Positions 1 through 64,000 of a stretch of DNA of 64,000 nt are shown piece by piece. The stretch is taken from the NCBI RefSeq assembly GCF_026410545.1, contig NZ_JAPMIT010000002.1, positions 620,001 through 684,000 of the forward strand, given 5' to 3'. Position numbers and translations under genes: made by a program. The stretch comes from Microbacterium sp. STN6 (GTDB lineage: Bacteria; Actinomycetota; Actinomycetes; Actinomycetales; Microbacteriaceae). The notes below the pieces were generated by a model. The model searched no databases. It saw only the letters and a program-made list of their open reading frames with translations, and was not told the origin of the DNA. Within the stretch, counting starts at the first letter, position 1. Each line of letters starts with the position of its first letter.

Positions 1-444
1 CACCCCGATGAGGGCGCCGATGACGGTTTCGATGATGCGGTCGAACGCGTAGTTGGGCGTGGCGGCGCCGATCGAGAGAACTAGCATGGCGCTGATCGGC
101 ACCTGGTTGGCACTGCCCGGAGTGAGTTTGAGCGCCCAGCCGACGAAGATCGCGACGACGATGGCGGCCAGCACGATCCAGGACTGCTGACCGAACACGA
201 GGCCGACGCCGTAGGCCACGAGAACGCCCACGATCACGCCCAGGGAACGCTCAACGGCCTTGCCGAACGACTGGTTCACGCTCGGCTGCACGACGAGAAG
301 CGCGGCGATGGTGGCGAAGATGGGCAGCTGCCCCGGCAGCAGCACGAGGCAGATGAGCCAGGCGGCAACGGTCGCGATGGCGACCTTCACGACCTGGATG
401 ATCGGCACTCTGCGCGCACTGCGCACGGTGGTCGTCAGCCGCAT
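1..444 (-). CDS. FUSC/aromatic-acid-exporter-like membrane protein, cut by the window edge
   Basis: Only the first 148 codons are inside the window; the rest lies to the left. The translated part starts MRLTTTVRSARRVP and then shows about five hydrophobic segments (roughly residues 18-36, 39-53, 67-85, 88-105 and 113-125), with the short loop QPSVNQSFGKAVERSLG between the second and third. This layout is typical of the N-terminal membrane half of FUSC-type and aromatic-acid-exporter proteins, which are thought to export small organic acids or other solutes. The ATG at 444 is supported by a TACGCT -10 hexamer (456-451) exactly 6 nt upstream, so the mRNA is probably leaderless. The family call rests on the fragment alone. 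Confidence 0.7.
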   Translation of the reverse strand, partial: MRLTTTVRSARRVPIIQVVKVAIATVAAWLICLVLLPGQLPIFATIAALLVVQPSVNQSFGKAVERSLGVIVGVLVAYGVGLVFGQQSWIVLAAIVVAIFVGWALKLTPGSANQVPISAMLVLSIGAATPNYAFDRIIETVIGALIGV

Positions 445-450
445 TGTTCC

Positions 451-456
451 AGCGTA
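451..456 (-). promoter_or_regulatory. -10 element of a leaderless promoter (FUSC gene)
   Basis: Read on the minus strand this is TACGCT followed by GGAACA and the ATG at 444, a 6-nt gap that puts the transcription start on the start codon. The place where a -35 box would fall (about 474-479) lies inside the trinucleotide repeat. Confidence 0.5.
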
Positions 457-467
457 ACGATTCGCCC

Positions 468-541
468 GCCGCCGCCGCCGCGGCCGCCGCCGCTGCTGCC
501 GTTACCGCCGCCGCTGCTGCTGCCGCTGTTACTGCCGCCGC
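468..541. repeat. GCC/GCT trinucleotide microsatellite
   Basis: About 25 consecutive triplets, mostly GCC and GCT with two GTT-type interruptions, fill the gap between the stop codon of the DUF2183 gene (542-544) and the promoter of the FUSC gene. Both neighbours are on the minus strand, so the tract is downstream of one and upstream of the other. It is non-coding in the gene frames used here. Confidence 0.85.
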
Positions 542-1606
542 TCAGCTGAGCAGCCCGAGCTCGACGAGCTGGTCGCTCAGCCCCGCGCCGTCAGGTGCGA
601 AGACCCAGGGAACCGCGCCGGTGTCCTCGCGATCCTCGGGCTTCGAGCGGCCACCGGCCAACACGGCTTCGCCTGCGGAGAGCTGGCGGATGGCGACCGC
701 CGCCACGTTGTCCGGGTGTTCGCGCGCGAACTCGCCGTAGATCCGCTCGTCGTGCTGACCGTCGTCGCCGACGAGCAGCCAGTTCACGTGGGGGAACTCG
801 TTCGCGAGCCGGGCGAGCGCGGTGCGCTTGTGGTCGACGCCGCTGCGGAAGAGCCGGTCGTGCGTCGGCCCCCAGTCGGTCAACAGCAGCGGACCGCCGG
901 GGTACAGGTTGCGCGAGAGGAACCGGGTGAGGGCGGGTGCGACGTTCCAGGCGCCGGTCGAGACGTAAAAGACCGGTGTGCCCGGATGCTCGGCCGCGAG
1001 CCGCTCGAGCAGAACCGCCATCCCGGGCGTCGGCACGCGCGCGTGCTCGTCGAGCACGAACGTGTTCCACGCGGCGAGCAGGGGCCGGGGGAGTGCCGTG
1101 ACCATGACGGTGTCGTCGACGTCGGAGATGAGCCCGAAGCGCGCCTCAGGATCGACCACGAAGACGGGTGCCTGCCACGAGCGGGACGACTCGCCGCTCG
1201 ACAGGCGGGCGGTGTGCCAGCCGTGCTCGAGCTGCACGGGGATCACGGCGTCGATGACGCCGCCGCGGTCCGGATGCACGGTGTGCACGGTGCCGCCGAG
1301 CTCGACCCGAACATCCGCATCGTTCACGGGCACGCTGAAGAAGCTGCGCCAGCCTCGCACGCTCTCGCCACGCTTCGCCTTGCGCCGCGCGGCTCTGCTG
1401 CCGGGCTTCGGCTGCTTGACCAGCAGTACTCGTCCGAGCACGCGCACCCAGGTGGTCGAGCCGTACCCGGTGTACGGCACGACCGTCGTGACGTCGCCGC
1501 GCTTGCGTGCCCGTCGGGCCAGGAAGACGTGGACTGCGTCTTCGATGCGGGCCGCGCGATGCACCACGGGAGCCGAACGCGCGCTCGGGTCGGTGGATTC
1601 GGCCAT
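542..1606 (-). CDS. App1-family (DUF2183) phosphatidate-phosphatase-like protein
   Basis: A 354-residue protein whose C-terminal half matches the App1 catalytic domain (DUF2183), a HAD-like phosphatase fold known from yeast phosphatidate phosphatase App1. The motif FGLISDVDDTVMVT (DVDDT at residues 162-166) supplies the paired aspartates expected to bind Mg2+ and form the phospho-aspartate. Further on, VFYVSTGAWN and WLLVGDDGQHDE fit HAD motifs II and IV. The first 150 residues are a separate beta-rich region. The ATG at 1606 has the hexamer CAGACT 6 nt upstream, a near-match to the leaderless promoters of this window. The natural substrate in bacteria is unknown. The gene ends directly against the trinucleotide repeat. 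Confidence 0.8.
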   Translation of the reverse strand: MAESTDPSARSAPVVHRAARIEDAVHVFLARRARKRGDVTTVVPYTGYGSTTWVRVLGRVLLVKQPKPGSRAARRKAKRGESVRGWRSFFSVPVNDADVRVELGGTVHTVHPDRGGVIDAVIPVQLEHGWHTARLSSGESSRSWQAPVFVVDPEARFGLISDVDDTVMVTALPRPLLAAWNTFVLDEHARVPTPGMAVLLERLAAEHPGTPVFYVSTGAWNVAPALTRFLSRNLYPGGPLLLTDWGPTHDRLFRSGVDHKRTALARLANEFPHVNWLLVGDDGQHDERIYGEFAREHPDNVAAVAIRQLSAGEAVLAGGRSKPEDREDTGAVPWVFAPDGAGLSDQLVELGLLS

Positions 1607-1797
1607 TGACTCAGTCTGTCACGGACACGGCAGCAGGGCGTGCCGGGTGGCCGGCGCGGAGGATTCGTCAATTAATACTGAGGATTACTTAACGCCACGC
1701 CGAAGCTGCCGACAGTAATGAGGGAACCTCCGAATATGATCCGAGCAGCGGCCGATGACTGTCCGCAGGCCTCGGGTCCCCCATTCGGGACGTAGAG

Positions 1798-1812
1798 TGG
1801 AACAGCGTTTCA
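1798..1812 (+). promoter_or_regulatory. Likely TetR operator overlapping the -10 region
   Basis: The 15-mer TGGAACAGCGTTTCA is a palindrome with one mismatch (TGGAAC / GTTTCA around a 3-nt centre). It starts at the last base of a TAGAGT -10 hexamer (1793-1798) and lies just before the ribosome binding site AAAAGGAG of the TetR gene, so binding there would block transcription. That the adjacent TetR protein binds it is inference. Confidence 0.5.
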
Positions 1813-1826
1813 AAAGGAGTAGCCCC

Positions 1827-2483
1827 GTGCCGAAGAACAAGACCGCCGCTGCCGAGCAGACGTCTGCGGCCCCCCTGGTCAGGACTGAACCGATCCAGGA
1901 GCGCAGTGCGGCGCGCATCGACGCGCTTCTCGACGCGGCTGCGGCCGTCGTCGATGAGATCGGTTTCGACCGGCTCACGACCGCCATGGTCGCCGACCGC
2001 GCCGAGGCGTCGATCGGTACCGTTTACCGGTACTTCCCCGACCGCATCGTGCTGCTGCAAGCCCTGCGCGATCGCGCCATCGAGCGGTACCGGCAGGCGA
2101 TCGTGGAGCGAGTGACGGGCGAGACGCCGGAGACATGGGTCGAGGCGGTTGGCAGCGCCATCGACGCGTTCGTCGGCATGTTCCGCACCGAGCCCGGCTT
2201 CCGCATCATCCGGTTCGCCGACGCGGAGCGTGGCCCCGTCAACCGCGACGAGCCGCCCCGGGTCGGCTTCTTCGCACTGCGCTTCGCGGATATCCTCGCC
2301 GCCGAATACACGCTGCCAGACGACGAGGCCCTGACGTTCCACCTCGAGATCGTCGTCGAGCTCGTGGACGCGCTCATCAACCGCGCGTTCCTCATCGACA
2401 TGGCGGGAGACGAGCGGTTCATCGCCGAAGCCCGCACGGTCGTACGCGAGTACCTTGAGACCCGGTACCCCGCCGCCGCGTAG
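1827..2483 (+). CDS. TetR-family transcriptional regulator
   Basis: A 218-residue protein. The N-terminal helix-turn-helix spans roughly residues 28-75: ARIDALLDAAAAVVDEIGF, then TTAMVADRAEASIGTVYRYF, which is the standard TetR recognition region. The rest is an all-helical ligand-binding domain that I cannot assign to a known ligand. The GTG at 1827 is chosen because AAAAGGAG lies 8 nt upstream; an in-frame start at 1755 would have no such site. A palindrome lies on the presumed promoter, suggesting autoregulation. The osmoprotectant transporter genes begin 64 nt downstream on the same strand, so the regulator may control them and be co-transcribed (inference). Confidence 0.88.
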   Translation: MPKNKTAAAEQTSAAPLVRTEPIQERSAARIDALLDAAAAVVDEIGFDRLTTAMVADRAEASIGTVYRYFPDRIVLLQALRDRAIERYRQAIVERVTGETPETWVEAVGSAIDAFVGMFRTEPGFRIIRFADAERGPVNRDEPPRVGFFALRFADILAAEYTLPDDEALTFHLEIVVELVDALINRAFLIDMAGDERFIAEARTVVREYLETRYPAAA

Positions 2484-2547
2484 CGATTCGCACCGAATTC
2501 TGCTTGGCTGGTGTTCCACGCCGCCCCACACGGAATGAGCCGAGCAG

Positions 2548-3375
2548 ATGATCGAGTTCCGATCGGTGACCAAACAGTTCCCCGACGGCACCGTGGCCGT
2601 CGACGACTTCAGTCTGATCATCCCGTCGCATAAGACGACGGTGCTCGTCGGCTCCTCGGGCAGCGGCAAGACCACGATCCTGCGCATGATCAACCGCATG
2701 ATCGACCCCACGCACGGCTCAATCCTCATCGACGACCGCGACGTCGCGGGCCTGAACCCCGTGGCGCTGCGGCGCAGCATCGGGTACGTCATGCAGAACT
2801 CGGGCCTGCTGCCGCACCGCACGGTGGCGCAGAACATCGCGACGGTGCCACGGCTGCGGGGCGTTCGCCGCGCATCCGCTCGCTCTCAGGCTCTCGAGCT
2901 CATGCAGACGGTCGGGCTCGATGCCGAGCTCGCCGACCGCTACCCGAGCCAGCTCTCCGGCGGCCAGCAGCAGCGTGTCGGCGTGGCGCGCGGGCTCGCC
3001 GTCGACCCCAACATTCTGCTCATGGACGAACCGTTCGGCGCCGTCGACCCGCTCGTGCGCGCGGAGCTGCAGCACGAGCTGCTGCGGCTGCAGGGCGAGC
3101 TCGGCAAGACGGTGGTGTTCGTCACGCACGACGTGGACGAGGCGCTTCTGCTCGGCGACCAGATCGTGATCTTCCGCCGCGGGGGCGTCGTCGCTCAGAA
3201 GGGCACGCCGGCCGAGATCCTGGCGTCGCCCGCCGACGAGTTCGTCGCGAGCTTCGTGGGCGCCGACCGCGGCAAGCGCGCGCTGCACGTCGAGCACACG
3301 CGCGGCGGTGACATCGTGGTCGACTCCGACGGCAACGCCGCCGGGGTGCTCGCGGACGAGAACGCGGCGTCGTGA
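2548..3375 (+). CDS. Osmoprotectant ABC importer, ATP-binding protein
   Basis: A 275-residue ATPase of the quaternary-amine (OpuC/ProV-like) importers that take up glycine betaine, choline or carnitine. Visible motifs are Walker A GSSGSGKTT (about 36-44), the Q-loop YVMQNSGLLPH, the signature [15 protein letters not shown], Walker B ILLMDEPFGAVD and the H-loop VFVTHDVDEAL. The C-terminal tail after about residue 240 is short and has no CBS pair, unlike Bacillus OpuCA, so ionic-strength sensing by CBS domains is not expected. It opens the four-gene set ATPase-permease-permease-binding protein; the next gene starts at GTGA within its stop. Confidence 0.9.
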   Translation: MIEFRSVTKQFPDGTVAVDDFSLIIPSHKTTVLVGSSGSGKTTILRMINRMIDPTHGSILIDDRDVAGLNPVALRRSIGYVMQNSGLLPHRTVAQNIATVPRLRGVRRASARSQALELMQTVGLDAELADRYPSQLSGGQQQRVGVARGLAVDPNILLMDEPFGAVDPLVRAELQHELLRLQGELGKTVVFVTHDVDEALLLGDQIVIFRRGGVVAQKGTPAEILASPADEFVASFVGADRGKRALHVEHTRGGDIVVDSDGNAAGVLADENAAS

Positions 3376-4058
3376 GCTGGTTCATCGCGAACCTGGGCCT
3401 CATCTGGCAGCTCACGCTCGATCACATCGCGCTGAGCGTGCCGCCCATCGTGCTGGGGTTCGCGCTGTCACTGCCGATCGGGTGGCTCGCGAACCGCCGC
3501 CGCCTCGCGCGCGGCGGCATCCTCTCGGTCGGTGGAATTCTCTACGCCATACCGTCGCTTCCGCTGTTCGTGCTGATGCCGGCGCTCATCGGCACCAAGA
3601 TCCTTGACCCCGTCAACGTGGTGATCGCGCTCACGATCTACGCGCTCGCGCTCATGGTGAGAACGAGTGCGGATGCGCTCGCCTCCGTCGACCGCGACGT
3701 GCTGCAGTCCTCGACCGCCGTCGGGTACTCGGCGTGGCAGCGCTTCTGGGCCGTGGAACTGCCGCTCGCGGGCGGACCGCTGCTGGCCGGCCTGCGTGTC
3801 GTGTCGGTCAGCACGGTGAGTCTCGTGAGCGTGGGCGCGGTCGTGGGCGTGAACAGTCTGGGTTACCTGTTTCTTGACGGGTTCAATCGGTACTTCCCCG
3901 AGGAGATTCTCGTTGGCATCATTGGCAGCGTGATTATCGCGCTCGTGTTCGACGGGATTCTGGTGCTCATCGGGCGCCTGCTGATGCCGTGGACCGCGCG
4001 CACGACGCCACGGTGGAGCCGGGGCCGGGCCGTGTCAGCATTGGCGCACGGCGCATGA
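3372..4058 (+). CDS. Osmoprotectant ABC importer, permease 1
   Basis: A 228-residue membrane protein with five to six transmembrane segments and the inner-membrane component signature around SADALASVDRDVLQSSTAVGYSAWQRFWAVELPLAGGPLLAGLR (the EAA-like loop that docks on the ATPase). It starts with GTG overlapping the stop of the ATPase gene (GTGA) and overlaps the next permease by ATGA, so translation of the three is coupled. Two separate permeases in one operon is the normal arrangement for OpuC/OpuB-type transporters. Start RFWA and ...GRAVSALAHGA end agree with family length. Confidence 0.9.
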   Translation: MSWFIANLGLIWQLTLDHIALSVPPIVLGFALSLPIGWLANRRRLARGGILSVGGILYAIPSLPLFVLMPALIGTKILDPVNVVIALTIYALALMVRTSADALASVDRDVLQSSTAVGYSAWQRFWAVELPLAGGPLLAGLRVVSVSTVSLVSVGAVVGVNSLGYLFLDGFNRYFPEEILVGIIGSVIIALVFDGILVLIGRLLMPWTARTTPRWSRGRAVSALAHGA

Positions 4059-4783
4059 GTTCGTTCATCGCAGCCTTCGGCTGGATCTTCGACCCCGCGC
4101 ACAACGTGGGGCCGGATGGAATCCCCGCGCGCCTCGGCGAGCACATGCTGTACACGCTGCTCACACTCGTGATCGCCGCGGCCGTCGCGGTGCCGATCGG
4201 GTTCCTGATCGGGCACACGGGGCGGGGGCGCGGACTTGCCGTGCAGATCTCGGGCGGCCTGCGCTCACTGCCCACTCTCGGCCTCGTGATCCTGCTCGCC
4301 CTGCTGCTCGGCATCGGCCTGATCGGCCCGCTCATCGCGCTCGTCGTGATCGCGATACCGCCGCTGCTGGCGGGCGCGTACGCCGGCGTGGAGTCCGTGG
4401 ATCGGGCGACGGTCGATGCTGCGCGCGCGGTGGGCATGACCGAGTGGCAGATCCTGTGGAAAGTCGAGGTGCCGATCGGCCTTCCGCTCATCGTCGGCGG
4501 CCTGCGCTCGGCGGCGCTTCAGGCGATCGCGACCTGGACCGTCGCCGCGTACATTCCCCTCGGTGGTCTCGGCCGGTACCTCTACGACGCGCTGCCCCTG
4601 CGCGACTATCCGCAGATGCTGGCAGGCGCGATCCTCGTGATCGCTCTCGCCCTCGTCGTCGACGGACTGTTCGCCATCGTTCAGCGCCTCGTAACGCCGC
4701 GCGGGGTCAGCGAGGGGCGGGTGTCCGAGGTGCATGACACGATGCGTTCGGCCAGTGGCCGAGGCGCGGTGCTCGCCGACTGA
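4055..4783 (+). CDS. Osmoprotectant ABC importer, permease 2
   Basis: A 242-residue permease starting MSSFIAAFGWIFDPAHN. The ATG at 4055 overlaps the stop of the preceding permease (ATGA), which is why it is preferred to in-frame upstream starts. The coupling loop is at DAARAVGMTEWQILWKVEVP. A later stretch, IPLGGLGRYLYDALPLRDY, sits in the region that in this family precedes the last membrane segments. It forms the second half of the channel with permease 1. Confidence 0.9.
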   Translation: MSSFIAAFGWIFDPAHNVGPDGIPARLGEHMLYTLLTLVIAAAVAVPIGFLIGHTGRGRGLAVQISGGLRSLPTLGLVILLALLLGIGLIGPLIALVVIAIPPLLAGAYAGVESVDRATVDAARAVGMTEWQILWKVEVPIGLPLIVGGLRSAALQAIATWTVAAYIPLGGLGRYLYDALPLRDYPQMLAGAILVIALALVVDGLFAIVQRLVTPRGVSEGRVSEVHDTMRSASGRGAVLAD

Positions 4784-4900
4784 CACACTCAGAAACATGT
4801 GAATAAAGTGCGAGGCAACGCCGTTATCCCATCACGCACGACCACGCAGCATGAAACAGCACTGCCCAACCGGTAAGCGACCAGGAGAGTGAGAGAAGAC

Positions 4901-5833
4901 ATGACCGCACGAAGAAGAGGCCTGCTCGCGGCGGCCGGAGTCGTCGCCGCAGCGGCACTGACGTTGACCGCGTGCTCCTCAGGCAACCCGCTCGACAGCT
5001 CGAGCAAGGGCGCCTCCAACGGCTCGTCCGGCTCGTCCACCGTCATCGTCGGCTCTGCGGCGTTCCCCGAGAACGAGATCATCGCCGAGGTGTACGCGCA
5101 GGCCCTTCAGGCCGCGGGGGTGAAGGTCAAGACGCAACTGAGCATCGGGCAGCGAGACGTGTACCTCGCCGCGCTGAAAGACGGCTCGATCGACCTGATT
5201 CCCGAGTACTCGGGCAACCTCATGCAGTACTACGACGCCGACTCGAGTGCCCAGACCAGCGACGACGTGTACGCCGCGCTCAACGACGCGCTGCCGAAGG
5301 GCTTCGAGGTTCTCGACCAGGCCAAGGCGCAGGACCGCGACTCGTACAACGTCACCAAGGAGTTCTCCGAGAAGTACGGCGTCACAAGCCTCGCCGACCT
5401 GAAGAAGGTCGACATCCCGCTCACCGTCGGCGCCAACGCCGAATTCAAGACCAGGCCGTACGGCATCCCCGGGCTCAAGAAGGTCTACGGCGTCGACGCG
5501 ACGCTCAAGCCCATCAGCGACAGCGGTGGCCCCATCACGGTCGGTGCCCTGGAAGACGGAACGGTGCAGCTCGCCGACATCTTCACCACGACGCCGTCGA
5601 TCAAGCAGTTCGTCACGCTGAAAGACCCCGAGCACCTGATCATCGCCCAGAATGTCGTGCCCCTCATCAACTCGAAGAAGGCGAGTGAGAAGGTGCGCAC
5701 GGTGCTGAACAAGGTGCAGGCGAAGCTCACCACCGACGACCTCATCTCGTTCAACGAGAAGAGCAGCGGCGACGCGAAGGAATCGTCGGCGGACATCGCC
5801 AAGCAGTGGCTGAGCGCCAAGGGTCTCGACTGA
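4901..5833 (+). CDS. Osmoprotectant ABC importer, substrate-binding lipoprotein
   Basis: A 310-residue lipoprotein. The signal peptide MTARRRGLLAAAGVVAAAA ends in the lipobox LTAC (Cys at about residue 27), followed by a Ser/Gly-rich linker. The mature part begins TVIVGSAAFPENEIIAEVYAQ and contains LIPEYSGNLMQYY, both characteristic of the glycine-betaine/choline/carnitine binding proteins of the OpuAC family. The ATG at 4901 is preferred over a GTG at 4889 because AGGAGAG and GAGAGAAG lie just upstream. The 117-nt gap from permease 2 may contain its own promoter. The exact ligand cannot be read from sequence. Confidence 0.9.
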   Translation: MTARRRGLLAAAGVVAAAALTLTACSSGNPLDSSSKGASNGSSGSSTVIVGSAAFPENEIIAEVYAQALQAAGVKVKTQLSIGQRDVYLAALKDGSIDLIPEYSGNLMQYYDADSSAQTSDDVYAALNDALPKGFEVLDQAKAQDRDSYNVTKEFSEKYGVTSLADLKKVDIPLTVGANAEFKTRPYGIPGLKKVYGVDATLKPISDSGGPITVGALEDGTVQLADIFTTTPSIKQFVTLKDPEHLIIAQNVVPLINSKKASEKVRTVLNKVQAKLTTDDLISFNEKSSGDAKESSADIAKQWLSAKGLD

Positions 5834-7263
5834 CACTCTCGGCGGCATTCGACTGGGTGGAGCCGGCCCGGCTCTTCCCAGCGCTGTTCCCCGCAGACGA
5901 GAACGCCGTGTGGCTCGAAGCCGGGGTGGGCGACGCCGCGGGGCAGACCTGGTTCGGCACGGCCTCGGCGTCGTCGTGGGCCGTGACCGCCCGGGCGCTC
6001 GAACGCCAAGTGCGAGTGAGCCGCCCCGACGGCGGTGCTGCGTTCGAGCGGCCGGGCGGCATCCTTGAAACCCTTCGTGGGCTCGCGGGGCCGCCGTCGA
6101 CAGCGGCGGGTGACGTGCACCTCGGCTGGGCGGGCTGGCTGGGTTACGAGGTCGGCGCGGTCCTGACCGGTGCGCCCGTGGCTGAGACACGGGGGCCGGA
6201 TGCCGCGCTGCTGCTCGTCGACCGCGCCGTCGTGTTCGACCACAACACGAGGGTGGTGACGGCCGTCGCCGGCGAGCGAGCGAGCCCGGACGCGTGGTTC
6301 GCTGCGGTGGCCGCCGCCGTCGAGGCCTCGAGGGGAGGGGGCGGGCGGGCCGCGCCGGCCGCTTCGGCCGCTCCCGAGCCGATCCACCCGGCTCAGAACA
6401 CCGGCGTCTCCCGGCCGGTCTCGTCCGTGCGCTGGCGGCACGACGATGCCGCGTACGTGGGGCTCATCGCCCAGTGCCAGGAAGCCATCCGCCGTGGCGA
6501 CGCTTACCAACTGTGCCTCACCAACCAGGCGCACGTGGCCGGGCGCTTCGACCCGCTTGAGGTGTGGAACGCCCTCAGGCGCACGAGCCCGACCGGCAGC
6601 GGCGCTCTCATCAGAATCGACGGAATCAGCCTCGTCAGCGCCTCGCCCGAGCGGTTCCTCACCGTATCGGCGAGCGGCCACGTGAGCACGCGGCCGATCA
6701 AGGGAACGCGCCCGCGTGGCGGCACCGCCGAGCGGGATGCCCAGCTTCGCTCCGAGCTGCTCGCCAGCGCCAAGGAGCGCGCCGAGAACATCATGATCGT
6801 CGATCTCATGCGCAACGACCTGAGCCGCGTGTGCGAGCCGGGCTCGGTCACGGTCACGCAGGCGCTCGACGTCGAGACATACGCCCAGGTGCACCAGCTC
6901 GTCAGCACGATCGAGGGGCAGCTCGCCGCTGGCGCAGACGCATACGACGCAGTCGCGGCGTGCCTGCCCGCGGCCTCGATGACTGGCGCGCCCCGGCTCG
7001 CCGCCATGCGCCTGCTGCACGAGCTCGAGCGGGGCTCGCGCGGCGCATACGCCGGATGCTTCGGCCGATTCGGCCTCGACGGCAGCGCCGCGCTCGGCGT
7101 CGTCATTCGAACCATCGTGCTCGAGGAGGGCGGCGCGTCCGTCGGCACGGGCGGCGGCATCACGGCGCTCTCCGTGCCCGACGAGGAGGTGCGGGAGATG
7201 CAGCTGAAGGCCGAGGCGCTGCTGGCCGTGCTCGAATCCGCCTCCCACCTGCCGAATGGGTAA
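5806..7263 (+). CDS. pabB: Aminodeoxychorismate synthase component I (PabB-like)
   Basis: A chorismate-binding enzyme of the PabB/TrpE family that adds ammonia to chorismate to make 4-amino-4-deoxychorismate for folate. Family motifs are clear: RRGDAYQLCLTNQ, SPERFL, the catalytic-lysine motif PIKGTRPRGGT, ERAENIMIVDLMRNDLSRVC, and near the C-terminus GCFGRFGLDG and GGGITALSVP. The first in-frame start, GTG at 5806, overlaps the upstream lipoprotein gene by 28 nt; the next one, GTG at 5857, would cut into the N-terminal domain, so 5806 is kept with some doubt. No pabA or pabC is next to it, so the glutaminase subunit must be encoded elsewhere. TrpE is less likely because there is no trp context. 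Confidence 0.82.
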   Translation: MAERQGSRLTLSAAFDWVEPARLFPALFPADENAVWLEAGVGDAAGQTWFGTASASSWAVTARALERQVRVSRPDGGAAFERPGGILETLRGLAGPPSTAAGDVHLGWAGWLGYEVGAVLTGAPVAETRGPDAALLLVDRAVVFDHNTRVVTAVAGERASPDAWFAAVAAAVEASRGGGGRAAPAASAAPEPIHPAQNTGVSRPVSSVRWRHDDAAYVGLIAQCQEAIRRGDAYQLCLTNQAHVAGRFDPLEVWNALRRTSPTGSGALIRIDGISLVSASPERFLTVSASGHVSTRPIKGTRPRGGTAERDAQLRSELLASAKERAENIMIVDLMRNDLSRVCEPGSVTVTQALDVETYAQVHQLVSTIEGQLAAGADAYDAVAACLPAASMTGAPRLAAMRLLHELERGSRGAYAGCFGRFGLDGSAALGVVIRTIVLEEGGASVGTGGGITALSVPDEEVREMQLKAEALLAVLESASHLPNG

Positions 7264-7317
7264 TCTTGTCTCTTGGGCGCTTCGCCCGCTTCTTCCTCCT
7301 TCACGAATGAGAGTCAC

Positions 7318-9846
7318 GTGACGAACGAGCACGACACCGGCCGGTCTGACGAGGCGCGCTACGACTTCCGCGCCATCCAGGAGAAGTGGCTGCCGGTGTG
7401 GGAGCAGCTGAAGCCGTTCGCCACGAACGACGTGCCGGCCGATCGCCCGCGCAAGTACGTGCTCGACATGTTCCCGTATCCATCGGGCGACCTGCACATG
7501 GGGCACGCCGAGGCCTACGCTCTCGGCGATGTCATTGCGCGCTTCTGGCGCCAGCAGGGCTTCTCCGTGCTGCACCCGATCGGCTGGGACGCATTCGGCC
7601 TGCCGGCAGAGAACGCCGCGATCAAGCGCGGCCTCGACCCCCGCGGCTGGACCTACGACAACATCGCCCAGCAGAAGGCGAGCATGCGCCGCTACGCGCC
7701 GAGCTTCGACTGGGATCGCGTCATCCAGACCTGTGACCCTGAGTACTACCGCTGGAACCAGTGGCTGTTCCTGAAGCTGTATGAGAAGGGGCTCGCTTAC
7801 CGTAAGGCGAGCCTGGTCAACTGGTGTCCGTTCGATCAGACGGTGCTGGCGAACGAGCAGGTCGTCGGCGGTCGCTGCGAGCGCTGCGACAACCTCGTCA
7901 CCAAGAAGAAGCTGACGCAGTGGTACTTCCGCATCACGGAGTACGCCGACCGCCTGCTCGATGACCTCGCCGGGCTCGAGGCGACGTGGCCGTCCAAGGT
8001 CATCAGCATGCAGCGCAACTGGATCGGCCGCTCGACGGGCGCCGACGTCGACTTCCGCATCGAGGGGCGCGAGCAGCCCGTCTCCGTCTACACGACCCGG
8101 CCAGACACGCTCTACGGCGCGACGTTCATGGTGGTCGCCCCCGACGCCGACCTTGCCGCCGAGCTGGTCGAGGGCTCCTCCGCCGAGGTGCGCGAGCGCT
8201 TCGACGCGTACCTTGAACGCGTGCGCGGCACGACCGAGATGGACCGCCTCAGCACCGAGCGCGAGAAGACGGGCGTCTTCCTCGAGCGATACGCCATCAA
8301 CCCCGTCAACGGTGAGAGACTGCCCATCTGGGCCGCAGACTACGTGCTTGCCGACTACGGCCACGGCGCCATCATGGCGGTGCCCGCCCACGACCAGCGC
8401 GACCTCGACTTCGCGCGTGCGTTCGGTCTGCCCGTGCGCGTTGTGGTCGAGACGAGCAGTGGTGCGGATGCGGATGGCGTCTCCCGCGACCCGCAGGCGA
8501 CCGGCGAGGCGCTTGCCGGCGACGGCGTGCTGGTCAACTCGGGCGAGTTCGACGGGCTGAGCAAGGCCGAGGCGATCCAGAGCGTCACGGCCAGACTGCG
8601 TGAGCAGGGCCTGGGCGAGCCCGCCACCAATTTCCGGCTGCGTGACTGGCTCATCTCACGCCAGCGCTACTGGGGTACGCCCATCCCGATCATTCATTGC
8701 CCTGCGTGCGGCGAGGTTCCCGTTCCTGAAGACCAGTTGCCGGTCGAGTTGCCGTCGGCCGAGGGGCTCGACCTGCAGCCGAAGGGCACCAGCCCGCTCG
8801 GCGCCGCCGAGGAGTGGGTGAACGTGTCGTGCCCGTCATGCGGGGGAGACGCCAAGCGCGATACCGACACCATGGACACGTTCGTCGACAGCTCGTGGTA
8901 CTTCCTGCGGTTCCTCTCGCCGCACGATGACACACAGGCGTTCGACCCCGCCGAGGCGAAGAAGTGGGCGCCCGTCGACCAGTACGTCGGCGGCGTCACG
9001 CACGCGATCCTGCACCTGCTGTACGCGCGGTTCGTCACGAAGGTGCTGAACGATCTCGGGTATATCGACTTCGGCGAACCGTTCACCGCGCTGCTCAACC
9101 AGGGCATGGTGCTCATGGACGGCTCCGCCATGAGCAAGTCACGCGGCAATCTCGTGCGGCTGTCGGATCAGCTCGACGAGCACGGCGTCGACGCGGTGCG
9201 CCTGACGATGGCGTTCGCCGGGCCGCCCGAAGACGACATCGACTGGGCAGACGTGTCTCCCGCCGGCAGCGCCAAGTTCCTCGCGCGCGCCTGGCGCGTC
9301 GGCGACGACGTCACGAGCGCACCCGACGTCGACCGGACCACGGGAGACGCCGCCCTGCGACGCGTCACGCATCATTTTCTGGCGGATGCCCCTTCGCTGG
9401 TCGAGGCGTTCAAATTCAACGTGGTCGTCGCCCGGCTCATGGAACTCGTGAACGCGACCCGCAAGGCCATCGACACCGGCGCGGGCGCGGCAGATCCGGC
9501 CGTCCGTGAGGCCGCCGAGACGATCGCCCTGGCCCTCAACCTCTTCGCCCCGTACACGGCGGAGGACATGTGGCAGCGCCTCGGCTACGAGCCGTCGGTC
9601 GCGCTCGCGCAGTGGCCTGCGCCGGATGCGTCGCTGCTCGTGGAGCAGTCGGTCACCTCGATCATCCAGGTCGACGGCAAGGTGCGCGACCGCCTCGAGG
9701 TGTCCCCGCGCATCGACGCGGAAGAGCTTGAGGCGCTCGCCCGCGCATCCCAGGCGGTGCAGCGCACGGTCGCGGATCGCGAGATCGTGAACGTCATCGT
9801 GCGGGCGCCGCGCGTGGTGAACATCGCCACCCGGCCGCGGGCGTGA
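7318..9846 (+). CDS. leuS: Leucyl-tRNA synthetase
   Basis: Class I leucyl-tRNA synthetase of 842 residues. The HIGH motif appears as [15 protein letters not shown] (HMGH at about residues 60-63). A large CP1 editing domain follows, with the TTRPDT-type editing motif [15 protein letters not shown], and then a zinc-ribbon-like stretch with CPACGE and CPSCGG. The KMSKS motif reads AMSKS (about 604-608), and an anticodon-binding domain and C-terminal tail complete it. The GTG at 7318 is chosen over a TTG at 7273 because family alignment begins near [16 protein letters not shown] and a GAGAG lies 5 nt upstream. It is followed by comEA, the usual actinobacterial order. Confidence 0.96.
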
Positions 9847-9934
9847 GAGGGGCCGCTCTCCTGCACGCCGGCACCCGCCGGGGGCTTCTCCCCACCTGAG
9901 CCGGCTTCGGCGCAGCGGGCGCATGGCGTCGCCC

Positions 9935-9940
9935 TAGTCT
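9935..9940 (+). promoter_or_regulatory. -10 element of a leaderless promoter (comEA)
   Basis: TAGTCT, then six bases (TCCCGG), then the GTG start at 9947. The spacing puts the transcription start at the GTG, and no ribosome binding site is visible. Confidence 0.55.
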
Positions 9941-9946
9941 TCCCGG

Positions 9947-10675
9947 GTGGATGCGCAGCACGAGCCCGATGACCTGGCATCGCTGGCGGCCGGCGCCAGA
10001 AGGAGCTCGCCCCGGGTGCGGCTTCGCCTCGGCATCGGCGCGGCCGTCGTGCTCCTCATCGCGTCGCTCGTCGTCGCGGCCGCCGTCACCGCGTTCAGCC
10101 CGTCGGGCGGCACCGAGCGCGTGACCGCGGTCACGGCCGCGACGGGGGCGCCGGGCGTGGCCTCGAGCGATGCGCCGCACGGGCCGACGGGCGCGGCCGG
10201 CTCCGGCTCGACGGGTGAGGGCGCGAGCGTGCAACTGTACGTGCACGTGCTCGGCGCCGTCGCGAAACCGGGTCTCTACCGGCTCCACTCGGGCGCCCGG
10301 GTGGTCGACGCCATCGCTGCGGCGGGCGGCTTCGTCGCCGACGCAGAGCAGGGCGGCGTGAACCTCGCCCGAGAACTGGCCGATGGCGAGCAGCTTGTCG
10401 TGCCGCACATCGGTGAGGCAGCGGATGCCGCCGCCGCGCCGCCCGGTGCCCCGGGCGTCGCGGGCGGCGGTTCCGCGGCGCCTGCCGTCGTCAACCTCAA
10501 CACGGCCACCCTCGACCAGCTGGAGTCGCTGCCGCGCATCGGGCCATCGATGGCGCAGCGCATTCTCGACTGGCGCACCACCAACGGGCGCTTTCGCAGC
10601 GTCGAGGATCTCATGAACGTCAGTGGGATTGGCCAGAAGACCTTCGACGGTCTGAAGGATCAGGTGACAGTGTGA
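9947..10675 (+). CDS. comEA: ComEA-family helix-hairpin-helix DNA-binding protein
   Basis: A 242-residue protein of the DNA-uptake receptor family. Residues about 26-46 form one membrane anchor (LGIGAAVVLLIASLVVAAAV). A Gly/Ser/Thr-rich linker follows, then an SLBB domain (QLYVHVLGAVAKPGLYRL...). The C-terminal helix-hairpin-helix pair is NLNTATLDQLESLPRIGPSM with RILDWRTTNGRFRSVEDL, about residues 182-240. This places the DNA-binding part outside the cytoplasmic membrane. It starts with GTG on a probable leaderless transcript and is followed 22 nt later by comEC, forming the standard competence pair. Whether this organism is naturally competent is unknown. Confidence 0.92.
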   Translation: MDAQHEPDDLASLAAGARRSSPRVRLRLGIGAAVVLLIASLVVAAAVTAFSPSGGTERVTAVTAATGAPGVASSDAPHGPTGAAGSGSTGEGASVQLYVHVLGAVAKPGLYRLHSGARVVDAIAAAGGFVADAEQGGVNLARELADGEQLVVPHIGEAADAAAAPPGAPGVAGGGSAAPAVVNLNTATLDQLESLPRIGPSMAQRILDWRTTNGRFRSVEDLMNVSGIGQKTFDGLKDQVTV

Positions 10676-10697
10676 GGGTTGAGGATGGGGCCGCCGG

Positions 10698-13346
10698 GTG
10701 AGCCTCGACCTGCGCCTGGCGGTGGTCGCCACCGCCTGCTGGCTCGCGTGCGGCATCCTCATTGCGCTTCCGGGGGCGGCCATGTGGGCCGCCATCGGGA
10801 TGTGGGGTGGGGCCGTGGTCGTCGTCGCGGCAGGGCTCGCGCTGCGCAGCCGCCGCAGCCTCGCCCGCTCCCTGGCTCTGCTGTGCGTGTGCCTGGCCGT
10901 CTCGGGAGTGGGTGCGGCCGCGATAGCGGTTGTCGCGCCTACTCGCCATCCGCTCGCCCTAGCCCAGGTGGCGCGCGGCGCCCGCACGGTGACCGCTGAG
11001 ATCGCCGTGCAATCCGCCCCGCATGCGTCGCACGGCGATTCGCTCGGCGCCACCCAGCGCGAGCAGTTCACCGGCACCATGCGGCGGGTCGAGTATGCCG
11101 GCACGCTGTACCGACTGTCGGCTCCCGTGCTCGTGTTCGTGCCGGCAACCGGGGGAGCGGCGCTGCAGATCGGCGATGTGGTCGAGGTGCGCGCGACCGT
11201 CGTCGCCCTCGCCGACGAGGAGGAGACGGCATTCCTCGTCATGGCGCCAGAGACGCCCACCGTTTCTCAGGCGGCGCCCGCATGGCTGGCATGGGCGAAC
11301 GGCCTGCGCGAACGCTTCTCCGAGGCGACGGCACGGCTGCCTGGCGACGGGGGAGACCTGCTGGCCGGGCTCGCGATCGGCGACGTGCGGCAGGTGAGCC
11401 CGGTGCTCGACGCCAACATGAAGGCCAGTTCGCTGAGTCACCTCACGGCGGTCTCCGGTTCCAATTGCGCCATGATCATCGGCATCGTGATGCTTGGCGG
11501 TGCGGCGCTTGGGCTGCGCAGGGGCGTGTGGGTGACGCTCGCCCTCGTGTCGCTTGCGGGGTTCGTGATTCTCGTCACACCCGGCCCGAGCGTGCTGCGA
11601 GCCGCGGTGATGGCCGTGATCGTGGTCGCCTCCGCGGCGGCCGGTCGGCCTGGCCGTGGGGTACCTGCGCTCGCCGCCGCGGTGATCGCGCTGCTCGTGG
11701 CGGATCCCTGGATGTCGAGGAACTACGGGTTCGCTCTCTCGGTGCTCGCGACCGCCGGCCTGCTCGTGTTCGCCCGACCGTTGGCCGGCACTCTGGCGCG
11801 GCTGTTGCCGCGCACGCTCGCGACGGTGATCGCGGTGCCACTGGCGGCGCAGCTGTTCTGTCAGCCCGTGCTCATCATGTTGAACGCCACGATCCCGCTC
11901 TACGGGGTCGCCGCCAACATGCTTGCAGAGCCCGCTGCGCCGCTCGGCACCGGATTTGGGCTCATCGCCTGCCTGCTGATGCCCGTGCTGCCCGGCGTGG
12001 CGTTCGCGTTCGCTCAGGTCGCGTGGGTGCCATCGGCGTGGATCGCCGCAGTTGCCCGCGTCACGGTCTCTCTGCCCGCCAGCAACCTGCCCTGGCTGGG
12101 CGGCGCGGCCGGTGTGCTGGTGCTCACGGCTCTCACCGTTCTCGTGCTCATCGTCGTCTTTGCGCGCAATCATCCCAGGGCCCGCACGCTCGTCACGGCG
12201 TCGACCGTCATGCTTCTCGCCTTCTCGGGGGTCTACGCGGGAACGCTCGTCGGCGCCCCGATCGGCCAGGCGCGGTCGATCCCTTCTGACTGGCAGATCG
12301 CCGCCTGCGATATCGGCCAGGGCGACGCGGTGCTGGTCCGAAGTGGGACTTTGCACGCGCTCGTCGACGTGGGGCCGGACCCCGTTCCACTCGCTGCGTG
12401 CCTGAAGACGCTGGGCATCGCGCGCATCGACCTGCTGGTGCTGACGCACTACGACATGGACCACGTCGGCGGCCTGCAGGCCGTGATCGGTCACGTGGGA
12501 ACGGCGCTCGTGGGGCGGCCGGAGACCGCGAAGGACGAGAGGAAGGTGCGGGCACTCGTCGATGGTGGCGCACACGTCGTGGGCGCTGTGCGCGGCGATC
12601 ACGGAACACTTGGCGCCCTGACGTGGCGAGTCCTCTGGCCTCGAGCCGGCTCCCGCCTCATGCAGACCGGCAACGAGGGGTCGGTCACGGTCGCATTCGA
12701 GGGTGCCGGCATCCGCTCGATCTTTCTCGGCGACCTCGACGAGCGGGCGCAGGAGGCGCTGCTCGCTGCGGGCGGCATCGGCCACGTCGACGTGGTGAAG
12801 GTCGCGCACCACGGCTCGGCGGACCAGAGCGAGCGGCTGTACGCCGCGCTGCGCGCCACGCTCGGCGTCATCTCGGTGGGCGCGGACAACACGTACGGTC
12901 ACCCGACACCGCGGCTGCTGGGGATTCTGCGTACGGTGGGCACGCGCGCGCTTCGCACCGATCTTTCGGGAATGGTCATGATCGCGCCGGCCTCGGGTGG
13001 CAGTGGCGAGGCGCTGACAGTGTGGACGCAGCGCTCGGCGTCCATCTCGCCGGCACCGTCGGTCTCACCGACACCGTCGGCCTCACCGTCGGCGGTCGCC
13101 GATAGCGTGACGATCGCGCGGATAGGCTTGTCCGGCGACGGCTTATCGCGCGACGAAGGAGGAGCGTGGCAACACGAACGAGCGGCAGGGCGAGGCCGGC
13201 CGCCAACGCCGCGGGCAAAGGCAAGGTCGCCGTCGCGATCCCACAGCTGTCATGGGATGCGGTGCGTCCCGCACCGGTCGTGCTGGTCTCCGGCACCGAG
13301 CAGGTGCTCGCCGATCGTGCCGTTCGCCTGCTGCGCGACGGCCTGA
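10698..13346 (+). CDS. comEC: ComEC/Rec2 DNA-uptake channel protein with abnormal C-terminal extension
   Basis: The membrane channel for single-stranded DNA uptake. An N-terminal membrane region is followed by the Competence domain (starting near GDLLAGLAIGDVRQVSP, with HLTAVSGSNCAMI), many transmembrane helices, and a metallo-beta-lactamase-like domain from about residue 530: ACDIGQGDAVLVRSG, VLTHYDMDHVGGL, VKVAHHGSADQS. The family normally ends near ALTVWTQR, at residue 779. Here the frame stays open for about 103 more residues: first a Ser/Pro-rich stretch over an 18-bp repeat, then about 60 residues inside holA. A 1-nt shift in the repeat would put the gene in the frame that stops at 13103-13105, so a slipped repeat or a real read-on are both possible. 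Confidence 0.88.
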   Translation: MSLDLRLAVVATACWLACGILIALPGAAMWAAIGMWGGAVVVVAAGLALRSRRSLARSLALLCVCLAVSGVGAAAIAVVAPTRHPLALAQVARGARTVTAEIAVQSAPHASHGDSLGATQREQFTGTMRRVEYAGTLYRLSAPVLVFVPATGGAALQIGDVVEVRATVVALADEEETAFLVMAPETPTVSQAAPAWLAWANGLRERFSEATARLPGDGGDLLAGLAIGDVRQVSPVLDANMKASSLSHLTAVSGSNCAMIIGIVMLGGAALGLRRGVWVTLALVSLAGFVILVTPGPSVLRAAVMAVIVVASAAAGRPGRGVPALAAAVIALLVADPWMSRNYGFALSVLATAGLLVFARPLAGTLARLLPRTLATVIAVPLAAQLFCQPVLIMLNATIPLYGVAANMLAEPAAPLGTGFGLIACLLMPVLPGVAFAFAQVAWVPSAWIAAVARVTVSLPASNLPWLGGAAGVLVLTALTVLVLIVVFARNHPRARTLVTASTVMLLAFSGVYAGTLVGAPIGQARSIPSDWQIAACDIGQGDAVLVRSGTLHALVDVGPDPVPLAACLKTLGIARIDLLVLTHYDMDHVGGLQAVIGHVGTALVGRPETAKDERKVRALVDGGAHVVGAVRGDHGTLGALTWRVLWPRAGSRLMQTGNEGSVTVAFEGAGIRSIFLGDLDERAQEALLAAGGIGHVDVVKVAHHGSADQSERLYAALRATLGVISVGADNTYGHPTPRLLGILRTVGTRALRTDLSGMVMIAPASGGSGEALTVWTQRSASISPAPSVSPTPSASPSAVADSVTIARIGLSGDGLSRDEGGAWQHERAAGRGRPPTPRAKARSPSRSHSCHGMRCVPHRSCWSPAPSRCSPIVPFACCATA
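13054..13095. repeat. 18-bp tandem repeat in the comEC 3' end
   Basis: Two and a third copies of an 18-bp unit built from CACCGTCGGNCT plus CACCGA or CACCGT. It encodes the Ser/Pro-rich stretch PSVSPTPSASPS and lies where comEC would normally end. Confidence 0.7.
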
Positions 13347-14218
13347 AACGTGACGACCCGAGTCTCGAGGTCAGCGATATCAGCGCGAGCGACTACGCAC
13401 CGGGCGAGCTGATCACCATGGCGAGCCCGTCCCTGTTCGCTGAGCCTCGGCTGATCCGCGTGGAGGGTGTGGAGAAGTGCACCGACGCGTTCATGACCGA
13501 CATGCTGGCCTACCTCGAGGAGCCGGCAGACGGAGCCGTCGTGCTCCTTCGGCACGGCGGCGGCGTGCGCGGCAAGAAGTTGCTTGACGCGGTGCGGGGC
13601 GGCCGGGGCGGCGGTATCGAAGTGGTGTGCGCCGAGCTGAAACGCGAGAGCGAGAAGTACGACTTCGCCAGGGCCGAGTTCGCCCGCGCGGGCAAGAAGA
13701 TCGCGCCCGCTGCCCTGAACGCCATCACGGCGGCCTTCGCGGACGACCTCGCTGAGCTCGCCTCGGCCTGCCAGCAGCTCATCGCCGACTCGAGCGAACA
13801 GATCACCGAGGCGACCGTCGACAAGTACTACGGCGGCAGAGTGGAGGCCAACGCCTTCCGAGTGGCCGATGCCGCCATCGCCGGTCGGCACGGCGAGGCG
13901 CTGATCACCCTGCGCCACGCGCTCGCCTCGGGTGCGGACCCCGTGCCCATGGTCGCCGCGTTCGCGAGCAAGATCCGTACGATGGCGAAAATCGCGGGTG
14001 TCCGCGGCGGTTCCGGCCAGCTCGCCTCCCGGTTCGGACTCGCACCCTGGCAGGTAGAGCGCGCTCAGCGTGACCTTCGTGGGTGGGACGAGGCGGGGCT
14101 CGCCCGATGCATCGAGGTGCTCGCGGCAACCGACGCCGAGGTGAAGGGCGCGGGTCGCGACCCGGTCTTCTCGCTCGAACGCCTGGTGCGCGTCGTCGCC
14201 GCCCACGGCACCGTCTGA
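13166..14218 (+). CDS. holA: DNA polymerase III delta subunit
   Basis: A 350-residue clamp-loader delta subunit, which opens the sliding clamp. The N-terminal region includes PVVLVSGTEQVLADRAV, and the usual family features follow: SPSLFAEPRLIRVEGVEK, DGAVVLLRHGGGVRGKKLL, and the C-terminal helical domain with LASRFGLAPWQVERAQRDL. The GTG at 13166 has a strong AAGGAGG immediately upstream, although the gap is only 3-4 nt. The first 25 residues are basic and low in complexity. The gene lies in the usual position after comEC and before rpsT, which is convergent. The comEC frame overlaps it by 181 nt. Confidence 0.92.
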   Translation: MATRTSGRARPAANAAGKGKVAVAIPQLSWDAVRPAPVVLVSGTEQVLADRAVRLLRDGLKRDDPSLEVSDISASDYAPGELITMASPSLFAEPRLIRVEGVEKCTDAFMTDMLAYLEEPADGAVVLLRHGGGVRGKKLLDAVRGGRGGGIEVVCAELKRESEKYDFARAEFARAGKKIAPAALNAITAAFADDLAELASACQQLIADSSEQITEATVDKYYGGRVEANAFRVADAAIAGRHGEALITLRHALASGADPVPMVAAFASKIRTMAKIAGVRGGSGQLASRFGLAPWQVERAQRDLRGWDEAGLARCIEVLAATDAEVKGAGRDPVFSLERLVRVVAAHGTV

Positions 14219-14278
14219 CACGCCGGCGCCGTCTGCCGGGCCGTAACCACCCGAAACGTTGGAACCGCCCGACACGCC

Positions 14279-14313
14279 GGAAGGGCCCTCACCGTGATGG
14301 TGAGGACCCTTCC
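14279..14313. terminator. Bidirectional hairpin between holA and rpsT
   Basis: GGAAGGGCCCTCACC, a 5-nt loop GTGAT, and GGTGAGGACCCTTCC form a 15-bp stem with one C-A mismatch. It lies between the convergent stops of holA (14218) and rpsT (14330), and no clear U-tract is seen on either side. Confidence 0.75.
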
Positions 14314-14329
14314 AGCGATGTGCGGCGAG

Positions 14330-14590
14330 CTAGAGGCTCGAGACCTGCTTCGCGATCGACGACTTGCGGTTCGCGGCCTGGTTCTTGTGGATGACGCCCT
14401 TGCTGACGGCCTTGTCGAGCTTCTTGCCGGCAACCGTCAGCGCGCTGGCGGCCTTGTCCTTGTCGCCTGAGGCGACGGCCTCGCGCGTGGCGCGGATGGC
14501 GGTCTTGAGCTCGCTCTTGACGGCCTTGTTGCGCTCCTGCGCCTTCTTGTTCGTACCGATGCGCTTGATCTGCGACTTGATGTTTGCCAC
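14330..14590 (-). CDS. rpsT: 30S ribosomal protein S20
   Basis: An 86-residue basic protein beginning [20 protein letters not shown] after the initiator and ending [13 protein letters not shown], matching S20 over its whole length. S20 binds 16S rRNA early in assembly. The GTG at 14590 is chosen because S20 proteins start exactly at M-ANIKSQ; upstream in-frame codons encode unrelated sequence. Upstream on the minus strand there is a GAAAG about 9 nt before the start. It is convergent with holA. Confidence 0.95.
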
Positions 14591-14765
14591 GGGTGATTGC
14601 TTTCGTTTGTAGTGATCTTCGGATTCACCGCCGAGCGAGAGAGGGCGCCGGGCGGCAGTCGTGCGGACGGAACCGACACGCAAGCCAACAAATGACTCTA
14701 CCAGCGGCCAGGCGTCAGGCAAAACTCCACATCAGGCCAGGTTCCACATCAGGCACTACCGAGGC

Positions 14766-15644
14766 TCAGGCCAGACCCTGCCGCGACGCGTAGCCTCCCG
14801 AGGAAATCTCCTCGACGAGTGTCGGCTGATTCGGCTCCCAGCCGAGGTCGATGCGCGCCTTCGACCCGCGGGCCTGCTGATCGAGCAGCAGGGCATCCGC
14901 GAGCGCCTCGCCGATCCTGGCCCGGGTGTCGCCGACGCTCTGCGCCGTGACGCCCCGTGCGCCGACAGCGGCCTGCGCCGCCTCGGCCAGTTCGCGAACC
15001 GTCGGGTTTCCCCCGCTCGCCCCGATGTACACGCCGCCGCGATCGCCCAGTTCGAGGGCGAGCACGTAGAGCGCGGCGAGATCATCCACGTGCACGGTGG
15101 CCCAATGCTGCGATCCGTCACCGATGAGAACGAGCTCGCCGTCCGCGCTGCGCGGTGCCCCGGTGACCACGTTCGCCAGCCCGTCGCCGTGCCCATACAC
15201 GATGGAGGGCACGACGACCATGCCGCGAACGCCGCCGGCGGCGAGAACCCTGGCCTCGTTGTCAGCGCGCCAGGCGGTCAGCGCCGGCGCCTGATTCGGC
15301 GCATCCTCGGTGATGTCGTCGTTCGATCCGTATGACCAGATTCCACCGGTGTGCACGAAGGGCTTGCCCGACGTACCCAGCCCGCTCAGCACGGCGTCGA
15401 TCAACGCCGGATCGACATCTTCCGCGGACGCGAGGTGGATCACGCCGTCGCTCGTGCCGGCGGCCTCTGCGACGAGCGCGGAATTCGTCGCGTCGCCGAT
15501 GAGCACCGTGGCCCCGGCCGCTCGTACGCTCTCCGCCTTCGCGTCGTCGCGCACGAGGGCGGTCACTGCGTGCCCCTGCTCGAGCAGGGCCGTGAGAACA
15601 GATGATCCGATGTAGCCGGTCGCGCCGGTCAGAAGAATGCTCAT
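14766..15644 (-). CDS. NAD(P)-dependent epimerase/SDR-family oxidoreductase
   Basis: A 292-residue extended short-chain dehydrogenase. The N-terminal Rossmann motif is SILLTGATGYIGSSVLTALL (GxxGxxG at about 7-13), with VIHLAS and HTGGIWSYGS in the expected strand positions. The usual YxxxK pair is not obvious, so it belongs to the atypical/NmrA-like side of the superfamily and its substrate is not predictable. Its sequence stops beside a small 12-bp direct repeat (TCCACATCAGGC, about 14727-14752). The neighbours, rpsT and an amidohydrolase gene, give no functional hint. Confidence 0.82.
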   Translation of the reverse strand: MSILLTGATGYIGSSVLTALLEQGHAVTALVRDDAKAESVRAAGATVLIGDATNSALVAEAAGTSDGVIHLASAEDVDPALIDAVLSGLGTSGKPFVHTGGIWSYGSNDDITEDAPNQAPALTAWRADNEARVLAAGGVRGMVVVPSIVYGHGDGLANVVTGAPRSADGELVLIGDGSQHWATVHVDDLAALYVLALELGDRGGVYIGASGGNPTVRELAEAAQAAVGARGVTAQSVGDTRARIGEALADALLLDQQARGSKARIDLGWEPNQPTLVEEISSGGYASRQGLA

Positions 15645-15752
15645 GATCGGTTCAACCGATGCGCGCGCACCCTATTCCGTTGGCACCAGAGCAGAGCACG
15701 AGCCCTCGGGCACGCGGGCACCCGAGCACGCGCGCGGCGGGCGCCGCCGTCG

Positions 15753-15758
15753 TAGTGT
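15753..15758 (+). promoter_or_regulatory. -10 element of a leaderless promoter (amidohydrolase)
   Basis: TAGTGT, seven bases, then ATG at 15766. No ribosome binding site is visible. Confidence 0.45.
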
Positions 15759-15765
15759 CGAAAGC

Positions 15766-16983
15766 ATGAGTTCTCGCGCATCCGTCGCCCTTGTCAACGC
15801 CTACATCGTTCCCGTCTCGTCGCCGCCCGTCGAGAACGGCACGATCGTGATCGAGAACGGCGTGATCACTGCGGTGGGTCCCGGCGTCGAGCCGCCCCAG
15901 GGAATCGAGGTGATTGACGCGGCCGGCAGGTGGGTGCTGCCCGGTTTCATCGAGGCGCACGGCCACGTCGGCATCGACGAGGAGGCGCAGGGCTGGGCCG
16001 GCGACGACACCAATGAGATGACCGGCCCCGACATGGCGGCGGTGCGCGCGATCGACGCGGTCAACATCGACGACGAGGGGTTCCGCGACGCGCTGAGCGG
16101 CGGCGTCACCTCGGTGGTCGTCAAGCCCGGCAGCGGCAACCCCATCGGCGGCCAGACGGTGGCGATCAAGACGTGGGGCGGCCGCACCATTGACGAACAG
16201 GTCATCAGCGACGCGGTGAGCGTCAAGTCCGCGCTTGGCGAGAACCCGAAGCGCGTCTACGGCGACAAGAAGCAGACCCCGAGCACGCGCCTCGGTGTCG
16301 CCATGATCATCCGGCAGGCGTTCCGGGATGCGGAGGACTACGTGGTGGCTCGCGACAAGGCGGCGGCCGACGGCAGCGCGTTCTCCCGCGACCTCGGCAA
16401 GGAGACGCTCGCCCGCGTCCTGAGCGGCGAGCTCGCGTGGGACCAGCACGTGCACCGCCACGACGACATCGCCACGGCGCTGCGCCTCGCCGACGAGTTC
16501 GGTTACCGGCTCGTCATCAATCACGGCACGGATGGCGCCAAACTCGCCGATGTGCTCGCCGAGCGCGATGTGCCCGTGATCTTCGGCCCCATGTTCACGA
16601 CGCGTTCGAAGGTCGAGCTGCGCGACCGCGCGATCGCGAACCTGGGGGTGCTCGCCGCTGCCGGCGTGCGGGTGGCCATCACGACGGATCACCCGGTGGT
16701 TCCCATCAACTTCCTCGTGCACCAGGCGTCGCTCGCGGTCAAGGAGGGGCTCGACCGCACGATCGCGCTCGAGGCGCTCACCGTCAACCCCGCCTCCTTC
16801 CTCGGCCTCGGCGACCGCGTCGGCGCGCTGCGCGAGGGCCTCGACGGCGACGTCGTGGTGTGGTCCGGCGATCCGCTCGATGTCACCTCGCGGGCCGAGC
16901 GCGTCTTCATCTCGGGCCGCGAGGTGTACACGTGGCGCGACGGGCACGGGGTCGTCGTCGAGCGCTCGGAGCGCTTCGCCTGA
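15766..16983 (+). CDS. Amidohydrolase-family protein (imidazolonepropionase-like)
   Basis: A 405-residue metal-dependent hydrolase of the amidohydrolase superfamily. Features are the N-terminal small beta domain (ALVNAYIVPVSSPPVENGTIVIENGVI), the metal-binding HxH motif in LPGFIEAHGHVGID, later histidines in HVHRHDD and LVINHGTDGA, and the conserved Asp in VAITTDHPVVP. The C-terminal part, NPASFLGLGDRVGALREGLDGDVVVW, closes the beta domain. The substrate is not readable. It stands alone, divergent from the SDR gene, with its own likely leaderless promoter. The ATG at 15766 fits the family start. Confidence 0.88.
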   Translation: MSSRASVALVNAYIVPVSSPPVENGTIVIENGVITAVGPGVEPPQGIEVIDAAGRWVLPGFIEAHGHVGIDEEAQGWAGDDTNEMTGPDMAAVRAIDAVNIDDEGFRDALSGGVTSVVVKPGSGNPIGGQTVAIKTWGGRTIDEQVISDAVSVKSALGENPKRVYGDKKQTPSTRLGVAMIIRQAFRDAEDYVVARDKAAADGSAFSRDLGKETLARVLSGELAWDQHVHRHDDIATALRLADEFGYRLVINHGTDGAKLADVLAERDVPVIFGPMFTTRSKVELRDRAIANLGVLAAAGVRVAITTDHPVVPINFLVHQASLAVKEGLDRTIALEALTVNPASFLGLGDRVGALREGLDGDVVVWSGDPLDVTSRAERVFISGREVYTWRDGHGVVVERSERFA

Positions 16984-17060
16984 GCCGAGCCGCCGCAATG
17001 GCGTGAGCGCGGCGTCGGGTAGCCGCGTTGCCCTCTCAAGCATGGGAGAATTGCCGAACC

Positions 17061-18911
17061 ATGTCACCACGAGCTCACACGGCCCTCGAGCCCGCCGCGA
17101 CCGCCCCCGCGCTCATCCGCAACTTCTGCATCATCGCGCACATCGACCACGGCAAGTCCACCCTCGCCGACCGCATGCTGCAGATCACGGGCGTGGTCAG
17201 CGATCGCGAGATGCGGGCGCAGTACCTCGACCGCATGGACATCGAGCGCGAGCGCGGCATCACGATCAAGAGCCAGGCGGTGCGGATGCCGTGGAGCGTC
17301 GACGGCGAAACGTACGCCCTGAACATGATCGACACGCCGGGCCACGTCGACTTCACGTACGAGGTGAGCCGGTCGCTCGCGGCATGCGAGGGCGCGATTC
17401 TGCTCGTCGATGCCGCGCAGGGCATCGAGGCGCAGACGCTCGCCAACCTTTACCTGGCGCTCGAGAACGACCTCGCGATCATCCCCGTGCTGAACAAGAT
17501 CGACCTGCCGGCCGCCGACCCCGACAAGTACGCGGCCGAACTCGCCGGCCTCATCGGCGGCTCGCCCGACGACGTGCTGCGCGTTTCGGGCAAGACGGGC
17601 GAGGGCGTCGAGGAACTGCTCGACCGGCTCACACGCCTGGTGCCGGCGCCCGTCGGCGAGCCGGACGCGCCGGCGCGCGCCATGATCTTCGACTCCGTCT
17701 ACGACGCCTACCGCGGCGTCATCACGTACGTGCGCATGGTCGACGGCCGGCTCGCGCCGCGTGAGCGCATCCAGATGATGTCGACGAAGGCGACCCACGA
17801 GATCCTGGAGATCGGCGTCAGCTCGCCGGAGCCCTCACCGAGCAAGGGTCTCGCCGTCGGCGAGGTCGGCTACCTCATCACGGGCGTGAAAGACGTGCGC
17901 CAGTCCAAGGTCGGCGACACGGTCACGACCGCGGCGAAACCGGCAACGACCGCGCTGCCCGGCTATACCGAGCCGCTGCCCATGGTCTTCTCGGGCCTGT
18001 ACCCGATCGACGGCGCCGACTACCCCGAACTGCGCGAGGCGCTCGACAAGCTCAAGCTCTCGGATGCCGCGCTCAACTACGAGCCCGAGACCTCCGTGGC
18101 GCTTGGCTTCGGCTTCCGCTGCGGCTTCCTCGGGCTGCTGCACCTCGAGATCGTGACGGAGCGGCTGGAGCGCGAGTTCGGCCTCGACCTCATCACGACG
18201 GCGCCGAGCGTGATCTACCAGGTGGTCACGGAAGACAAGAAGACCATCACGGTCACCAACCCGAGCGAGTTCCCCGGCGGCAAGATCGCGAGCGTGCGCG
18301 AGCCGATCGTGACCGCAGGCGTGCTCGCCCCGAAGGACTACGTCGGCGTCATCATGGAGCTCTGCCAGGGCAGGCGCGGCACCCTTCTCGGCATGGAGTA
18401 CCTGGGTGAGGATCGCGTCGAGATCAAGTACACGATGCCGCTCGGCGAGATCGTGTTCGACTTCTTCGACCAGCTGAAGTCGAAGACCGCCGGCTACGCC
18501 TCGCTCGACTACGAGCCGGCCGGCGAGCAGGAGGCCGACCTCGTGAAGGTCGACATTCTGCTGCAGGGCGAGCAGGTCGACGCGTTCAGTGCCATCGTGC
18601 ACCGCGACAAGGCGTATGCGTACGGAGTGCTCATGACGGGCCGGCTGCGCGAGCTGATCCCGCGGCAGCAGTTCGAGGTGCCCATTCAGGCCGCGATCGG
18701 CGCACGCATCATCGCGCGCGAGTCCATCCGTGCCATGCGCAAAGATGTGCTGGCCAAGTGCTATGGCGGCGACATCACCCGTAAGCGCAAGCTGCTCGAG
18801 AAGCAGAAAGAGGGCAAGAAGCGCATGAAGATGGTCGGCCGGGTCGAGGTGCCGCAGGAGGCGTTCATCGCGGCGCTCTCCGGCGACGTCGAGAAGAAGG
18901 ACAAGAAGTAG
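17061..18911 (+). CDS. lepA: Elongation factor 4 (LepA)
   Basis: A 616-residue translational GTPase that acts on stalled ribosomes. It has the G1 motif [15 protein letters not shown], the [12 protein letters not shown] switch region, G3 [13 protein letters not shown]4 NKID, and the LepA-specific C-terminal domain with [26 protein letters not shown]. The ATG at 17061 has GGGAGAA about 9 nt upstream. A related string, GGGAGAATTG, precedes dusB. It is followed by a hairpin and a convergent gene. Confidence 0.96.
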
Positions 18912-18942
18912 CTCGGCGGATGTCGGGCGCATCCGCCGAGCT
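18910..18942. terminator. Perfect hairpin at the end of lepA
   Basis: AGCTCGGCGGATG, a 7-nt loop, and CATCCGCCGAGCT form a perfect 13-bp stem that begins within the lepA stop codon. It lies between two convergent genes and has no U-tract, so it probably works in both directions as a terminator or RNA-stabilising structure. Confidence 0.75.
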
Positions 18943-18951
18943 GGGCGAGGC

Positions 18952-19653
18952 TCAGGCGGGCTGAGCCGTTCGAGACGGGGCTGCGACCACGGGCTCTCCG
19001 AGCCAGGCCTGCCTCGGGGCCCGCACCAGGCGGACCGCGATCCACGTGCACGTCACCGCGAGCAGCGCGTCGGCGATCAGGGTGGTCAGCATGATGCCGC
19101 CCACGAAGTTCAGCACGATGCCCAGGGCGACCGGGATGAGCACCCAGAAGCTGATGAGCCTGGCACGAATCAGGCCGGCGATCACCAGAACGATTCCAGC
19201 CTGGCCGGCGAGTTCCAGGGCCATCGTCACGGTGCCTATGGTCGACATGATGTCGCTCGACATGAGCGCCTTTGCGGTGTCGTAGGCAACCTTGTGGTCG
19301 GGCAGCGCGGCCAGGGCAGGAAGCGTGAAGCCGTTTGCGTTCGACATGCTGAACCCGACGATGCCCAGGATCGAGAGGGCGGCGCCCCAGGTTCCGAGCG
19401 CACCGCCGCGGTGGCGCAGGGCGTGGGCGGTGCCCGCCAGACACGCGAGCACGATCATGAAGCCGACACTCTCAAGCAGTGCCTCTGCCACGATCAGGGT
19501 GCCGCGCGTAGCCATGGCGTCGAACTCGGCCTGCATCGAGTCGGCCGGCGCCGTCAGGTTGATCGCGACAGACAGCACGAGCAGCAGCGGGCCTGCGATG
19601 AGGCCGGCCACGACGATCCGTCGTCGTGCCGTGTCGGTTCGTGTCCAATGCAT
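18952..19653 (-). CDS. Integral membrane protein of unknown function
   Basis: A 233-residue protein with about six hydrophobic segments, for example VVAGLIAGPLLLVLSVAINL, VGFMIVLACLAGTAHAL, WGAALSILGIVGFSM, AGIVLVIAGLIRARL, FWVLIPVALGIVLNFVGGIML and LIADALLAVTCTWIAVRL. The ATG at 19653 has a strong AAGGAGG 7 nt upstream, which decides the start. I do not recognise a specific function. It is divergent from the adjacent two-component system, so it may be that system's target (inference). Confidence 0.75.
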   Translation of the reverse strand: MHWTRTDTARRRIVVAGLIAGPLLLVLSVAINLTAPADSMQAEFDAMATRGTLIVAEALLESVGFMIVLACLAGTAHALRHRGGALGTWGAALSILGIVGFSMSNANGFTLPALAALPDHKVAYDTAKALMSSDIMSTIGTVTMALELAGQAGIVLVIAGLIRARLISFWVLIPVALGIVLNFVGGIMLTTLIADALLAVTCTWIAVRLVRAPRQAWLGEPVVAAPSRTAQPA

Positions 19654-19817
19654 GGTGGTTCCTCCTTGTTGGTCGGCTCGATTGCCGAGTGGAAACACGT
19701 TCACGGTAGGGCGCGGCGGTGGCCGGGCGCGTCTGCCGTCAGGCCAGAATCGGTCTGTCGAACGGGGGAGGCGGCATATCTGTCGTGAGACGGATGCCGC
19801 CGGGCTCGCCGGTGCAC

Positions 19818-19823
19818 TACCGT
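19818..19823 (+). promoter_or_regulatory. -10 element of a leaderless promoter (sensor kinase)
   Basis: TACCGT, six bases, then ATG at 19830. This spacing supports the 19830 start over in-frame ATG 19794 and GTG 19812. Confidence 0.5.
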
Positions 19824-19829
19824 GAGCAC

Positions 19830-20993
19830 ATGCGCGGCTGGCGTTGGGGATGGCGGAATCTGCTGTACGACGTCGCGCCTCCGGTCGTGCTGCTCGCCCT
19901 CGGACTCATCGACGTGTTCACCGAGTCGCTGGCGATCGTCGTGGGCTCGGCGCCGGCGGTCACCGCGATCCTGCCTGGCGCGATCGCATGCCTCGCCCTG
20001 CTGATCCGGCGCTACCGGCCCCTGACAACCGTCGTCATCATTCTGCTCGCGGTGCTGCTGCCGCCCCTGGTGCTGCCAACCAGCCTCACGTACTGGGACG
20101 AGTTCATGACCCTGGTCATCGCCGTCTACTCGTGCGGCCGCCACCTTAGACGCGGCTGGGCCTTCGTGGGTCTCGGCGTCGCCGCCGTCGGCATGGCGAT
20201 CCTGCCGTTCGAGTTCGCCGACATGCGCAACGCCGGCGATATCCTCTACAACTCGCTGATGCTGGCCGTCGCGTTCGGCATCGGCCTGCTCGCCCGCAGC
20301 TGGACCGGCTACCGCGAGCGTTCGCTGCGCGAGGCGGCCGAGCGCGCGGTCGCCGAGGAGCGGGCGAGCCAGGCCGAGCGGGCGCGCATCGCCCGGGAAC
20401 TTCACGACGTCATCGCCCACACCATCACGGTCATCGTCATGCAGGCGGGCGGCGCCCGGCTCGCCTCCGCCACTGATCCCGCCATCGCGGCGTCCACGCT
20501 GGCCCAGATCGAGGAGTTGGGCCGCGCATCCCTCGCCGAACTGCGCACGCTGCTTCCCCTGCTGCGCGCCGACGGCGAGGCGACGAGCATGCCACCGCAG
20601 CCGACGCTCGCCGACGTCACGGCATTATGCGAGCGGATGCGCGGGCTCGGCCTCGCGGTCGAGCTCGTCACCGACGGCGACACCTCCGCCCTCCCGCTCG
20701 GGCTGCAACTGACGGCGTACCGCGTCGTGCAGGAGGGACTGACCAATGCGATGAAGCATGCGCCTTCCGCCGAGACGGGGGTGCGCATCCGGCATATCCT
20801 CGAACCCGCGCTTCTGACGGTCGACGTCTCGAGCACGGGGCCGGCCGCGCCCTCGCCGCTGCCCGGCGCCGGCCGTGGGCTCGCGGGCATCAGGGAGCGG
20901 GTGCTGCTCGCCGGCGGAACGTTCGGCGCCGGCGCGCACGCCGCCGGCTTCCTGCTGCATGTCGAGCTGCCTCTCGAGCGGGAACTCGCATGA
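19830..20993 (+). CDS. Sensor histidine kinase, NarL/HisKA_3 type
   Basis: A 387-residue kinase. About five hydrophobic segments occupy residues 10-155. A coiled linker (YRERSLREAAERAVAEERASQAERA) follows, then the HisKA_3 motif RIARELHDVIAHT with the phospho-accepting His at about 192. The HATPase domain shows YRVVQEGLTNAMKHA and a G-box in GRGLAGIRERV. No extracellular sensor domain is present, so it probably senses the membrane or an interacting membrane protein. It overlaps the response regulator by ATGA and is divergent from the membrane protein at 18952. Confidence 0.92.
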   Translation: MRGWRWGWRNLLYDVAPPVVLLALGLIDVFTESLAIVVGSAPAVTAILPGAIACLALLIRRYRPLTTVVIILLAVLLPPLVLPTSLTYWDEFMTLVIAVYSCGRHLRRGWAFVGLGVAAVGMAILPFEFADMRNAGDILYNSLMLAVAFGIGLLARSWTGYRERSLREAAERAVAEERASQAERARIARELHDVIAHTITVIVMQAGGARLASATDPAIAASTLAQIEELGRASLAELRTLLPLLRADGEATSMPPQPTLADVTALCERMRGLGLAVELVTDGDTSALPLGLQLTAYRVVQEGLTNAMKHAPSAETGVRIRHILEPALLTVDVSSTGPAAPSPLPGAGRGLAGIRERVLLAGGTFGAGAHAAGFLLHVELPLERELA

Positions 20994-21673
20994 TCTCGGT
21001 TGCCATCGTCGACGACCAGCCTCTCATCAGGGCGGGCCTGCGCATGATCGTCGAATCGCAGCCGGACCTGCGCGTGGCGGGCGAGGCGGAGGACGGCGTC
21101 GCCGCGGTGGCGCTCGCACGCGACAGGCAGCCCGACGTGATGCTGATGGATATCCGCATGCCGGGCATCGACGGGGTCGCCGCGGCGGGCTCGGTGCTGG
21201 GCGACAGCCCGCACACCCGGGTGATCATGCTCACCACCTTCGATGTCGATCGTGTCATCTACGACTCGCTTCGGGCGGGCGCGAGCGGGTTCCTCTTCAA
21301 AGACGTCACACCTGAGCAGCTCATCGCCGCCATCAGAATCGTCGCGGCGGGCGAGATGCTGCTCGCCCCGAGCGTCACGCGCAGGCTCGTCGAGAGTTTC
21401 GCACGGCGTCCCGCCCTGATTGCCGATGCCGACGCCGCGCTCGGCGCGCTCACCGATCGAGAGCGGGAGGTGCTCGGCCAGCTCGCGCGGGGTCTCAGCA
21501 ACCTCGAGATCGCCGTGCGCCTGCACGTCTCCGAGGGCACCGTGAAGACCCACGTGAGCCGCGTGCTCGCGAAGCTGGGCCTGCGCGATCGTGTTCAGGC
21601 GGTCATCGCGGCCTACGAGTCGGGCGTCGTCGCGCCAGGCGGCGCACCGCGACCGCCCATGAGCCCGCCGTAG
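20990..21673 (+). CDS. LuxR/NarL-type response regulator
   Basis: A 227-residue regulator. The receiver domain (residues 1-120) has the acidic pair VDD, the phospho-acceptor Asp54 in MLMDIRMPG, Thr in LTTFD and Lys in FLFKD. The LuxR DNA-binding domain runs from about 150: LTDREREVLGQLARGLSNLEIAVRL, SEGTVKTHVSRVLAKLGLRDR. It is translationally coupled to the kinase (ATGA). Its TAG stop is the first half of the next gene's -10 hexamer. Confidence 0.93.
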   Translation: MISVAIVDDQPLIRAGLRMIVESQPDLRVAGEAEDGVAAVALARDRQPDVMLMDIRMPGIDGVAAAGSVLGDSPHTRVIMLTTFDVDRVIYDSLRAGASGFLFKDVTPEQLIAAIRIVAAGEMLLAPSVTRRLVESFARRPALIADADAALGALTDREREVLGQLARGLSNLEIAVRLHVSEGTVKTHVSRVLAKLGLRDRVQAVIAAYESGVVAPGGAPRPPMSPP

Positions 21674-21676
21674 ACT
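21671..21676 (+). promoter_or_regulatory. -10 element of a leaderless promoter (DUF1990 gene)
   Basis: TAGACT, six bases (TGGCGC), then ATG at 21683. The TAG is also the stop codon of the response regulator. The same hexamer and spacing precede dnaG. Confidence 0.55.
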
Positions 21677-21682
21677 TGGCGC

Positions 21683-22330
21683 ATGCGTCGATCCACCTTC
21701 ACCGACCGGCCCGTCTCGTACGGTGCGATCGGCGCGACGCAGGCTCCCGACCTGCTTGGCTACCCGCCGAAGGGCTACCGGCCCACCGAGCGATCCATTC
21801 GCATCGGCAGCGGCTCCGAACGCTTCGAGACGGCCGGCCGCTCCCTCATGTCGTGGGGCATTCAGCGTGCAAGCGGCATGCGTGTCACCGACCTGCACGA
21901 GGGCACGGGCGAGCAGTACGCGGGCGTGCGCTTCAACGACGACGGGTCGCCGGCCGAGCTGCAGGAGCACCGCGAGAGCGAGCAGGTGTTCGCCGACGAC
22001 GGCACCCCGTTCATCACGAACGGCATGTCGGCGACGCTGCACGTGCGCACCGGCATCCTGAGCTTCGCGGCGCCCGTACGGGTCGTCTACGTGATCGACG
22101 AGGAGCGTCGGGTGGGCTTCGCGTACGGCACCATGGCCGGCCACCCCGTGAGCGGTGAGGAAGCCTTCGTGCTCGAGCACCGTGACGACGACAGCGTGTG
22201 GCTCGTCATCCGCTCCCTCTCCCGCCCGGCGACCTGGTACTACCGGCTCGCCTCCCCTCTCGTGCGCATCGCGCAGCGCCGTATCGCCACCCGGTACCTG
22301 CGGGCCCTCCTGCCCGCGCGCATCGCCTGA
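21683..22330 (+). CDS. DUF1990 (UPF0548) family protein
   Basis: A 215-residue protein matching the DUF1990 family by GYRPTERSIRIGSGSERFETAGRSLMSWGIQRASGM, VRVVYVIDEERRVGFAYGTMAGHPVSGEEAF and the C-terminal SRPATWYYRLASPLVRIAQRR. It is somewhat longer than many members because of an insert around residues 70-115 (HEGTGEQYAGVRFNDDGSPAELQEHRES). No enzymatic role is established. It probably has its own leaderless promoter; its stop overlaps the hemW start (TGATG). Confidence 0.82.
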   Translation: MRRSTFTDRPVSYGAIGATQAPDLLGYPPKGYRPTERSIRIGSGSERFETAGRSLMSWGIQRASGMRVTDLHEGTGEQYAGVRFNDDGSPAELQEHRESEQVFADDGTPFITNGMSATLHVRTGILSFAAPVRVVYVIDEERRVGFAYGTMAGHPVSGEEAFVLEHRDDDSVWLVIRSLSRPATWYYRLASPLVRIAQRRIATRYLRALLPARIA

Positions 22331-23550
22331 TGCCGTCGGCGCTTCCGCTCGGCGAGAAGGCTCCGGAAGACGGGCGGCTGCCGGCATCCGCTTCTGAAGG
22401 GGCCAACGAGCGCACCTTCGGCGTGTACCTGCATGTGCCCTTCTGCCGGGTGCGCTGCGGCTACTGCGACTTCAACACGTACACCGCCACGGAACTGCGC
22501 GGCGCGAAGCAGAGCGACTACGCCGACGAGGCGAGCGCCGAGGTGCGCTTCGCCGCCGACGCATTGGCCGCCTCTGGCGTACCGGCGCGCCCGGCATCGA
22601 CGGTCTTCTTCGGCGGGGGAACGCCCACGCTGCTACCGGCACGCGACCTCGAGCGGATGCTGCGCAGCGTGCGCGACGCCTGGGGCCTCGCCGACGGGGC
22701 CGAGGTCACGACGGAGGCCAACCCGGACTCGGTCGACGCCGCGTACCTCGCCTCGCTCGCGGAGGCCGGATTCACGCGCGTCTCGTTCGGCATGCAGTCG
22801 GCCGTGCCTCATGTGCTCGCGACGCTTGAGCGCACGCACGATCCGGAGCGCATTCCGCTCGTGGTGCGGTGGGCGAAGGAGGCCGGGCTCGACGTGAGCC
22901 TGGACCTCATCTACGGCACTCCGGGTGAGAGCCTCGACGATTGGCGCCGCTCACTCGAGGTCGCGATCGCGCAGGAGAGCGACCACCTGAGCGCGTACAG
23001 CCTCATCGTCGAGGAGGGCACGAAGCTCGCCAGGCAGATCCGGCGCGGCGAGGTGGCGCCGGTCGACGACGATCTCGCCGCCGAGCAGTACGAGCTGGCC
23101 GATGAGCTGCTCGCCTCGGCCGGATTCGGCTGGTACGAGGTGAGCAACTGGGCGCGGGGCACCGAGCATCGCTCGCGGCACAACCTGGCCTATTGGCAGG
23201 GGCAGGACTGGTGGGGCGTCGGCCCCGGGGCGCACAGTCACGTGGGCGGCGTGCGCTGGTGGAACGTGAAGCACCCGGCGGCGTACGCGGGCCGGATAGC
23301 GCAGGGCACGTCACCGGCGGCCGGGCGCGAGCTGCTGGACGAGCAGACGCGGGCGATGGAGGCGGTGCTGCTCGGCACGCGCCTCGCCGACGGGCTCGCC
23401 ATCGACGCGCTGGGCGCATCCGCTCGTCTTCAGGTTGCGGGTCTCATTGCCGAGGGCCTCATCGACGCGAAAGCCGCCCTCGCGGGCTCGATCGTGCTGA
23501 GCCTGCGAGGGCGGCTGCTGGCCGACGCGGTGGTGCGCCGGCTGACGTAA
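22330..23550 (+). CDS. hemW: Radical SAM haem chaperone HemW
   Basis: A 406-residue radical SAM protein of the HemN superfamily. Cys39, Cys43 and Cys46 (HVPFCRVRCGYCDFN) would hold the 4Fe-4S cluster. The residue two after the last Cys is Phe, whereas true coproporphyrinogen oxidases (HemN) have a fourth Cys there, so this is HemW, a haem-binding chaperone. The glycine-rich SAM motif FFGGGTPTLL and the C-terminal HemN_C domain (GRELLDEQTRAMEAVLLGTRLADGL) are present. The ATG overlaps the DUF1990 stop. Upstream of hrcA is its usual neighbourhood. Confidence 0.92.
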   Translation: MPSALPLGEKAPEDGRLPASASEGANERTFGVYLHVPFCRVRCGYCDFNTYTATELRGAKQSDYADEASAEVRFAADALAASGVPARPASTVFFGGGTPTLLPARDLERMLRSVRDAWGLADGAEVTTEANPDSVDAAYLASLAEAGFTRVSFGMQSAVPHVLATLERTHDPERIPLVVRWAKEAGLDVSLDLIYGTPGESLDDWRRSLEVAIAQESDHLSAYSLIVEEGTKLARQIRRGEVAPVDDDLAAEQYELADELLASAGFGWYEVSNWARGTEHRSRHNLAYWQGQDWWGVGPGAHSHVGGVRWWNVKHPAAYAGRIAQGTSPAAGRELLDEQTRAMEAVLLGTRLADGLAIDALGASARLQVAGLIAEGLIDAKAALAGSIVLSLRGRLLADAVVRRLT

Positions 23551-23566
23551 CGTGAGCGGCGAGCGC

Positions 23567-23944
23567 TCAGCTGACGAACTTGATCGACATCGGGTACGTG
23601 TACGCCTGGCCCTGGTTGGCCTTGACCGCCGCGATGATACTGAAGATCAGAACGACGATGCCCACCGCGATGACGATGAAGATGCCGACGATCACGATGA
23701 TCAGGATGGAGCCGATGATGGATGCGATGGCCATCGTGATCTGGAAGTTCAGCGCCGTCGCCGCGTGCTGGCGGATAAACGGGCCGCGGTCCTTCAGCAC
23801 GAGGTAGCCGATGAGCGCGGGAATGAACGAGAAGAAGATGCCGCCGATGTGGATCAGGGTGGCCCACAGCTTCTCGTCAGACGGGTTCAGGGGCGCGTTC
23901 GGCTGGTACGGGCCGGGCGGTGGGGGAGGCGTTGCGTTCGACAT
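23567..23944 (-). CDS. DUF4870 membrane protein (copy 1)
   Basis: A 125-residue protein with a Pro-rich cytoplasmic start (SNATPPPPPGPYQPNAPLN) and then the DUF4870 pattern: ATLIHIGGIFFSFIPALIGYLVLKDRGPFIRQHAATALNFQIT followed by one long hydrophobic stretch and ANQGQAYTYPMSIKFVS. Function is unknown. It is similar to the next gene over its whole length, so the two are tandem paralogues. It is convergent with hemW, with only 16 nt between the stops. Confidence 0.85.
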   Translation of the reverse strand: MSNATPPPPPGPYQPNAPLNPSDEKLWATLIHIGGIFFSFIPALIGYLVLKDRGPFIRQHAATALNFQITMAIASIIGSILIIVIVGIFIVIAVGIVVLIFSIIAAVKANQGQAYTYPMSIKFVS

Positions 23945-24097
23945 TTCTCTCCTAGACGTCGGGCCATGCGGCCGTGTGTTGACGAGCCAACCTTAGAGCA
24001 CGCTGTGCGCCCATGTCATCAGGCGGCGCCGACGCGTGTTGCGCGAGCGGCGCCGGATGGGGTGAGCGCGGCGAGGCGGGTGCAGCGAGGCGGCGTG

Positions 24098-24532
24098 CTA
24101 CTTGATGAACCTGAATGTGAACGGGTACCGGTAGCTGCCCCCGCTGTTGACCTTCATGCCGCCCATGACCGAGAAGATCACGTTGATGATCCACCAGGCG
24201 AATGGCACGAGACCGATGAGGAATGTCAGGCCGAAGAGCGGAGTCAGCCACAGGGCGCTGTTGATCACGCTCACGGCGATCCACAGCACGATGTAGCCGA
24301 TAGTGAAGGTGATCTGCCAGTTCAGCGCCTCCTTCGACTCCTGCGCGGTGCGCGGCCCGCGGTCCTTGAAGACGAGGAAGATGATGAGCGAGGGCAGGAA
24401 CCCGATGATGCCGCCGATGTGGGACCACATGGCCCACTGCTTGTCCTGCTCGGCGGTGAGGGGCGCGCCGGGTGCCGCTGCGGGCTGGTTCGGCGTGGGC
24501 TGGTAGGGCGATTGGGCGTTGGGGTCGGTCAT
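24098..24532 (-). CDS. DUF4870 membrane protein (copy 2)
   Basis: A 144-residue paralogue of the gene at 23567, with the shared core KQWAMWSHIGGIIGFLPSLIIFLVFKDRGPRTAQESKEALNWQIT and the same C-terminal type GSYRYPFTFRFIK. It carries an extra hydrophobic pair (GYIVLWIAVSVINSALWLTPLFGLTFLIGLVPFAWW). Two ATGs are adjacent (24535 and 24532); GAAAGG lies 7 nt before the second, which is chosen. Function is unknown. Confidence 0.83.
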   Translation of the reverse strand: MTDPNAQSPYQPTPNQPAAAPGAPLTAEQDKQWAMWSHIGGIIGFLPSLIIFLVFKDRGPRTAQESKEALNWQITFTIGYIVLWIAVSVINSALWLTPLFGLTFLIGLVPFAWWIINVIFSVMGGMKVNSGGSYRYPFTFRFIK

Positions 24533-24685
24533 CATCGTGCCTTTCAGACGTATGGTGATCTGCGCGCCGGGCGCCAGATACACGTCGCCGAACGACGAGT
24601 GCTGCATGCGACCGTGCGTGCAATTACCCATAAGGTACTGCTCACACGCGAGCGGGTGCAATGCTCGTCTCTGGTCGTCGCACGG

Positions 24686-24691
24686 TATGAT
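24686..24691 (+). promoter_or_regulatory. -10 element of the hrcA promoter
   Basis: TATGAT directly abuts the CIRCE operator, so transcription would begin inside the operator. I cannot identify a -35 box with confidence. Confidence 0.5.
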
Positions 24692-24717
24692 TAGCACTCA
24701 GGTGCAGTGAGTGCTAA
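24691..24717 (+). promoter_or_regulatory. CIRCE operator (HrcA binding site)
   Basis: TTAGCACTC, nine bases, GAGTGCTAA: a perfect match to the CIRCE inverted repeat bound by the heat-shock repressor HrcA. It lies 64 nt before the hrcA start, so hrcA-dnaJ and perhaps the genes that follow are under HrcA autocontrol and induced when HrcA is inactivated by heat or by loss of GroEL. Confidence 0.96.
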
Positions 24718-24780
24718 CCCCTGTGCCGAGCGGGCAGTGCCGGGCTGTTCGTGAACGACGGTGAGGAGAGGTGCAGGCAC

Positions 24781-25803
24781 ATGGTCTCCGAACGCGGTCT
24801 CGACGTGCTGAGGGTCATTGTTCACGACTACGTGGCCTCCAAGGAACCGGTCGGATCCAAGCGCATCGTGGAGCGGCACGACTTCGGCGTCTCGGCTGCG
24901 ACGATCCGCAACGACATGGCTGCGCTGGAAGAGGAGGAGCTCATCGCGGCGCCGCACACCTCATCCGGCCGCGTGCCGACCGACAAGGGGTATCGCCTCT
25001 TCGTGGACCGCCTGGCCGACGTGAAGCCGCTCACGAGCGCGCAGCGCCAGGCCATCGAGGCGTTCCTCGGCCAGTCGTTCGACCTCGACGATGTGCTCGC
25101 GCGAACGGTGCGCCTGCTCTCGCAGCTCACGCACCAGGTGGCGCTCGTGCAGTACCCCTCCATCTCCCGCTCCCGGGTGCGGCACGTGGAATTCGTCATC
25201 CTCGCTCCCCGCCGCATGCTCTCGGTGCTCATCGCCGAGACCGGCGCGGTGGAGCAGAGAGTGCTCGACACCTCGCACGATCTCGACGCCGAGCTCGTCG
25301 CGCGCATGCGCACCGTCATCAACGAGCTCACCGTCGACCTGCCCCTGGCCGACGCCGCGGGTGCGCTCGCAGGCGTCGAACAGCGGTTCCACGCGGCTGA
25401 CCGCGAGACGGTGCGCCAGGTGATCGACACGCTCATCGATCAGATCGCCGCCAACCGGCAGGACAAGCTCGTCATGGCCGGCGCGGCCAACCTGGTGCGC
25501 GGCGAGCACGACTTCACCGGCAGCATCTACCCGGTGCTCGAGGCGATCGAGGAGCAGGTGATCCTGCTGCGCCTGTTCGGCGAGATGGCGGCCGACCAGC
25601 ACGGCGTCTCGGTGAGCATCGGGCGCGAGAACGCGTCGTTCGGCCTCGCCGAGACCTCCGTGCTGGCGAGCGGATACGCCTCGCAGGCGGGCTCCACCGC
25701 CCGCGTCGGCGTGCTCGGCCCGCTGCGCATGGACTATTCGAGCAACATGGCGGCGGTGCGCGCCGTCGCCCGATACCTCTCCCGCCTGTTCGGCGAGAGC
25801 TGA
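24781..25803 (+). CDS. hrcA: Heat-inducible transcription repressor HrcA
   Basis: A 340-residue repressor. It has an N-terminal winged helix (RGLDVLRVIVHDYVASKEPVGSKRIVERHDFGVSAATIRNDMAALEEEELI, residues 5-55) with the family hallmark PHTSSGRVPTDKGYRLFVD. The HrcA domain with its GAF-like fold follows (VALVQYPSIS to VGVLGPLRMDYSSNMAAVRAVA). The ATG at 24781 is preceded by AGGAGAGG. A perfect CIRCE site lies upstream. dnaJ follows by 30 nt, the typical actinobacterial pair. Confidence 0.97.
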   Translation: MVSERGLDVLRVIVHDYVASKEPVGSKRIVERHDFGVSAATIRNDMAALEEEELIAAPHTSSGRVPTDKGYRLFVDRLADVKPLTSAQRQAIEAFLGQSFDLDDVLARTVRLLSQLTHQVALVQYPSISRSRVRHVEFVILAPRRMLSVLIAETGAVEQRVLDTSHDLDAELVARMRTVINELTVDLPLADAAGALAGVEQRFHAADRETVRQVIDTLIDQIAANRQDKLVMAGAANLVRGEHDFTGSIYPVLEAIEEQVILLRLFGEMAADQHGVSVSIGRENASFGLAETSVLASGYASQAGSTARVGVLGPLRMDYSSNMAAVRAVARYLSRLFGES

Positions 25804-25833
25804 CCTGACCGAAGAACGAAGGAAGCCTGGCCT

Positions 25834-26937
25834 GTGGCCGACCATTACGAAGTCCTCGGCGTCGATCGAGACGCCTCCGCAGAAGAGATCAAGAAGGCGT
25901 ACAGACGCCTCGCCCGCGAGCTGCACCCCGACGTGAATCCGAGCCCGGATGCGTCGGAGCGGTTCAAGCACGTCACGCACGCCTACGACGTGCTCAGCGA
26001 CCCCGAACAACGCCGCAACTACGACATGGGGGGCGCAGAACAGGGCTTCTCCGGCGCCGGCTTCGGCGGCTTCGGTGACATCTTCGAGACCTTCTTCGGC
26101 GGTGGCGGCGGCACGCGCGGCCCCCGCTCTCGCCGCGAGCGCGGCCAGGACGCGCTGCTGCGCGTGGAGGTCGACCTCGACGAGGTCATCTTCGGCGCTC
26201 ACCGCGACATCGAGGTCGACACGGCCGTGGTGTGCGAGACCTGCAACGGTTCGTGCTGCCAGCCGGGCACCGCCCCGGTCACGTGCGACATCTGTCACGG
26301 CACCGGCCAGATCCAGCGTGCCGTGCGTTCCCTGCTCGGCAACGTCATGACGTCGTCACCATGCGGCACGTGCCGCGGCTACGGAACCGTCATCGCAACG
26401 CCCTGCGCCACCTGCCAGGGCCAGGGTCGGGTGCGCGCCCGCCGTACCGTTCCGGTCGATATCCCCGCGGGCGTCGACACCGGGCTGCGGCTGCAGATGC
26501 CGGGAAGCGGCGAGGCGGGCCCGGCCGGCGGCCCCAACGGCGACCTCTATCTCGAGATCAAGGTGCGTCACCACGACGTCTTCAGCCGAGACGGAGACGA
26601 CCTGCTGTGCACGCTCGAAGTCGAGATGACCGATGCCGTTCTCGGCACCAACGCCACGATCAAGGCCCTCGATGGCGACATCGACGTCGAGCTGCGCCCG
26701 GGAGTGCAGAGCGCAGAGATCATCACGGTGAAAGACCGGGGCATCACCCACCTGCGCGGCAGCGGCCGCGGCGACCTGAAGATCGGCGTGCAGGTGATCA
26801 CGCCGACCAAGCTCGACCACAAGGAGCGAGAGCTCATCGCAAAGTTCGCGACGGGTCGCCGGCAGCAGGAGCCCACGCTCGCGCAGTTCCAGCAGGGCCT
26901 GTTTGCGAAACTCCGCGACCGCTTCCTTCGCGTGTGA
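25834..26937 (+). CDS. dnaJ: Chaperone protein DnaJ
   Basis: A 367-residue Hsp40 co-chaperone of DnaK. The J domain (residues 1-65) contains the HPD tripeptide in [11 protein letters not shown] Gly/Phe-rich linker follows ([23 protein letters not shown]). The zinc domain has four Cys-x2-Cys motifs: [24 protein letters not shown] and CATCQGQG. C-terminal substrate-binding domains end at FLRV. The GTG start has GAAGGAAG about 8 nt upstream. It follows hrcA and so falls under the same CIRCE operator. Confidence 0.96.
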
Positions 26938-26938
26938 G

Positions 26939-27664
26939 ATGAGTTCCCTCTACCTGCGCGACGATCTGGAGGCCCCGGGCATCGGCGACACGATTGCCCT
27001 GACCGGGGCCGAGGCGAAGCACGCCGCGAGCGTCAACCGCCTCCGCCGTGGCGAGAGCGTTCTGGTCGGCAACGGGCGCGGCCTGCTGGTCACCGCGGTG
27101 GCGACGGCCGTCTCGCCCTCGGTGGTCGAGCTCGAGGTCACCGCCAGCCGAACCGAGCCGCAGCCCTCCCAGCGCGTCACACTCGTGCAGGCCCTCGCCA
27201 AGGGTGGGCGCGACGAACTCGCCATCCAGGCCGCCACAGAGCTCGGCGTCGACGAGGTCGTGCCGTGGGCGGCGGCGAGGTCGGTCTCCCGGTGGGAGGG
27301 CCAGAAGGTCGAACGCGGCCGCGAGCGCTGGGCAACGATCGTGCGCGAGGCGTCGAAGCAGTCGATCCGCTCGTGGGTGCCGGCGGTCGGCCCGCTTGCC
27401 CACACCGGCGACCTCGTCGCCTCACGGGCATCCCGCGTTCTCGTTCTCGAGCCGACGGCGCTGACGCGGCTGAGCTCCGTCGAAGCAGACGGGCGAAACG
27501 TGACGCTCGTGGTCGGCCCGGAGGGCGGCATCGCCCCGAACGAGCTGAGTGCGCTGACGGATGCCGGCGCCGAAGCCGTGCGCCTCGGTGACACCGTGCT
27601 GCGCACCTCCACGGCGGGACCCGCCGCGCTTGCCCTCATCAGCGCCGTACTCGGCCGCTGGTGA
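26939..27664 (+). CDS. rsmE: 16S rRNA (uracil-1498-N3)-methyltransferase
   Basis: A 241-residue SPOUT methyltransferase that modifies U1498 of 16S rRNA. It has an N-terminal PUA-like part (LTGAEAKHAASVNRLRRGESVLVGNGRG), the middle LVQALAKGGRDELAIQAATELGVDEVVPWAAARSV, and the knot region VVGPEGGIAPNEL with RLGDTVLRTSTAGPAALA. The ATG is 1 nt after the dnaJ stop, which fixes the start and suggests co-transcription. Confidence 0.94.
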   Translation: MSSLYLRDDLEAPGIGDTIALTGAEAKHAASVNRLRRGESVLVGNGRGLLVTAVATAVSPSVVELEVTASRTEPQPSQRVTLVQALAKGGRDELAIQAATELGVDEVVPWAAARSVSRWEGQKVERGRERWATIVREASKQSIRSWVPAVGPLAHTGDLVASRASRVLVLEPTALTRLSSVEADGRNVTLVVGPEGGIAPNELSALTDAGAEAVRLGDTVLRTSTAGPAALALISAVLGRW

Positions 27665-27673
27665 CCAGACGAT

Positions 27674-27679
27674 TAAGAT
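27674..27679 (+). promoter_or_regulatory. -10 element of a leaderless promoter (hinT)
   Basis: TAAGAT, six bases, then ATG at 27686. The six bases AGAGGA also resemble a ribosome binding site, so read-through transcripts could still be translated. Confidence 0.45.
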
Positions 27680-27685
27680 AGAGGA

Positions 27686-28042
27686 ATGGCAGACGACGAG
27701 CGTTCGGTCTTCACGAGGATCATCGCGGGCGAGATTCCCGCTGACGTCGTCTATGACGACGAGCGGTTCATCGCGTTCCGCGACATCAACCCGCAGGCGC
27801 CGGTACACCTGCTCGTCGTGCCGAAGACGAGCGAGTACCGCAACGTGACCGAGCTTGCCGCAGCCGATCCGGCGCTGCTCGCCGGGCTGGTCGGCGTGGC
27901 GCAGCAGCTGGCCGACGAACACTGCGGCGGCGAGTTCCGGCTCATCTTCAACACGGGGGCGGCAAGTGGCCAGACCGTCTTCCACGTGCACGCCCACGTG
28001 CTCGGCGGGGGCCTCGAGGAGGGAACACTTGGCCGACGATGA
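27686..28042 (+). CDS. hinT: HIT-family nucleotide-binding hydrolase
   Basis: A 118-residue histidine-triad protein. The catalytic triad is at His100, His102 and His104 (FHVHAHVLGG). Upstream features are FTRIIAGEIPADVVYDDERFIAFRDI and the strand APVHLLVVPKT. HinT proteins cleave AMP from amines such as adenosine phosphoramidates and acyl-AMP. The next gene, phoH, begins inside its last 14 nt, the usual order in actinobacteria. Confidence 0.94.
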   Translation: MADDERSVFTRIIAGEIPADVVYDDERFIAFRDINPQAPVHLLVVPKTSEYRNVTELAAADPALLAGLVGVAQQLADEHCGGEFRLIFNTGAASGQTVFHVHAHVLGGGLEEGTLGRR

Positions 28043-29102
28043 CCAGCCGGGTGGCTACGTGACCGTCACCCTCCATGTCGACGGGGTCGAGATGGTGCGG
28101 TTGCTCGGGCCGCAGGACCGGCTACTGACGACGATTGAGAAGCAGTACCCCCGCGTCTCGGTTCACGTTCGAGGCAACGAGATCTCCCTGATCGGCGATG
28201 CGGAGCAGGTGCGTGCCGCCGAACGACTGGTGACCGAACTCCAGGAGCTCGTGCGCGGCGGACAAGACCTGGACGCGGTTCAGGTGGCCTCCTCGGCCCG
28301 GCTCATCGACTCGGGTGCATCGGGCCTCGCCGATCTGTTCGGCGCGCCCATTCTCACCTCCCGCGGCCGATCGATCCGGCCGAAGACGGCCGGGCAGAAG
28401 CAGTACGTCGACGCGATCGATGAGAACACCATCGTCTTCGGCATCGGCCCCGCGGGCACCGGAAAGACCTACCTCGCCATGGCGAAGGCGGTGCAGGCCC
28501 TGCAGCGCAAAGAGGTCGACCGCATCATCCTCAGCCGGCCTGCCATCGAAGCGGGCGAGCGGCTCGGCTTTCTTCCCGGCACCCTCACCGACAAGATCGA
28601 CCCCTACCTGAGGCCTCTTTACGACGCCTTGAACGAGATGATGGATCCCGAGATCGTGCCGAAGCTGCTGGCCGCAGGCACCGTCGAGGTGGCACCGCTC
28701 GCCTACATGCGCGGGCGCACGCTGAACAGCTCGTTCATCGTGCTCGACGAGGCGCAGAACACCACGCCCGAACAGATGAAGATGTTCCTCACGCGTCTGG
28801 GATTCGGCTCGAAGATGGTCGTCACCGGCGACGTGACGCAGATCGACCTGCCGAGCGCGGCAAGCGGTCTTCGCCTCGTCACCAAGGTGCTCGCCGACAT
28901 CGACGACATCCACTTCACCACGCTCACGAGCGACGACGTGGTTCGGCACAATCTGGTCGGCCGCATCGTCGACGCATACACGGAGTACGACGCCAGGCGG
29001 CAGGCCCAGCACTACGAGCGCGCCGAGGCGCACGAATTCGCGAACAGGGCAGAGCGGCGAGCGGCGACACCGCGCGACCGGCTGCCGAAACGGGGGCGCT
29101 GA
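28029..29102 (+). CDS. phoH: PhoH-family ATPase
   Basis: A 357-residue PhoH-like protein. The N-terminal KH-like/R3H-like region contains VTVTLHVDGVEMVRLLGPQDRLLTTIEKQYPRVSVHVRGNEISL. The ATPase core has Walker A in GIGPAGTGKTYLAMAKA, the RPAIEAGERLGFLPG motif, and Walker B FIVLDEAQNTT. The TTG at 28029 is chosen because GAGGAGGG lies 5 nt upstream; that start overlaps hinT by 14 nt. The family is linked to RNA metabolism together with YbeY, which is the next gene. Confidence 0.93.
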   Translation: MADDDQPGGYVTVTLHVDGVEMVRLLGPQDRLLTTIEKQYPRVSVHVRGNEISLIGDAEQVRAAERLVTELQELVRGGQDLDAVQVASSARLIDSGASGLADLFGAPILTSRGRSIRPKTAGQKQYVDAIDENTIVFGIGPAGTGKTYLAMAKAVQALQRKEVDRIILSRPAIEAGERLGFLPGTLTDKIDPYLRPLYDALNEMMDPEIVPKLLAAGTVEVAPLAYMRGRTLNSSFIVLDEAQNTTPEQMKMFLTRLGFGSKMVVTGDVTQIDLPSAASGLRLVTKVLADIDDIHFTTLTSDDVVRHNLVGRIVDAYTEYDARRQAQHYERAEAHEFANRAERRAATPRDRLPKRGR

Positions 29103-29105
29103 GCC

Positions 29106-29567
29106 ATGTCGATCGAAGTCAACAACGAGTCGGCGATCTCCGTCGACGAGGCGGCACTGCAGCGGCTCGCCGGCTTCGCGCTCGAGATCATGCATGTTCA
29201 CCCCGACGCGGAGCTTGCGATCGTGCTGGTCGATGAGGCGGCCATGGAGCAGCTGCACGTGCAGTGGATGGACGAGCCGGGGCCGACCGACGTTCTCAGC
29301 TTCCCGATGGACGAGCTGCGGCCCGGCACCGAAGACGACCCCACCCCGGCCGGCCTGCTCGGCGACATCGTGCTGTGCCCGCAGGTCGCCAGAGCGCAGG
29401 CGGAGACGGCGGGCCACAGCATGATGGACGAGCTTCAGCTGCTCACGGCGCACGGCCTGCTGCACCTGCTCGGCTTCGACCATGCCGAGCCCGACGAAGA
29501 GAAGGAGATGTTCGGCATTCAGCGCGACATCCTCATCGGCTTCGCCATGAACGAACGACGACGATAG
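29106..29567 (+). CDS. ybeY: Endoribonuclease YbeY
   Basis: A 153-residue metalloprotein needed for 16S rRNA 3' end maturation and 70S quality control. The zinc motif is complete: His116, His120 and His126 in [11 protein letters not shown]. The substrate-groove region reads [14 protein letters not shown]. It starts 3 nt after phoH, so the two are co-translated. Confidence 0.96.
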
Positions 29568-29613
29568 GGCGCGTGAGAAAGAACATGCCCCCGACCGTCA
29601 ACGCCTAGGCGTC

Positions 29614-30882
29614 ATGCTCGTCACCGTCCTCTTCATCATCGCCCTCGTGCTCGTGGCAGCGGGAGGCCTGCTGACGGCGCTCGACGCGGCCATCACGGTG
29701 CAATCGCGTGCCGACATCCTCGACCTCGCCCAGGGCGCGCGGTTCCCGGCGTCGCTTCGAGAGATCAGCGCGGATCCCGGCGCCCATCTGAACGCCATGG
29801 CGTTCCTGCGCATCACCACCGAGACCACCGCCGCGGTGCTCGTCACGCTCGCGTTCTCAACGCTGCTCGACACGTGGTGGCTGGCCCTGCTCATCTCGGC
29901 CCTCATGATGACGGCGGTCTCGTTCGTGCTCGTCGGCACGAGCCCACGCAGCGTCGGGCGGGCCCACGCGCGGGCGCTGCTGCGACCATCCGCGCCCCTG
30001 ATCCACGCCCTGCGCGTGCTGCTCGGCCCGCTCGCCGACGCTCTCGTGGCGCTCGGCAACCGCGTCACGCCCTCGCGTGCTCGCTCCGCTGCCGTCGACT
30101 CCGAGGAGCAGCTGCTGAGCATCGTCGACGAGGCGACCGCGCTCGACGTGCTCGAGGAGGACGACAGGGAGCTCATCCACTCGATCTTCCAGTTCAACGA
30201 CACCCTCGTTCGCGAGGTCATGATTCCCCGCACCGACATGGTCACGATCGACGCGTCGGCGACCCTGGAGAGCGCCATGGGGCTGCTGCTCGCGCGAGGC
30301 GTGTCACGTATCCCCGTCGTCGTCGACGGCGACGCAGACGAGGTCACGGGCGTTCTCTACCTGCGCGACGTGGCACGCAGCAGCTTCGAGTCACGAGCGG
30401 ATGCCGGTGGCCTCACCGCCGCGGAACTGGCCCGGCCCGCCCTCTTCGTTCCCGAGTCGAAGAAGGCGGACGAGATGCTGCGCCAGATGCAGCTGGAGTC
30501 CAACCACCTCGCCATGGTCGTGGACGAGTACGGGGGTATCGCCGGCCTCGTCACCCTCGAAGATCTGATCGAGGAACTCGTGGGCGACATCTCAGACGAG
30601 TACGACCGGGAGGTGGCCATGGTCGAGGAGCTGGGCGATGGCCGCTTCCGCGTCAGCGCCCGGCTCGCTGTCGACGAACTCGGCGAGCTGTTCGACCTGC
30701 AGCTCGACGACGAAGACGTCGACTCGGTCGGCGGTCTCGTGGCGAAGCTGCTGGGGCGCCTGCCGGAGCGAGGGCAGGTCGCGCAGACGCGCGGGCTCAC
30801 GCTCACGGCGGAACGCACCGAGGGCAGGCGCGGCAGGCTCAGTACGGTGATTGTGGAACGAGAGGGGCGCCAGCAGCCATGA
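29614..30882 (+). CDS. Hemolysin/CorC-family protein with CNNM and CBS domains
   Basis: A 422-residue membrane protein. The N-terminal CNNM-type region has about three to four transmembrane segments (to about residue 150). A CBS pair runs from about 195 to 320 ([40 protein letters not shown]), and a C-terminal CorC_HlyC domain follows ([19 protein letters not shown]). The family is involved in Mg2+/Co2+ handling. No clear ribosome binding site precedes the ATG; a 7-codon reading frame with its own start (29585-29608) ends 5 nt upstream. The stop overlaps the era start (ATGA). Confidence 0.9.
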
Positions 30883-31772
30883 AGGACTATCGCGCGGGAT
30901 TCGTGTCGTTCGTGGGGCGTCCGAACGTGGGCAAGTCCACGCTCACCAACGCTCTCGTCGGTGAGAAGGTGGCCATCACGAGCTCGAAGCCGCAGACGAC
31001 GAGACGCGCGATCCGTGGCATCGTGCACTCCAAGAACGGCCAGCTCATCCTCGTCGACACCCCGGGAATACACCGACCGCGTACGCTGCTCGGCGAGCGG
31101 CTGAACACGCTCGTGCAGTCCACTCTGGCCGATGTCGACGTGATCGGCATGTGCGTGCCGGCGAACGAGCGGCTGGGGCCGGGCGACCGGTTCATCAACG
31201 AGCAGCTCGACGCGTTCCCGCGCGCGAAGAAGGTGGCGATCGTCACGAAGATCGACGCGGCGTCTCGGCCGGCCACGGCCGAGCAGCTGCTGGCGGTCTC
31301 GCACCTGCGCGACTGGGAGGCGATCGTTCCCCTGTCGGCGACCAGTCGCATCCAGCTCGACACGCTCAGCACGGAGCTCATGCGCCTGCTCCCGCCGTCG
31401 GACCAGCCGCTCTACCCGTCAGACGCGATCACGGACGCGTCGCTCGAGGATCGCATCGCCGAGTACGTGCGCGAGGCGGTTCTTGAAGACGTCAGGGACG
31501 AGCTGCCGCACTCGCTCGCGGTCACGATCGACGACATCATCGAGCGCGACGACAAAGACCTGGTCGAGGTGTACGTGAACCTGTTCGTCGAGCGCGACAG
31601 CCAGAAGGCCATCGTGATCGGGCGCTCTGGCGGGCGGCTGCGTGAGATCGGCGTGAAGGCGCGCGCCCCGATCGAGCAGCTTCTGGGGCGTCACGTGTTC
31701 CTGTCGATCCGCGTCAAGGTCGCGCGCGACTGGCAGCGCGACCCCAAGCAGCTCGGCCGCCTCGGCTTCTGA
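30879..31772 (+). CDS. era: GTPase Era
   Basis: A 297-residue GTPase that binds the 3' end of 16S rRNA during 30S assembly. The G domain has [18 protein letters not shown], the switch [27 protein letters not shown] and TKID. The KH domain follows, with [40 protein letters not shown] and [18 protein letters not shown]. It is coupled to the CorC-like gene. In related genomes leuA usually follows (general knowledge); here about 13 kb of other genes intervene. Confidence 0.97.
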
Positions 31773-31842
31773 CAGATGTGGCTGCATACACCTGCAGAAT
31801 GATTTCGCCGCCGCGATGAGCGGATGACCCGCCCCCAGCACA

Positions 31843-31848
31843 TACGGT
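31843..31848 (+). promoter_or_regulatory. -10 element of a leaderless promoter (sensor kinase)
   Basis: TACGGT, six bases, then GTG at 31855; no ribosome binding site is visible. Confidence 0.5.
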
Positions 31849-31854
31849 TGAGGG

Positions 31855-33669
31855 GTGTCTGAGGCTCTCGTGAAGTACCGCTGGGTACTCGAGCCTGCGC
31901 TCGGCGTGCTCATTCTGCTCGGCTGGATCGTGGCCGCGGGTATCGGAACGAGCGCCCGCATCGGTCTCGGCGGCGCCGTCGTCACCATGGTGGTTCTCGC
32001 GGCGGCCCTGGCGCTCTCCCGCATCGCGCCCGCCGCCGCCCTTGCTCTTGGCGCCATCGGCGCCGGCCTCGACGTGCTCGACACCAGCAGCCTGCATCGC
32101 GTGGGCCAGTGGCCCGCGTACCTGCTGCTGATCCTCGCGGTCGTCGGCATCGCGGCGCACGGCCGCGCGCTCACGCGGTGGCTGTGCCTGGCGGCCGCGA
32201 TCCTTGTCGGCCCGCTCGGCGCGTTCCTGTCGGTGAGCGACCTTCCGCTCAGCGAATCGACGAGTAGATCGGCCGGCGCGGGTGGTGCGGTGGGCGTGGT
32301 GCTCGTCGCGCTGGTTCTGACTATCGGGCAGACGATGGCGTGGCTGCTCGGGTTCATGATCGGCCGCATGCGGCGCGACATGACTCTCGCCCGGCCCTCC
32401 GTGCTCGTGTGGCTCGCCCAGCCGGAGAGCGCTGCATCCGCCGACTCCGAGAACCCGCTCGTGCGTCGGCTCACCGCACGCCAGCGCGCCACCGACATGC
32501 TCGTCGCGGCCGCCTTCTTCCTGCTCGTTGCGGTCGCCGGCTACAACCTGACCTCGGGCGCGGGCGTTCTGGTGATTATCGGCTTCGCCGTCGCCGTCGC
32601 CCTTCGCCGGCTTTCGCCTGCCATCTCACTCGCGTTCGCCTGGTTCGCGGCGATCGGCCAGATGCTTCTGCTGCAGGGTGTGACGCCGGCCGACATCGCC
32701 GTGCTCGCGGTGCTGTACGCCACCGCGTCGTATGGCGACCGCGCCACGCGCTGGGCGGGCCTCGTCTCGGCCGGTCTCGGCTCCGTGGTCGCCGCCCTCT
32801 ATCTCACGCTGGCAAACGGCATCTCGGAGCTCTACTACCAGGCGTTCTCGGCGCGCATCGGGCAGCTGGCGCTGCAATTCGTGTTCCTCGCCGTCGTCTC
32901 CGCGACGGTCCTTGGCCTGTCGTGGGTGCTCGGCCTGCTGGCGCGCACCTGGCGCAACGCCCGTGCGAGCCGCCAGGCGCAGATGCTGGCCGAGGAGGAG
33001 CACCGTCGCGCCGAGCAGGCCGTCGTCGTGGAGCAGGAGCGCAACCGCATCGCCCGCGACATGCACGATGTGGTGGCACACTCGCTTGCCGTCGTCATCG
33101 CCCAGGCGGATGGCGCCCGCTACGCGCGCGAGAGCGACCCGGATGCGCTCGACGCCGCGCTCAAAACCATCTCGAGCACCGCGCGCGAGGCGCTCGGCGA
33201 CGTGCGGCTGCTGCTGGCCGAGCTGCGCCACAGCGAGGGCGGCGGCCCCCAGCCGGATCTCGACGACCTTCAGCGGCTCGTGGAGCAGCTGCGAGCGGCG
33301 GGTCTGCCCATCCGCTTCACCGAGCAGGGGGAGCGCGCGGCCCTCGCCGCCGGCACGCAGATCGCCGTGTATCGCATCGCGCAGGAGGCTCTCACGAACG
33401 CGCTGCGGCACGGCGACACCACGCAGGGTGCAACGATCGCCATGGCGTGGAGCGCCGACGGTGTGAAGATCGAGGTGACGAACGCCGTGAAAGCGCCCGA
33501 TGCGGATGCTGTGGCCGGTGCCGAGCGAAGCAGCGACCGGCCGGGGCACGGCGTGCCGGGCATGCGCGAGCGCGCGAGCCTGGCGGGCGGATGGCTCAGC
33601 ATCGACGAGGGCGAGAGCGTGTTCACGATAACCGCATACCTGCCGGCGGCGCCGGCGCGAGGGGAATGA
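31855..33669 (+). CDS. Sensor histidine kinase with a large membrane domain
   Basis: A 604-residue NarL-type kinase. Roughly residues 1-370 carry about ten or more hydrophobic segments in two groups (1-175 and 215-370), separated by a hydrophilic cytoplasmic-like stretch (GRMRRDMTLARPSVLVWLAQPESAASADSENPLVRRLTARQRA). A linker, then HisKA_3 RNRIARDMHDVVAHS with the phospho-His at about 404, and the HATPase domain with YRIAQEALTNALRHG and GHGVPGMRER complete it. The duplicated membrane part is larger than in most kinases of the class. It is coupled to the response regulator gene and lies upstream of an ABC transporter. Confidence 0.92.
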   Translation: MSEALVKYRWVLEPALGVLILLGWIVAAGIGTSARIGLGGAVVTMVVLAAALALSRIAPAAALALGAIGAGLDVLDTSSLHRVGQWPAYLLLILAVVGIAAHGRALTRWLCLAAAILVGPLGAFLSVSDLPLSESTSRSAGAGGAVGVVLVALVLTIGQTMAWLLGFMIGRMRRDMTLARPSVLVWLAQPESAASADSENPLVRRLTARQRATDMLVAAAFFLLVAVAGYNLTSGAGVLVIIGFAVAVALRRLSPAISLAFAWFAAIGQMLLLQGVTPADIAVLAVLYATASYGDRATRWAGLVSAGLGSVVAALYLTLANGISELYYQAFSARIGQLALQFVFLAVVSATVLGLSWVLGLLARTWRNARASRQAQMLAEEEHRRAEQAVVVEQERNRIARDMHDVVAHSLAVVIAQADGARYARESDPDALDAALKTISSTAREALGDVRLLLAELRHSEGGGPQPDLDDLQRLVEQLRAAGLPIRFTEQGERAALAAGTQIAVYRIAQEALTNALRHGDTTQGATIAMAWSADGVKIEVTNAVKAPDADAVAGAERSSDRPGHGVPGMRERASLAGGWLSIDEGESVFTITAYLPAAPARGE

Positions 33670-34349
33670 GAATGAGCGAAGCACGCATCCGCGTGGCACT
33701 CGTCGACGACCAGGCGCTGTTCCGGGCCGGAATCCGCATGCTCGTCGGATCTCAGCCCGACCTGGAGTTCGCCGGCGAGGCGGGCGACGGGCTCGCCGGC
33801 GCCGACCTCATCGAGCGCAGCTGGCCGGACGTCGTGCTCATGGATATCCGCATGCCGGTCATGGACGGCATCGCGGCAACCGAGCGCGTGCTCGGCACGG
33901 CGGCCGAGCGCGGGGTGAGGGCCCCGCGCATCATCGTGTTGACAACGTTCGACCTCGATGAGGCGGCGGCACGCGCGATCCGCGGGGGCGCGAGCGGGTT
34001 CGTGCTCAAGGATGCCGAGCCGGAGTTCCTCCTCGCGGCGATCCGCACGGTGCACGCGGGCAACGCGGTGATCGCTCCGGGCGCGACACGGGAGCTGTTC
34101 GAACACTTCGGGCCCGGGCGCGTCGAGCGCCCGGCATCCGCGCCTGTCGCCTATGGAGCGCTCACCGCCCGCGAACGCGACATCTTCCTGCTCGCCGCGC
34201 GCGGCATGAGCAACGCCGAAATCGCCGCGGGGGAGTACCTGAGTGAAGCGACCGTGAAGACGCACATCAGCCGCATTTTGAGCAAGCTGACGCTGCGCGA
34301 TCGAGTGCAGCTCGTGGTGTACGCGTTCGAGCACGGGCTGGTGGGCTGA
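33666..34349 (+). CDS. LuxR/NarL-type response regulator
   Basis: A 227-residue regulator. The receiver has VDD, Asp60 in VVLMDIRMPV, LTTFD and FVLKD. The LuxR domain includes LTARERDIFLLAARGMSNAEIAAGEYLSEATVKTHISRIL. Two in-frame ATGs occur (33666 and 33672); the first overlaps the kinase stop as ATGA. The genes 90 nt downstream encode an ABC transporter that is a plausible target. Confidence 0.92.
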   Translation: MRMSEARIRVALVDDQALFRAGIRMLVGSQPDLEFAGEAGDGLAGADLIERSWPDVVLMDIRMPVMDGIAATERVLGTAAERGVRAPRIIVLTTFDLDEAAARAIRGGASGFVLKDAEPEFLLAAIRTVHAGNAVIAPGATRELFEHFGPGRVERPASAPVAYGALTARERDIFLLAARGMSNAEIAAGEYLSEATVKTHISRILSKLTLRDRVQLVVYAFEHGLVG

Positions 34350-34427
34350 CGGCGCGGCACGCGCGGATCATTCGGCAGGATGACGCCGATCATCATCGGG
34401 CCCGATTCGCGCCGTGCGAGCGTTTTC

Positions 34428-34433
34428 TAGCGT
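34428..34433 (+). promoter_or_regulatory. -10 element of a leaderless promoter (ABC ATPase)
   Basis: TAGCGT, six bases (TGGGGC), then ATG at 34440. It separates the transporter pair from the two-component operon. Confidence 0.5.
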
Positions 34434-34439
34434 TGGGGC

Positions 34440-35201
34440 ATGGACATCTCTAGCACTGACCTGGGGCTCGTCGCGCGCGTCGCGAACGCCACCAAGACCT
34501 TCGGCGCCGGCTCGAGCGCCGTCACCGCCCTCGACGACGTCTCCATCGGCATCCGCTCCGGCGAATTCACCGCCATCATGGGGCCGAGCGGATCGGGCAA
34601 GTCGACGCTCATGCACATCATGGCCGGCCTCGACAGCGTCACGAGCGGGCGGGTCTGGCTCGGCGACACCGAGATCACCGCGCTCGGCGACCGGCAACTG
34701 ACCGTGCTGCGCCGGCGCCGGGTTGGCTTCGTCTTTCAGGCGTTCAACCTGGTGCCGACGCTCGACATCCGCGGCAACATCGAGCTGCCGTTCGAGCTGG
34801 ACGGCAGGCGCCCCACCAGCGCAGAGCGCGAGTGGATCGACCACCTCGTCAGCTCCCTGGGGCTCACGGATCGGCTGCGGCACCGGCCGCACGAGCTCTC
34901 GGGCGGTCAGCAGCAGCGCGTCGCCATTGCGCGTGCCCTTGCGACGCGCCCCGACCTGATCTTCGCAGACGAGCCGACCGGCAACCTCGACTCGCGCTCG
35001 GGCCGCGAGGTGCTGGCACTGCTCGCGGCCGCGAGCCGCAGCTACGGGCAGTCCATCGCGATGGTCACCCACGACCCCATCGCCGCAGGCTTCGCAGACC
35101 GAATCCTGTTCCTCGCCGATGGCAGGGTCGTCGACGAACGCGCGCGATCGAGCGCCGAGGAGATCTCGGCGATCATGCTCGGGATGGAGCAGCGCGCATG
35201 A
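34440..35201 (+). CDS. MacB/LolD-type ABC transporter ATP-binding protein
   Basis: A 253-residue ATPase. Walker A is GPSGSGKST, followed by Q-loop [13 protein letters not shown], signature [15 protein letters not shown], Walker [11 protein letters not shown] and H-loop VTHDP. The DEPTGNLD form and VFQAFNLVP are typical of the MacB/LolD branch that powers FtsX-like permeases, which move lipids, peptides or drugs away from the membrane. It overlaps the permease gene by ATGA and lies downstream of a two-component system. Confidence 0.92.
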
Positions 35202-36601
35202 ATTCCGTCACGTTCCCGGCGCGCGAGCATCGCTCGAGCGTTCTCGTCGCCGGTCTCAGCTCGGCGTTCGGTGTGGCGCTGCTGGAGGCGAGCGCCGTGC
35301 TGGCCGCCGCGATCGGTCGCAACAGCGTCTCGGAGCACCGTTCCGTCGGCATCATGCTCGCCATCGTGTCGGTCGTCTTCATCGTCATCGCCATCTACGT
35401 CGGTACCATCGTGACCACGAACACGTTCGCCACCATCATCGCCGGGCGCACGCGCACCATCGCCCTCATGCGGCTCATCGGCTCCAGTGCCGCCTCCCAG
35501 CGCCGCGCGGTCGCGGGTGAGGGGCTCATGGTCGGCATTGTCGGCGCGCTCGTGGGCGCGGCGATCGGTGAGGCCTGCGTGCTCATCGGCGTAGGCTCCT
35601 TCGTCGCGGTCGGCGTGCTGCCCGCCATCGACTACCCGTACTTCTCACCCGCGATCGTGCTTCCCATCATCGCCGTGATCCTGACCACGTGGCTGGCGTC
35701 GTGGCTGGGTTCTCGCCGCGTTCTCGTCGTCACGCCCATGCAGGCGACGGGCGCCGCTGAGGAGCCGAGCCTCGACGAGGGGATGCGGCGTCGCGGTCGC
35801 AACGCCGTCGCCATCACGCTCATTGCGCTCGGTGTCTTCCTGCTCGTGCTCGGCGTGCTCGCGGGCCTCGTCAGCCCGTTGGGAGTGCTCATCGGCCTCG
35901 TCGGCGGAATCGTCTCGTTCACGGGGCTGGTGCTGGCCGCGCACCTGATCATGCCGCCCGTACTGAGGCTCACCGGCCGGCTGTTCGGCGCATCCGCCCC
36001 CGCCAGGCTGGCCGCGGCCAACGCCGTGCGCTACCCGGTGCGCTCGTCGCGCACGACCATCGGCGTCGTCATCGGAGTCACGCTGATCACGATGTTCGCG
36101 GTCGCGACGCAGACGTATCGCGACATGATCACCGCGGCGCAGCAGTCGCATCCGGAGGAGTTCCAGGGCGTGGAAGAGATTCTGAACGTCACCGTCACGG
36201 TCTTCAGCGTTCTGATCGGCTTCGCCGGCGTCATCGCCGCGGTCGGCCTGGTGAACAACCTGTCGCTCAGCGTGATGCAGCGCACGCGCGAGCTCGGGCT
36301 TTTGCGGGCGCTCGGGTTCAGCTCGGCACAGATCCGCGGCATGATCCTCGCCGAGGGCGCCGCGCTGACCGCCGCGGCTGTGCTCACCGGGCTCGTGCTC
36401 GGCGTCTTCTACGGCTGGGCAGGGGCGCAGGCACTCCTCGGCTCGATGCTCGGCAGTCCGGGGATCGTGGTGCCCGGCGTGCCGTGGGCTCTCATCGTGG
36501 CGGCCGTGCTCGCGGCTGCGGCGCTCGCGCTCGTCGCCTCGGTGGCGCCGGCCCGTCGGGCTACGCGCCTCTCGCCCGTCGCGGCCCTCGCCGTCGAGTA
36601 G
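35198..36601 (+). CDS. FtsX-family ABC transporter permease
   Basis: A 467-residue permease with two FtsX-like parts. The first transmembrane group covers about residues 20-200 and the second starts at about 270. The second half ends in the common FtsX module (VGLVNNLSLSVMQRTRELGLLRALGFSSAQIRGMILAEGAALTAAAVLTGLVLGVFYG...ARRATRLSPVAALAVE). The periplasmic domain is small, so it is more like a Bce/Lol-type or plain MacB half than a large efflux permease. It is translationally coupled to the ATPase. Confidence 0.9.
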   Translation: MNSVTFPAREHRSSVLVAGLSSAFGVALLEASAVLAAAIGRNSVSEHRSVGIMLAIVSVVFIVIAIYVGTIVTTNTFATIIAGRTRTIALMRLIGSSAASQRRAVAGEGLMVGIVGALVGAAIGEACVLIGVGSFVAVGVLPAIDYPYFSPAIVLPIIAVILTTWLASWLGSRRVLVVTPMQATGAAEEPSLDEGMRRRGRNAVAITLIALGVFLLVLGVLAGLVSPLGVLIGLVGGIVSFTGLVLAAHLIMPPVLRLTGRLFGASAPARLAAANAVRYPVRSSRTTIGVVIGVTLITMFAVATQTYRDMITAAQQSHPEEFQGVEEILNVTVTVFSVLIGFAGVIAAVGLVNNLSLSVMQRTRELGLLRALGFSSAQIRGMILAEGAALTAAAVLTGLVLGVFYGWAGAQALLGSMLGSPGIVVPGVPWALIVAAVLAAAALALVASVAPARRATRLSPVAALAVE

Positions 36602-36610
36602 GGTCGGCCG

Positions 36611-36693
36611 CGGCTTCGTGTGCGCTTCGTGCGCGGCTTCGTGCACGGCTTCGTGCGCGGCTTCGTGCGCGGCGTCGTGCGCGGCTTCATGCA
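36611..36693. repeat. 12-bp tandem repeat after the FtsX permease gene
   Basis: About seven copies of CGGCTTCGTGCG with small changes; one copy has lost a base, so reading frame is not kept. It begins 10 bp after the permease stop. Confidence 0.8.
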
Positions 36694-36770
36694 CGGGTCG
36701 GGGCGTATTGCGGGTGTTCTCGAACAGCACACGCACTCTGCCCCGAACCGATGAACCGGGCGACGACAAT

Positions 36771-36854
36771 CGGCGCACGGCGAGCGGCGAGCGGCGCACG
36801 GCGAGCGGCGAGTGGCGCACGGCGAGCGGCGAGCGGCGCACGGGGAGCGGCGCA
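36771..36854. repeat. 21-bp tandem repeat after the inverted ABC operon
   Basis: Four copies of a 21-bp unit made of CGGCGCACGGCGAG plus CGGCGAG. It ends 3 bp short of the stop codon (36858) of the minus-strand ATPase gene. The space between the two repeat blocks (36694-36770) shows nothing recognisable. Confidence 0.8.
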
Positions 36855-36857
36855 CGC

Positions 36858-37524
<667 letters not shown>

Positions 37525-37535
<11 letters not shown>

Positions 37536-38430
37536 CGGAGACCGCCTCTCTGGCCTCGCCCGGCCACACTCCCACGTGATCCTCCTCCAGCTCCAACCGA
37601 ACCCGCCCGCGCAGCCCGAGCGCCGATCGATACCCCGCAGGCAGCTGCAGCCGCCCCGCCCGGTCGAGCACCGCGTACTCGCGTGCGATCACCGACGCGT
37701 CTCCCCACTCGTCGACCTCCTCGTGCCGCAGCACCTCTGATGCGGTTCGCCCGTCGCGGATCGCCACCGTGCGCTGAACCTGCGACGACACCTCGGCGTC
37801 GTGCGTCACGATCACCACGGTCGTGCCGAGCTCGGTGTTCGCCGAGCGCAGCGCATCGAACACGGCGCCCCCGGTCTGGCTGTCGAGCTCGCCGGTCGGC
37901 TCGTCGGCGAAGAGCACCTGCGGGTCGTTCGCGAGCGCGACCGCGATCGCCGCCCGCTGCTGTTCGCCGCCGGAGAGCTCCTTCGGCCGACGGTGCGCCT
38001 TGCCGCCCATGCCGAGCACCTCGAGCAGGTCGCCGACCCGGCGACGGCGGTCGGCCCGCGGCATCCGCGCGTATGACATGGGCAGAGCCACGTTCTCGGC
38101 GACGCTCAGGTACGGCAGAAGGTTGCGGGCCGTCTGCTGCCAGATGAACCCGACCATGCTGCGCCGGTACGCGAGGCGTTGCTTCGCCGACATGTCGAGC
38201 AGGTCCCATTCGCCCACACGCACGCGGCCCGCGGTCGGCGCATCGAGCCCCGAGAGAATGTTCAGCAGCGTGGACTTGCCCGAACCGGAAGCGCCGACGA
38301 TGGCCACCATCTCGCCCCGGTCGACGAGCAGGTCGAGCCCCTGCAACGCCTGCACCTCGATCTTCTCGACCTGGTAGATGCGAACCAGGCTGTCGCAGAC
38401 GATTAGCGCCTCGTCGCCGTATGCGGTCAT
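37525..38430 (-). CDS. ABC transporter ATP-binding protein with AbrB-like C-terminal tail
   Basis: A 301-residue protein. The ABC domain fills residues 1-235: Walker A GASGSGKST (about 46-54), Q-loop GFIWQQTARNLLP, signature LSGGEQQRAAIAVAL, Walker B FADEPTGELD and H-loop VTHD. About 65 extra residues follow. Positions 251-290, EYAVLDRAGRLQLP then YRSALGLRGRVRLELEEDHVGV, resemble the swapped-hairpin SpoVT/AbrB fold (pattern D-x-x-G-R-hydrophobic-x-hydrophobic-P...LGL). The tail may regulate or dimerise the ATPase; its role is unknown. The gene overlaps the permease upstream by ATGA. Confidence 0.88.
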
Positions 38431-41165
38431 GGCGTTCCTCCCACTCGCAGAACTTCACTCAATCGGTCGCGGCGGTGCACGGCCACCTCCACGGCCATCG
38501 CCACCGCGAGCATCAGCACAGCGGATGCCGCCACGCCCGCGATCAGCCAGCCGTTCAGCACGGGCTCACCTGCCGCGCCTGGCGCGCTCGCCCCGCCGAG
38601 CGTGGCGAGGCCGAGCGTCGGCGCGACGAGCACGACGATGCCCACGCCCGCCGCGATGCCGCCCACGAGGGCCGCGGCAAGCACAGGGGCCGTCTCGGCG
38701 AGCGCCAGCCACCAGCCGTGCCGCACGCGCAGGCCGAGCGTGCGCAGCAACGCGAGCGACCGCCCGCGCTCACGGGCCGAGGCGAGCACCGACGCGATCA
38801 GGGCGAGCAGCGCGAGCGCGGCCACCGCGGCGACGGCCATGGTCGTGATCTGGTTCACGCCGGCCACGAGGGCCGAGTGCTGTTGCGCCTGCAGCCACGC
38901 GTCTCGCGCGTGCACGACGGCGTCGTCGGCCGACACCCCGCGCCCAGCGGTGGCCGCGCCCGGCCCCACCAGCAGCAGTGTGGTGGCTGCCGTGGTCTCG
39001 GCGGGCAGGTTGCGAGCGGCGAGCGCCGCCAGGTCGACGTACACGAAGGGGCCGTCGTGGTAGCCGCTCGGCCCGCCCGAGACCGTGCCGATCACGTTCA
39101 GGCGAACGTTGTGCGTGCCGAGTCCCAGCACGAGCTCGTGCGAGGCGAACCGCGACGCGAGCCGACTGTCGAGAAGCGCGGGCAGCCGCTCCGTGGGCGT
39201 CACGCCAGCGGATGCCGCCGCAAGCCGCCTCAGCGCGGCGGCGTCCCGCGCGTTGCCGACCCCCGCCTCGTGGTGCAGCGCGTCGACGACACTGGAGTAC
39301 CGGTGGTCGACCGCGAGAGCGGAGACGAGCATGCGCAGGGGCCCATCGCTCAGATCCACCTGGTCGTGTGCGGTGAAACTCGCGGCCGCCCGCACCCCGG
39401 GCGCCTCGGCGGCGCGCGCGACGTCCGCGGCGCTCACGTGTGCCTCGACGCGCGCGTCGGCGCCGACGCGGCTCCACGAGGCGTCGACCTGGGCTGCCCG
39501 CACGGTCTCGACGATGAGGCCGCCGGAGACGACGAGCGCCACCGCCAGCGTGAGCGCGAGCACCGGCAGAACCCTCAGGGCGCGTGCCGCGTGGGCGGAT
39601 CCGAGCACACCGAGGGCGCCGCGGGATCGCCGGGCCAGGGCAGCGGCGGCACGCACGGGCCACGGGTACACGCGCAGCAGGATCACCGCGATGGCGAGAG
39701 CGAACAGCAGCGGCGCCGCGGAGACGAGCGGATCGGCCCGGCCGGTGGGCACTGTGCCGAGCCCGCGCACGCGAAGCGAGAGAACCGCTCCCGCCGCGAG
39801 AGAAAGAACGAGCACCTCAAGCGCGAGGCGGCGAAGACGCGCCGTGCGCCGGCCCGCGGCACGCTCCGCCCGGCTCAGCCGGCGGCGACGGCCGGCCCAC
39901 AGCGGCACCGTTCGAACGAGAACCAGCGCCGGCATCGCGACGAACGCCGCCAGCGCCACGATCGAGGCGGCGCCGATTCCCGCCGGCTCGATCGGGGCGA
40001 CGAGCCGCGCCGCACCCGCGCCGAGTGCCGCCCCTACGGCCGTGAGAAGAGCCGACTCCGCCGCCGCGAGCCCCACGAGGCGGGGGAGCGAGGCCCCTCG
40101 AGCACGCATGAGCGTTGTCTCGCGCATGCGCCCATCGACGACGAGGCCGGCGAGCAGCACGAGCACGGCGACGCCGGCACCCAGCACGCCGGCCTCCATG
40201 AGTGACATCTGTGCGTTGGCCGCCGACGCCTTCTCGCCGTATCCCTTCAGCGCGCTTTCGAATTCGCTTCGCACCGTGAGCTGGCCGCGGAAGTCGCCGG
40301 TGATGAGGCTGAGGTGCAGGTCGAGGGCGGGCAGTTCGCGCATCAGGGCGTCGACCCGCTCCTGCGTGAACGCGGCCGCCTCGAGGGGCAGCCGCAGGCG
40401 CCTCGTCAGCGATTCCGACGTGAGCGCCTCGACGCTCGCCACCTGTTCTGGCGCGGTGAGCACCGTGATCTCGGGGGCACGGCGGGAGCCCGCGGCATCC
40501 GTCGGCCGCCACATGCCGGGCATGTCGGCCCAGAGGGCGTCGGTTGCGCGTTCCGCACCCGGCGCCCGGGCGACGATTCCGACGAGGCGAAGCGCGAGCG
40601 GGGTTTGCTCCTCGGCGCCCGCGGTCGGCTCGAGCATGATCACCGAACCGACATGAGCGGATGCCGCGCGCGCCCCCGCCGCCGACATCACCACGTCGAC
40701 CTCGCCCGGCGCACCCGGCCCGATCGCGGCCGTCCCTTCGAGGGCCCGCAACTGCTGCGTCTGCTGCGTCGTCGCCAGGCCGACCTGAACCGACAGGCGC
40801 GAGCCGGCGCCGGTATCGGCGACCCCGCTCAACGCGGGGCTGAGCACGGTGACGACGGGCTGCCCGGTGGTCTCGCGCACGATGCGCGGCAGTCGCGCCG
40901 GAAGCTCGCGGGCCAGGGTGAGCAGGTCGTCCACGGATGCGCGCGGCACCGATCCGTTTGGTGAGCCGACGTCGGTGGCGAGCACGATGTCGGCCGCACG
41001 GCCCGCGTGCGACACCGCCTCGGCGGCGCCGTCGTCGATGGCCGTCTGCGCACGCGCGGGCATGAGTGCGGCGAGCAACACCGTGAAGCCGACGAGGGCG
41101 ACGAAGGCGGCGAGCATTCCCGCATCGCGCCTGGCCCTGCGGAAGCCGATCCGCGCCCCGCTCAT
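38427..41165 (-). CDS. Giant FtsX-family ABC permease
   Basis: A 912-residue permease. An N-terminal membrane segment (MLAAFVALVGFTVLLAALMPARA) is followed by a large extracytoplasmic region (about 40-330). The first FtsX module is near residues 335-440 (GVLGAGVAVLVLLAGLVVDGRMRETTLMRARGAS...), with further membrane segments, a second extracytoplasmic domain (about 560-770), and a C-terminal FtsX module (ITTMAVAAVAALALLALIASVLASARERGRSLALLRTLGL...). The ATG at 41165 overlaps the stop of the upstream permease (ATGA), and GGGAAGGGGG lies upstream. The substrate is unknown; lipoprotein, peptide or lipid export is possible. Confidence 0.88.
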   Translation of the reverse strand: MSGARIGFRRARRDAGMLAAFVALVGFTVLLAALMPARAQTAIDDGAAEAVSHAGRAADIVLATDVGSPNGSVPRASVDDLLTLARELPARLPRIVRETTGQPVVTVLSPALSGVADTGAGSRLSVQVGLATTQQTQQLRALEGTAAIGPGAPGEVDVVMSAAGARAASAHVGSVIMLEPTAGAEEQTPLALRLVGIVARAPGAERATDALWADMPGMWRPTDAAGSRRAPEITVLTAPEQVASVEALTSESLTRRLRLPLEAAAFTQERVDALMRELPALDLHLSLITGDFRGQLTVRSEFESALKGYGEKASAANAQMSLMEAGVLGAGVAVLVLLAGLVVDGRMRETTLMRARGASLPRLVGLAAAESALLTAVGAALGAGAARLVAPIEPAGIGAASIVALAAFVAMPALVLVRTVPLWAGRRRRLSRAERAAGRRTARLRRLALEVLVLSLAAGAVLSLRVRGLGTVPTGRADPLVSAAPLLFALAIAVILLRVYPWPVRAAAALARRSRGALGVLGSAHAARALRVLPVLALTLAVALVVSGGLIVETVRAAQVDASWSRVGADARVEAHVSAADVARAAEAPGVRAAASFTAHDQVDLSDGPLRMLVSALAVDHRYSSVVDALHHEAGVGNARDAAALRRLAAASAGVTPTERLPALLDSRLASRFASHELVLGLGTHNVRLNVIGTVSGGPSGYHDGPFVYVDLAALAARNLPAETTAATTLLLVGPGAATAGRGVSADDAVVHARDAWLQAQQHSALVAGVNQITTMAVAAVAALALLALIASVLASARERGRSLALLRTLGLRVRHGWWLALAETAPVLAAALVGGIAAGVGIVVLVAPTLGLATLGGASAPGAAGEPVLNGWLIAGVAASAVLMLAVAMAVEVAVHRRDRLSEVLRVGGTP

Positions 41166-44100
41166 TGCTCGCCCCCTTCCCGCAGCAGCTCGGCGGGGCG
41201 CACCGTGCGCTGCAGCTGGGCGATGAGCGCCACGAGCGCCGCGAGCACGATGGCGATCTCGAGCGCGAGCATGCCGATCTGCGCCCACGGTGTCGCGATC
41301 ACGACAGACGGAACGGTCGGCGCCCCGGTGGGGGAGACGGCGACGAGCGGCCCCACCAGGTTCACGAGCAGCAGGCCGAGGCCCACGCCGAACACGGTGC
41401 CGAGCACGCACAGGAGTGTCGCCTCGAGCGCGACGAGGGCCGTGAGCGCCCGGCGCGAGAGCCCGAGCGCCCGCAGGTGCCCGAGCTCGAGCCGACGGGT
41501 GCGCAGCGACTGCGTGGTGTGCACCATGAAGCCGATGGCGGCGAGCACCGCGCTCGCGATCACGCCGAGCCACAGCGCAGCCTGCGTCGCCACCCGCAGG
41601 GGCGCCTGCTGCAGCGCGAGTGCAAGCCCGGCGGCGCTGGCGGCGGCGGGCGCATCCGTGCCCTGTGTGTGCGCGTGCACGTACGCTGTGGCGTGGGCGG
41701 CGGGAACGTCCACCCACCATTCGTTCGCCAGCGTCCCGGTCACGCCGGCCTGCGCGAGCGCGCGAGCTAGGGCGACCTCGTCGACGACCACGGTGGCGCT
41801 GGGGCCGGACGAAGCGCCGGCTGACGCCGTCTCGCCCGCAAGTTCGGCCAGCGTCGCCGCGCCGGGTATGTGCGCCGCAGTTCCGGCCACCCTGATCGGC
41901 AGCTCGCGGCCGTGCACGAGCAACGTGAGGCTTTCGCCCGTCGTCAGCGACAGGCTCGAGGCGAACGCGTGCGGCACGACGGCCCTCAGCATTGTGGAAG
42001 GCTCCCAGCCTGCGAGAACCACGGTCGCCCCGCGCGCGCCGACGCCGCCGGCCAACTCACCCTCGATCGCGTACTGCCATCCCGGTGGCGGCGGCGTCGC
42101 GCGCACGTCGCGGCTCAGCACGCCGTCCATCGTCGCGTACCAGGGCGACGCGTCGCCCACCGTCAGCACACGAGCGGATGCCTGCCCCGCGCCGCGCACG
42201 CCGAGGTCGCCTACCGTGATGCTCAGCTTCGCCGCGGAGCCGCCCGACTCGCCTGACGTCGTCGCGAGCTCCGCCTGGAATCCGACGATGGCGCTTGCGG
42301 GCGGTCGTGCCGCACCGGCCGCCTCCGTCGCCGTGGCGGCGTCATCGGCACCCGCCGGAATCAGGGACGCCGACACGTCGTACGCCGAACCATCGGCATC
42401 CACCGCTCCGAAGTCCACCGTCCGAAGCAGCCCATCGACATCCTCGACGATGGCCCGCACGTCGGCGGTCACCCCGTCGAGGCGCGCAACGCTCACTCTC
42501 GCCGTGATGGCGCTGGCATCGGAAGGCAGAGCAATGCGGCGCGATCCCTCGCTCGATGCGTGCAGCGTTGAGGCGATTCTGGTGCCTCCCTCGGCGCCGA
42601 CCCTGCCGCGATCGAGCATCGCGCGCGCCGGCTCGGTGAGCCCGAGCACGCGCACGGCGACGCCGGTGGAGCCGCCGTCACCCGCGTCGGCATCAGAGCC
42701 GGCCACGCGCCCCGCATCGTGGATCACCGGTTGCGGGGCACGGGCGGCACCGACGGCGAGCCGCGCGGCTTGACGGCTTGCCTCGGCCGGGTCGGCGGCG
42801 ACGCGAACGGGCGCGCCGACCGCGAGCGCCGCCTGGTCGAGCTGCGACTGCTTCCAAGTGGCGAGGAACGAGAGGCAGAACGTGCCGACCGCGAGCGTCA
42901 GGCTGAGCAGCAGCACGGCCGCCGTGGCGCGCCTGGCGCGCCGGCCGATCTCCCACGCCGCGAGCGGCAGCACCGCGCCCCGTACACGAGAGCCGAGGCG
43001 GTCGGCCAGCACAGACACGAGCGGAATGAGCCGGGCCGCGATGAGGGCCCCGGCGAGAAGCAGCAGCGCCGGGCCGAGCGCGAGTACCGGGTCGACGCCG
43101 AGCTCGCCCTCACCGCGCACGGGGGACCGGTAGAGCTGTAGCTGCCAGTACGCGAGCACGGCGAGGGCGAGCACGCCGACGTCGAGGCCCGAGCGCATGA
43201 GGGGCGAGAGACGCTGCCGTCGGTCCGCGCCGCTCTCGGCCTCGCCACGGGCACGGAACAGCGGGAGCAGCAGCACGAGAACGAATAGCGCGGCGACCCC
43301 GAACGCGCTGAGCCAGGTGAGCGGCGTGGGCGCGGCATCCGCCGGCATGCCGGCAGCGACCATCGGCGGCTGCGCGGCGAGCGCACGGTAAACGAGTGCG
43401 GCGAGCGGCGCCGCAGCCAGAGCCGTCACGACGCCGATCACGCCCGCCTCGATCGCGGTGAGCGCCACGATGTCGCGCGTCGACGCACCCCGCGAGCGCA
43501 TCAGGCGGCGCTCGCTCTCGCGCGCATCCGTGTACACGCGCGCCATCTGTGTCATTGCGGCCACGGCGAGCACGATGAGCAGCAGGCTCACGACGGTCAC
43601 GGTGGCCCTGGTGACGACGAGGCCCGAAACCACGCCACTGACGGCCGTGTCGATGCTCGAGCTGTAGTAGATGCCGGAGGCGATGTTGCCGGCGTACCGC
43701 GCGATGTCGACATCGGCCGAATCGAGCCTCGCCATCAGCGGCGCCAGCTGGTCGACCGTGACCGCCTGGAACCGAGGCGTGGCACTCACATCGACGACGG
43801 ATGCCGCGATGCCGGCCTCGTCGAGGCCGCCTGGCGCGGTCACGAGCGGCCCGAACGCGTCGATCGGGTCGCCGAACGATGAACCAGGCCTGGGCAGTAC
43901 CGGGTTCTCGCCGTCGCCGTGCAGAACGTCGCGTGACCAGTACTCGCCTGCGGCGTCGGTGGCACGGTACACGCCGACGACCGTCGCCGTCGTTGTCGTG
44001 CCGTCGGCGTTGGCGACGGCCACCGTTTTCCCCACGGTGAGCCCGAACACCTGCGCCGCTGCCTGCGGCAGGGCTACCGGAAGCGGGCCCCTCGCGTCCG

Positions 44101-44587
44101 CCGAGCGTGGCCAGCGGCCCGCGATGAGGGAGGCGTGGTCGGTAACGTCGTCGAGCTCACCGAAGTACGCGAACGTGTCTGCCCCGCTCGAGGCGGCGAT
44201 GGGAAGGGGCGCCGTCACCTGGGTCGGTTGCGAGAACGCGAGCGCCCGTGAATCGGCGGTGCCGGCATCGCCGAGCACGCGCCCGACCGCCTTCTCGAGT
44301 GAGGTTCGCGTGTGTTCCACCGACCCGCTTGGCTTCAGGATGCGCACGTCGAGCGCACTCTGACCGGCATCGAGGGCGGCGAGCGAGCCGCGCACCCCGG
44401 CCCGCTCGCTCGCCGTGACGAGCAATCCGAGCGCGGTCACGAGAGTGCAGGCGACCAAGGCGACCAGCGTGACCGCCACGATCAGCCGCCATTGCGTGCG
44501 CCAGCGGCGCAGCGTAAGACCGACGAGCCAGGAGCGCGGCAGGCGGGGCGCGGCGGCCTCATGGCCCGCCTGCGCCTCTCGTCTCAC
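41162..44587 (-). CDS. Giant FtsX-family ABC permease
   Basis: A 1141-residue permease, the first gene of the minus-strand operon. It has an N-terminal membrane helix (LIVAVTLVALVACTLVTALGLLV), an extracytoplasmic domain up to about 285, and a first FtsX module (VTVVSLLLIVLAVAAMTQMARVYTDARESERRLMRSRGAS). More helices follow, then a second, longer extracytoplasmic region (about 560-960) and a C-terminal FtsX module (VLAAIGFMVHTTQSLRTRRLELGHLRALGLSRRALT). The GTG at 44587 is chosen because GGAGGAG lies 5 nt upstream. It is a distant relative of the adjacent 912-residue permease. It starts divergently from the leucine operon. Confidence 0.88.
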   Translation of the reverse strand: MRREAQAGHEAAAPRLPRSWLVGLTLRRWRTQWRLIVAVTLVALVACTLVTALGLLVTASERAGVRGSLAALDAGQSALDVRILKPSGSVEHTRTSLEKAVGRVLGDAGTADSRALAFSQPTQVTAPLPIAASSGADTFAYFGELDDVTDHASLIAGRWPRSADARGPLPVALPQAAAQVFGLTVGKTVAVANADGTTTTATVVGVYRATDAAGEYWSRDVLHGDGENPVLPRPGSSFGDPIDAFGPLVTAPGGLDEAGIAASVVDVSATPRFQAVTVDQLAPLMARLDSADVDIARYAGNIASGIYYSSSIDTAVSGVVSGLVVTRATVTVVSLLLIVLAVAAMTQMARVYTDARESERRLMRSRGASTRDIVALTAIEAGVIGVVTALAAAPLAALVYRALAAQPPMVAAGMPADAAPTPLTWLSAFGVAALFVLVLLLPLFRARGEAESGADRRQRLSPLMRSGLDVGVLALAVLAYWQLQLYRSPVRGEGELGVDPVLALGPALLLLAGALIAARLIPLVSVLADRLGSRVRGAVLPLAAWEIGRRARRATAAVLLLSLTLAVGTFCLSFLATWKQSQLDQAALAVGAPVRVAADPAEASRQAARLAVGAARAPQPVIHDAGRVAGSDADAGDGGSTGVAVRVLGLTEPARAMLDRGRVGAEGGTRIASTLHASSEGSRRIALPSDASAITARVSVARLDGVTADVRAIVEDVDGLLRTVDFGAVDADGSAYDVSASLIPAGADDAATATEAAGAARPPASAIVGFQAELATTSGESGGSAAKLSITVGDLGVRGAGQASARVLTVGDASPWYATMDGVLSRDVRATPPPPGWQYAIEGELAGGVGARGATVVLAGWEPSTMLRAVVPHAFASSLSLTTGESLTLLVHGRELPIRVAGTAAHIPGAATLAELAGETASAGASSGPSATVVVDEVALARALAQAGVTGTLANEWWVDVPAAHATAYVHAHTQGTDAPAAASAAGLALALQQAPLRVATQAALWLGVIASAVLAAIGFMVHTTQSLRTRRLELGHLRALGLSRRALTALVALEATLLCVLGTVFGVGLGLLLVNLVGPLVAVSPTGAPTVPSVVIATPWAQIGMLALEIAIVLAALVALIAQLQRTVRPAELLREGGEQ

Positions 44588-44655
44588 GTAAGCTCCTCCG
44601 TTCGTCACGCGGCAGCCGTCGCGCACGTGCTTCGAGCATGCTATCGGCAGAGTGC

Positions 44656-44661
44656 TATTCT
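44656..44661 (+). promoter_or_regulatory. -10 element of the leuA leader promoter
   Basis: TATTCT, six bases, then the GTG of the leader peptide at 44668. Transcription would start on the leader peptide itself. Confidence 0.55.
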
Positions 44662-44667
44662 GAATTC

Positions 44668-44712
44668 GTGCTGCACGGTCTGCTCCTCCTTAGCTGCCGC
44701 GACGAGTCCTAA
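44668..44712 (+). CDS. leuA leader peptide (leucine attenuator)
   Basis: A 14-codon reading frame, GTG to TAA, encoding VLHGLLLLSCRDES. Five of 14 residues are leucine, four of them in a row, which is the usual sign of a leucine-sensing leader peptide. It lies 70 nt ahead of leuA, and its 3' end forms one arm of a strong terminator hairpin. If leucyl-tRNA is scarce, the ribosome would stall at the Leu codons and change the RNA folding so that leuA is transcribed. There is no ribosome binding site, and the -10 spacing indicates a leaderless start. Confidence 0.82.
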   Translation: MLHGLLLLSCRDES

Positions 44713-44740
44713 TCCCAGGCCTCCCTCGTCGCGGAGTTTT
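44697..44740 (+). terminator. Attenuator terminator upstream of leuA
   Basis: CCGCGACGAG (44697-44706) pairs perfectly with CTCGTCGCGG (44725-44734), followed by AGTTTT. The left arm lies within the leader peptide codons for CRDE and the right arm is 49 nt before leuA. The 18-nt loop includes the leader stop codon. Confidence 0.85.
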
Positions 44741-44752
44741 GTCGTCGGCTGA

Positions 44753-46555
<1,803 letters not shown>

Positions 46556-46592
46556 GTCGGCGTGTGTGCGGCCACGCGCATCCGCTGAAGGG

Positions 46593-46598
46593 GATAAT
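46593..46598 (+). promoter_or_regulatory. -10 element of a leaderless promoter (recO)
   Basis: GATAAT, six bases (CGTCAG), then GTG at 46605. Confidence 0.55.
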
Positions 46599-46604
46599 CG
46601 TCAG

Positions 46605-47348
46605 GTGCCCGTCTACCGTGATGAAGGTGTCGTGCTGCGCACGCACAAGCTCGGCGAGGCCGACCGCATCGTCACCCTGCTGACGCGCCAGCACGGCAAG
46701 GTGCGCGCGGTCGCGAAGGGCGTGCGCCGCACGGGTTCCAAGTTCGGCTCGCGGCTCGAACCGTTCATGGTCGCGGACCTGCAGCTGTACGAGGGCCGCA
46801 GCCTCGACGTCATCACGCAGGCGGAGTCGCTCGGCTCGTACGGTGCCGAGATCGCGGCCGACTATGCCAGGTACACGGCGGCGAACGCCATGGTCGAGAC
46901 GGCGGATCGTCTGAGCGAGTCCGAGGGGTCACTGCAGCAGTATCTGCTGCTCGTCGGGGCGCTGCGCTCGCTGGCCCGTGGTGAGCACGATGCGGGCATG
47001 ACGCTCGACTCGTACCTGCTGAGGGCACTGTCGATGGCGGGGTGGGCGCCGAGCTTCCTCGACTGCGCCCGCTGCGGAACGCCGGGCCCGCACGAGACGG
47101 TGGTGGTTCAGCTCGGGGGCGTGGTGTGCGCCGAGTGCGCGCCGGCGGGTGCGCCGCGGCTCGACGCGTCGACGATCGGCTACCTGGGCGCTCTTCTTGC
47201 TGGTGCGTGGGCGCAGGCCGAGGGGTCCGACCTGTCGACGCGGGCGAAGGCGACGGGAATCGTCGCCGCGTACGTGCAGTGGCACCTCGAGCGGGGACTG
47301 CGCTCGCTCGCGCACGTCGACCGCCGGCCCCAGGGAGCCGGTGCATGA
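46605..47348 (+). CDS. recO: DNA repair protein RecO
   Basis: A 247-residue recombination mediator that helps load RecA with RecR. The N-terminal OB fold starts [38 protein letters not shown]. The C-terminal helical part carries a Cys pair set, CARCGTPG and CAEC, likely zinc-binding. The GTG at 46605 begins exactly where RecO proteins begin and has a leaderless -10 in front. The gene is coupled to uppS by ATGA. Confidence 0.93.
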
Positions 47349-48160
47349 GCCCCAAGCCATACACGCACCGGGATGCGGTGCCGTTCCGCCCGCTCGACTG
47401 GACCGGCCTCTACCCACCCGCGCTGCCGGCCGGTGCCGTGCCGAACCACGTCGCCATCGTCATGGATGGCAACGGGCGCTGGGCCAACCGGCGGGGCCTG
47501 CCCAGGGTCGAAGGCCACCGGGCGGGGGAGGCGTCGCTTCTCGACGTCGTCGCCGGTGCCGTGCAGATTGGCGTGAAGCACCTGAGCGTCTACGCCTTCT
47601 CGACCGAGAACTGGCGCCGCTCGCCCGACGAGGTGCGCTTTCTCATGGGCTTCAACCGCGACGTGCTGCATCGCCGCCGCGACCAGCTGAACGAGTGGGG
47701 TGTGCGGGTGCGCTGGGCCGGCCGCCGGCCGAAGCTGTGGGCATCGGTCATCAAGGAGCTGCAGTACGCCGAACAGCTCACGGCCGGCAACAGCACCATG
47801 ACGCTCACCATGTGCGTCAACTACGGCGGGCGAGGCGAGATAGCGGATGCCGTTCGCCGCATCGCCGAGGAGGTCGCGGCGGGCCGGCTCAAGCCCTCAG
47901 CCGTCGGGGAGCGCGCCATCCAGAAGCACCTGTATGCGCCGGACCTGCCCGACGTCGACCTGTTCGTGCGCAGCTCGGGGGAGCAGCGCACGAGCAACTT
48001 CATGCTGTGGCAGAGCGCGTACGCCGAGATGGTGTTCCTCGACCGGCTGTGGCCCGATTTCACGCGCGAAGATCTGTGGCACGCCGTCGAGCTCTACGCG
48101 GGCCGCAACCGTCGCTTCGGCGCCGCCGTCGACACCCCCGACGCCCCCCACGTGGGTTGA
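47345..48160 (+). CDS. uppS: Isoprenyl transferase (undecaprenyl diphosphate synthase type)
   Basis: A 271-residue cis-prenyltransferase that makes the polyprenyl diphosphate carrier for cell-wall precursors. It has [28 protein letters not shown] (catalytic Asp41), [17 protein letters not shown], and the C-terminal [26 protein letters not shown]. Its ATG overlaps the recO stop. Its own TGA stop lies inside the first copy of a 30-bp tandem repeat, so the end of the protein (APHVG) is defined by repeat DNA. Confidence 0.94.
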
Positions 48161-48241
48161 GGAGCCGCAAAGCGGCGTCGCGTGGGTTGAGGAGCCGCAA
48201 AGCGGTGTCGCGTGGGTTGAGGAGCCGCAAAGCGGCGTCTC
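48152..48241. repeat. Three tandem copies of a 30-bp repeat after uppS
   Basis: The unit begins GTGGGTTGAGGAGCCGC and continues AAAGCGGCGTCGC. Copies are 48152-48181, 48182-48211 and 48212-48241, differing by one base in copy 2 and one in copy 3. The first copy contains the uppS stop codon. Each copy holds the small palindrome GCCGCAAAGCGGC. Confidence 0.92.
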
Positions 48242-48261
48242 GAAACCCATCGCCCGACGCA

Positions 48262-48296
48262 GGTTTCGAGACGCGGCCTTTGGCCGCTCCTCAACC
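48262..48296. repeat. Inverted REP-like palindrome after uppS
   Basis: This 35-bp element runs from GGTTTCGAGACGCGG to CCGCTCCTCAACC. It is the reverse complement, with a slightly longer core, of 48215-48247, which spans the third 30-bp copy. The two can fold into one large hairpin, and each can fold on its own around its AAAG core. Elements of this type are common between genes in Microbacteriaceae (general knowledge). It may end uppS transcription. Confidence 0.82.
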
Positions 48297-48343
48297 AGCT
48301 CGACGACGGGAATGCCCGGCGCACGCTGCGGGTTGCACCCAGC

Positions 48344-49012
48344 ATGAGCAACCCCATCAAGGTCGACGTCTGGTCAGATATCGCGTGCCCGTGGTGCTAC
48401 ATCGGCAAGCGCACGTTCGAGGCGGGTTCCACCGCCTTCATGGCGGGCGGCGATGGCCGCGAGGTCGAGCTCGAGTACCACAGCTTCGAGCTCTCCCCGG
48501 ACACGCCCGTCGACTTCGACGGCTCCGAGACCGACTTCCTCGCGGGCCACAAAGGCATCGCCCCTGACCAGGTGCAGCAGATGCTCGACCGTGTCACGCA
48601 GATGGCCGAGGGCGTCGGCCTGCACTACGACTACGACGCGCTGCAGCACACCAACACCGTGAAGGCGCACCAGCTGCTGCACTACGCGAAGGCGCACGGC
48701 AAGCAGCTCGAGGCGACCGAGCGCCTGCTCTCCGCCTACTTCACCGAGGGCAGGCACGTGGGGCGCATCGCCGAGCTGGCGGATCTCGCGGCGCAGGTCG
48801 GCCTGGACCGGGATGACGTCATCCGCTCGCTCGAGGAAGATGAGTACCTCGCCGATGTACGCGCCGACCAGGCGCAGGCCACCGCGTACGGCATTCAGGG
48901 CGTGCCGTTCTTCGTCGTCGACGGCGCGTACGGTGTCTCGGGCGCACAGGCCGCTGAAACCTTCACGCAGGTGCTCGAGCAGGTCTGGAGCGAACGCGAG
49001 GCAGTCGCATGA
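48344..49012 (+). CDS. DsbA-family (FrnE-like) oxidoreductase
   Basis: A 222-residue cytoplasmic thioredoxin-fold protein without a signal peptide. The CPWC active site is at Cys15-Cys18 (VDVWSDIACPWCYIGKRTFE), and the cis-proline loop reads IQGVPFFVVDGAYGVSGAQ. The helical insert contains AHQLLHYAKAHGKQ, typical of the FrnE branch. It acts as a disulfide or glutathione-type oxidoreductase of unknown substrate. No ribosome binding site is obvious. A 52-codon gene overlaps its stop. Confidence 0.9.
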   Translation: MSNPIKVDVWSDIACPWCYIGKRTFEAGSTAFMAGGDGREVELEYHSFELSPDTPVDFDGSETDFLAGHKGIAPDQVQQMLDRVTQMAEGVGLHYDYDALQHTNTVKAHQLLHYAKAHGKQLEATERLLSAYFTEGRHVGRIAELADLAAQVGLDRDDVIRSLEEDEYLADVRADQAQATAYGIQGVPFFVVDGAYGVSGAQAAETFTQVLEQVWSEREAVA

Positions 49013-49167
49013 GGGCGACGGATGCCGCGGCGAACGCCTCCGTCGACGCGGACACCCCGCTCACCCCGCCCCGGGCCGGCGGGCTCGCCATGCTCGGCGG
49101 CGACGCGGCCGCCTGCGAGGGCGACGCATGCGTGATCCCCGCCACCCAGCCGGGCGCGAGCGAATAG
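49009..49167 (+). CDS. Small cysteine-containing protein overlapping the DsbA-like gene
   Basis: A 52-residue reading frame that starts with ATG overlapping the DsbA-family stop (ATGA) and ends at TAG 49165-49167. The body is low in complexity (MRATDAAANASVDADTPLTP), but the end, AMLGGDAAACEGDACVIPAT, carries a Cys-x5-Cys motif. The coupling to an oxidoreductase gene and the paired cysteines suggest it could be a redox partner or substrate, which is inference. I do not recognise a named family. Confidence 0.5.
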   Translation: MRATDAAANASVDADTPLTPPRAGGLAMLGGDAAACEGDACVIPATQPGASE

Positions 49168-49171
49168 GCAA

Positions 49172-49231
49172 CCTGCGCTGCTCCGGCCTGCGCTGCTCCG
49201 GCCTGCGCTGCTCCGGCCTGCGCTACTCCGG
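49172..49231. repeat. 15-bp tandem repeat at the end of the YbaK gene
   Basis: Four copies of CCTGCGCTGCTCCGG (49172, 49187, 49202 and 49217). The fourth reads CCTGCGCTACTCCGG; on the minus strand this turns CAG into the TAG stop of the YbaK gene. Confidence 0.9.
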
Positions 49232-49708
49232 CTCGCTGATGTCGGCAATCGTCGCGCCCAGACTCTCGAGCAGTGCCGCGCCGGTCACGATGGCGCTGTA
49301 GCCTACCTCGCCTGCGCCCATTCCGACGCGGCCGGGCGGCACGCGCGAGTCCGCGAAGACCGGCCACGCCGTGCTGCTGCCGAGCGGCGTGATGGCGCCC
49401 CGCGGGTAGCCGGTCGCGTCGAGGGCGATGGCGGCATCCGGCATGGAAAGCTTGTTGACCCCAACGACCGCACGCAGCTTGGGCCACGAAATGCGTCTGC
49501 CGCCGGGCACGAGGGCGAACAGGAAGCTGCCGTCGCGGCGCTTCACGACGAGCGATTTGACGATCTCGCCGGGGGTGAGACCGAGGGCCGCCGCTGCCTC
49601 ATCGAGGCCGTGCGCGTGCGGGCGGGAGATCACGTCGATGCTCAGGCCGCGCCGTTCGGCGTCGGCCACGGCTCGCTGTCGCCCGCCCGGTTCCACAGTG
49701 CCATTCAT
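49223..49708 (-). CDS. YbaK/EbsC-family Cys-tRNA(Pro) deacylase-like protein
   Basis: A 161-residue single-domain editing protein. It shows DEAAAALGLTPGEIVKSLVVKRRDGSFLFALVPGGRRISW, with the conserved Lys of the active site, followed by NKLSMPDAAIALDATGYPRGAITPLG. Such proteins hydrolyse mischarged tRNA or related aminoacyl esters. The ATG at 49708 is used because it leaves 35 nt to the divergent dusB; a GTG at 49741 has GGGAG 6 nt upstream and would add 11 residues. The C-terminus SEPE stops inside a 15-bp repeat. Confidence 0.86.
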   Translation of the reverse strand: MNGTVEPGGRQRAVADAERRGLSIDVISRPHAHGLDEAAAALGLTPGEIVKSLVVKRRDGSFLFALVPGGRRISWPKLRAVVGVNKLSMPDAAIALDATGYPRGAITPLGSSTAWPVFADSRVPPGRVGMGAGEVGYSAIVTGAALLESLGATIADISEPE

Positions 49709-49743
49709 GCCCGCGCCCGCTTTCTGGGAGAATTGAGACACAC

Positions 49744-50934
49744 ATGACTCCCACGACGACGATAAGCCCTTCCCCCCAGCTGGCCATCGGCCCGCTGGCC
49801 CTCGACGTTCCCGTGGTGCTCGCGCCCATGGCCGGCATCACCAACACGGCGTTCCGCCGACTGTGCCGCGAGTTCGGTGCGGGGCTCTACGTGAGCGAGA
49901 TGATCACCTCGCGCGCTCTCGTGGAGCGCACACGCGAGTCGATGCGGCTCATCACACACCACCCCTCTGAGACCACCCGCTCGATCCAGCTCTACGGAGT
50001 CGACCCGAAGACCGTGCGCGAGGCCGTCACCATGCTCGTCGCCGAAGACCGCGCCGACCACATCGACCTGAACTTCGGCTGCCCCGTGCCCAAGGTCACG
50101 CGCAAGGGCGGGGGAGCCGCGCTGCCGTGGAAGCTCGGGCTGTTCCGCTCCATCGTCGAGGCCGCCGTCGACGCGGCCGGCCCGCTGCCGCTGACCATCA
50201 AGATGCGCAAGGGCATCGACAGCGACCACCTCACCTACCTCGAGGCCGCCCGGGCCGCCGAAGGCGCCGGTGTCTCCTCGATCGCCCTGCACGCGCGCAC
50301 GGCCGCCGACTTCTACTCCGGCCAGGCCGACTGGTCGGCCATCGCGCGGCTGAAAGAGACGGTCACGAGCGTACCGGTGCTCGGCAACGGCGACATCTGG
50401 TCGGCCGACGATGCCATTCGCATGGTCGACTCCACAGGCTGCGACGGCGTCGTCGTCGGCCGCGGCTGCCTCGGGCGCCCGTGGCTGTTCGGTGACCTGG
50501 CCGCCGCCTTCCACGCCCGCGCCGGCATCATCGACGCGGACGCCGCATCCGCAGCCCAGGCCAGGCCCACCCTCGGCCAGGTCGCCGCCGCCTTCCGCCG
50601 CCACGCGGAACTGCTCGTCGAGTTCTTCGAGAGCGAGGAGAGAGGCTGCCGCGACATCCGCAAGCATGTCGCCTGGTACTTCAAGGGGTACCCGGTTGGC
50701 GGCGACCTGCGGGCGAGTCTCGCGACGGTGCAGACGCTCGAGCAGCTCGACGAGTTGCTCGACACGCTCGACGGCGACCAGCCGTACCCCGGCGAGGGCG
50801 CCGAGGGCCCGCGTGGCCGTGCGGGAAGCCCGAAGCGAACGGCGCTGCCTGACGGCTGGCTCGCGAGCCGAGACCTTGTCGGCGACCAGCGCTCGAACCT
50901 CACCGAGGGCGAGGGCGACACCAGTGGCGGATGA
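49744..50934 (+). CDS. dusB: tRNA-dihydrouridine synthase
   Basis: A 396-residue flavoenzyme that reduces uridines in tRNA. The FMN-binding TIM barrel shows VVLAPMAGITNTAFRRLCREFGAGLYVSEMI, the catalytic Cys in DHIDLNFGCPVPKVTRKGGGAALP, MRKGIDSDHLTYLE, and VVVGRGCLGRPWLF. The C-terminal helical domain and a hydrophilic tail complete it. The upstream sequence GGGAGAATTG is shared with lepA. It overlaps the dgt start by 11 nt. Confidence 0.93.
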   Translation: MTPTTTISPSPQLAIGPLALDVPVVLAPMAGITNTAFRRLCREFGAGLYVSEMITSRALVERTRESMRLITHHPSETTRSIQLYGVDPKTVREAVTMLVAEDRADHIDLNFGCPVPKVTRKGGGAALPWKLGLFRSIVEAAVDAAGPLPLTIKMRKGIDSDHLTYLEAARAAEGAGVSSIALHARTAADFYSGQADWSAIARLKETVTSVPVLGNGDIWSADDAIRMVDSTGCDGVVVGRGCLGRPWLFGDLAAAFHARAGIIDADAASAAQARPTLGQVAAAFRRHAELLVEFFESEERGCRDIRKHVAWYFKGYPVGGDLRASLATVQTLEQLDELLDTLDGDQPYPGEGAEGPRGRAGSPKRTALPDGWLASRDLVGDQRSNLTEGEGDTSGG

Positions 50935-52219
50935 GGCGGCGTCGCCGGCGACCGATTCCGGCCGGGCCGCCACCGTCACTGCCGGCTACACCGACGACGA
51001 CAGGCAGCGCTGGCTGGGCGAGCAGCACTCGTCGAGGCGCAGCGACTTCGCCCGCGACCGTGCCAGGCTCCTGCACTCGAGTGCGCTTCGCCGCCTCGCC
51101 GCGAAGACGCAGGTTCTGAGCCCCACGGCCGGCATCGACTTCGCGCGCAACCGGCTCACGCATTCGCTCGAGGTCGCCCAGGTCGGGCGTGAACTCGCCA
51201 CGAGCCTCGGCCTCGACCCCGATGTCGTCGACACGGCGTGCCTGGCGCACGACATCGGGCATCCGCCCTTCGGGCACAACGGCGAACGCGCGCTCAACGC
51301 CTGGGCCGAGCGCATCGGCGGCTTCGAGGGCAACGCCCAGACGCTGCGCCTGCTCACCCGGCTCGAGCCGAAGGTTTTCGGGCCGGACGGCCGCACCTAC
51401 GGGGTCAACCTCACCCGGGCGAGCCTCGACGCGAGCTGCAAGTACCCGTGGCCGGCCTCCCACTCTGTAGCCGACCCGAGCGGGCGCGCCAAGTTCGGTT
51501 TCTACGCCGACGACGAAGCCGCGTTCCGCTGGCTGCGCGCCGGCGCTCCCGAGCGCGTTCGCTGCATCGAGGCCCAGGTCATGGACCTCTCCGACGACAT
51601 CGCCTATTCGGTGCACGACTTCGAGGATGCCGTCGTCGGGGGCTACATCGACGTGACGGCGCTCGGCTCCCGCATCGACCACGGCGACCTCGTCGACTCG
51701 ATGTACGAGTGGATCGGCGGCGAGTTCGACCACGACGCGCTCATCGCCGCATTCGACCGGCTCGCGGCCATGACGGTGTGGCTGACCGAATGGGATGCCG
51801 GCAGGCGAACCCAGGCGCGGTTGAAAGACCTCACCAGCCAGCTCATCGGCCGCTTCGCGGGCGCGGCAACCCGGGCGACCCGGCAGGCGTACCCGCACGA
51901 GTGCCTCACCCGGTTCGCCGCGAGCGTCGTCGTTCCCGAGGAGATCCGCGCCGAGATCGCCGTGCTGAAGGGCATCGTCGCCACCTTCGTCATGTCGCGC
52001 AACACCCGCCAGCCCATCTACGCCGAGCAGCGGGACGTTCTCACGGGCCTCGCCGACGTTCTGTACGCGCGCGGTGCAGACGCGCTCGACGCCGGATTCG
52101 CCGAGGACTGGGACGCCGCAAACGACGACGAGGGCAGGCGACGCGTCGTCGTCGACCAGGTCGCAAGTCTCACCGACCAGTCCGCACTGGCATGGTACGA
52201 CCGACTCGTGCGCGGATAG
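50924..52219 (+). CDS. dgt: dGTP triphosphohydrolase-like protein
   Basis: A 431-residue HD-domain enzyme that splits dNTPs to nucleoside and triphosphate. The metal-binding HD pair is His109-Asp110 in TACLAHDIGHPPFGHNGE. Other features are SRRSDFARDRARLLHSSALRRLAAKTQV, RLTHSLEVAQVGR, and VMDLSDDIAYSVHDFEDAV. The GTG at 50924 has GAGGGCGAGGG upstream and overlaps dusB. dnaG follows after one small gene, the common dgt-dnaG neighbourhood. Its TAG stop is the first half of the next gene's -10 hexamer. Confidence 0.93.
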   Translation: MADEAASPATDSGRAATVTAGYTDDDRQRWLGEQHSSRRSDFARDRARLLHSSALRRLAAKTQVLSPTAGIDFARNRLTHSLEVAQVGRELATSLGLDPDVVDTACLAHDIGHPPFGHNGERALNAWAERIGGFEGNAQTLRLLTRLEPKVFGPDGRTYGVNLTRASLDASCKYPWPASHSVADPSGRAKFGFYADDEAAFRWLRAGAPERVRCIEAQVMDLSDDIAYSVHDFEDAVVGGYIDVTALGSRIDHGDLVDSMYEWIGGEFDHDALIAAFDRLAAMTVWLTEWDAGRRTQARLKDLTSQLIGRFAGAATRATRQAYPHECLTRFAASVVVPEEIRAEIAVLKGIVATFVMSRNTRQPIYAEQRDVLTGLADVLYARGADALDAGFAEDWDAANDDEGRRRVVVDQVASLTDQSALAWYDRLVRG

Positions 52220-52222
52220 GCT
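52217..52222 (+). promoter_or_regulatory. -10 element of a leaderless promoter (DUF4282 gene)
   Basis: TAGGCT, six bases (GGGCTC), then ATG at 52229. The TAG is also the dgt stop. Confidence 0.5.
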
Positions 52223-52228
52223 GGGCTC

Positions 52229-52696
52229 ATGAGCGGTACGACGCCCGACGATGCCGGCGCCCCTGAGGGCGCGGGCGCCCCTAAGAATCACGAGGCCGTC
52301 GACGACGAGGCCGGGGCCTACCAGGCTCCCCTTTCGCCCGCGGCGGCCTTCGCCGACCGGCTCGACGAGGGCGGCTTCTTCTCCGCGCTGTTCGATGTGA
52401 CGTTCACGAAGTACGTCACCCGCCGGCTCGCCGGCCCGGTGTACATCGTGGGCCTCGCCGTCATCGCGTTGAGCGTCATCTACGGCCTCATCGTGAGCCT
52501 GGGCGCCGCCGTTGCCACGCACACCCCGTGGGGAGTCCTGCTGTTCCTCTTCGGTGTGGTGCTGACGATCGTCGGCGCGATGCTCGCGGTGCTGCTGCTG
52601 CGCGTCGCCATCGAAGTGTTCGTTGCGATCGTCGCCATCGCCGAGAACACGCGGCCGCGACCCGCGCGCGCCAGGCGCGAGACGAAGCGTCGCTAG
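52229..52696 (+). CDS. DUF4282-type membrane protein
   Basis: A 155-residue protein. An acidic, low-complexity cytoplasmic start is followed by the DUF4282 core: GFFSALFDVTFTKYVTRRLAGPVYIVGLAVIAL with a first transmembrane helix, and a second at PWGVLLFLFGVVLTIVGAMLAVLLLRVAIE. Then comes AIVAIAENTRPRPARARRETKRR. Function is unknown. Its stop codon lies in the first copy of a 15-bp tandem repeat, and dnaG begins 57 nt later. Confidence 0.82.
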   Translation: MSGTTPDDAGAPEGAGAPKNHEAVDDEAGAYQAPLSPAAAFADRLDEGGFFSALFDVTFTKYVTRRLAGPVYIVGLAVIALSVIYGLIVSLGAAVATHTPWGVLLFLFGVVLTIVGAMLAVLLLRVAIEVFVAIVAIAENTRPRPARARRETKRR

Positions 52697-52725
52697 ACGA
52701 AGCGTCGCTAGACGAAGCGTCGCTG
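52681..52725. repeat. 15-bp tandem repeat at the end of the DUF4282 gene
   Basis: Three copies of GACGAAGCGTCGCTA, the last ending CGCTG. Each unit contains a small inverted repeat (GACG/CGTC). The TAG stop of the DUF4282 gene (52694-52696) spans the first unit boundary, and the dnaG -10 hexamer follows 15 bp after the array. Confidence 0.9.
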
Positions 52726-52740
52726 GACGGCGGCTCCATC

Positions 52741-52746
52741 TAGACT
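52741..52746 (+). promoter_or_regulatory. -10 element of a leaderless promoter (dnaG)
   Basis: TAGACT, six bases (CGTGGC), then ATG at 52753, identical in hexamer and spacing to the DUF1990 gene promoter. The region where a -35 box would sit lies at the end of the 15-bp repeat array. Confidence 0.6.
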
Positions 52747-52752
52747 CGTGGC

Positions 52753-54663
52753 ATGGCCGGCCGTATTCGTCAGAGTGATGTCGAAGAGGTCAAGGCCCGC
52801 ACGAACATCGGCGACATCGTCGGCGACTATGTGAGCCTGCGCTCGGCCGGCGTCGGCTCGCTCAAGGGGCTCTGCCCGTTCCACGACGAGCGCAGCCCGA
52901 GCTTCCATGTGCGCCCCCAGGTGGGGTTCTATCACTGCTTCGGCTGCGGCGAGAGCGGCGACGTCTACACGTTCCTGCAGAAGATGGATCACGTCACGTT
53001 CGCCGAGGCCGTCGAGCGGCTGGCGGCGAAGATCGGCTATGCGCTGACCTACGAAGACGGCGGCCCCGCCGAAGACCGCGGCAACCGCGCCAGGCTCATC
53101 GCGGCCAACGCCGCGGCCGCCGAGTTCTTTGTGGACGCCCTCGGCGGGGGCGAGGCGGAGATCGGCCGCCGCTTCCTCGGCGAACGCGGGTTCGACCGTG
53201 ACGCCGCCGACCGCTTCGGCGTCGGCTTCGCGCCGAAAAGCTGGGACGCCCTGACGAACCACCTGAAGGGCCGCGGCTTCAGCGCAGAGGAGCTCGCGGC
53301 GAGCGGCCTTGTCTCCACGGGCGACCGCGGCGCATACGATCGCTTCCGCGGCCGACTCGTTTGGCCGATCAGGGATGTCACGGGCCAGACCATCGGCTTC
53401 GGCGCCCGCCGCCTCACCGACGACGACAAGGGCCCCAAATACCTGAACACGCCCGAGACGCCCATCTATCACAAGGCGCAGGTTCTGTACGGCCTCGACC
53501 TGGCCAAGCGGGACATCTCCCGCACCCACCGCGTCGTCGTCGTCGAGGGCTACACCGACGTCATGGCCTGCCACCTCGCCGGCATCACGACCGCGGTCGC
53601 GACCTGTGGCACAGCCTTCGGCGCCGACCACATCACGGTTCTGCGCCGCGTGCTGGGCGACGACTCAGGCGAGGGCGAGGTCGTCTTCACGTTCGACCCG
53701 GACGCCGCCGGCCAGAAGGCGGCCATGCGCGCGTTCGCCGAGGAGCGCCGGTTCTCCGCCCAGACCTACGTCGCCGTCGGGCCGGAGGGCCTCGACCCGT
53801 GCGACCTGCGACTGGCGCACGGCGACGGTGCCGTTCGCAGCATGATCGAGAACAAGAAGCCCATGTTCGAGTTCATGATCCGCCAGGTGCTCGGCCGCTT
53901 CGACCTCGACACGGTCGAGGGCCGCGTGTCGGCGTTGCGCACCGCCGCGCCCCTCGTCGCCGAGATCCGCGACGCATCGCTGCGCCCCGGCTACACGCGC
54001 GAGCTCGCCCGCATGCTCGGCGTCGACCTCGCCGAGGTCACCCGCGCGGTAGCGGGCGGGGCCAGGCGAGCGGATGCCGCCGGCACGCGCACCCGCACCC
54101 CCGAGCACGGCGCCGCGCAGGCGCGTGGCGGCCGCTCGTCCGACGGCGCGCCCTCCGGCGGTGACGCCGCATCCGTGGCCGCACCCCCGCCTGCATCGAT
54201 CGTGACGCTGCCGGTGGACCCGGCCACGCGCCTGGAGCGCGATGCCCTGCAGGCGCTGGTGCAGCATCCGACGCTCGTGGGGCGTGACCTGGCGGCGCGC
54301 GCCGTGCGCTCCGGCATGACGAACCCGGCCCTGGCGGTAGTGCGAGACGCCATGGCGGGCGCCCTCGACGCCCTGGAGGCCGCCGACTGGATCTCGCGAA
54401 TCATCGCCGAGGCGCCGGCACCGTTCACGGGCCTCGTTCAGGAGCTGGCGGTCGCGCCGATACCGGAGCGCAGCGAGCGAGAGCTCACGATGTATGCCAG
54501 AGGCGTCGTCTCGGGTCTCATCGACAAGGATCTGCTGCACCGCAAAGCCGAGCTGCTCGGCCGGCTCCAGAGGGCAGACTCGGCGGATGCCGCCGCCTAC
54601 CGGGCAATACAGCAGGAGCTGCTCGCGGTCGAGACCGAGCGGCGCAGGCTGCGCGAGGAGTAG
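52753..54663 (+). CDS. dnaG: DNA primase
   Basis: A 636-residue primase. The CHC2 zinc finger uses Cys41, His44, Cys62 and Cys65 (GLCPFHDERSPSF, YHCFGCGESGD). The catalytic core has YDRFRGRLVWPIRD, the Toprim motif VVVVEGYTDVMACHLAG and FDPDAAGQKAA. A linker rich in Ala, Gly and Arg (about 435-475) precedes the C-terminal helicase-interaction domain. The ATG at 52753 matches the family start, and the promoter appears leaderless. Confidence 0.96.
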   Translation: MAGRIRQSDVEEVKARTNIGDIVGDYVSLRSAGVGSLKGLCPFHDERSPSFHVRPQVGFYHCFGCGESGDVYTFLQKMDHVTFAEAVERLAAKIGYALTYEDGGPAEDRGNRARLIAANAAAAEFFVDALGGGEAEIGRRFLGERGFDRDAADRFGVGFAPKSWDALTNHLKGRGFSAEELAASGLVSTGDRGAYDRFRGRLVWPIRDVTGQTIGFGARRLTDDDKGPKYLNTPETPIYHKAQVLYGLDLAKRDISRTHRVVVVEGYTDVMACHLAGITTAVATCGTAFGADHITVLRRVLGDDSGEGEVVFTFDPDAAGQKAAMRAFAEERRFSAQTYVAVGPEGLDPCDLRLAHGDGAVRSMIENKKPMFEFMIRQVLGRFDLDTVEGRVSALRTAAPLVAEIRDASLRPGYTRELARMLGVDLAEVTRAVAGGARRADAAGTRTRTPEHGAAQARGGRSSDGAPSGGDAASVAAPPPASIVTLPVDPATRLERDALQALVQHPTLVGRDLAARAVRSGMTNPALAVVRDAMAGALDALEAADWISRIIAEAPAPFTGLVQELAVAPIPERSERELTMYARGVVSGLIDKDLLHRKAELLGRLQRADSADAAAYRAIQQELLAVETERRRLREE

Positions 54664-54820
54664 CGCTGCTCTTTCGTTGCATTCGCATAAACTTTCACGA
54701 CTTCGTGGCAGACTGGCCCGGCCGAGAAGGTCCCGTGTGTTAGGACTGTGAACAATAACGTTGGCGCTGCACTCAGAATCGATCGCAGCCGACGTTTTTC
54801 TCCATCAGGAAGAGGTAAGA

Positions 54821-56449
54821 ATGAGACCCGTTTCCGTGACACGCCGGCGAGTTGCCGCCGTCACCGTGGCCTTCGCCACCACCGCGTTGGTGCTTGCCGG
54901 CTGCTCGGCGAGCCCCAAAGGTTCCACGTCAGGCGGCACGCTGACGATCGGCACGACCGACAAGGTCACCACGCTCGACCCCGCAGGTTCGTACGACAAC
55001 GGCTCGTTCGCCGTCATGAACCAGGTGTTCCCGTTCCTCATGAACACGCCGTACGGCAGCCCCGACGTCGAACCGGACATCGCGACATCCGCGAGCTTCA
55101 CCGCGCCGAACGAGTACACCGTGAAGCTCAAGAAGGGCCTGAAGTTCGCCAACGGCCACGACCTGACCTCCTCCGACGTGAAGTTCACCTTCGACCGTGA
55201 GGTGAAGATCAACGACCAGAACGGCCCGGCCTCGTTGCTGGCCAATCTCGACAGTGTCTCGGCGCCGGACCCGCTGACGGTGGTCTTCAAGCTCAAGAGC
55301 GACAACGACCAGACGTTCCCGCAGGTGCTCTCGAGCCCCGCCGGTCCCATCGTCGATGAGCAGGTGTTCTCGCCAGACAAGCTCACGAGCGACAAGGACA
55401 TCGTGAAGGGCCACGCGTTCGCCGGCCAGTACGACATCACCTCGTACGACTTCAACAACCTGATCTCGTACAAGGCGAACCCCAACTACCAGGGGCTGCT
55501 GGGCAAGGCGAAGACCGAGACGATCAACGTCAAGTATTACGCAGAGTCGTCGAACCTGAAGCTGAACGTGCAGAAGGGTGACATCGACGTCGCGTTCCGC
55601 AGCCTGTCGGCGACCGACATCGAGAGCCTGCGCAAGGACGACAACGTGAAGGTCGTCGATGGCCCCGGCGGCGAGATCCGCTACATCGTCTTCAACTTCA
55701 ACACGCAGCCGTTCGGCGCGAAGACGGCCGACGCCGACCCGGCGAAGGCGCTTGCTGTTCGCCAGGCAGCGGCCGACCTGATCGACCGCGAGGCCATCGC
55801 CAAGCAGGTCTACAAGGGCACCTACACGCCGCTGTACTCCTATGTTCCCGCGGGCCTGACGGGCGCGACCGAGTCGCTCAAGCCGCTGTACGGCGACGGC
55901 GACGGCGGGCCCAGCCTCGAGAAGGCCAAGGCGACCCTCCAGGCCGCCGGCGTGAGCGTGCCCGTCAAGCTCGATCTGCAGTACAACAACGAGCACTACG
56001 GCCCGTCGTCGTCTGACGAGTATGCACTGATCAAGGACCAGCTGGAGAAGGGCGGACTGTTCACGGTCAACCTGCAGCAGACCGAGTGGGTGCAGTACTC
56101 GAAGGATCGCGTCGCCGACGTGTACCCGGCCTACCAGCTCGGCTGGTTCCCGGACTACTCCGACGCCGACAACTACCTGTCGCCGTTCTTCGTCAAGGAC
56201 AACTTCCTCGGCAACCACTACGACAACCCGAAGGTGCAGGCGCTGATCGACCAGCAGCGCACGACCACCGACGCCGCAGCGCGCACCAAGCTGATCGAGC
56301 AGATCCAGGACACGGAGGCGGCCGACCTGTCGACGCTGCCGTTCCTGCAGGGCGCGCAGGTTGCCGTGACGGGCAAGGACGTGACGGGAACGCAGGACAC
56401 GCTCGACGCGTCGTTCAAGTTCCGGTACGCGGCACTCGCCAAGGGATAA
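54821..56449 (+). CDS. Peptide-type ABC importer, substrate-binding lipoprotein (SBP_bac_5)
   Basis: A 542-residue lipoprotein. The signal peptide ends in the lipobox LAGC (Cys at about 27), followed by SASPKGSTSGGTLTIGTTDKVTTLDPAGSYDNG. The SBP_bac_5 signature region EPDIATSASFTAPNEYTVKLKKGLKFANGHDLTSSDVKFTFDR is clear. The ATG at 54821 has AGAGG 6 nt upstream. It begins the operon binding protein-permease-permease-ATPase-ATPase-dehydrogenase. Ligand unknown; peptides, opines or nickel-type ligands are all possible in this class. The region 54664-54820 holds no gene, and I see no clear promoter in it. Confidence 0.93.
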   Translation: MRPVSVTRRRVAAVTVAFATTALVLAGCSASPKGSTSGGTLTIGTTDKVTTLDPAGSYDNGSFAVMNQVFPFLMNTPYGSPDVEPDIATSASFTAPNEYTVKLKKGLKFANGHDLTSSDVKFTFDREVKINDQNGPASLLANLDSVSAPDPLTVVFKLKSDNDQTFPQVLSSPAGPIVDEQVFSPDKLTSDKDIVKGHAFAGQYDITSYDFNNLISYKANPNYQGLLGKAKTETINVKYYAESSNLKLNVQKGDIDVAFRSLSATDIESLRKDDNVKVVDGPGGEIRYIVFNFNTQPFGAKTADADPAKALAVRQAAADLIDREAIAKQVYKGTYTPLYSYVPAGLTGATESLKPLYGDGDGGPSLEKAKATLQAAGVSVPVKLDLQYNNEHYGPSSSDEYALIKDQLEKGGLFTVNLQQTEWVQYSKDRVADVYPAYQLGWFPDYSDADNYLSPFFVKDNFLGNHYDNPKVQALIDQQRTTTDAAARTKLIEQIQDTEAADLSTLPFLQGAQVAVTGKDVTGTQDTLDASFKFRYAALAKG

Positions 56450-56455
56450 GCAGGC

Positions 56456-56520
56456 GAGCCGGTAGAATCGGCTCACCCTGGCACGAGGGGGCGGCTCGCT
56501 TCGGCGGGTCGCCCCCCTCG
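56456..56520 (+). terminator. Two consecutive hairpins between the binding-protein and permease genes
   Basis: GAGCCG...CGGCTC (56456-56474, 7-nt loop) is followed by a stronger CGAGGGGG...CCCCCTCG hairpin (56484-56520) with a bulged C. There is no U-tract. Placed inside an operon just after the binding-protein gene, such structures usually protect the upstream mRNA or cause partial termination, giving more binding protein than permease. Confidence 0.6.
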
Positions 56521-56550
56521 ATGCCCGGGGTCTTCAAGCGTTAGGTAGTT

Positions 56551-57660
56551 ATGACAACGACGGTCACGGGCGCGAAGGCGCCGACGGGTCCGGAGCCATC
56601 GGCTCCGGCATCCGCCAGAAGACGCAGACGACGCTCGTCGGGCGGTCTCGCGCGATACATCGTCATCAGGGCAGTTCTGATCCTGCCGACGATCTTCATT
56701 CTTGTCAGCCTGGTCTTCTTTCTCATGCGGTCGACCGGCGACCCCATCACGGCGGCTCTGGGTGGCAGGCTCACTCCCGACCAGCTGGCGGTGCGCATCC
56801 ATGCCGCAGGCTACGACCGGCCGCTGCTCGTGCAGTACTTCGAGTACCTCGGCCAGATCTTCACGGGCAACTTCGGCACGACCCTCAGCGACAACCAGCC
56901 CGTGACCGAGATCCTCACCCACTACGGCAGCGCCACGCTCGAGCTGGCGTTCTATTCGCTCATCGTGGCCTTCATCGTCGGCATTCCGCTCGGCATGGTC
57001 GCCGCATACTTCCGTGACCGCGGCAGGGATGCTGCGCTGCGCGTCTTCGCGATCCTGTGCTACGCGACGCCGGTGTTCTTTGCGGGCCTTCTGCTCAAGC
57101 TGATCTTCTCGATCTGGCTCGACGTGCTGCCGGTGGCCGGCCGCGCCTCCACGGGGTCGGAGCTGCAGATGGAGCTGCTGCCGCACAAGACCGGGATCTA
57201 CCTGATCGATGCGTTCCAGACCGGTTCCATGGCGGTCGTGGGCGACGTGCTGCAGCACGCGGTGCTGCCGGCGGTGGCGCTCGGCCTGCTCACGGCCGGC
57301 GTGTTCCTGCGTCTCGTGAGAACCAACGTGATCGGCACGCTGTCGACCGACTACGTGGATGCGGCCCGCTCACGCGGGGTGGGCGAGTTCCGGCTGGTGC
57401 GCAAGCACGCCTACCGGCCGGCGCTGATCCCGATCATCACCGTGATCGGCTTGCAGATCGCGCTGCTGCTCGGCGGCGCCGTGCTGACTGAGACGACCTT
57501 CGAGTGGAAGGGGCTCGGCTTCGAGCTCGCCCATTACCTGCAGGCGCGCGACTTCGTCGCGGTGCAGGGCATGGTCGCCCTTCTCGCCGTGATCGTCGCC
57601 GTCACCAACTTCGTGGTCGACATCATCGCCGCGCTCATCGACCCGAGGGTGAGGTACTGA
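56551..57660 (+). CDS. Peptide-type ABC importer, permease 1 (DppB-like)
   Basis: A 369-residue permease. A hydrophilic N-terminus of about 30 residues rich in Arg (SARRRRRRSSGG) is followed by the DppB start YIVIRAVLILPTIFILVSLVFFLMRSTGDPI. The rest has about five more membrane segments and the coupling loop TDYVDAARSRGVGEFRLVRKHAYRPALIPIIT. The next permease starts 3 nt after the stop. Confidence 0.93.
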   Translation: MTTTVTGAKAPTGPEPSAPASARRRRRRSSGGLARYIVIRAVLILPTIFILVSLVFFLMRSTGDPITAALGGRLTPDQLAVRIHAAGYDRPLLVQYFEYLGQIFTGNFGTTLSDNQPVTEILTHYGSATLELAFYSLIVAFIVGIPLGMVAAYFRDRGRDAALRVFAILCYATPVFFAGLLLKLIFSIWLDVLPVAGRASTGSELQMELLPHKTGIYLIDAFQTGSMAVVGDVLQHAVLPAVALGLLTAGVFLRLVRTNVIGTLSTDYVDAARSRGVGEFRLVRKHAYRPALIPIITVIGLQIALLLGGAVLTETTFEWKGLGFELAHYLQARDFVAVQGMVALLAVIVAVTNFVVDIIAALIDPRVRY

Positions 57661-57662
57661 GA

Positions 57663-58727
57663 ATGCCCACGGTCTCCGTCTCCCGCAAGCGACCGCTGCT
57701 CTCGCGCATCCCCGTGGTGCATCAGGTGCGGCAGAGCGTCGGCCTGCAGCGCGGCATGCTGCTCGCCGGCCTCGCCATCACCGGCATCTTCCTCATCGCC
57801 GCGTTCTTCGCGCCGGCGATCGCCCCGTACGGCTTCTCGCAGTTGCACGATGCCTCCGGTTCGTTCGGCGCCCAGCAGCCGCCCAGCCCCGCGCACATCT
57901 GGGGAACGACGGTCGGCGGCTACGACGTCTTCTCGCGGGTCGTCTGGGGCTCGCAGACGGCGCTCGGCGTCATCGTCGTCTCGGTCGTGCTCTCGATCTT
58001 CGCCGGCATCTTCCTTGGCCTCGTCTCCGGGTACTTCGGCGGCTGGCTCGATCGCGTGCTCGTGGTCGTCTGCGACGCCGTCTACGCGTTCCCGTCTCTG
58101 CTGCTCGCCATCGTCATGTCGATCGTGATCAGCGGCGGCCAGTCGAAGCTGTGGGGCGGCATCTTAGCGGCGGCCATCTCGATCACGGTCGTCTTCATTC
58201 CGCAGTACTTCCGCGTGATCAGGGCAGAAGCGGTGCGCATCAAGGCGGAGGCCTATGTGGAATCGGCCCGCGTGGTGGGGGCAGGCAACGGGCGCATCAT
58301 GTTCCGGCATGTGCTGCGCAACGCGACCCGCACGCTTCCGCTGATCTTCACGCTCAACTCGTCCGAGGCGATCCTCACGCTCGCCGGGCTCGGCTTCCTC
58401 GGCTTCGGCATCGAGCCGACCGCGGCATCCGAGTGGGGTTACGACCTGAACAAGGCGCTCTCCGACGTGACAAGCGGAATCTGGTGGACCGCGCTCTACC
58501 CCGGCCTCGCCATCGTCCTTGTCGTGCTCGGCGTGACGCTCGTCGGCGAGAGCCTCAACGACCTCGCTGACCCGCGCCTGCGGGGTCGCCGCGCGGTGGC
58601 CAAGGCGTCGGGGGATGTCGCCGAGACATCCGTCGTGCCCGGCGGAACGCTTGCGGCACCCGGCGGCGTCGGCGAGCTGGAGGGCGCAGGATTGCTCGGT
58701 GACGACGGAATCGAGGTGCGATCGTGA
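57663..58727 (+). CDS. Peptide-type ABC importer, permease 2 (DppC-like)
   Basis: A 354-residue permease with the OppC-type start (LLAGLAITGIFLIAAFFAPAIAPYGF) and the periplasmic segment HIWGTTVGGYDVFSRVVWGSQTALGV. The coupling loop is AYVESARVVGAGNGRIMFRHVLRNATRTL. After the last helix (IVLVVLGVTLVGESLNDLADPRLRG) it has an unusual acidic/Gly tail of about 45 residues (ASGDVAETSVVPGGTLAAPGGVGELEG). The ATPase gene begins in its stop codon (GTGA). Confidence 0.93.
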   Translation: MPTVSVSRKRPLLSRIPVVHQVRQSVGLQRGMLLAGLAITGIFLIAAFFAPAIAPYGFSQLHDASGSFGAQQPPSPAHIWGTTVGGYDVFSRVVWGSQTALGVIVVSVVLSIFAGIFLGLVSGYFGGWLDRVLVVVCDAVYAFPSLLLAIVMSIVISGGQSKLWGGILAAAISITVVFIPQYFRVIRAEAVRIKAEAYVESARVVGAGNGRIMFRHVLRNATRTLPLIFTLNSSEAILTLAGLGFLGFGIEPTAASEWGYDLNKALSDVTSGIWWTALYPGLAIVLVVLGVTLVGESLNDLADPRLRGRRAVAKASGDVAETSVVPGGTLAAPGGVGELEGAGLLGDDGIEVRS

Positions 58728-60415
58728 CGAACGTGGTCGAGATCGAAGAGCTTGGCGTCTCCTTCGCCACAGACGCGGGCGCCGTCAAGGCCGTCGACGG
58801 CGTAAGTCTGACGGTCGCCGAGGGCGAAGTGCTCGCCATCGTCGGCGAGAGCGGCAGCGGCAAGACCGTGACGGCGAAGACGATCCTGGGCCTGCTGCCC
58901 GAGACGGCGACGGCGTCTGGCGCCGTGCTGCTCACCAGCCGCGACAACCAGTCCACCACCGACGTCATCGCCGTGAGCAAGCAACGCCTGCGCGAGGTGC
59001 GCGGTCGCGACGTCGCCATGGTCTTCCAGGAGCCGTCGACCGCGCTGAACCCCGTCTATCCCGTGGGCTGGCAGATCGCCGAGGGGCTGCGCGCACACGG
59101 CAGCTACAGCCGCTCCGAGGCGCGCGAGCGGGCGATCGAGGTGATGCGGCTCGTCGGCATTCCCGAGCCCGAGGTGCGCGTGAAGTACTATCCGCACCAG
59201 TTCTCGGGCGGCCAGAAGCAGCGCATCGTCATCGCGATGGCGCTCGTGCTGAACCCCGGGCTCATCGTGGCCGACGAGCCGACCACGGCGCTCGACGTGA
59301 CCGTGCAGGCGGAGATCCTCGACCTGCTGCGCCGATGCCGCGACGAGTTCGGCGCCGCCATCGTTCTCATCACGCACAACATGGGTGTGGTCGCGGACCT
59401 CGCCGACCGCGTCGCCGTCATGTACCAGGGCAAGGTCATTGAGCAGGCCGACTCGCGCACCCTGTTCAGCGCGCCGCGCGAGGAGTACACCAAGCGCCTC
59501 CTTGCGGCCGTGCCGCACGTCGGCCAGGGCCGGGCGATCACGCGCGAGCGCGCGGACACCCGTGCCGAGGGCTGGAGCGGTCAGGCGCCCGTCGTCGAGG
59601 CGAAGGGCCTGCGCATCCAGTACCCCGGGCGCCTCGGCAGGCCCGGCTTCGTCGCCGTCGACGACGTGAGCTTCCAGATTCTGCCCGGCGAGGTGCTCGG
59701 GCTTGTGGGTGAGAGCGGATCCGGCAAGACCACGACGGGGCGGGCCATTGCGGGCCTCACCCGGGTGACCGGCGGCTCCCTTCGGGTGCTCGGTCACGAG
59801 ATGAACGGAATCCGGGAACGGGAGTTCAGGAAGTCTCGCAAGGACATCGGATTCGTCTTCCAGGATCCGGCGTCGAGCTTCAACCCGCTGCTCACTATCG
59901 CGGAATGCGTGGCGGAGCCGCTCATCGTTCACGGCCGCGCGCGCGATCCGCAGGCCGCACGTGCGCGGGTCGACGAGCTGCTCGAGGCCGTGCAGCTGCC
60001 GCGGGCGTACGGCGAGCGGTTCCCACACGAGCTGAGCGGCGGCCAGCGACAGCGTGCCAGCCTCGCCCGCGCCCTGGCGCTCGACCCGCAGCTGCTGATC
60101 GCCGACGAGCCCACCTCGGCGCTCGACGTGTCGGTTCAGGCCCGCGTGCTCGAGCTCTTCGCCGAGTTGCAACGCGAGCTGGGCTTCGCCGCGCTCTTCA
60201 TCAGCCACGATCTCGCGGTGGTCGACCTTCTCGCCGATCGCATCGGAGTGCTGTATCAGGGCAGGCTCGTTGAGGAGGGCACGGGCGAGGCGGTGCTGGA
60301 GTCGCCGAAGGACCGCTACACCCAGCGACTGCTGGCGTCGCTCCCGGTACCGGACCCGGCAGTGCAGGCGCAACGGCGCCAGAGACTGCACGAGCTGAGG
60401 GCGCCGTTGGCATGA
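58724..60415 (+). CDS. Dual ATP-binding protein of the peptide importer (DppD-DppF fusion type)
   Basis: A 563-residue protein with two complete ABC domains. The first (about 1-260) has GESGSGKTV, FQEPSTALNP, FSGGQKQR, VADEPTTALDV and LITHN. The second (about 285-560) has GESGSGKTT, FQDPASSFNP, LSGGQRQR, IADEPTSALDV and ISHD. Each half shows the extra C-terminal domain of oligopeptide ATPases (EYTKRLLAAVPH, RYTQRLLASLPVP). It can therefore power both permeases alone. It overlaps the next ATPase gene by ATGA. Confidence 0.93.
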   Translation: MTNVVEIEELGVSFATDAGAVKAVDGVSLTVAEGEVLAIVGESGSGKTVTAKTILGLLPETATASGAVLLTSRDNQSTTDVIAVSKQRLREVRGRDVAMVFQEPSTALNPVYPVGWQIAEGLRAHGSYSRSEARERAIEVMRLVGIPEPEVRVKYYPHQFSGGQKQRIVIAMALVLNPGLIVADEPTTALDVTVQAEILDLLRRCRDEFGAAIVLITHNMGVVADLADRVAVMYQGKVIEQADSRTLFSAPREEYTKRLLAAVPHVGQGRAITRERADTRAEGWSGQAPVVEAKGLRIQYPGRLGRPGFVAVDDVSFQILPGEVLGLVGESGSGKTTTGRAIAGLTRVTGGSLRVLGHEMNGIREREFRKSRKDIGFVFQDPASSFNPLLTIAECVAEPLIVHGRARDPQAARARVDELLEAVQLPRAYGERFPHELSGGQRQRASLARALALDPQLLIADEPTSALDVSVQARVLELFAELQRELGFAALFISHDLAVVDLLADRIGVLYQGRLVEEGTGEAVLESPKDRYTQRLLASLPVPDPAVQAQRRQRLHELRAPLA

Positions 60416-61269
60416 CCGACGCCACGACCGCGCAGCAGGAGCCCGTCGTCGGCGTGAGCGACCTGTCTGTCGAATACGCCGCACACGGCGCGAGCGCGGC
60501 CTGCGTCGCGCTGCACGGAGTCAGCTTCGATCTCGAGCCGGGGGAGACGCTCGGGGTTCTGGGCGAATCCGGCTCGGGCAAGAGCACGCTTGCGCGCCTG
60601 CTCGCCGGGCGGGCCGATGGCGGAGGCCGAGCGGTCAACGCGCGCATCACAGGCGGCGACGCGACCGTCTGCGGCTTCCGGCTGCGTCGTCTCAGCGCCC
60701 GCTCGAGGGCCCGCCTCACCTTCCATGTGGGTTACCTCGCCCAGGATGCCGCCGCGACGCTGCCCGCGGACCGCACGATCGGCGAGATCGTCGCCGATCC
60801 GATCTTCGAGCGGGACCGGCACTACAACCGCCGGGCCGCCGGCCAGCGCGTCGCGGCTCTGCTCGAGGCCGTGCTGCTTCCGCTCGGCCTGCTCTCGTCG
60901 TTTCCCTACGAGTTGAGCGCGGGGCAGCGCCAGCGCGTCGCGCTTGCCCGTGCACTGGTTCTCGGCCCTGACCTGCTCATCGCCGACGAACCCACCACCG
61001 GCATCGATGTCACGGTGCGGCAGGCCGTCATCGACGTGCTGGCCACGCTCGGTCGTCAGAACGGGTTCTCTGCGATCCTTGTGAGTCAGGATGCGCCGCT
61101 GCTGCGATCGGTCACCTCGCGTGTCGCGGTGCTGCAGGCGGGGCGCCTGGTGGGGCTCGGGCCGCTCGATGAGCTGCTGCGGGACCCGCCGCATCCGTAT
61201 GTCGCCTCACTCGCTCGCGCCTTCGCGCCGGGGCCGAGCGCCGACGACGGTGGCAGGATCGAAGCATGA
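60412..61269 (+). CDS. Additional ABC ATP-binding protein with altered H-loop
   Basis: A 285-residue single ABC domain of the oligopeptide class. Walker A is GESGSGKST (51-59), Q-loop YLAQDAAATLP (Gln111), the signature is LSAGQRQR instead of LSGGQ, Walker B LLIADEPTTGID (Asp192, Glu193). The H-loop reads LVSQD, so the switch histidine is Gln226. The operon already has a dual ATPase, so this is an extra, possibly slow or regulatory subunit. It is coupled on both sides by ATGA overlaps (60412 and 61266). Its functional role is unknown. Confidence 0.88.
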   Translation: MTDATTAQQEPVVGVSDLSVEYAAHGASAACVALHGVSFDLEPGETLGVLGESGSGKSTLARLLAGRADGGGRAVNARITGGDATVCGFRLRRLSARSRARLTFHVGYLAQDAAATLPADRTIGEIVADPIFERDRHYNRRAAGQRVAALLEAVLLPLGLLSSFPYELSAGQRQRVALARALVLGPDLLIADEPTTGIDVTVRQAVIDVLATLGRQNGFSAILVSQDAPLLRSVTSRVAVLQAGRLVGLGPLDELLRDPPHPYVASLARAFAPGPSADDGGRIEA

Positions 61270-62273
61270 CGATTCACCGATCCTCTCGCCAGCATCGTGC
61301 CGTGCTCTCCGCGCCGGCGGTCGCTCTGCCGGAAGGCGAGCGGCCCGAGGCCGGCCCCATCGCGCTGCTGCCCAGACCAAAGGAGGCGTTCGCCGACGCG
61401 GTCGCTGCCGGTGGCGGCGTTGTCGAGGAGCTCTCCGAGCGCACGCGAGGGCTGATCTGGCTGTCGTCGAAGCATCCGGAGCAACTCGCCGAGGCGCTGC
61501 GCTCGCACCCCGGGATCGGCTGGGTGCAGCTGCCGTGGGCGGGAGTCGACGCGTTCGCCGACGTCATCGCGGCCGAGGCGCGGCCCGGGCTCGTGTGGAC
61601 GAGCGCGAAGGGCGCGTATGCCGAGCCGGTCGCCGAACACGCGCTCACGCTCGCCCTCGCGCTGCTGAGGGTGATTCCGACCCGCGTGCGCGCCCGCAGC
61701 TGGAGCACGGTGGCCGAGGGCCGGTCGCTGTACCGGCTGAATGTCACCATCATCGGCGCGGGCGGCATCGCTCTTGAGCTGCTGCGCCTGCTTACGCCCT
61801 TCGACGTGACGACGACGGTGGTGCGCCGCAGCGCGTCGCCGGTCGACGGCGCCGACGTGACGGTCCAGGTCGACCGCCTGCGCGAGGCGCTTGCCGATGC
61901 CGACGTCGTCATCGTGGCGGCGGCGGCCACCGATGCGACGGCACAGCTGATCGGCGAGCGCGAGCTCGCGGCAATGAGGCAGGATGCCGTGCTCGTCAAC
62001 ATCGCCCGTGGCAGCCTCGTCGACACTGCCGCGCTCGTTCGCGCGCTGGACGACGGCCGCATCGCCGGGGCGGGCCTCGATGTCACCGACCCGGAGCCCC
62101 TGCCCGACGGCCACCCGCTGTGGAGTGAGCCCGCATGCATCATCACGCCGCACAGTGCCGACACGCCGGACATGACCGCGCCTCTGCTGGCCGAGCGCAT
62201 CCAACTCAACGTCGAAGCGCTGCTCGGAGACGGCCGGTTCGTCGGCATCGTCGACCCCGTCGCCGGGTACTGA
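61266..62273 (+). CDS. D-isomer-specific 2-hydroxyacid dehydrogenase
   Basis: A 335-residue NAD(P)-dependent dehydrogenase. The dinucleotide motif is VTIIGAGGIALELLRLL; the catalytic residues are Arg in VNIARGSLVDTAALVRAL, Glu in GAGLDVTDPEPLPDGHPLW and His in CIITPHSADTP. The N-terminal 30 residues are an extra basic segment (MTIHRSSRQHRAVLSAPAV). It is the last gene of the transporter operon (ATGA overlap), so it probably acts on an imported hydroxyacid or on a product of the imported compound (inference). Confidence 0.9.
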   Translation: MTIHRSSRQHRAVLSAPAVALPEGERPEAGPIALLPRPKEAFADAVAAGGGVVEELSERTRGLIWLSSKHPEQLAEALRSHPGIGWVQLPWAGVDAFADVIAAEARPGLVWTSAKGAYAEPVAEHALTLALALLRVIPTRVRARSWSTVAEGRSLYRLNVTIIGAGGIALELLRLLTPFDVTTTVVRRSASPVDGADVTVQVDRLREALADADVVIVAAAATDATAQLIGERELAAMRQDAVLVNIARGSLVDTAALVRALDDGRIAGAGLDVTDPEPLPDGHPLWSEPACIITPHSADTPDMTAPLLAERIQLNVEALLGDGRFVGIVDPVAGY

Positions 62274-62279
62274 CGGATG

Positions 62280-62297
62280 CGGGGCCGTGCGGCCCCG
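62280..62297 (+). terminator. Hairpin after the transporter operon
   Basis: CGGGGCC, loop GTGC, GGCCCCG, beginning 7 nt after the dehydrogenase stop. The stem is 7 bp, all G-C, without a U-tract. Confidence 0.6.
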
Positions 62298-62384
62298 TCC
62301 GCCCGTTGATCACCGTGCGCGCCCGACGCGCCGCTCGGCGGGTCGCCGCCGATTTGGCGAGGCGAAATCCTTTGATAAAGTTGC

Positions 62385-62390
62385 TACGCT
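62385..62390 (+). promoter_or_regulatory. Possible -10 element of the tRNA-Asn promoter
   Basis: TACGCT ends 10 nt before the tRNA. A convincing -35 box at 17-18 nt is not seen, so this is tentative. Confidence 0.35.
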
Positions 62391-62400
62391 GAACACGCAT

Positions 62401-62473
62401 TCCTCGATAGCTCAATTGGCAGAGCAGCCGGCTGTTAACCGGCAGGTTCTTGGTTCGAGTCCAAGTCGGGGAG
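62401..62473 (+). tRNA. tRNA-Asn (anticodon GTT)
   Basis: A complete 73-nt cloverleaf. The acceptor stem is TCCTCGA with TCGGGGA and discriminator G. The D arm is GCTC...GAGC; the anticodon stem is GCCGG/CCGGC with loop CTGTTAA (anticodon at 62434-62436). The T arm is CTTGG-TTCGAGT-CCAAG. The 3' CCA is not encoded. A strong terminator follows 5 nt later. Confidence 0.98.
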
Positions 62474-62477
62474 CGAA

Positions 62478-62515
62478 AAAGCCCCCAACTTCTGCGGAAG
62501 TTGGGGGCTTTCTTG
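62478..62515. terminator. Terminator after tRNA-Asn, bidirectional
   Basis: AAAGCCCCCAACTTC, loop TGCG, GAAGTTGGGGGCTTT: a perfect 15-bp stem with A-tract on one side and T-rich sequence on the other. It works for the tRNA (plus) and for the convergent SRPBCC gene (minus), whose stop is at 62525. Confidence 0.9.
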
Positions 62516-62524
62516 TTCTCTGCG

Positions 62525-63007
62525 TCAGCTGGCCTTCTCGGCCAGGGCGGCGAAGCGGGCGAGGTACAGCGGCCAGCCGGCGTCGTTCGCGATGCCGTTG
62601 CTGACGGCTTCCCAGCCGGGGCCGTGCCGGTCGATGTTGCGGTGTTCCAGCTCGACGCGGGTGCGCTGCGGCGCTTCGGCGACAAATCGCACTTCGACCT
62701 CGCTGGTGGCCTCATGGTCTGTCTCGAGCTGCCATTGCGGTCCGATATCCCAGCTGAACACGACACGATCAGGTGGTTCGTACGCGAGGACGCGAGCCCA
62801 TCGGCACTCGCTGCCGTCGACGCCCCGATCACAGATGTAGCCGCCGACCTTCGGGTCGAACACGGTCTCGGCGATCGGCACGTCGAGCAGGTTGTGCTCG
62901 GGCGGTTTGAAGTCGCCGAATCGTTCGGTGAAGACTGTAAAGGCGCGCTCGATCGGTGCGTCAACCACGATCTCCCTGCGGACGACCGCGGTTGCTGTCT
63001 TGGTCAT
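62525..63007 (-). CDS. SRPBCC (AHSA1-like) domain protein
   Basis: A 160-residue protein of the Bet v1-like/AHSA1 family: VRREIVVDAPIERAFTVFTERFGDFKPPEHN at the start, then GGYICDRGVDGSECRWARVLAYEPPDRVVFSWDIGP, and the C-terminal helix GWPLYLARFAALAEKA. The fold makes a hydrophobic ligand cavity; the ligand is unknown. Its start overlaps the end of the upstream ArsR-type regulator gene by 4 nt, a common pairing in which both are controlled together. Confidence 0.9.
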   Translation of the reverse strand: MTKTATAVVRREIVVDAPIERAFTVFTERFGDFKPPEHNLLDVPIAETVFDPKVGGYICDRGVDGSECRWARVLAYEPPDRVVFSWDIGPQWQLETDHEATSEVEVRFVAEAPQRTRVELEHRNIDRHGPGWEAVSNGIANDAGWPLYLARFAALAEKAS

Positions 63008-63327
63008 GATCTCTCCTTGGTTGGTTGTTCGACGACACTCTTGTATGCGATCAGCGCCCGGTCCCAGAAGGTGTCGAGCTGGTCACGCAGCGCGCTTACC
63101 CCCACCGGATTGAGCCGATAGATGCGACGGGTACCGACCGCACGCTCGATGACCAGCCCGGCATCCTTCAGCACTTTCAGGTGCTGAGACACAGCGGGAC
63201 GACTGACCGGCAGCTCAGCGGCGAGTTCACCGACGGGTCTCGGCCGCTCGGCCAGGCATTCGATAATGCTGCGTCTGGTTCGATCGCCCAGAGCTTCCCA
63301 GCCGCGATCGGTTTGGTAAGTGTCCAC
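63004..63327 (-). CDS. ArsR-family transcriptional regulator
   Basis: A 107-residue winged-helix regulator: WEALGDRTRRSIIECLAERPRPVGELAAELPVSRPAVSQHLKVLKDAGLVIERAVGTRRIYRLNP. It lacks the CVC metal site of ArsR/SmtB metal sensors, and belongs to the subgroup found next to AHSA1-like genes. The GTG at 63327 (VDTYQTDRGWEALGD) is chosen because TAACTT lies 7 nt upstream, giving a leaderless start. A longer frame from 63363 would run through the operator. Confidence 0.88.
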   Translation of the reverse strand: MDTYQTDRGWEALGDRTRRSIIECLAERPRPVGELAAELPVSRPAVSQHLKVLKDAGLVIERAVGTRRIYRLNPVGVSALRDQLDTFWDRALIAYKSVVEQPTKERS

Positions 63328-63331
63328 GAAC

Positions 63332-63349
63332 GGTAAGTTAGCCCTTACC
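63332..63349 (-). promoter_or_regulatory. Operator palindrome on the ArsR promoter
   Basis: GGTAAG, six bases, CTTACC: a perfect inverted repeat that covers the TAACTT -10 hexamer (63335-63340) of the ArsR/SRPBCC operon. A third GGTAAG half-site lies at 63315-63320, just inside the gene. This fits repression by the ArsR protein of its own operon. Confidence 0.7.
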
Positions 63350-63429
63350 ATGAGGTGTGTCAAGGCCTACTCCGACGGGAGTACCCGCCGTCGGTTCCCC
63401 GGGCCCACGCCGGGCGCGTCGTCGCTGGC

Positions 63430-63435
63430 TAGCAT
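63430..63435 (+). promoter_or_regulatory. -10 element of a leaderless promoter (sensor kinase at right edge)
   Basis: TAGCAT, six bases (TGGGGG), then ATG at 63442. Confidence 0.5.
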
Positions 63436-63441
63436 TGGGGG

Positions 63442-64000
63442 ATGCCGATGAACCCCGAGCCGCCGTGGGCTGGCGCCGGTCAGCCGCACGGCGCGGAGGA
63501 ACGGCAGCGGCGGCGCCGCGTTCAGCGCTGGATCCCGGCGGTCGTCGCGGCCGTGGCGCAGCTGCCGGCGCTGGTGATCGCGGGAGCGCGGCACGCCCCG
63601 CTGCCGGTCGTGCTCGCGCTCGTGCTGGCCTTCGCGGCGTCGTTCGCGCTTCTCTTCGTTCGGCGCAGGCCCGTCACGGTGCTCGCGACGATCGCCGTCA
63701 TGATCCTGCCCGCCATCGCGCTGGTGGGCGGGCCGCCGGCGCCGGCATTGCCGCTGGCTATCGCCATCGTGATCGCGGTCGTGCACGGCCTCCGGCTGGC
63801 CGTGTGGGTGACCATCGCCTCGCTCGCTGTGGCGGAGCCTCTCGTCGTGATGGCCGTCTCCGGGGCCCGGCTGTCGATCGTGCGCGTGCTGGCCATCGTC
63901 CTCGTCCTCTCGCTTCTCGTCGGCATCGGCGAGGCGATCCGCACACGGCGTGAGCGCTTCCGCGAGATCTCGCGCCGCATCGCCGTCCAGCGTCAGAGCG
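63442..64000 (+). CDS. Sensor histidine kinase, N-terminal part (cut by window edge)
   Basis: The first 186 codons of an open frame that runs off the window. After a hydrophilic start (MPMNPEPPWAGAGQPHGAEERQRRRRV) come about four to five membrane segments: WIPAVVAAVAQLPALVIAG, VVLALVLAFAASFALLFV, VLATIAVMILPAIALVG, LAIAIVIAVVHGLRLAVWV and VRVLAIVLVLSLLVGIG. A charged linker then starts (EAIRTRRERFREISRRIAVQRQS). This is the layout of NarL-type kinases just before their HisKA_3 domain, which would lie outside the window. A third kinase of this class in the window is therefore likely but not proven. Confidence 0.72.
   Translation, partial: MPMNPEPPWAGAGQPHGAEERQRRRRVQRWIPAVVAAVAQLPALVIAGARHAPLPVVLALVLAFAASFALLFVRRRPVTVLATIAVMILPAIALVGGPPAPALPLAIAIVIAVVHGLRLAVWVTIASLAVAEPLVVMAVSGARLSIVRVLAIVLVLSLLVGIGEAIRTRRERFREISRRIAVQRQS

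Follow-up and report, generated by a model that had tools for sequence, protein, structure and literature searches.

The LEU element was described 5' of leuA in Actinobacteria by Seliverstov et al. in 2005 (PMC1262725). It combines a leader ORF carrying a run of leucine codons, a pseudoknot, and a base stem between the Leu codons and the Shine-Dalgarno (SD) sequence, and, apart from one transposase match, it was found there before leuA only. Its discoverers favoured a protein binder. As related in the same paper, mutations of the leader codons of the Streptomyces coelicolor leuA leader (Craster 1999) had some effect that was inconsistent with classical attenuation. Two leaderless Leu leaders are known from Streptomyces lividans, where RNA-seq of this one species (2021; PMC8079986) revealed leuL1, encoding the peptide MRFGLLLLSCRGEGL before leuA, and leuL2 before leuS. 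The available text of that report describes leuL1 as transcribed leaderless and without a typical Rho-independent terminator, whereas the leuL2 hairpin is followed by a uridine stretch; its Table 4 contains no leuC or leuB leader.

Further parallels come from other actinobacteria. In Corynebacterium glutamicum, leuA is preceded by a putative leader (cg4015) that contains four Leu codons in succession, although the accessible part of PMC4046766 terms it a transcriptional attenuator. The Corynebacterium ilvBNC leaders (PMC10272879; Morbach 2000, cited in PMC4046766) encode branched-chain leader peptides, some of them without a ribosome-binding site, and that of ilvB in C. diphtheriae is reported to be leaderless in the available text of PMC5784534. 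Unlike the LEU element, the ilvBNC leaders are of the terminator/antiterminator type, with no SD stem described in the accessible sections of PMC10272879. Leaderless regulatory ORFs that sense one amino acid are also represented by the mycobacterial polycysteine short ORFs (Canestrari 2020, as cited in the available text of PMC13236596), but there the amino acid is cysteine and the genes are others.

Here we analysed a window of 64,000 nucleotides from Microbacterium sp. STN6, corresponding to positions 620001–684000 of contig C2 in a genome of 3.1 Mb (G000). Region 44653–44783 of the window is the published LEU element, with which it shares the Leu-run ORF, the pseudoknot and the base stem between Leu codons and leuA SD (PMC1262725). 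The element itself is therefore already known, and so, according to the available text on S. lividans leuL1 (PMC8079986), is a leaderless leuA leader; the sequence-only reading of this DNA had singled out the leaderless form as the notable part, and that emphasis no longer stands. Different from the 2005 description are copies before leuC and leuA paralogues, leuB-side variants with Val/Leu/Ile codons, a conserved leaderless promoter and statistical covariation. Relative to the literature found, the leuC copy and the Val/Leu/Ile versions that in other families precede a microprotein gene 5' of leuB provisionally appear new: a limited search of the open-licence literature returned no published report of the leuC copy, the leuB-side copy or the microprotein.

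The leuA element of the window

The features of the element and its target gene are as follows.

44653..44661, + strand: extended -10 promoter element TGCTATTCT (sequence read)
44668..44712, + strand: leaderless leader ORF VLHGLLLLSCRDES, GTG start, TAA stop (sequence and comparison across elements)
44680..44691, + strand: Leu codon run CTG CTC CTC CTT, the proposed sensor, with strand A within it
44697..44706, + strand: hairpin left arm CCGCGACGAG, pairing with the right arm
44716..44721, + strand: CAGGCC, the loop's 3' half, proposed to pair with the tail as a pseudoknot
44725..44734, + strand: hairpin right arm CTCGTCGCGG, pairing with the left arm
44737..44740, + strand: TTTT after the hairpin, with AG between; not conserved
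44741..44752, + strand: tail GTCGTCGGCTGA (strand D), whose GG and CTG are able to pair with CC and CAG of the loop
44763..44771, + strand: leuA Shine-Dalgarno region GAGGAGGAG (strand E), complementary to 44683–44691
44783..46555, + strand: leuA, 2-isopropylmalate synthase (NCBIfam NF002991, E 4.3e-267; TIGR00970, E 4.9e-253)

The leader ORF with its Leu codon run 5' of leuA, the 10-bp stem, the TTTT and the -10 box 6 nt 5' of the GTG, all pointed out in the sequence-only reading, can be read directly in the window, and the leuA ATG at 44783 lies 48 nt past the stem. The -10-like box is TATTCT at 44656–44661, preceded by TG at 44653–44654. The ORF had been thought to end inside the left arm; instead, the arm encodes the Cys-Arg-Asp-Glu part of the peptide and the TAA stop (44710–44712) sits inside the hairpin loop. 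The hairpin (44697–44734) has 10 of 10 pairs between its arms, and the loop–tail pairing, assessed by eye, amounts to 5 bp with one bulge. In the minimum-energy fold of 44668–44790, the SD region 44763–44771 is paired with the Leu codons, to which it is complementary through strand A (44683–44691). As a whole, this fold is modestly more stable than that of shuffled sequences (z -1.57; 14 of 200 shuffles as stable).

The mRNA 5' end would lie at or adjoining the leader GTG. In support of a leaderless leader ORF, the spacing between start codon and -10 box recurs across elements: of 50 anchored elements, 48 have a start codon 6–7 nt past a -10-like sequence (the exceptions are L023 and L029; L037 was not anchored). 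A TAnnnT motif is present 5–10 nt 5' of the chosen start in all 108 elements of a class-wide set, compared with 5.3% of shuffled upstream sequences, a contrast to be read knowing that the 108 starts were picked from those with a box 4–11 nt upstream and that the shuffles did not repeat this choice. Among the best 80 of 592 named LeuA loci, where the leader search was likewise limited to boxes 4–11 nt upstream, leaders were found in all but 5 of the 80, with a 6–7 nt gap in 74 of the 75 and a TGn-extended -10 in 62 of the 75. The S. lividans peptide MRFGLLLLSCRGEGL is also encoded in L060, L065, L071 and L211.

Conservation and covariation of the element

DNA matches to the region were found in 37 of 59 relatives. 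We studied 51 related loci, 33 before leuA and 18 before leuC, and built the covariance model R1 from these 51 elements. At E 0.001, R1 matched 236 of 246 class genomes and 87 of 92 genera. In a class sample of 30 genomes drawn evenly, of which 4 had no LeuA match at 1e-150, the element preceded 27 of 28 leuA loci. R1 also matched every one of the best 80 of 592 named LeuA loci, headed by Mycetocola, Cryobacterium, Herbiconiux and Agromyces, with at least two of these records apparently also belonging to the R1 building set. In Rfam, 44200–45200 gave no match at gathering score; none of the six matches up to E 10 fell on 44653–44783. For the class-wide set, 115 elements were reduced to 108 by removing 2 duplicates and 5 mis-parsed ones (L061, L076, L202, L204 and L214).

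Anatomy and conservation of the LEU element are joined by covariation, which the hairpin displays. In 66 class-wide sequences aligned to the model, 98.8% of its cells are paired, both sides changed in 6 of 10 pairs, and none of 500 shuffles reached any of five measures. This first alignment had been obtained by fitting to the model; realigned with plain MAFFT, the 66 sequences yielded identical pairs, with 0.988 paired compared with 0.934 after permutation (0 of 2000 reached it), and pairing dropped to 0.37–0.66 when slid by 1–3 columns. Own-versus-swapped hairpin scores (z 14.0, 10.2 and 5.0) were set aside as circular, the arms having been picked by maximising own pairing, and the covariation analyses were relied on instead.

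Long-range pairings were evaluated by comparing each element's own partner with swapped ones. In the class-wide set, the loop–tail pseudoknot gave a helix z of 8.6 against 0.4 for the reversed-strand control, and the Leu codons with the downstream SD-holding stretch gave 6.4 against 1.0 (n=108 in both). These permutation tests ignore descent, a problem that thinning merely lessens; in thinned sets the loop–tail z was 7.3 (n=59, control 1.8) and the Leu codon–SD z 5.1 (n=52, control 1.6), and under the strictest thinning they were 3.8 (n=14, control -1.5) and 2.1 (n=11, control 0.7), respectively.

For the base stem, agreement with the published element comes from the minimum-energy fold of 44668–44790 and from own-versus-swapped scores. 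A family energy test of Leu codon–SD pairing gave -11.8 kcal/mol for own against -10.1 kcal/mol for swapped partners (0 of 10000 permutations; n=49), and z was 5.7 in the best 80 of 592 named loci, where the reversed control, at z 3.1, likewise lay above chance. The within-genome control was weak: of 14 genomes with both copies, 8 had stronger own than cross Leu–SD pairing, 1 showed a tie and 5 the opposite (p 0.11).

The pseudoknot is conserved class-wide by the loop–tail score, and its likeness to the published one was judged from the text of that paper rather than from the letters of its figure. Among the 51 family elements, an energy-based loop–tail test detected no signal (z -0.5), and neither did the loop–tail comparison for leuC elements (z -0.1). 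The loop–tail signal therefore hinges on the change of both set and measure, since it is seen when contiguous helices are scored in sequences from across the class and not in the family energy test.

Proposed mechanism and alternative explanations

Despite some null or weak controls, the covariation of hairpin, loop–tail pseudoknot and Leu codon–SD stem makes translation attenuation the better model, and we consider it probable (roughly 60%) that 44653–44783 is a LEU element acting by leaderless translation attenuation. These pairings suggest that the hairpin forms the core of a larger structure, closed at its base by a stem between the Leu codons and the leuA SD. In the following scheme, where the transcript begins, that the ribosome stalls, that the SD is masked and which way regulation runs are all predictions drawn from sequence. 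RNA polymerase would start at the GTG or a few bases off, and the ribosome would load on the 5' end and read the Leu codons immediately. With charged tRNA-Leu scarce, the ribosome would stall on CUG-CUC-CUC-CUU and cover the anti-SD strand and the foot of the hairpin, allowing leuA to be translated. With ample Leu-tRNA, it would continue as far as the stop codon within the loop and depart, whereupon three structures could form and hide the SD: the hairpin, the loop–tail pseudoknot and, at the base, the stem between the Leu codons and AGGAGGAG. If the codons act as both sensor and lock, their replacement would break both functions, a possible reason for the ambivalent behaviour of the S. coelicolor mutants. 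The element described in 2005 would then gain a testable mechanism, with leucine sensing and SD masking performed by a single set of codons.

Codon use in the leaders fits such a double role. The Leu codons of 69 leuA leaders comprise 110 CTT, 93 CTC, 55 CTG and 10 others, and a strand that both encodes Leu and pairs with AGGAGG is expected to be rich in CTT and CTC. The leuA gene of the window uses 33 CTG, 10 CTC, 1 TTG and no CTT for Leu, and a neighbouring gene 80 CTC, 49 CTG, 7 CTT, 4 TTG and 3 CTA; judging from the neighbouring gene, CTC is ordinary in this genome and CTT unusual. Rare-codon sensing could be an alternative cause of the leader CTT. That the leader acts as an arrest peptide was considered and discarded, since the amino acids following the Leu run change along with the stem (CRDE, CRGE, RRGG, RHGG, CRNE); it is the RNA, not the peptide, that seems constrained.

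Classical transcription attenuation would have the hairpin 44697–44734 and the TTTT act as an intrinsic terminator, as in the sequence-only reading, with a stalled ribosome preventing its formation. We regard this as unlikely. Although a perfect GC-rich 10-bp stem and TTTT are present in the window, and attenuation of this uORF type was proposed with reporter data for the Corynebacterium ilvB leader in the available text of PMC10272879, the U-run is not conserved: of 108 elements, 5 have at least five T within 8 nt past the hairpin, among them that of the window with its TTTT, and so do 4 of the best 80 of 592 named loci, none of which has more than 3 T in succession. A terminator scan returned 0 sites, and the accessible account of S. 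lividans leuL1 (PMC8079986) likewise speaks against a typical Rho-independent terminator. With regard to a competing antiterminator hairpin, an energy-based own-versus-swapped comparison of left arm and tail gave z -2.2 in 51 family elements, against z -1.9 for the reversed loop–tail control (negative meaning stronger).

A leader ORF that is conserved although the U-run is not could also reflect Rho-dependent or mixed control, with stalling on or completion of the leader setting Rho access to the leader RNA and an additional layer provided by SD masking. Seliverstov et al. invoked Rho as a suggestion for actinobacterial cys leaders (PMC1262725), but the Leu codon–SD covariation points to translation, and we likewise regard this explanation as unlikely. 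The discoverers' own proposal, in which a regulatory protein (ML1624 orthologues, with a helicase domain) recognises the LEU element and the short ORF would be incidental, draws on a phyletic match (PMC1262725) and accords with the very conserved stem sequence. We nevertheless consider it very unlikely, for the ORF, the start spacing and the codon run recur through the class, and the codons become Val/Leu/Ile beside leuB, a change needless for a protein-binding site.

Extending leaderless translation attenuation to the other copies, we tentatively propose, at a confidence short of even, that the LEU element serves as a sensor of branched-chain amino acids that can be moved and retuned. The sensor codons would be the anti-SD strand, so that synonymous choice matters, which would explain the paradoxical codon mutants; the Microbacteriaceae leuC copy would accompany loss of an IclR-type regulator, and elsewhere a Val/Leu/Ile version would precede a microprotein gene 5' of leuB. 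The spread to leuC and the recoding to Val/Leu/Ile by leuB would then serve as natural experiments on the codons as sensor.

Copies beyond leuA

The genome of the window carries a second element (L002:1500–1634; G000:C2:413150–413283), with 79% identity to the first, before leuC (NCBIfam TIGR00170). Its leader MLFGLLLLSCRDER has a -10-like TATTCT 7 nt 5' of the ATG, followed by hairpin and tail as at leuA. In a family sample of 60 genomes, an element precedes leuC in 42 of the 58 that bear leuC, and none was found before leuC in the remaining 16; in the class sample it does so at 1 of 30 leuC loci, namely that of the window's own genome. An IclR-type gene lies within the leuC locus in 27 of 30 class-sample loci, two of which (L134 and L138) supplied the queries, and at 0 of 18 family leuC loci (11 with the element, 7 without). 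At E 1e-30, no IclR-type relative was detected in any of 30 family genomes, while all 6 controls matched, one of them being the source of the query; G000 and G021 had none even at 1e-10. The IclR-type genes beside leuC are putative orthologues of NdgR (or LtbR). According to the available text of PMC4340878, leucine biosynthesis in Streptomyces is under the control of NdgR, which is of the IclR type. The leuC element may have taken over from such an IclR-type regulator. By eye, the genes 5' of the L002 leuC element are transglutaminase-like and FHA-like, not IclR-type.

In 20 genomes chosen for multiple copies, the model gave 51 hits, of which we examined all except G211:C2:328424. Among these 50 are paralogues of leuA as well as elements on the leuB side, the latter with Val/Leu/Ile codons in their leaders (MRSVFVLIDCRGEA, MRQVLVLITCRGGA, MRFVLILRCRDGA and others). 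In 10 leuB-side leaders, the run comprises 15 V, 17 L and 10 I, so that codon identity seems to follow the pathway; the leuB-side elements gave no codon–SD signal (z -0.1). LeuB was confirmed by NCBIfam NF002898 in all four loci scanned (L068, L064, L084 and L088). In the 30-genome sample, a leuB-side element was present at E <1e-5 in 5 of 30 LeuB-type loci, a count from which two matches to leuA elements on the other strand and one weak match were left out.

Between the leuB-side element and leuB lies a small ORF encoding a conserved microprotein of ~20–43 aa (L075, L068, L113, L088 and others). The motif LQxALDxRDNGG occurs in 28 of 38 microprotein loci, with 22 distinct cores, 24 of the 38 having been retrieved with the microprotein as query. 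As in coding sequence, variability peaks at third codon positions (entropy 0.88, compared with 0.51 and 0.21 at the other positions). Eight of the small ORFs matched no Pfam or NCBIfam family at cut-off. Since leuB seems, by eye, to have a leaderless start of its own, the microprotein is a likelier target of the element than leuB. In genus g76 (L167, L168, L171–L175, L178 and L179), the microprotein occurs without such a leader, and its 5' region is highly conserved around GTCTCAGATAGTAGGAAGTCCGAGTAATTGTAGAGAC, perhaps the operator of a regulator.

Some further matches deserve mention. L221–L225 are family leuA paralogues with an element of their own; upstream of it, a block like ACTTGTCTGAGGAGT is found in L221, L223, L224 and L225, and TGTCTGAGGAGT in L222. 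L226 (G018:C8:146299–146395), a weak model match (E 7.7e-4), lies before what by eye is an MFS-like transporter gene; its leader is MSRGLRLRSRGRA, and its loop and tail could form a pseudoknot. The weak hits L096, L097 and L099 look false. Hits beside leuS (L095, L098 and L100–L102; LeuS assigned by eye) seemingly belong to another, terminator-type leader and were excluded from the counts; by eye, L101 and L102 start with the leuL2 peptide.

A short repeat, GAGGAGCCGC(AA/GC)AGCGGCGT, of which none is expected by chance, is present in 3 tandem copies with a 30-nt period at 48159–48238 of the window, and in 5 copies with a 45-nt period near leuC (L002:941–1140).
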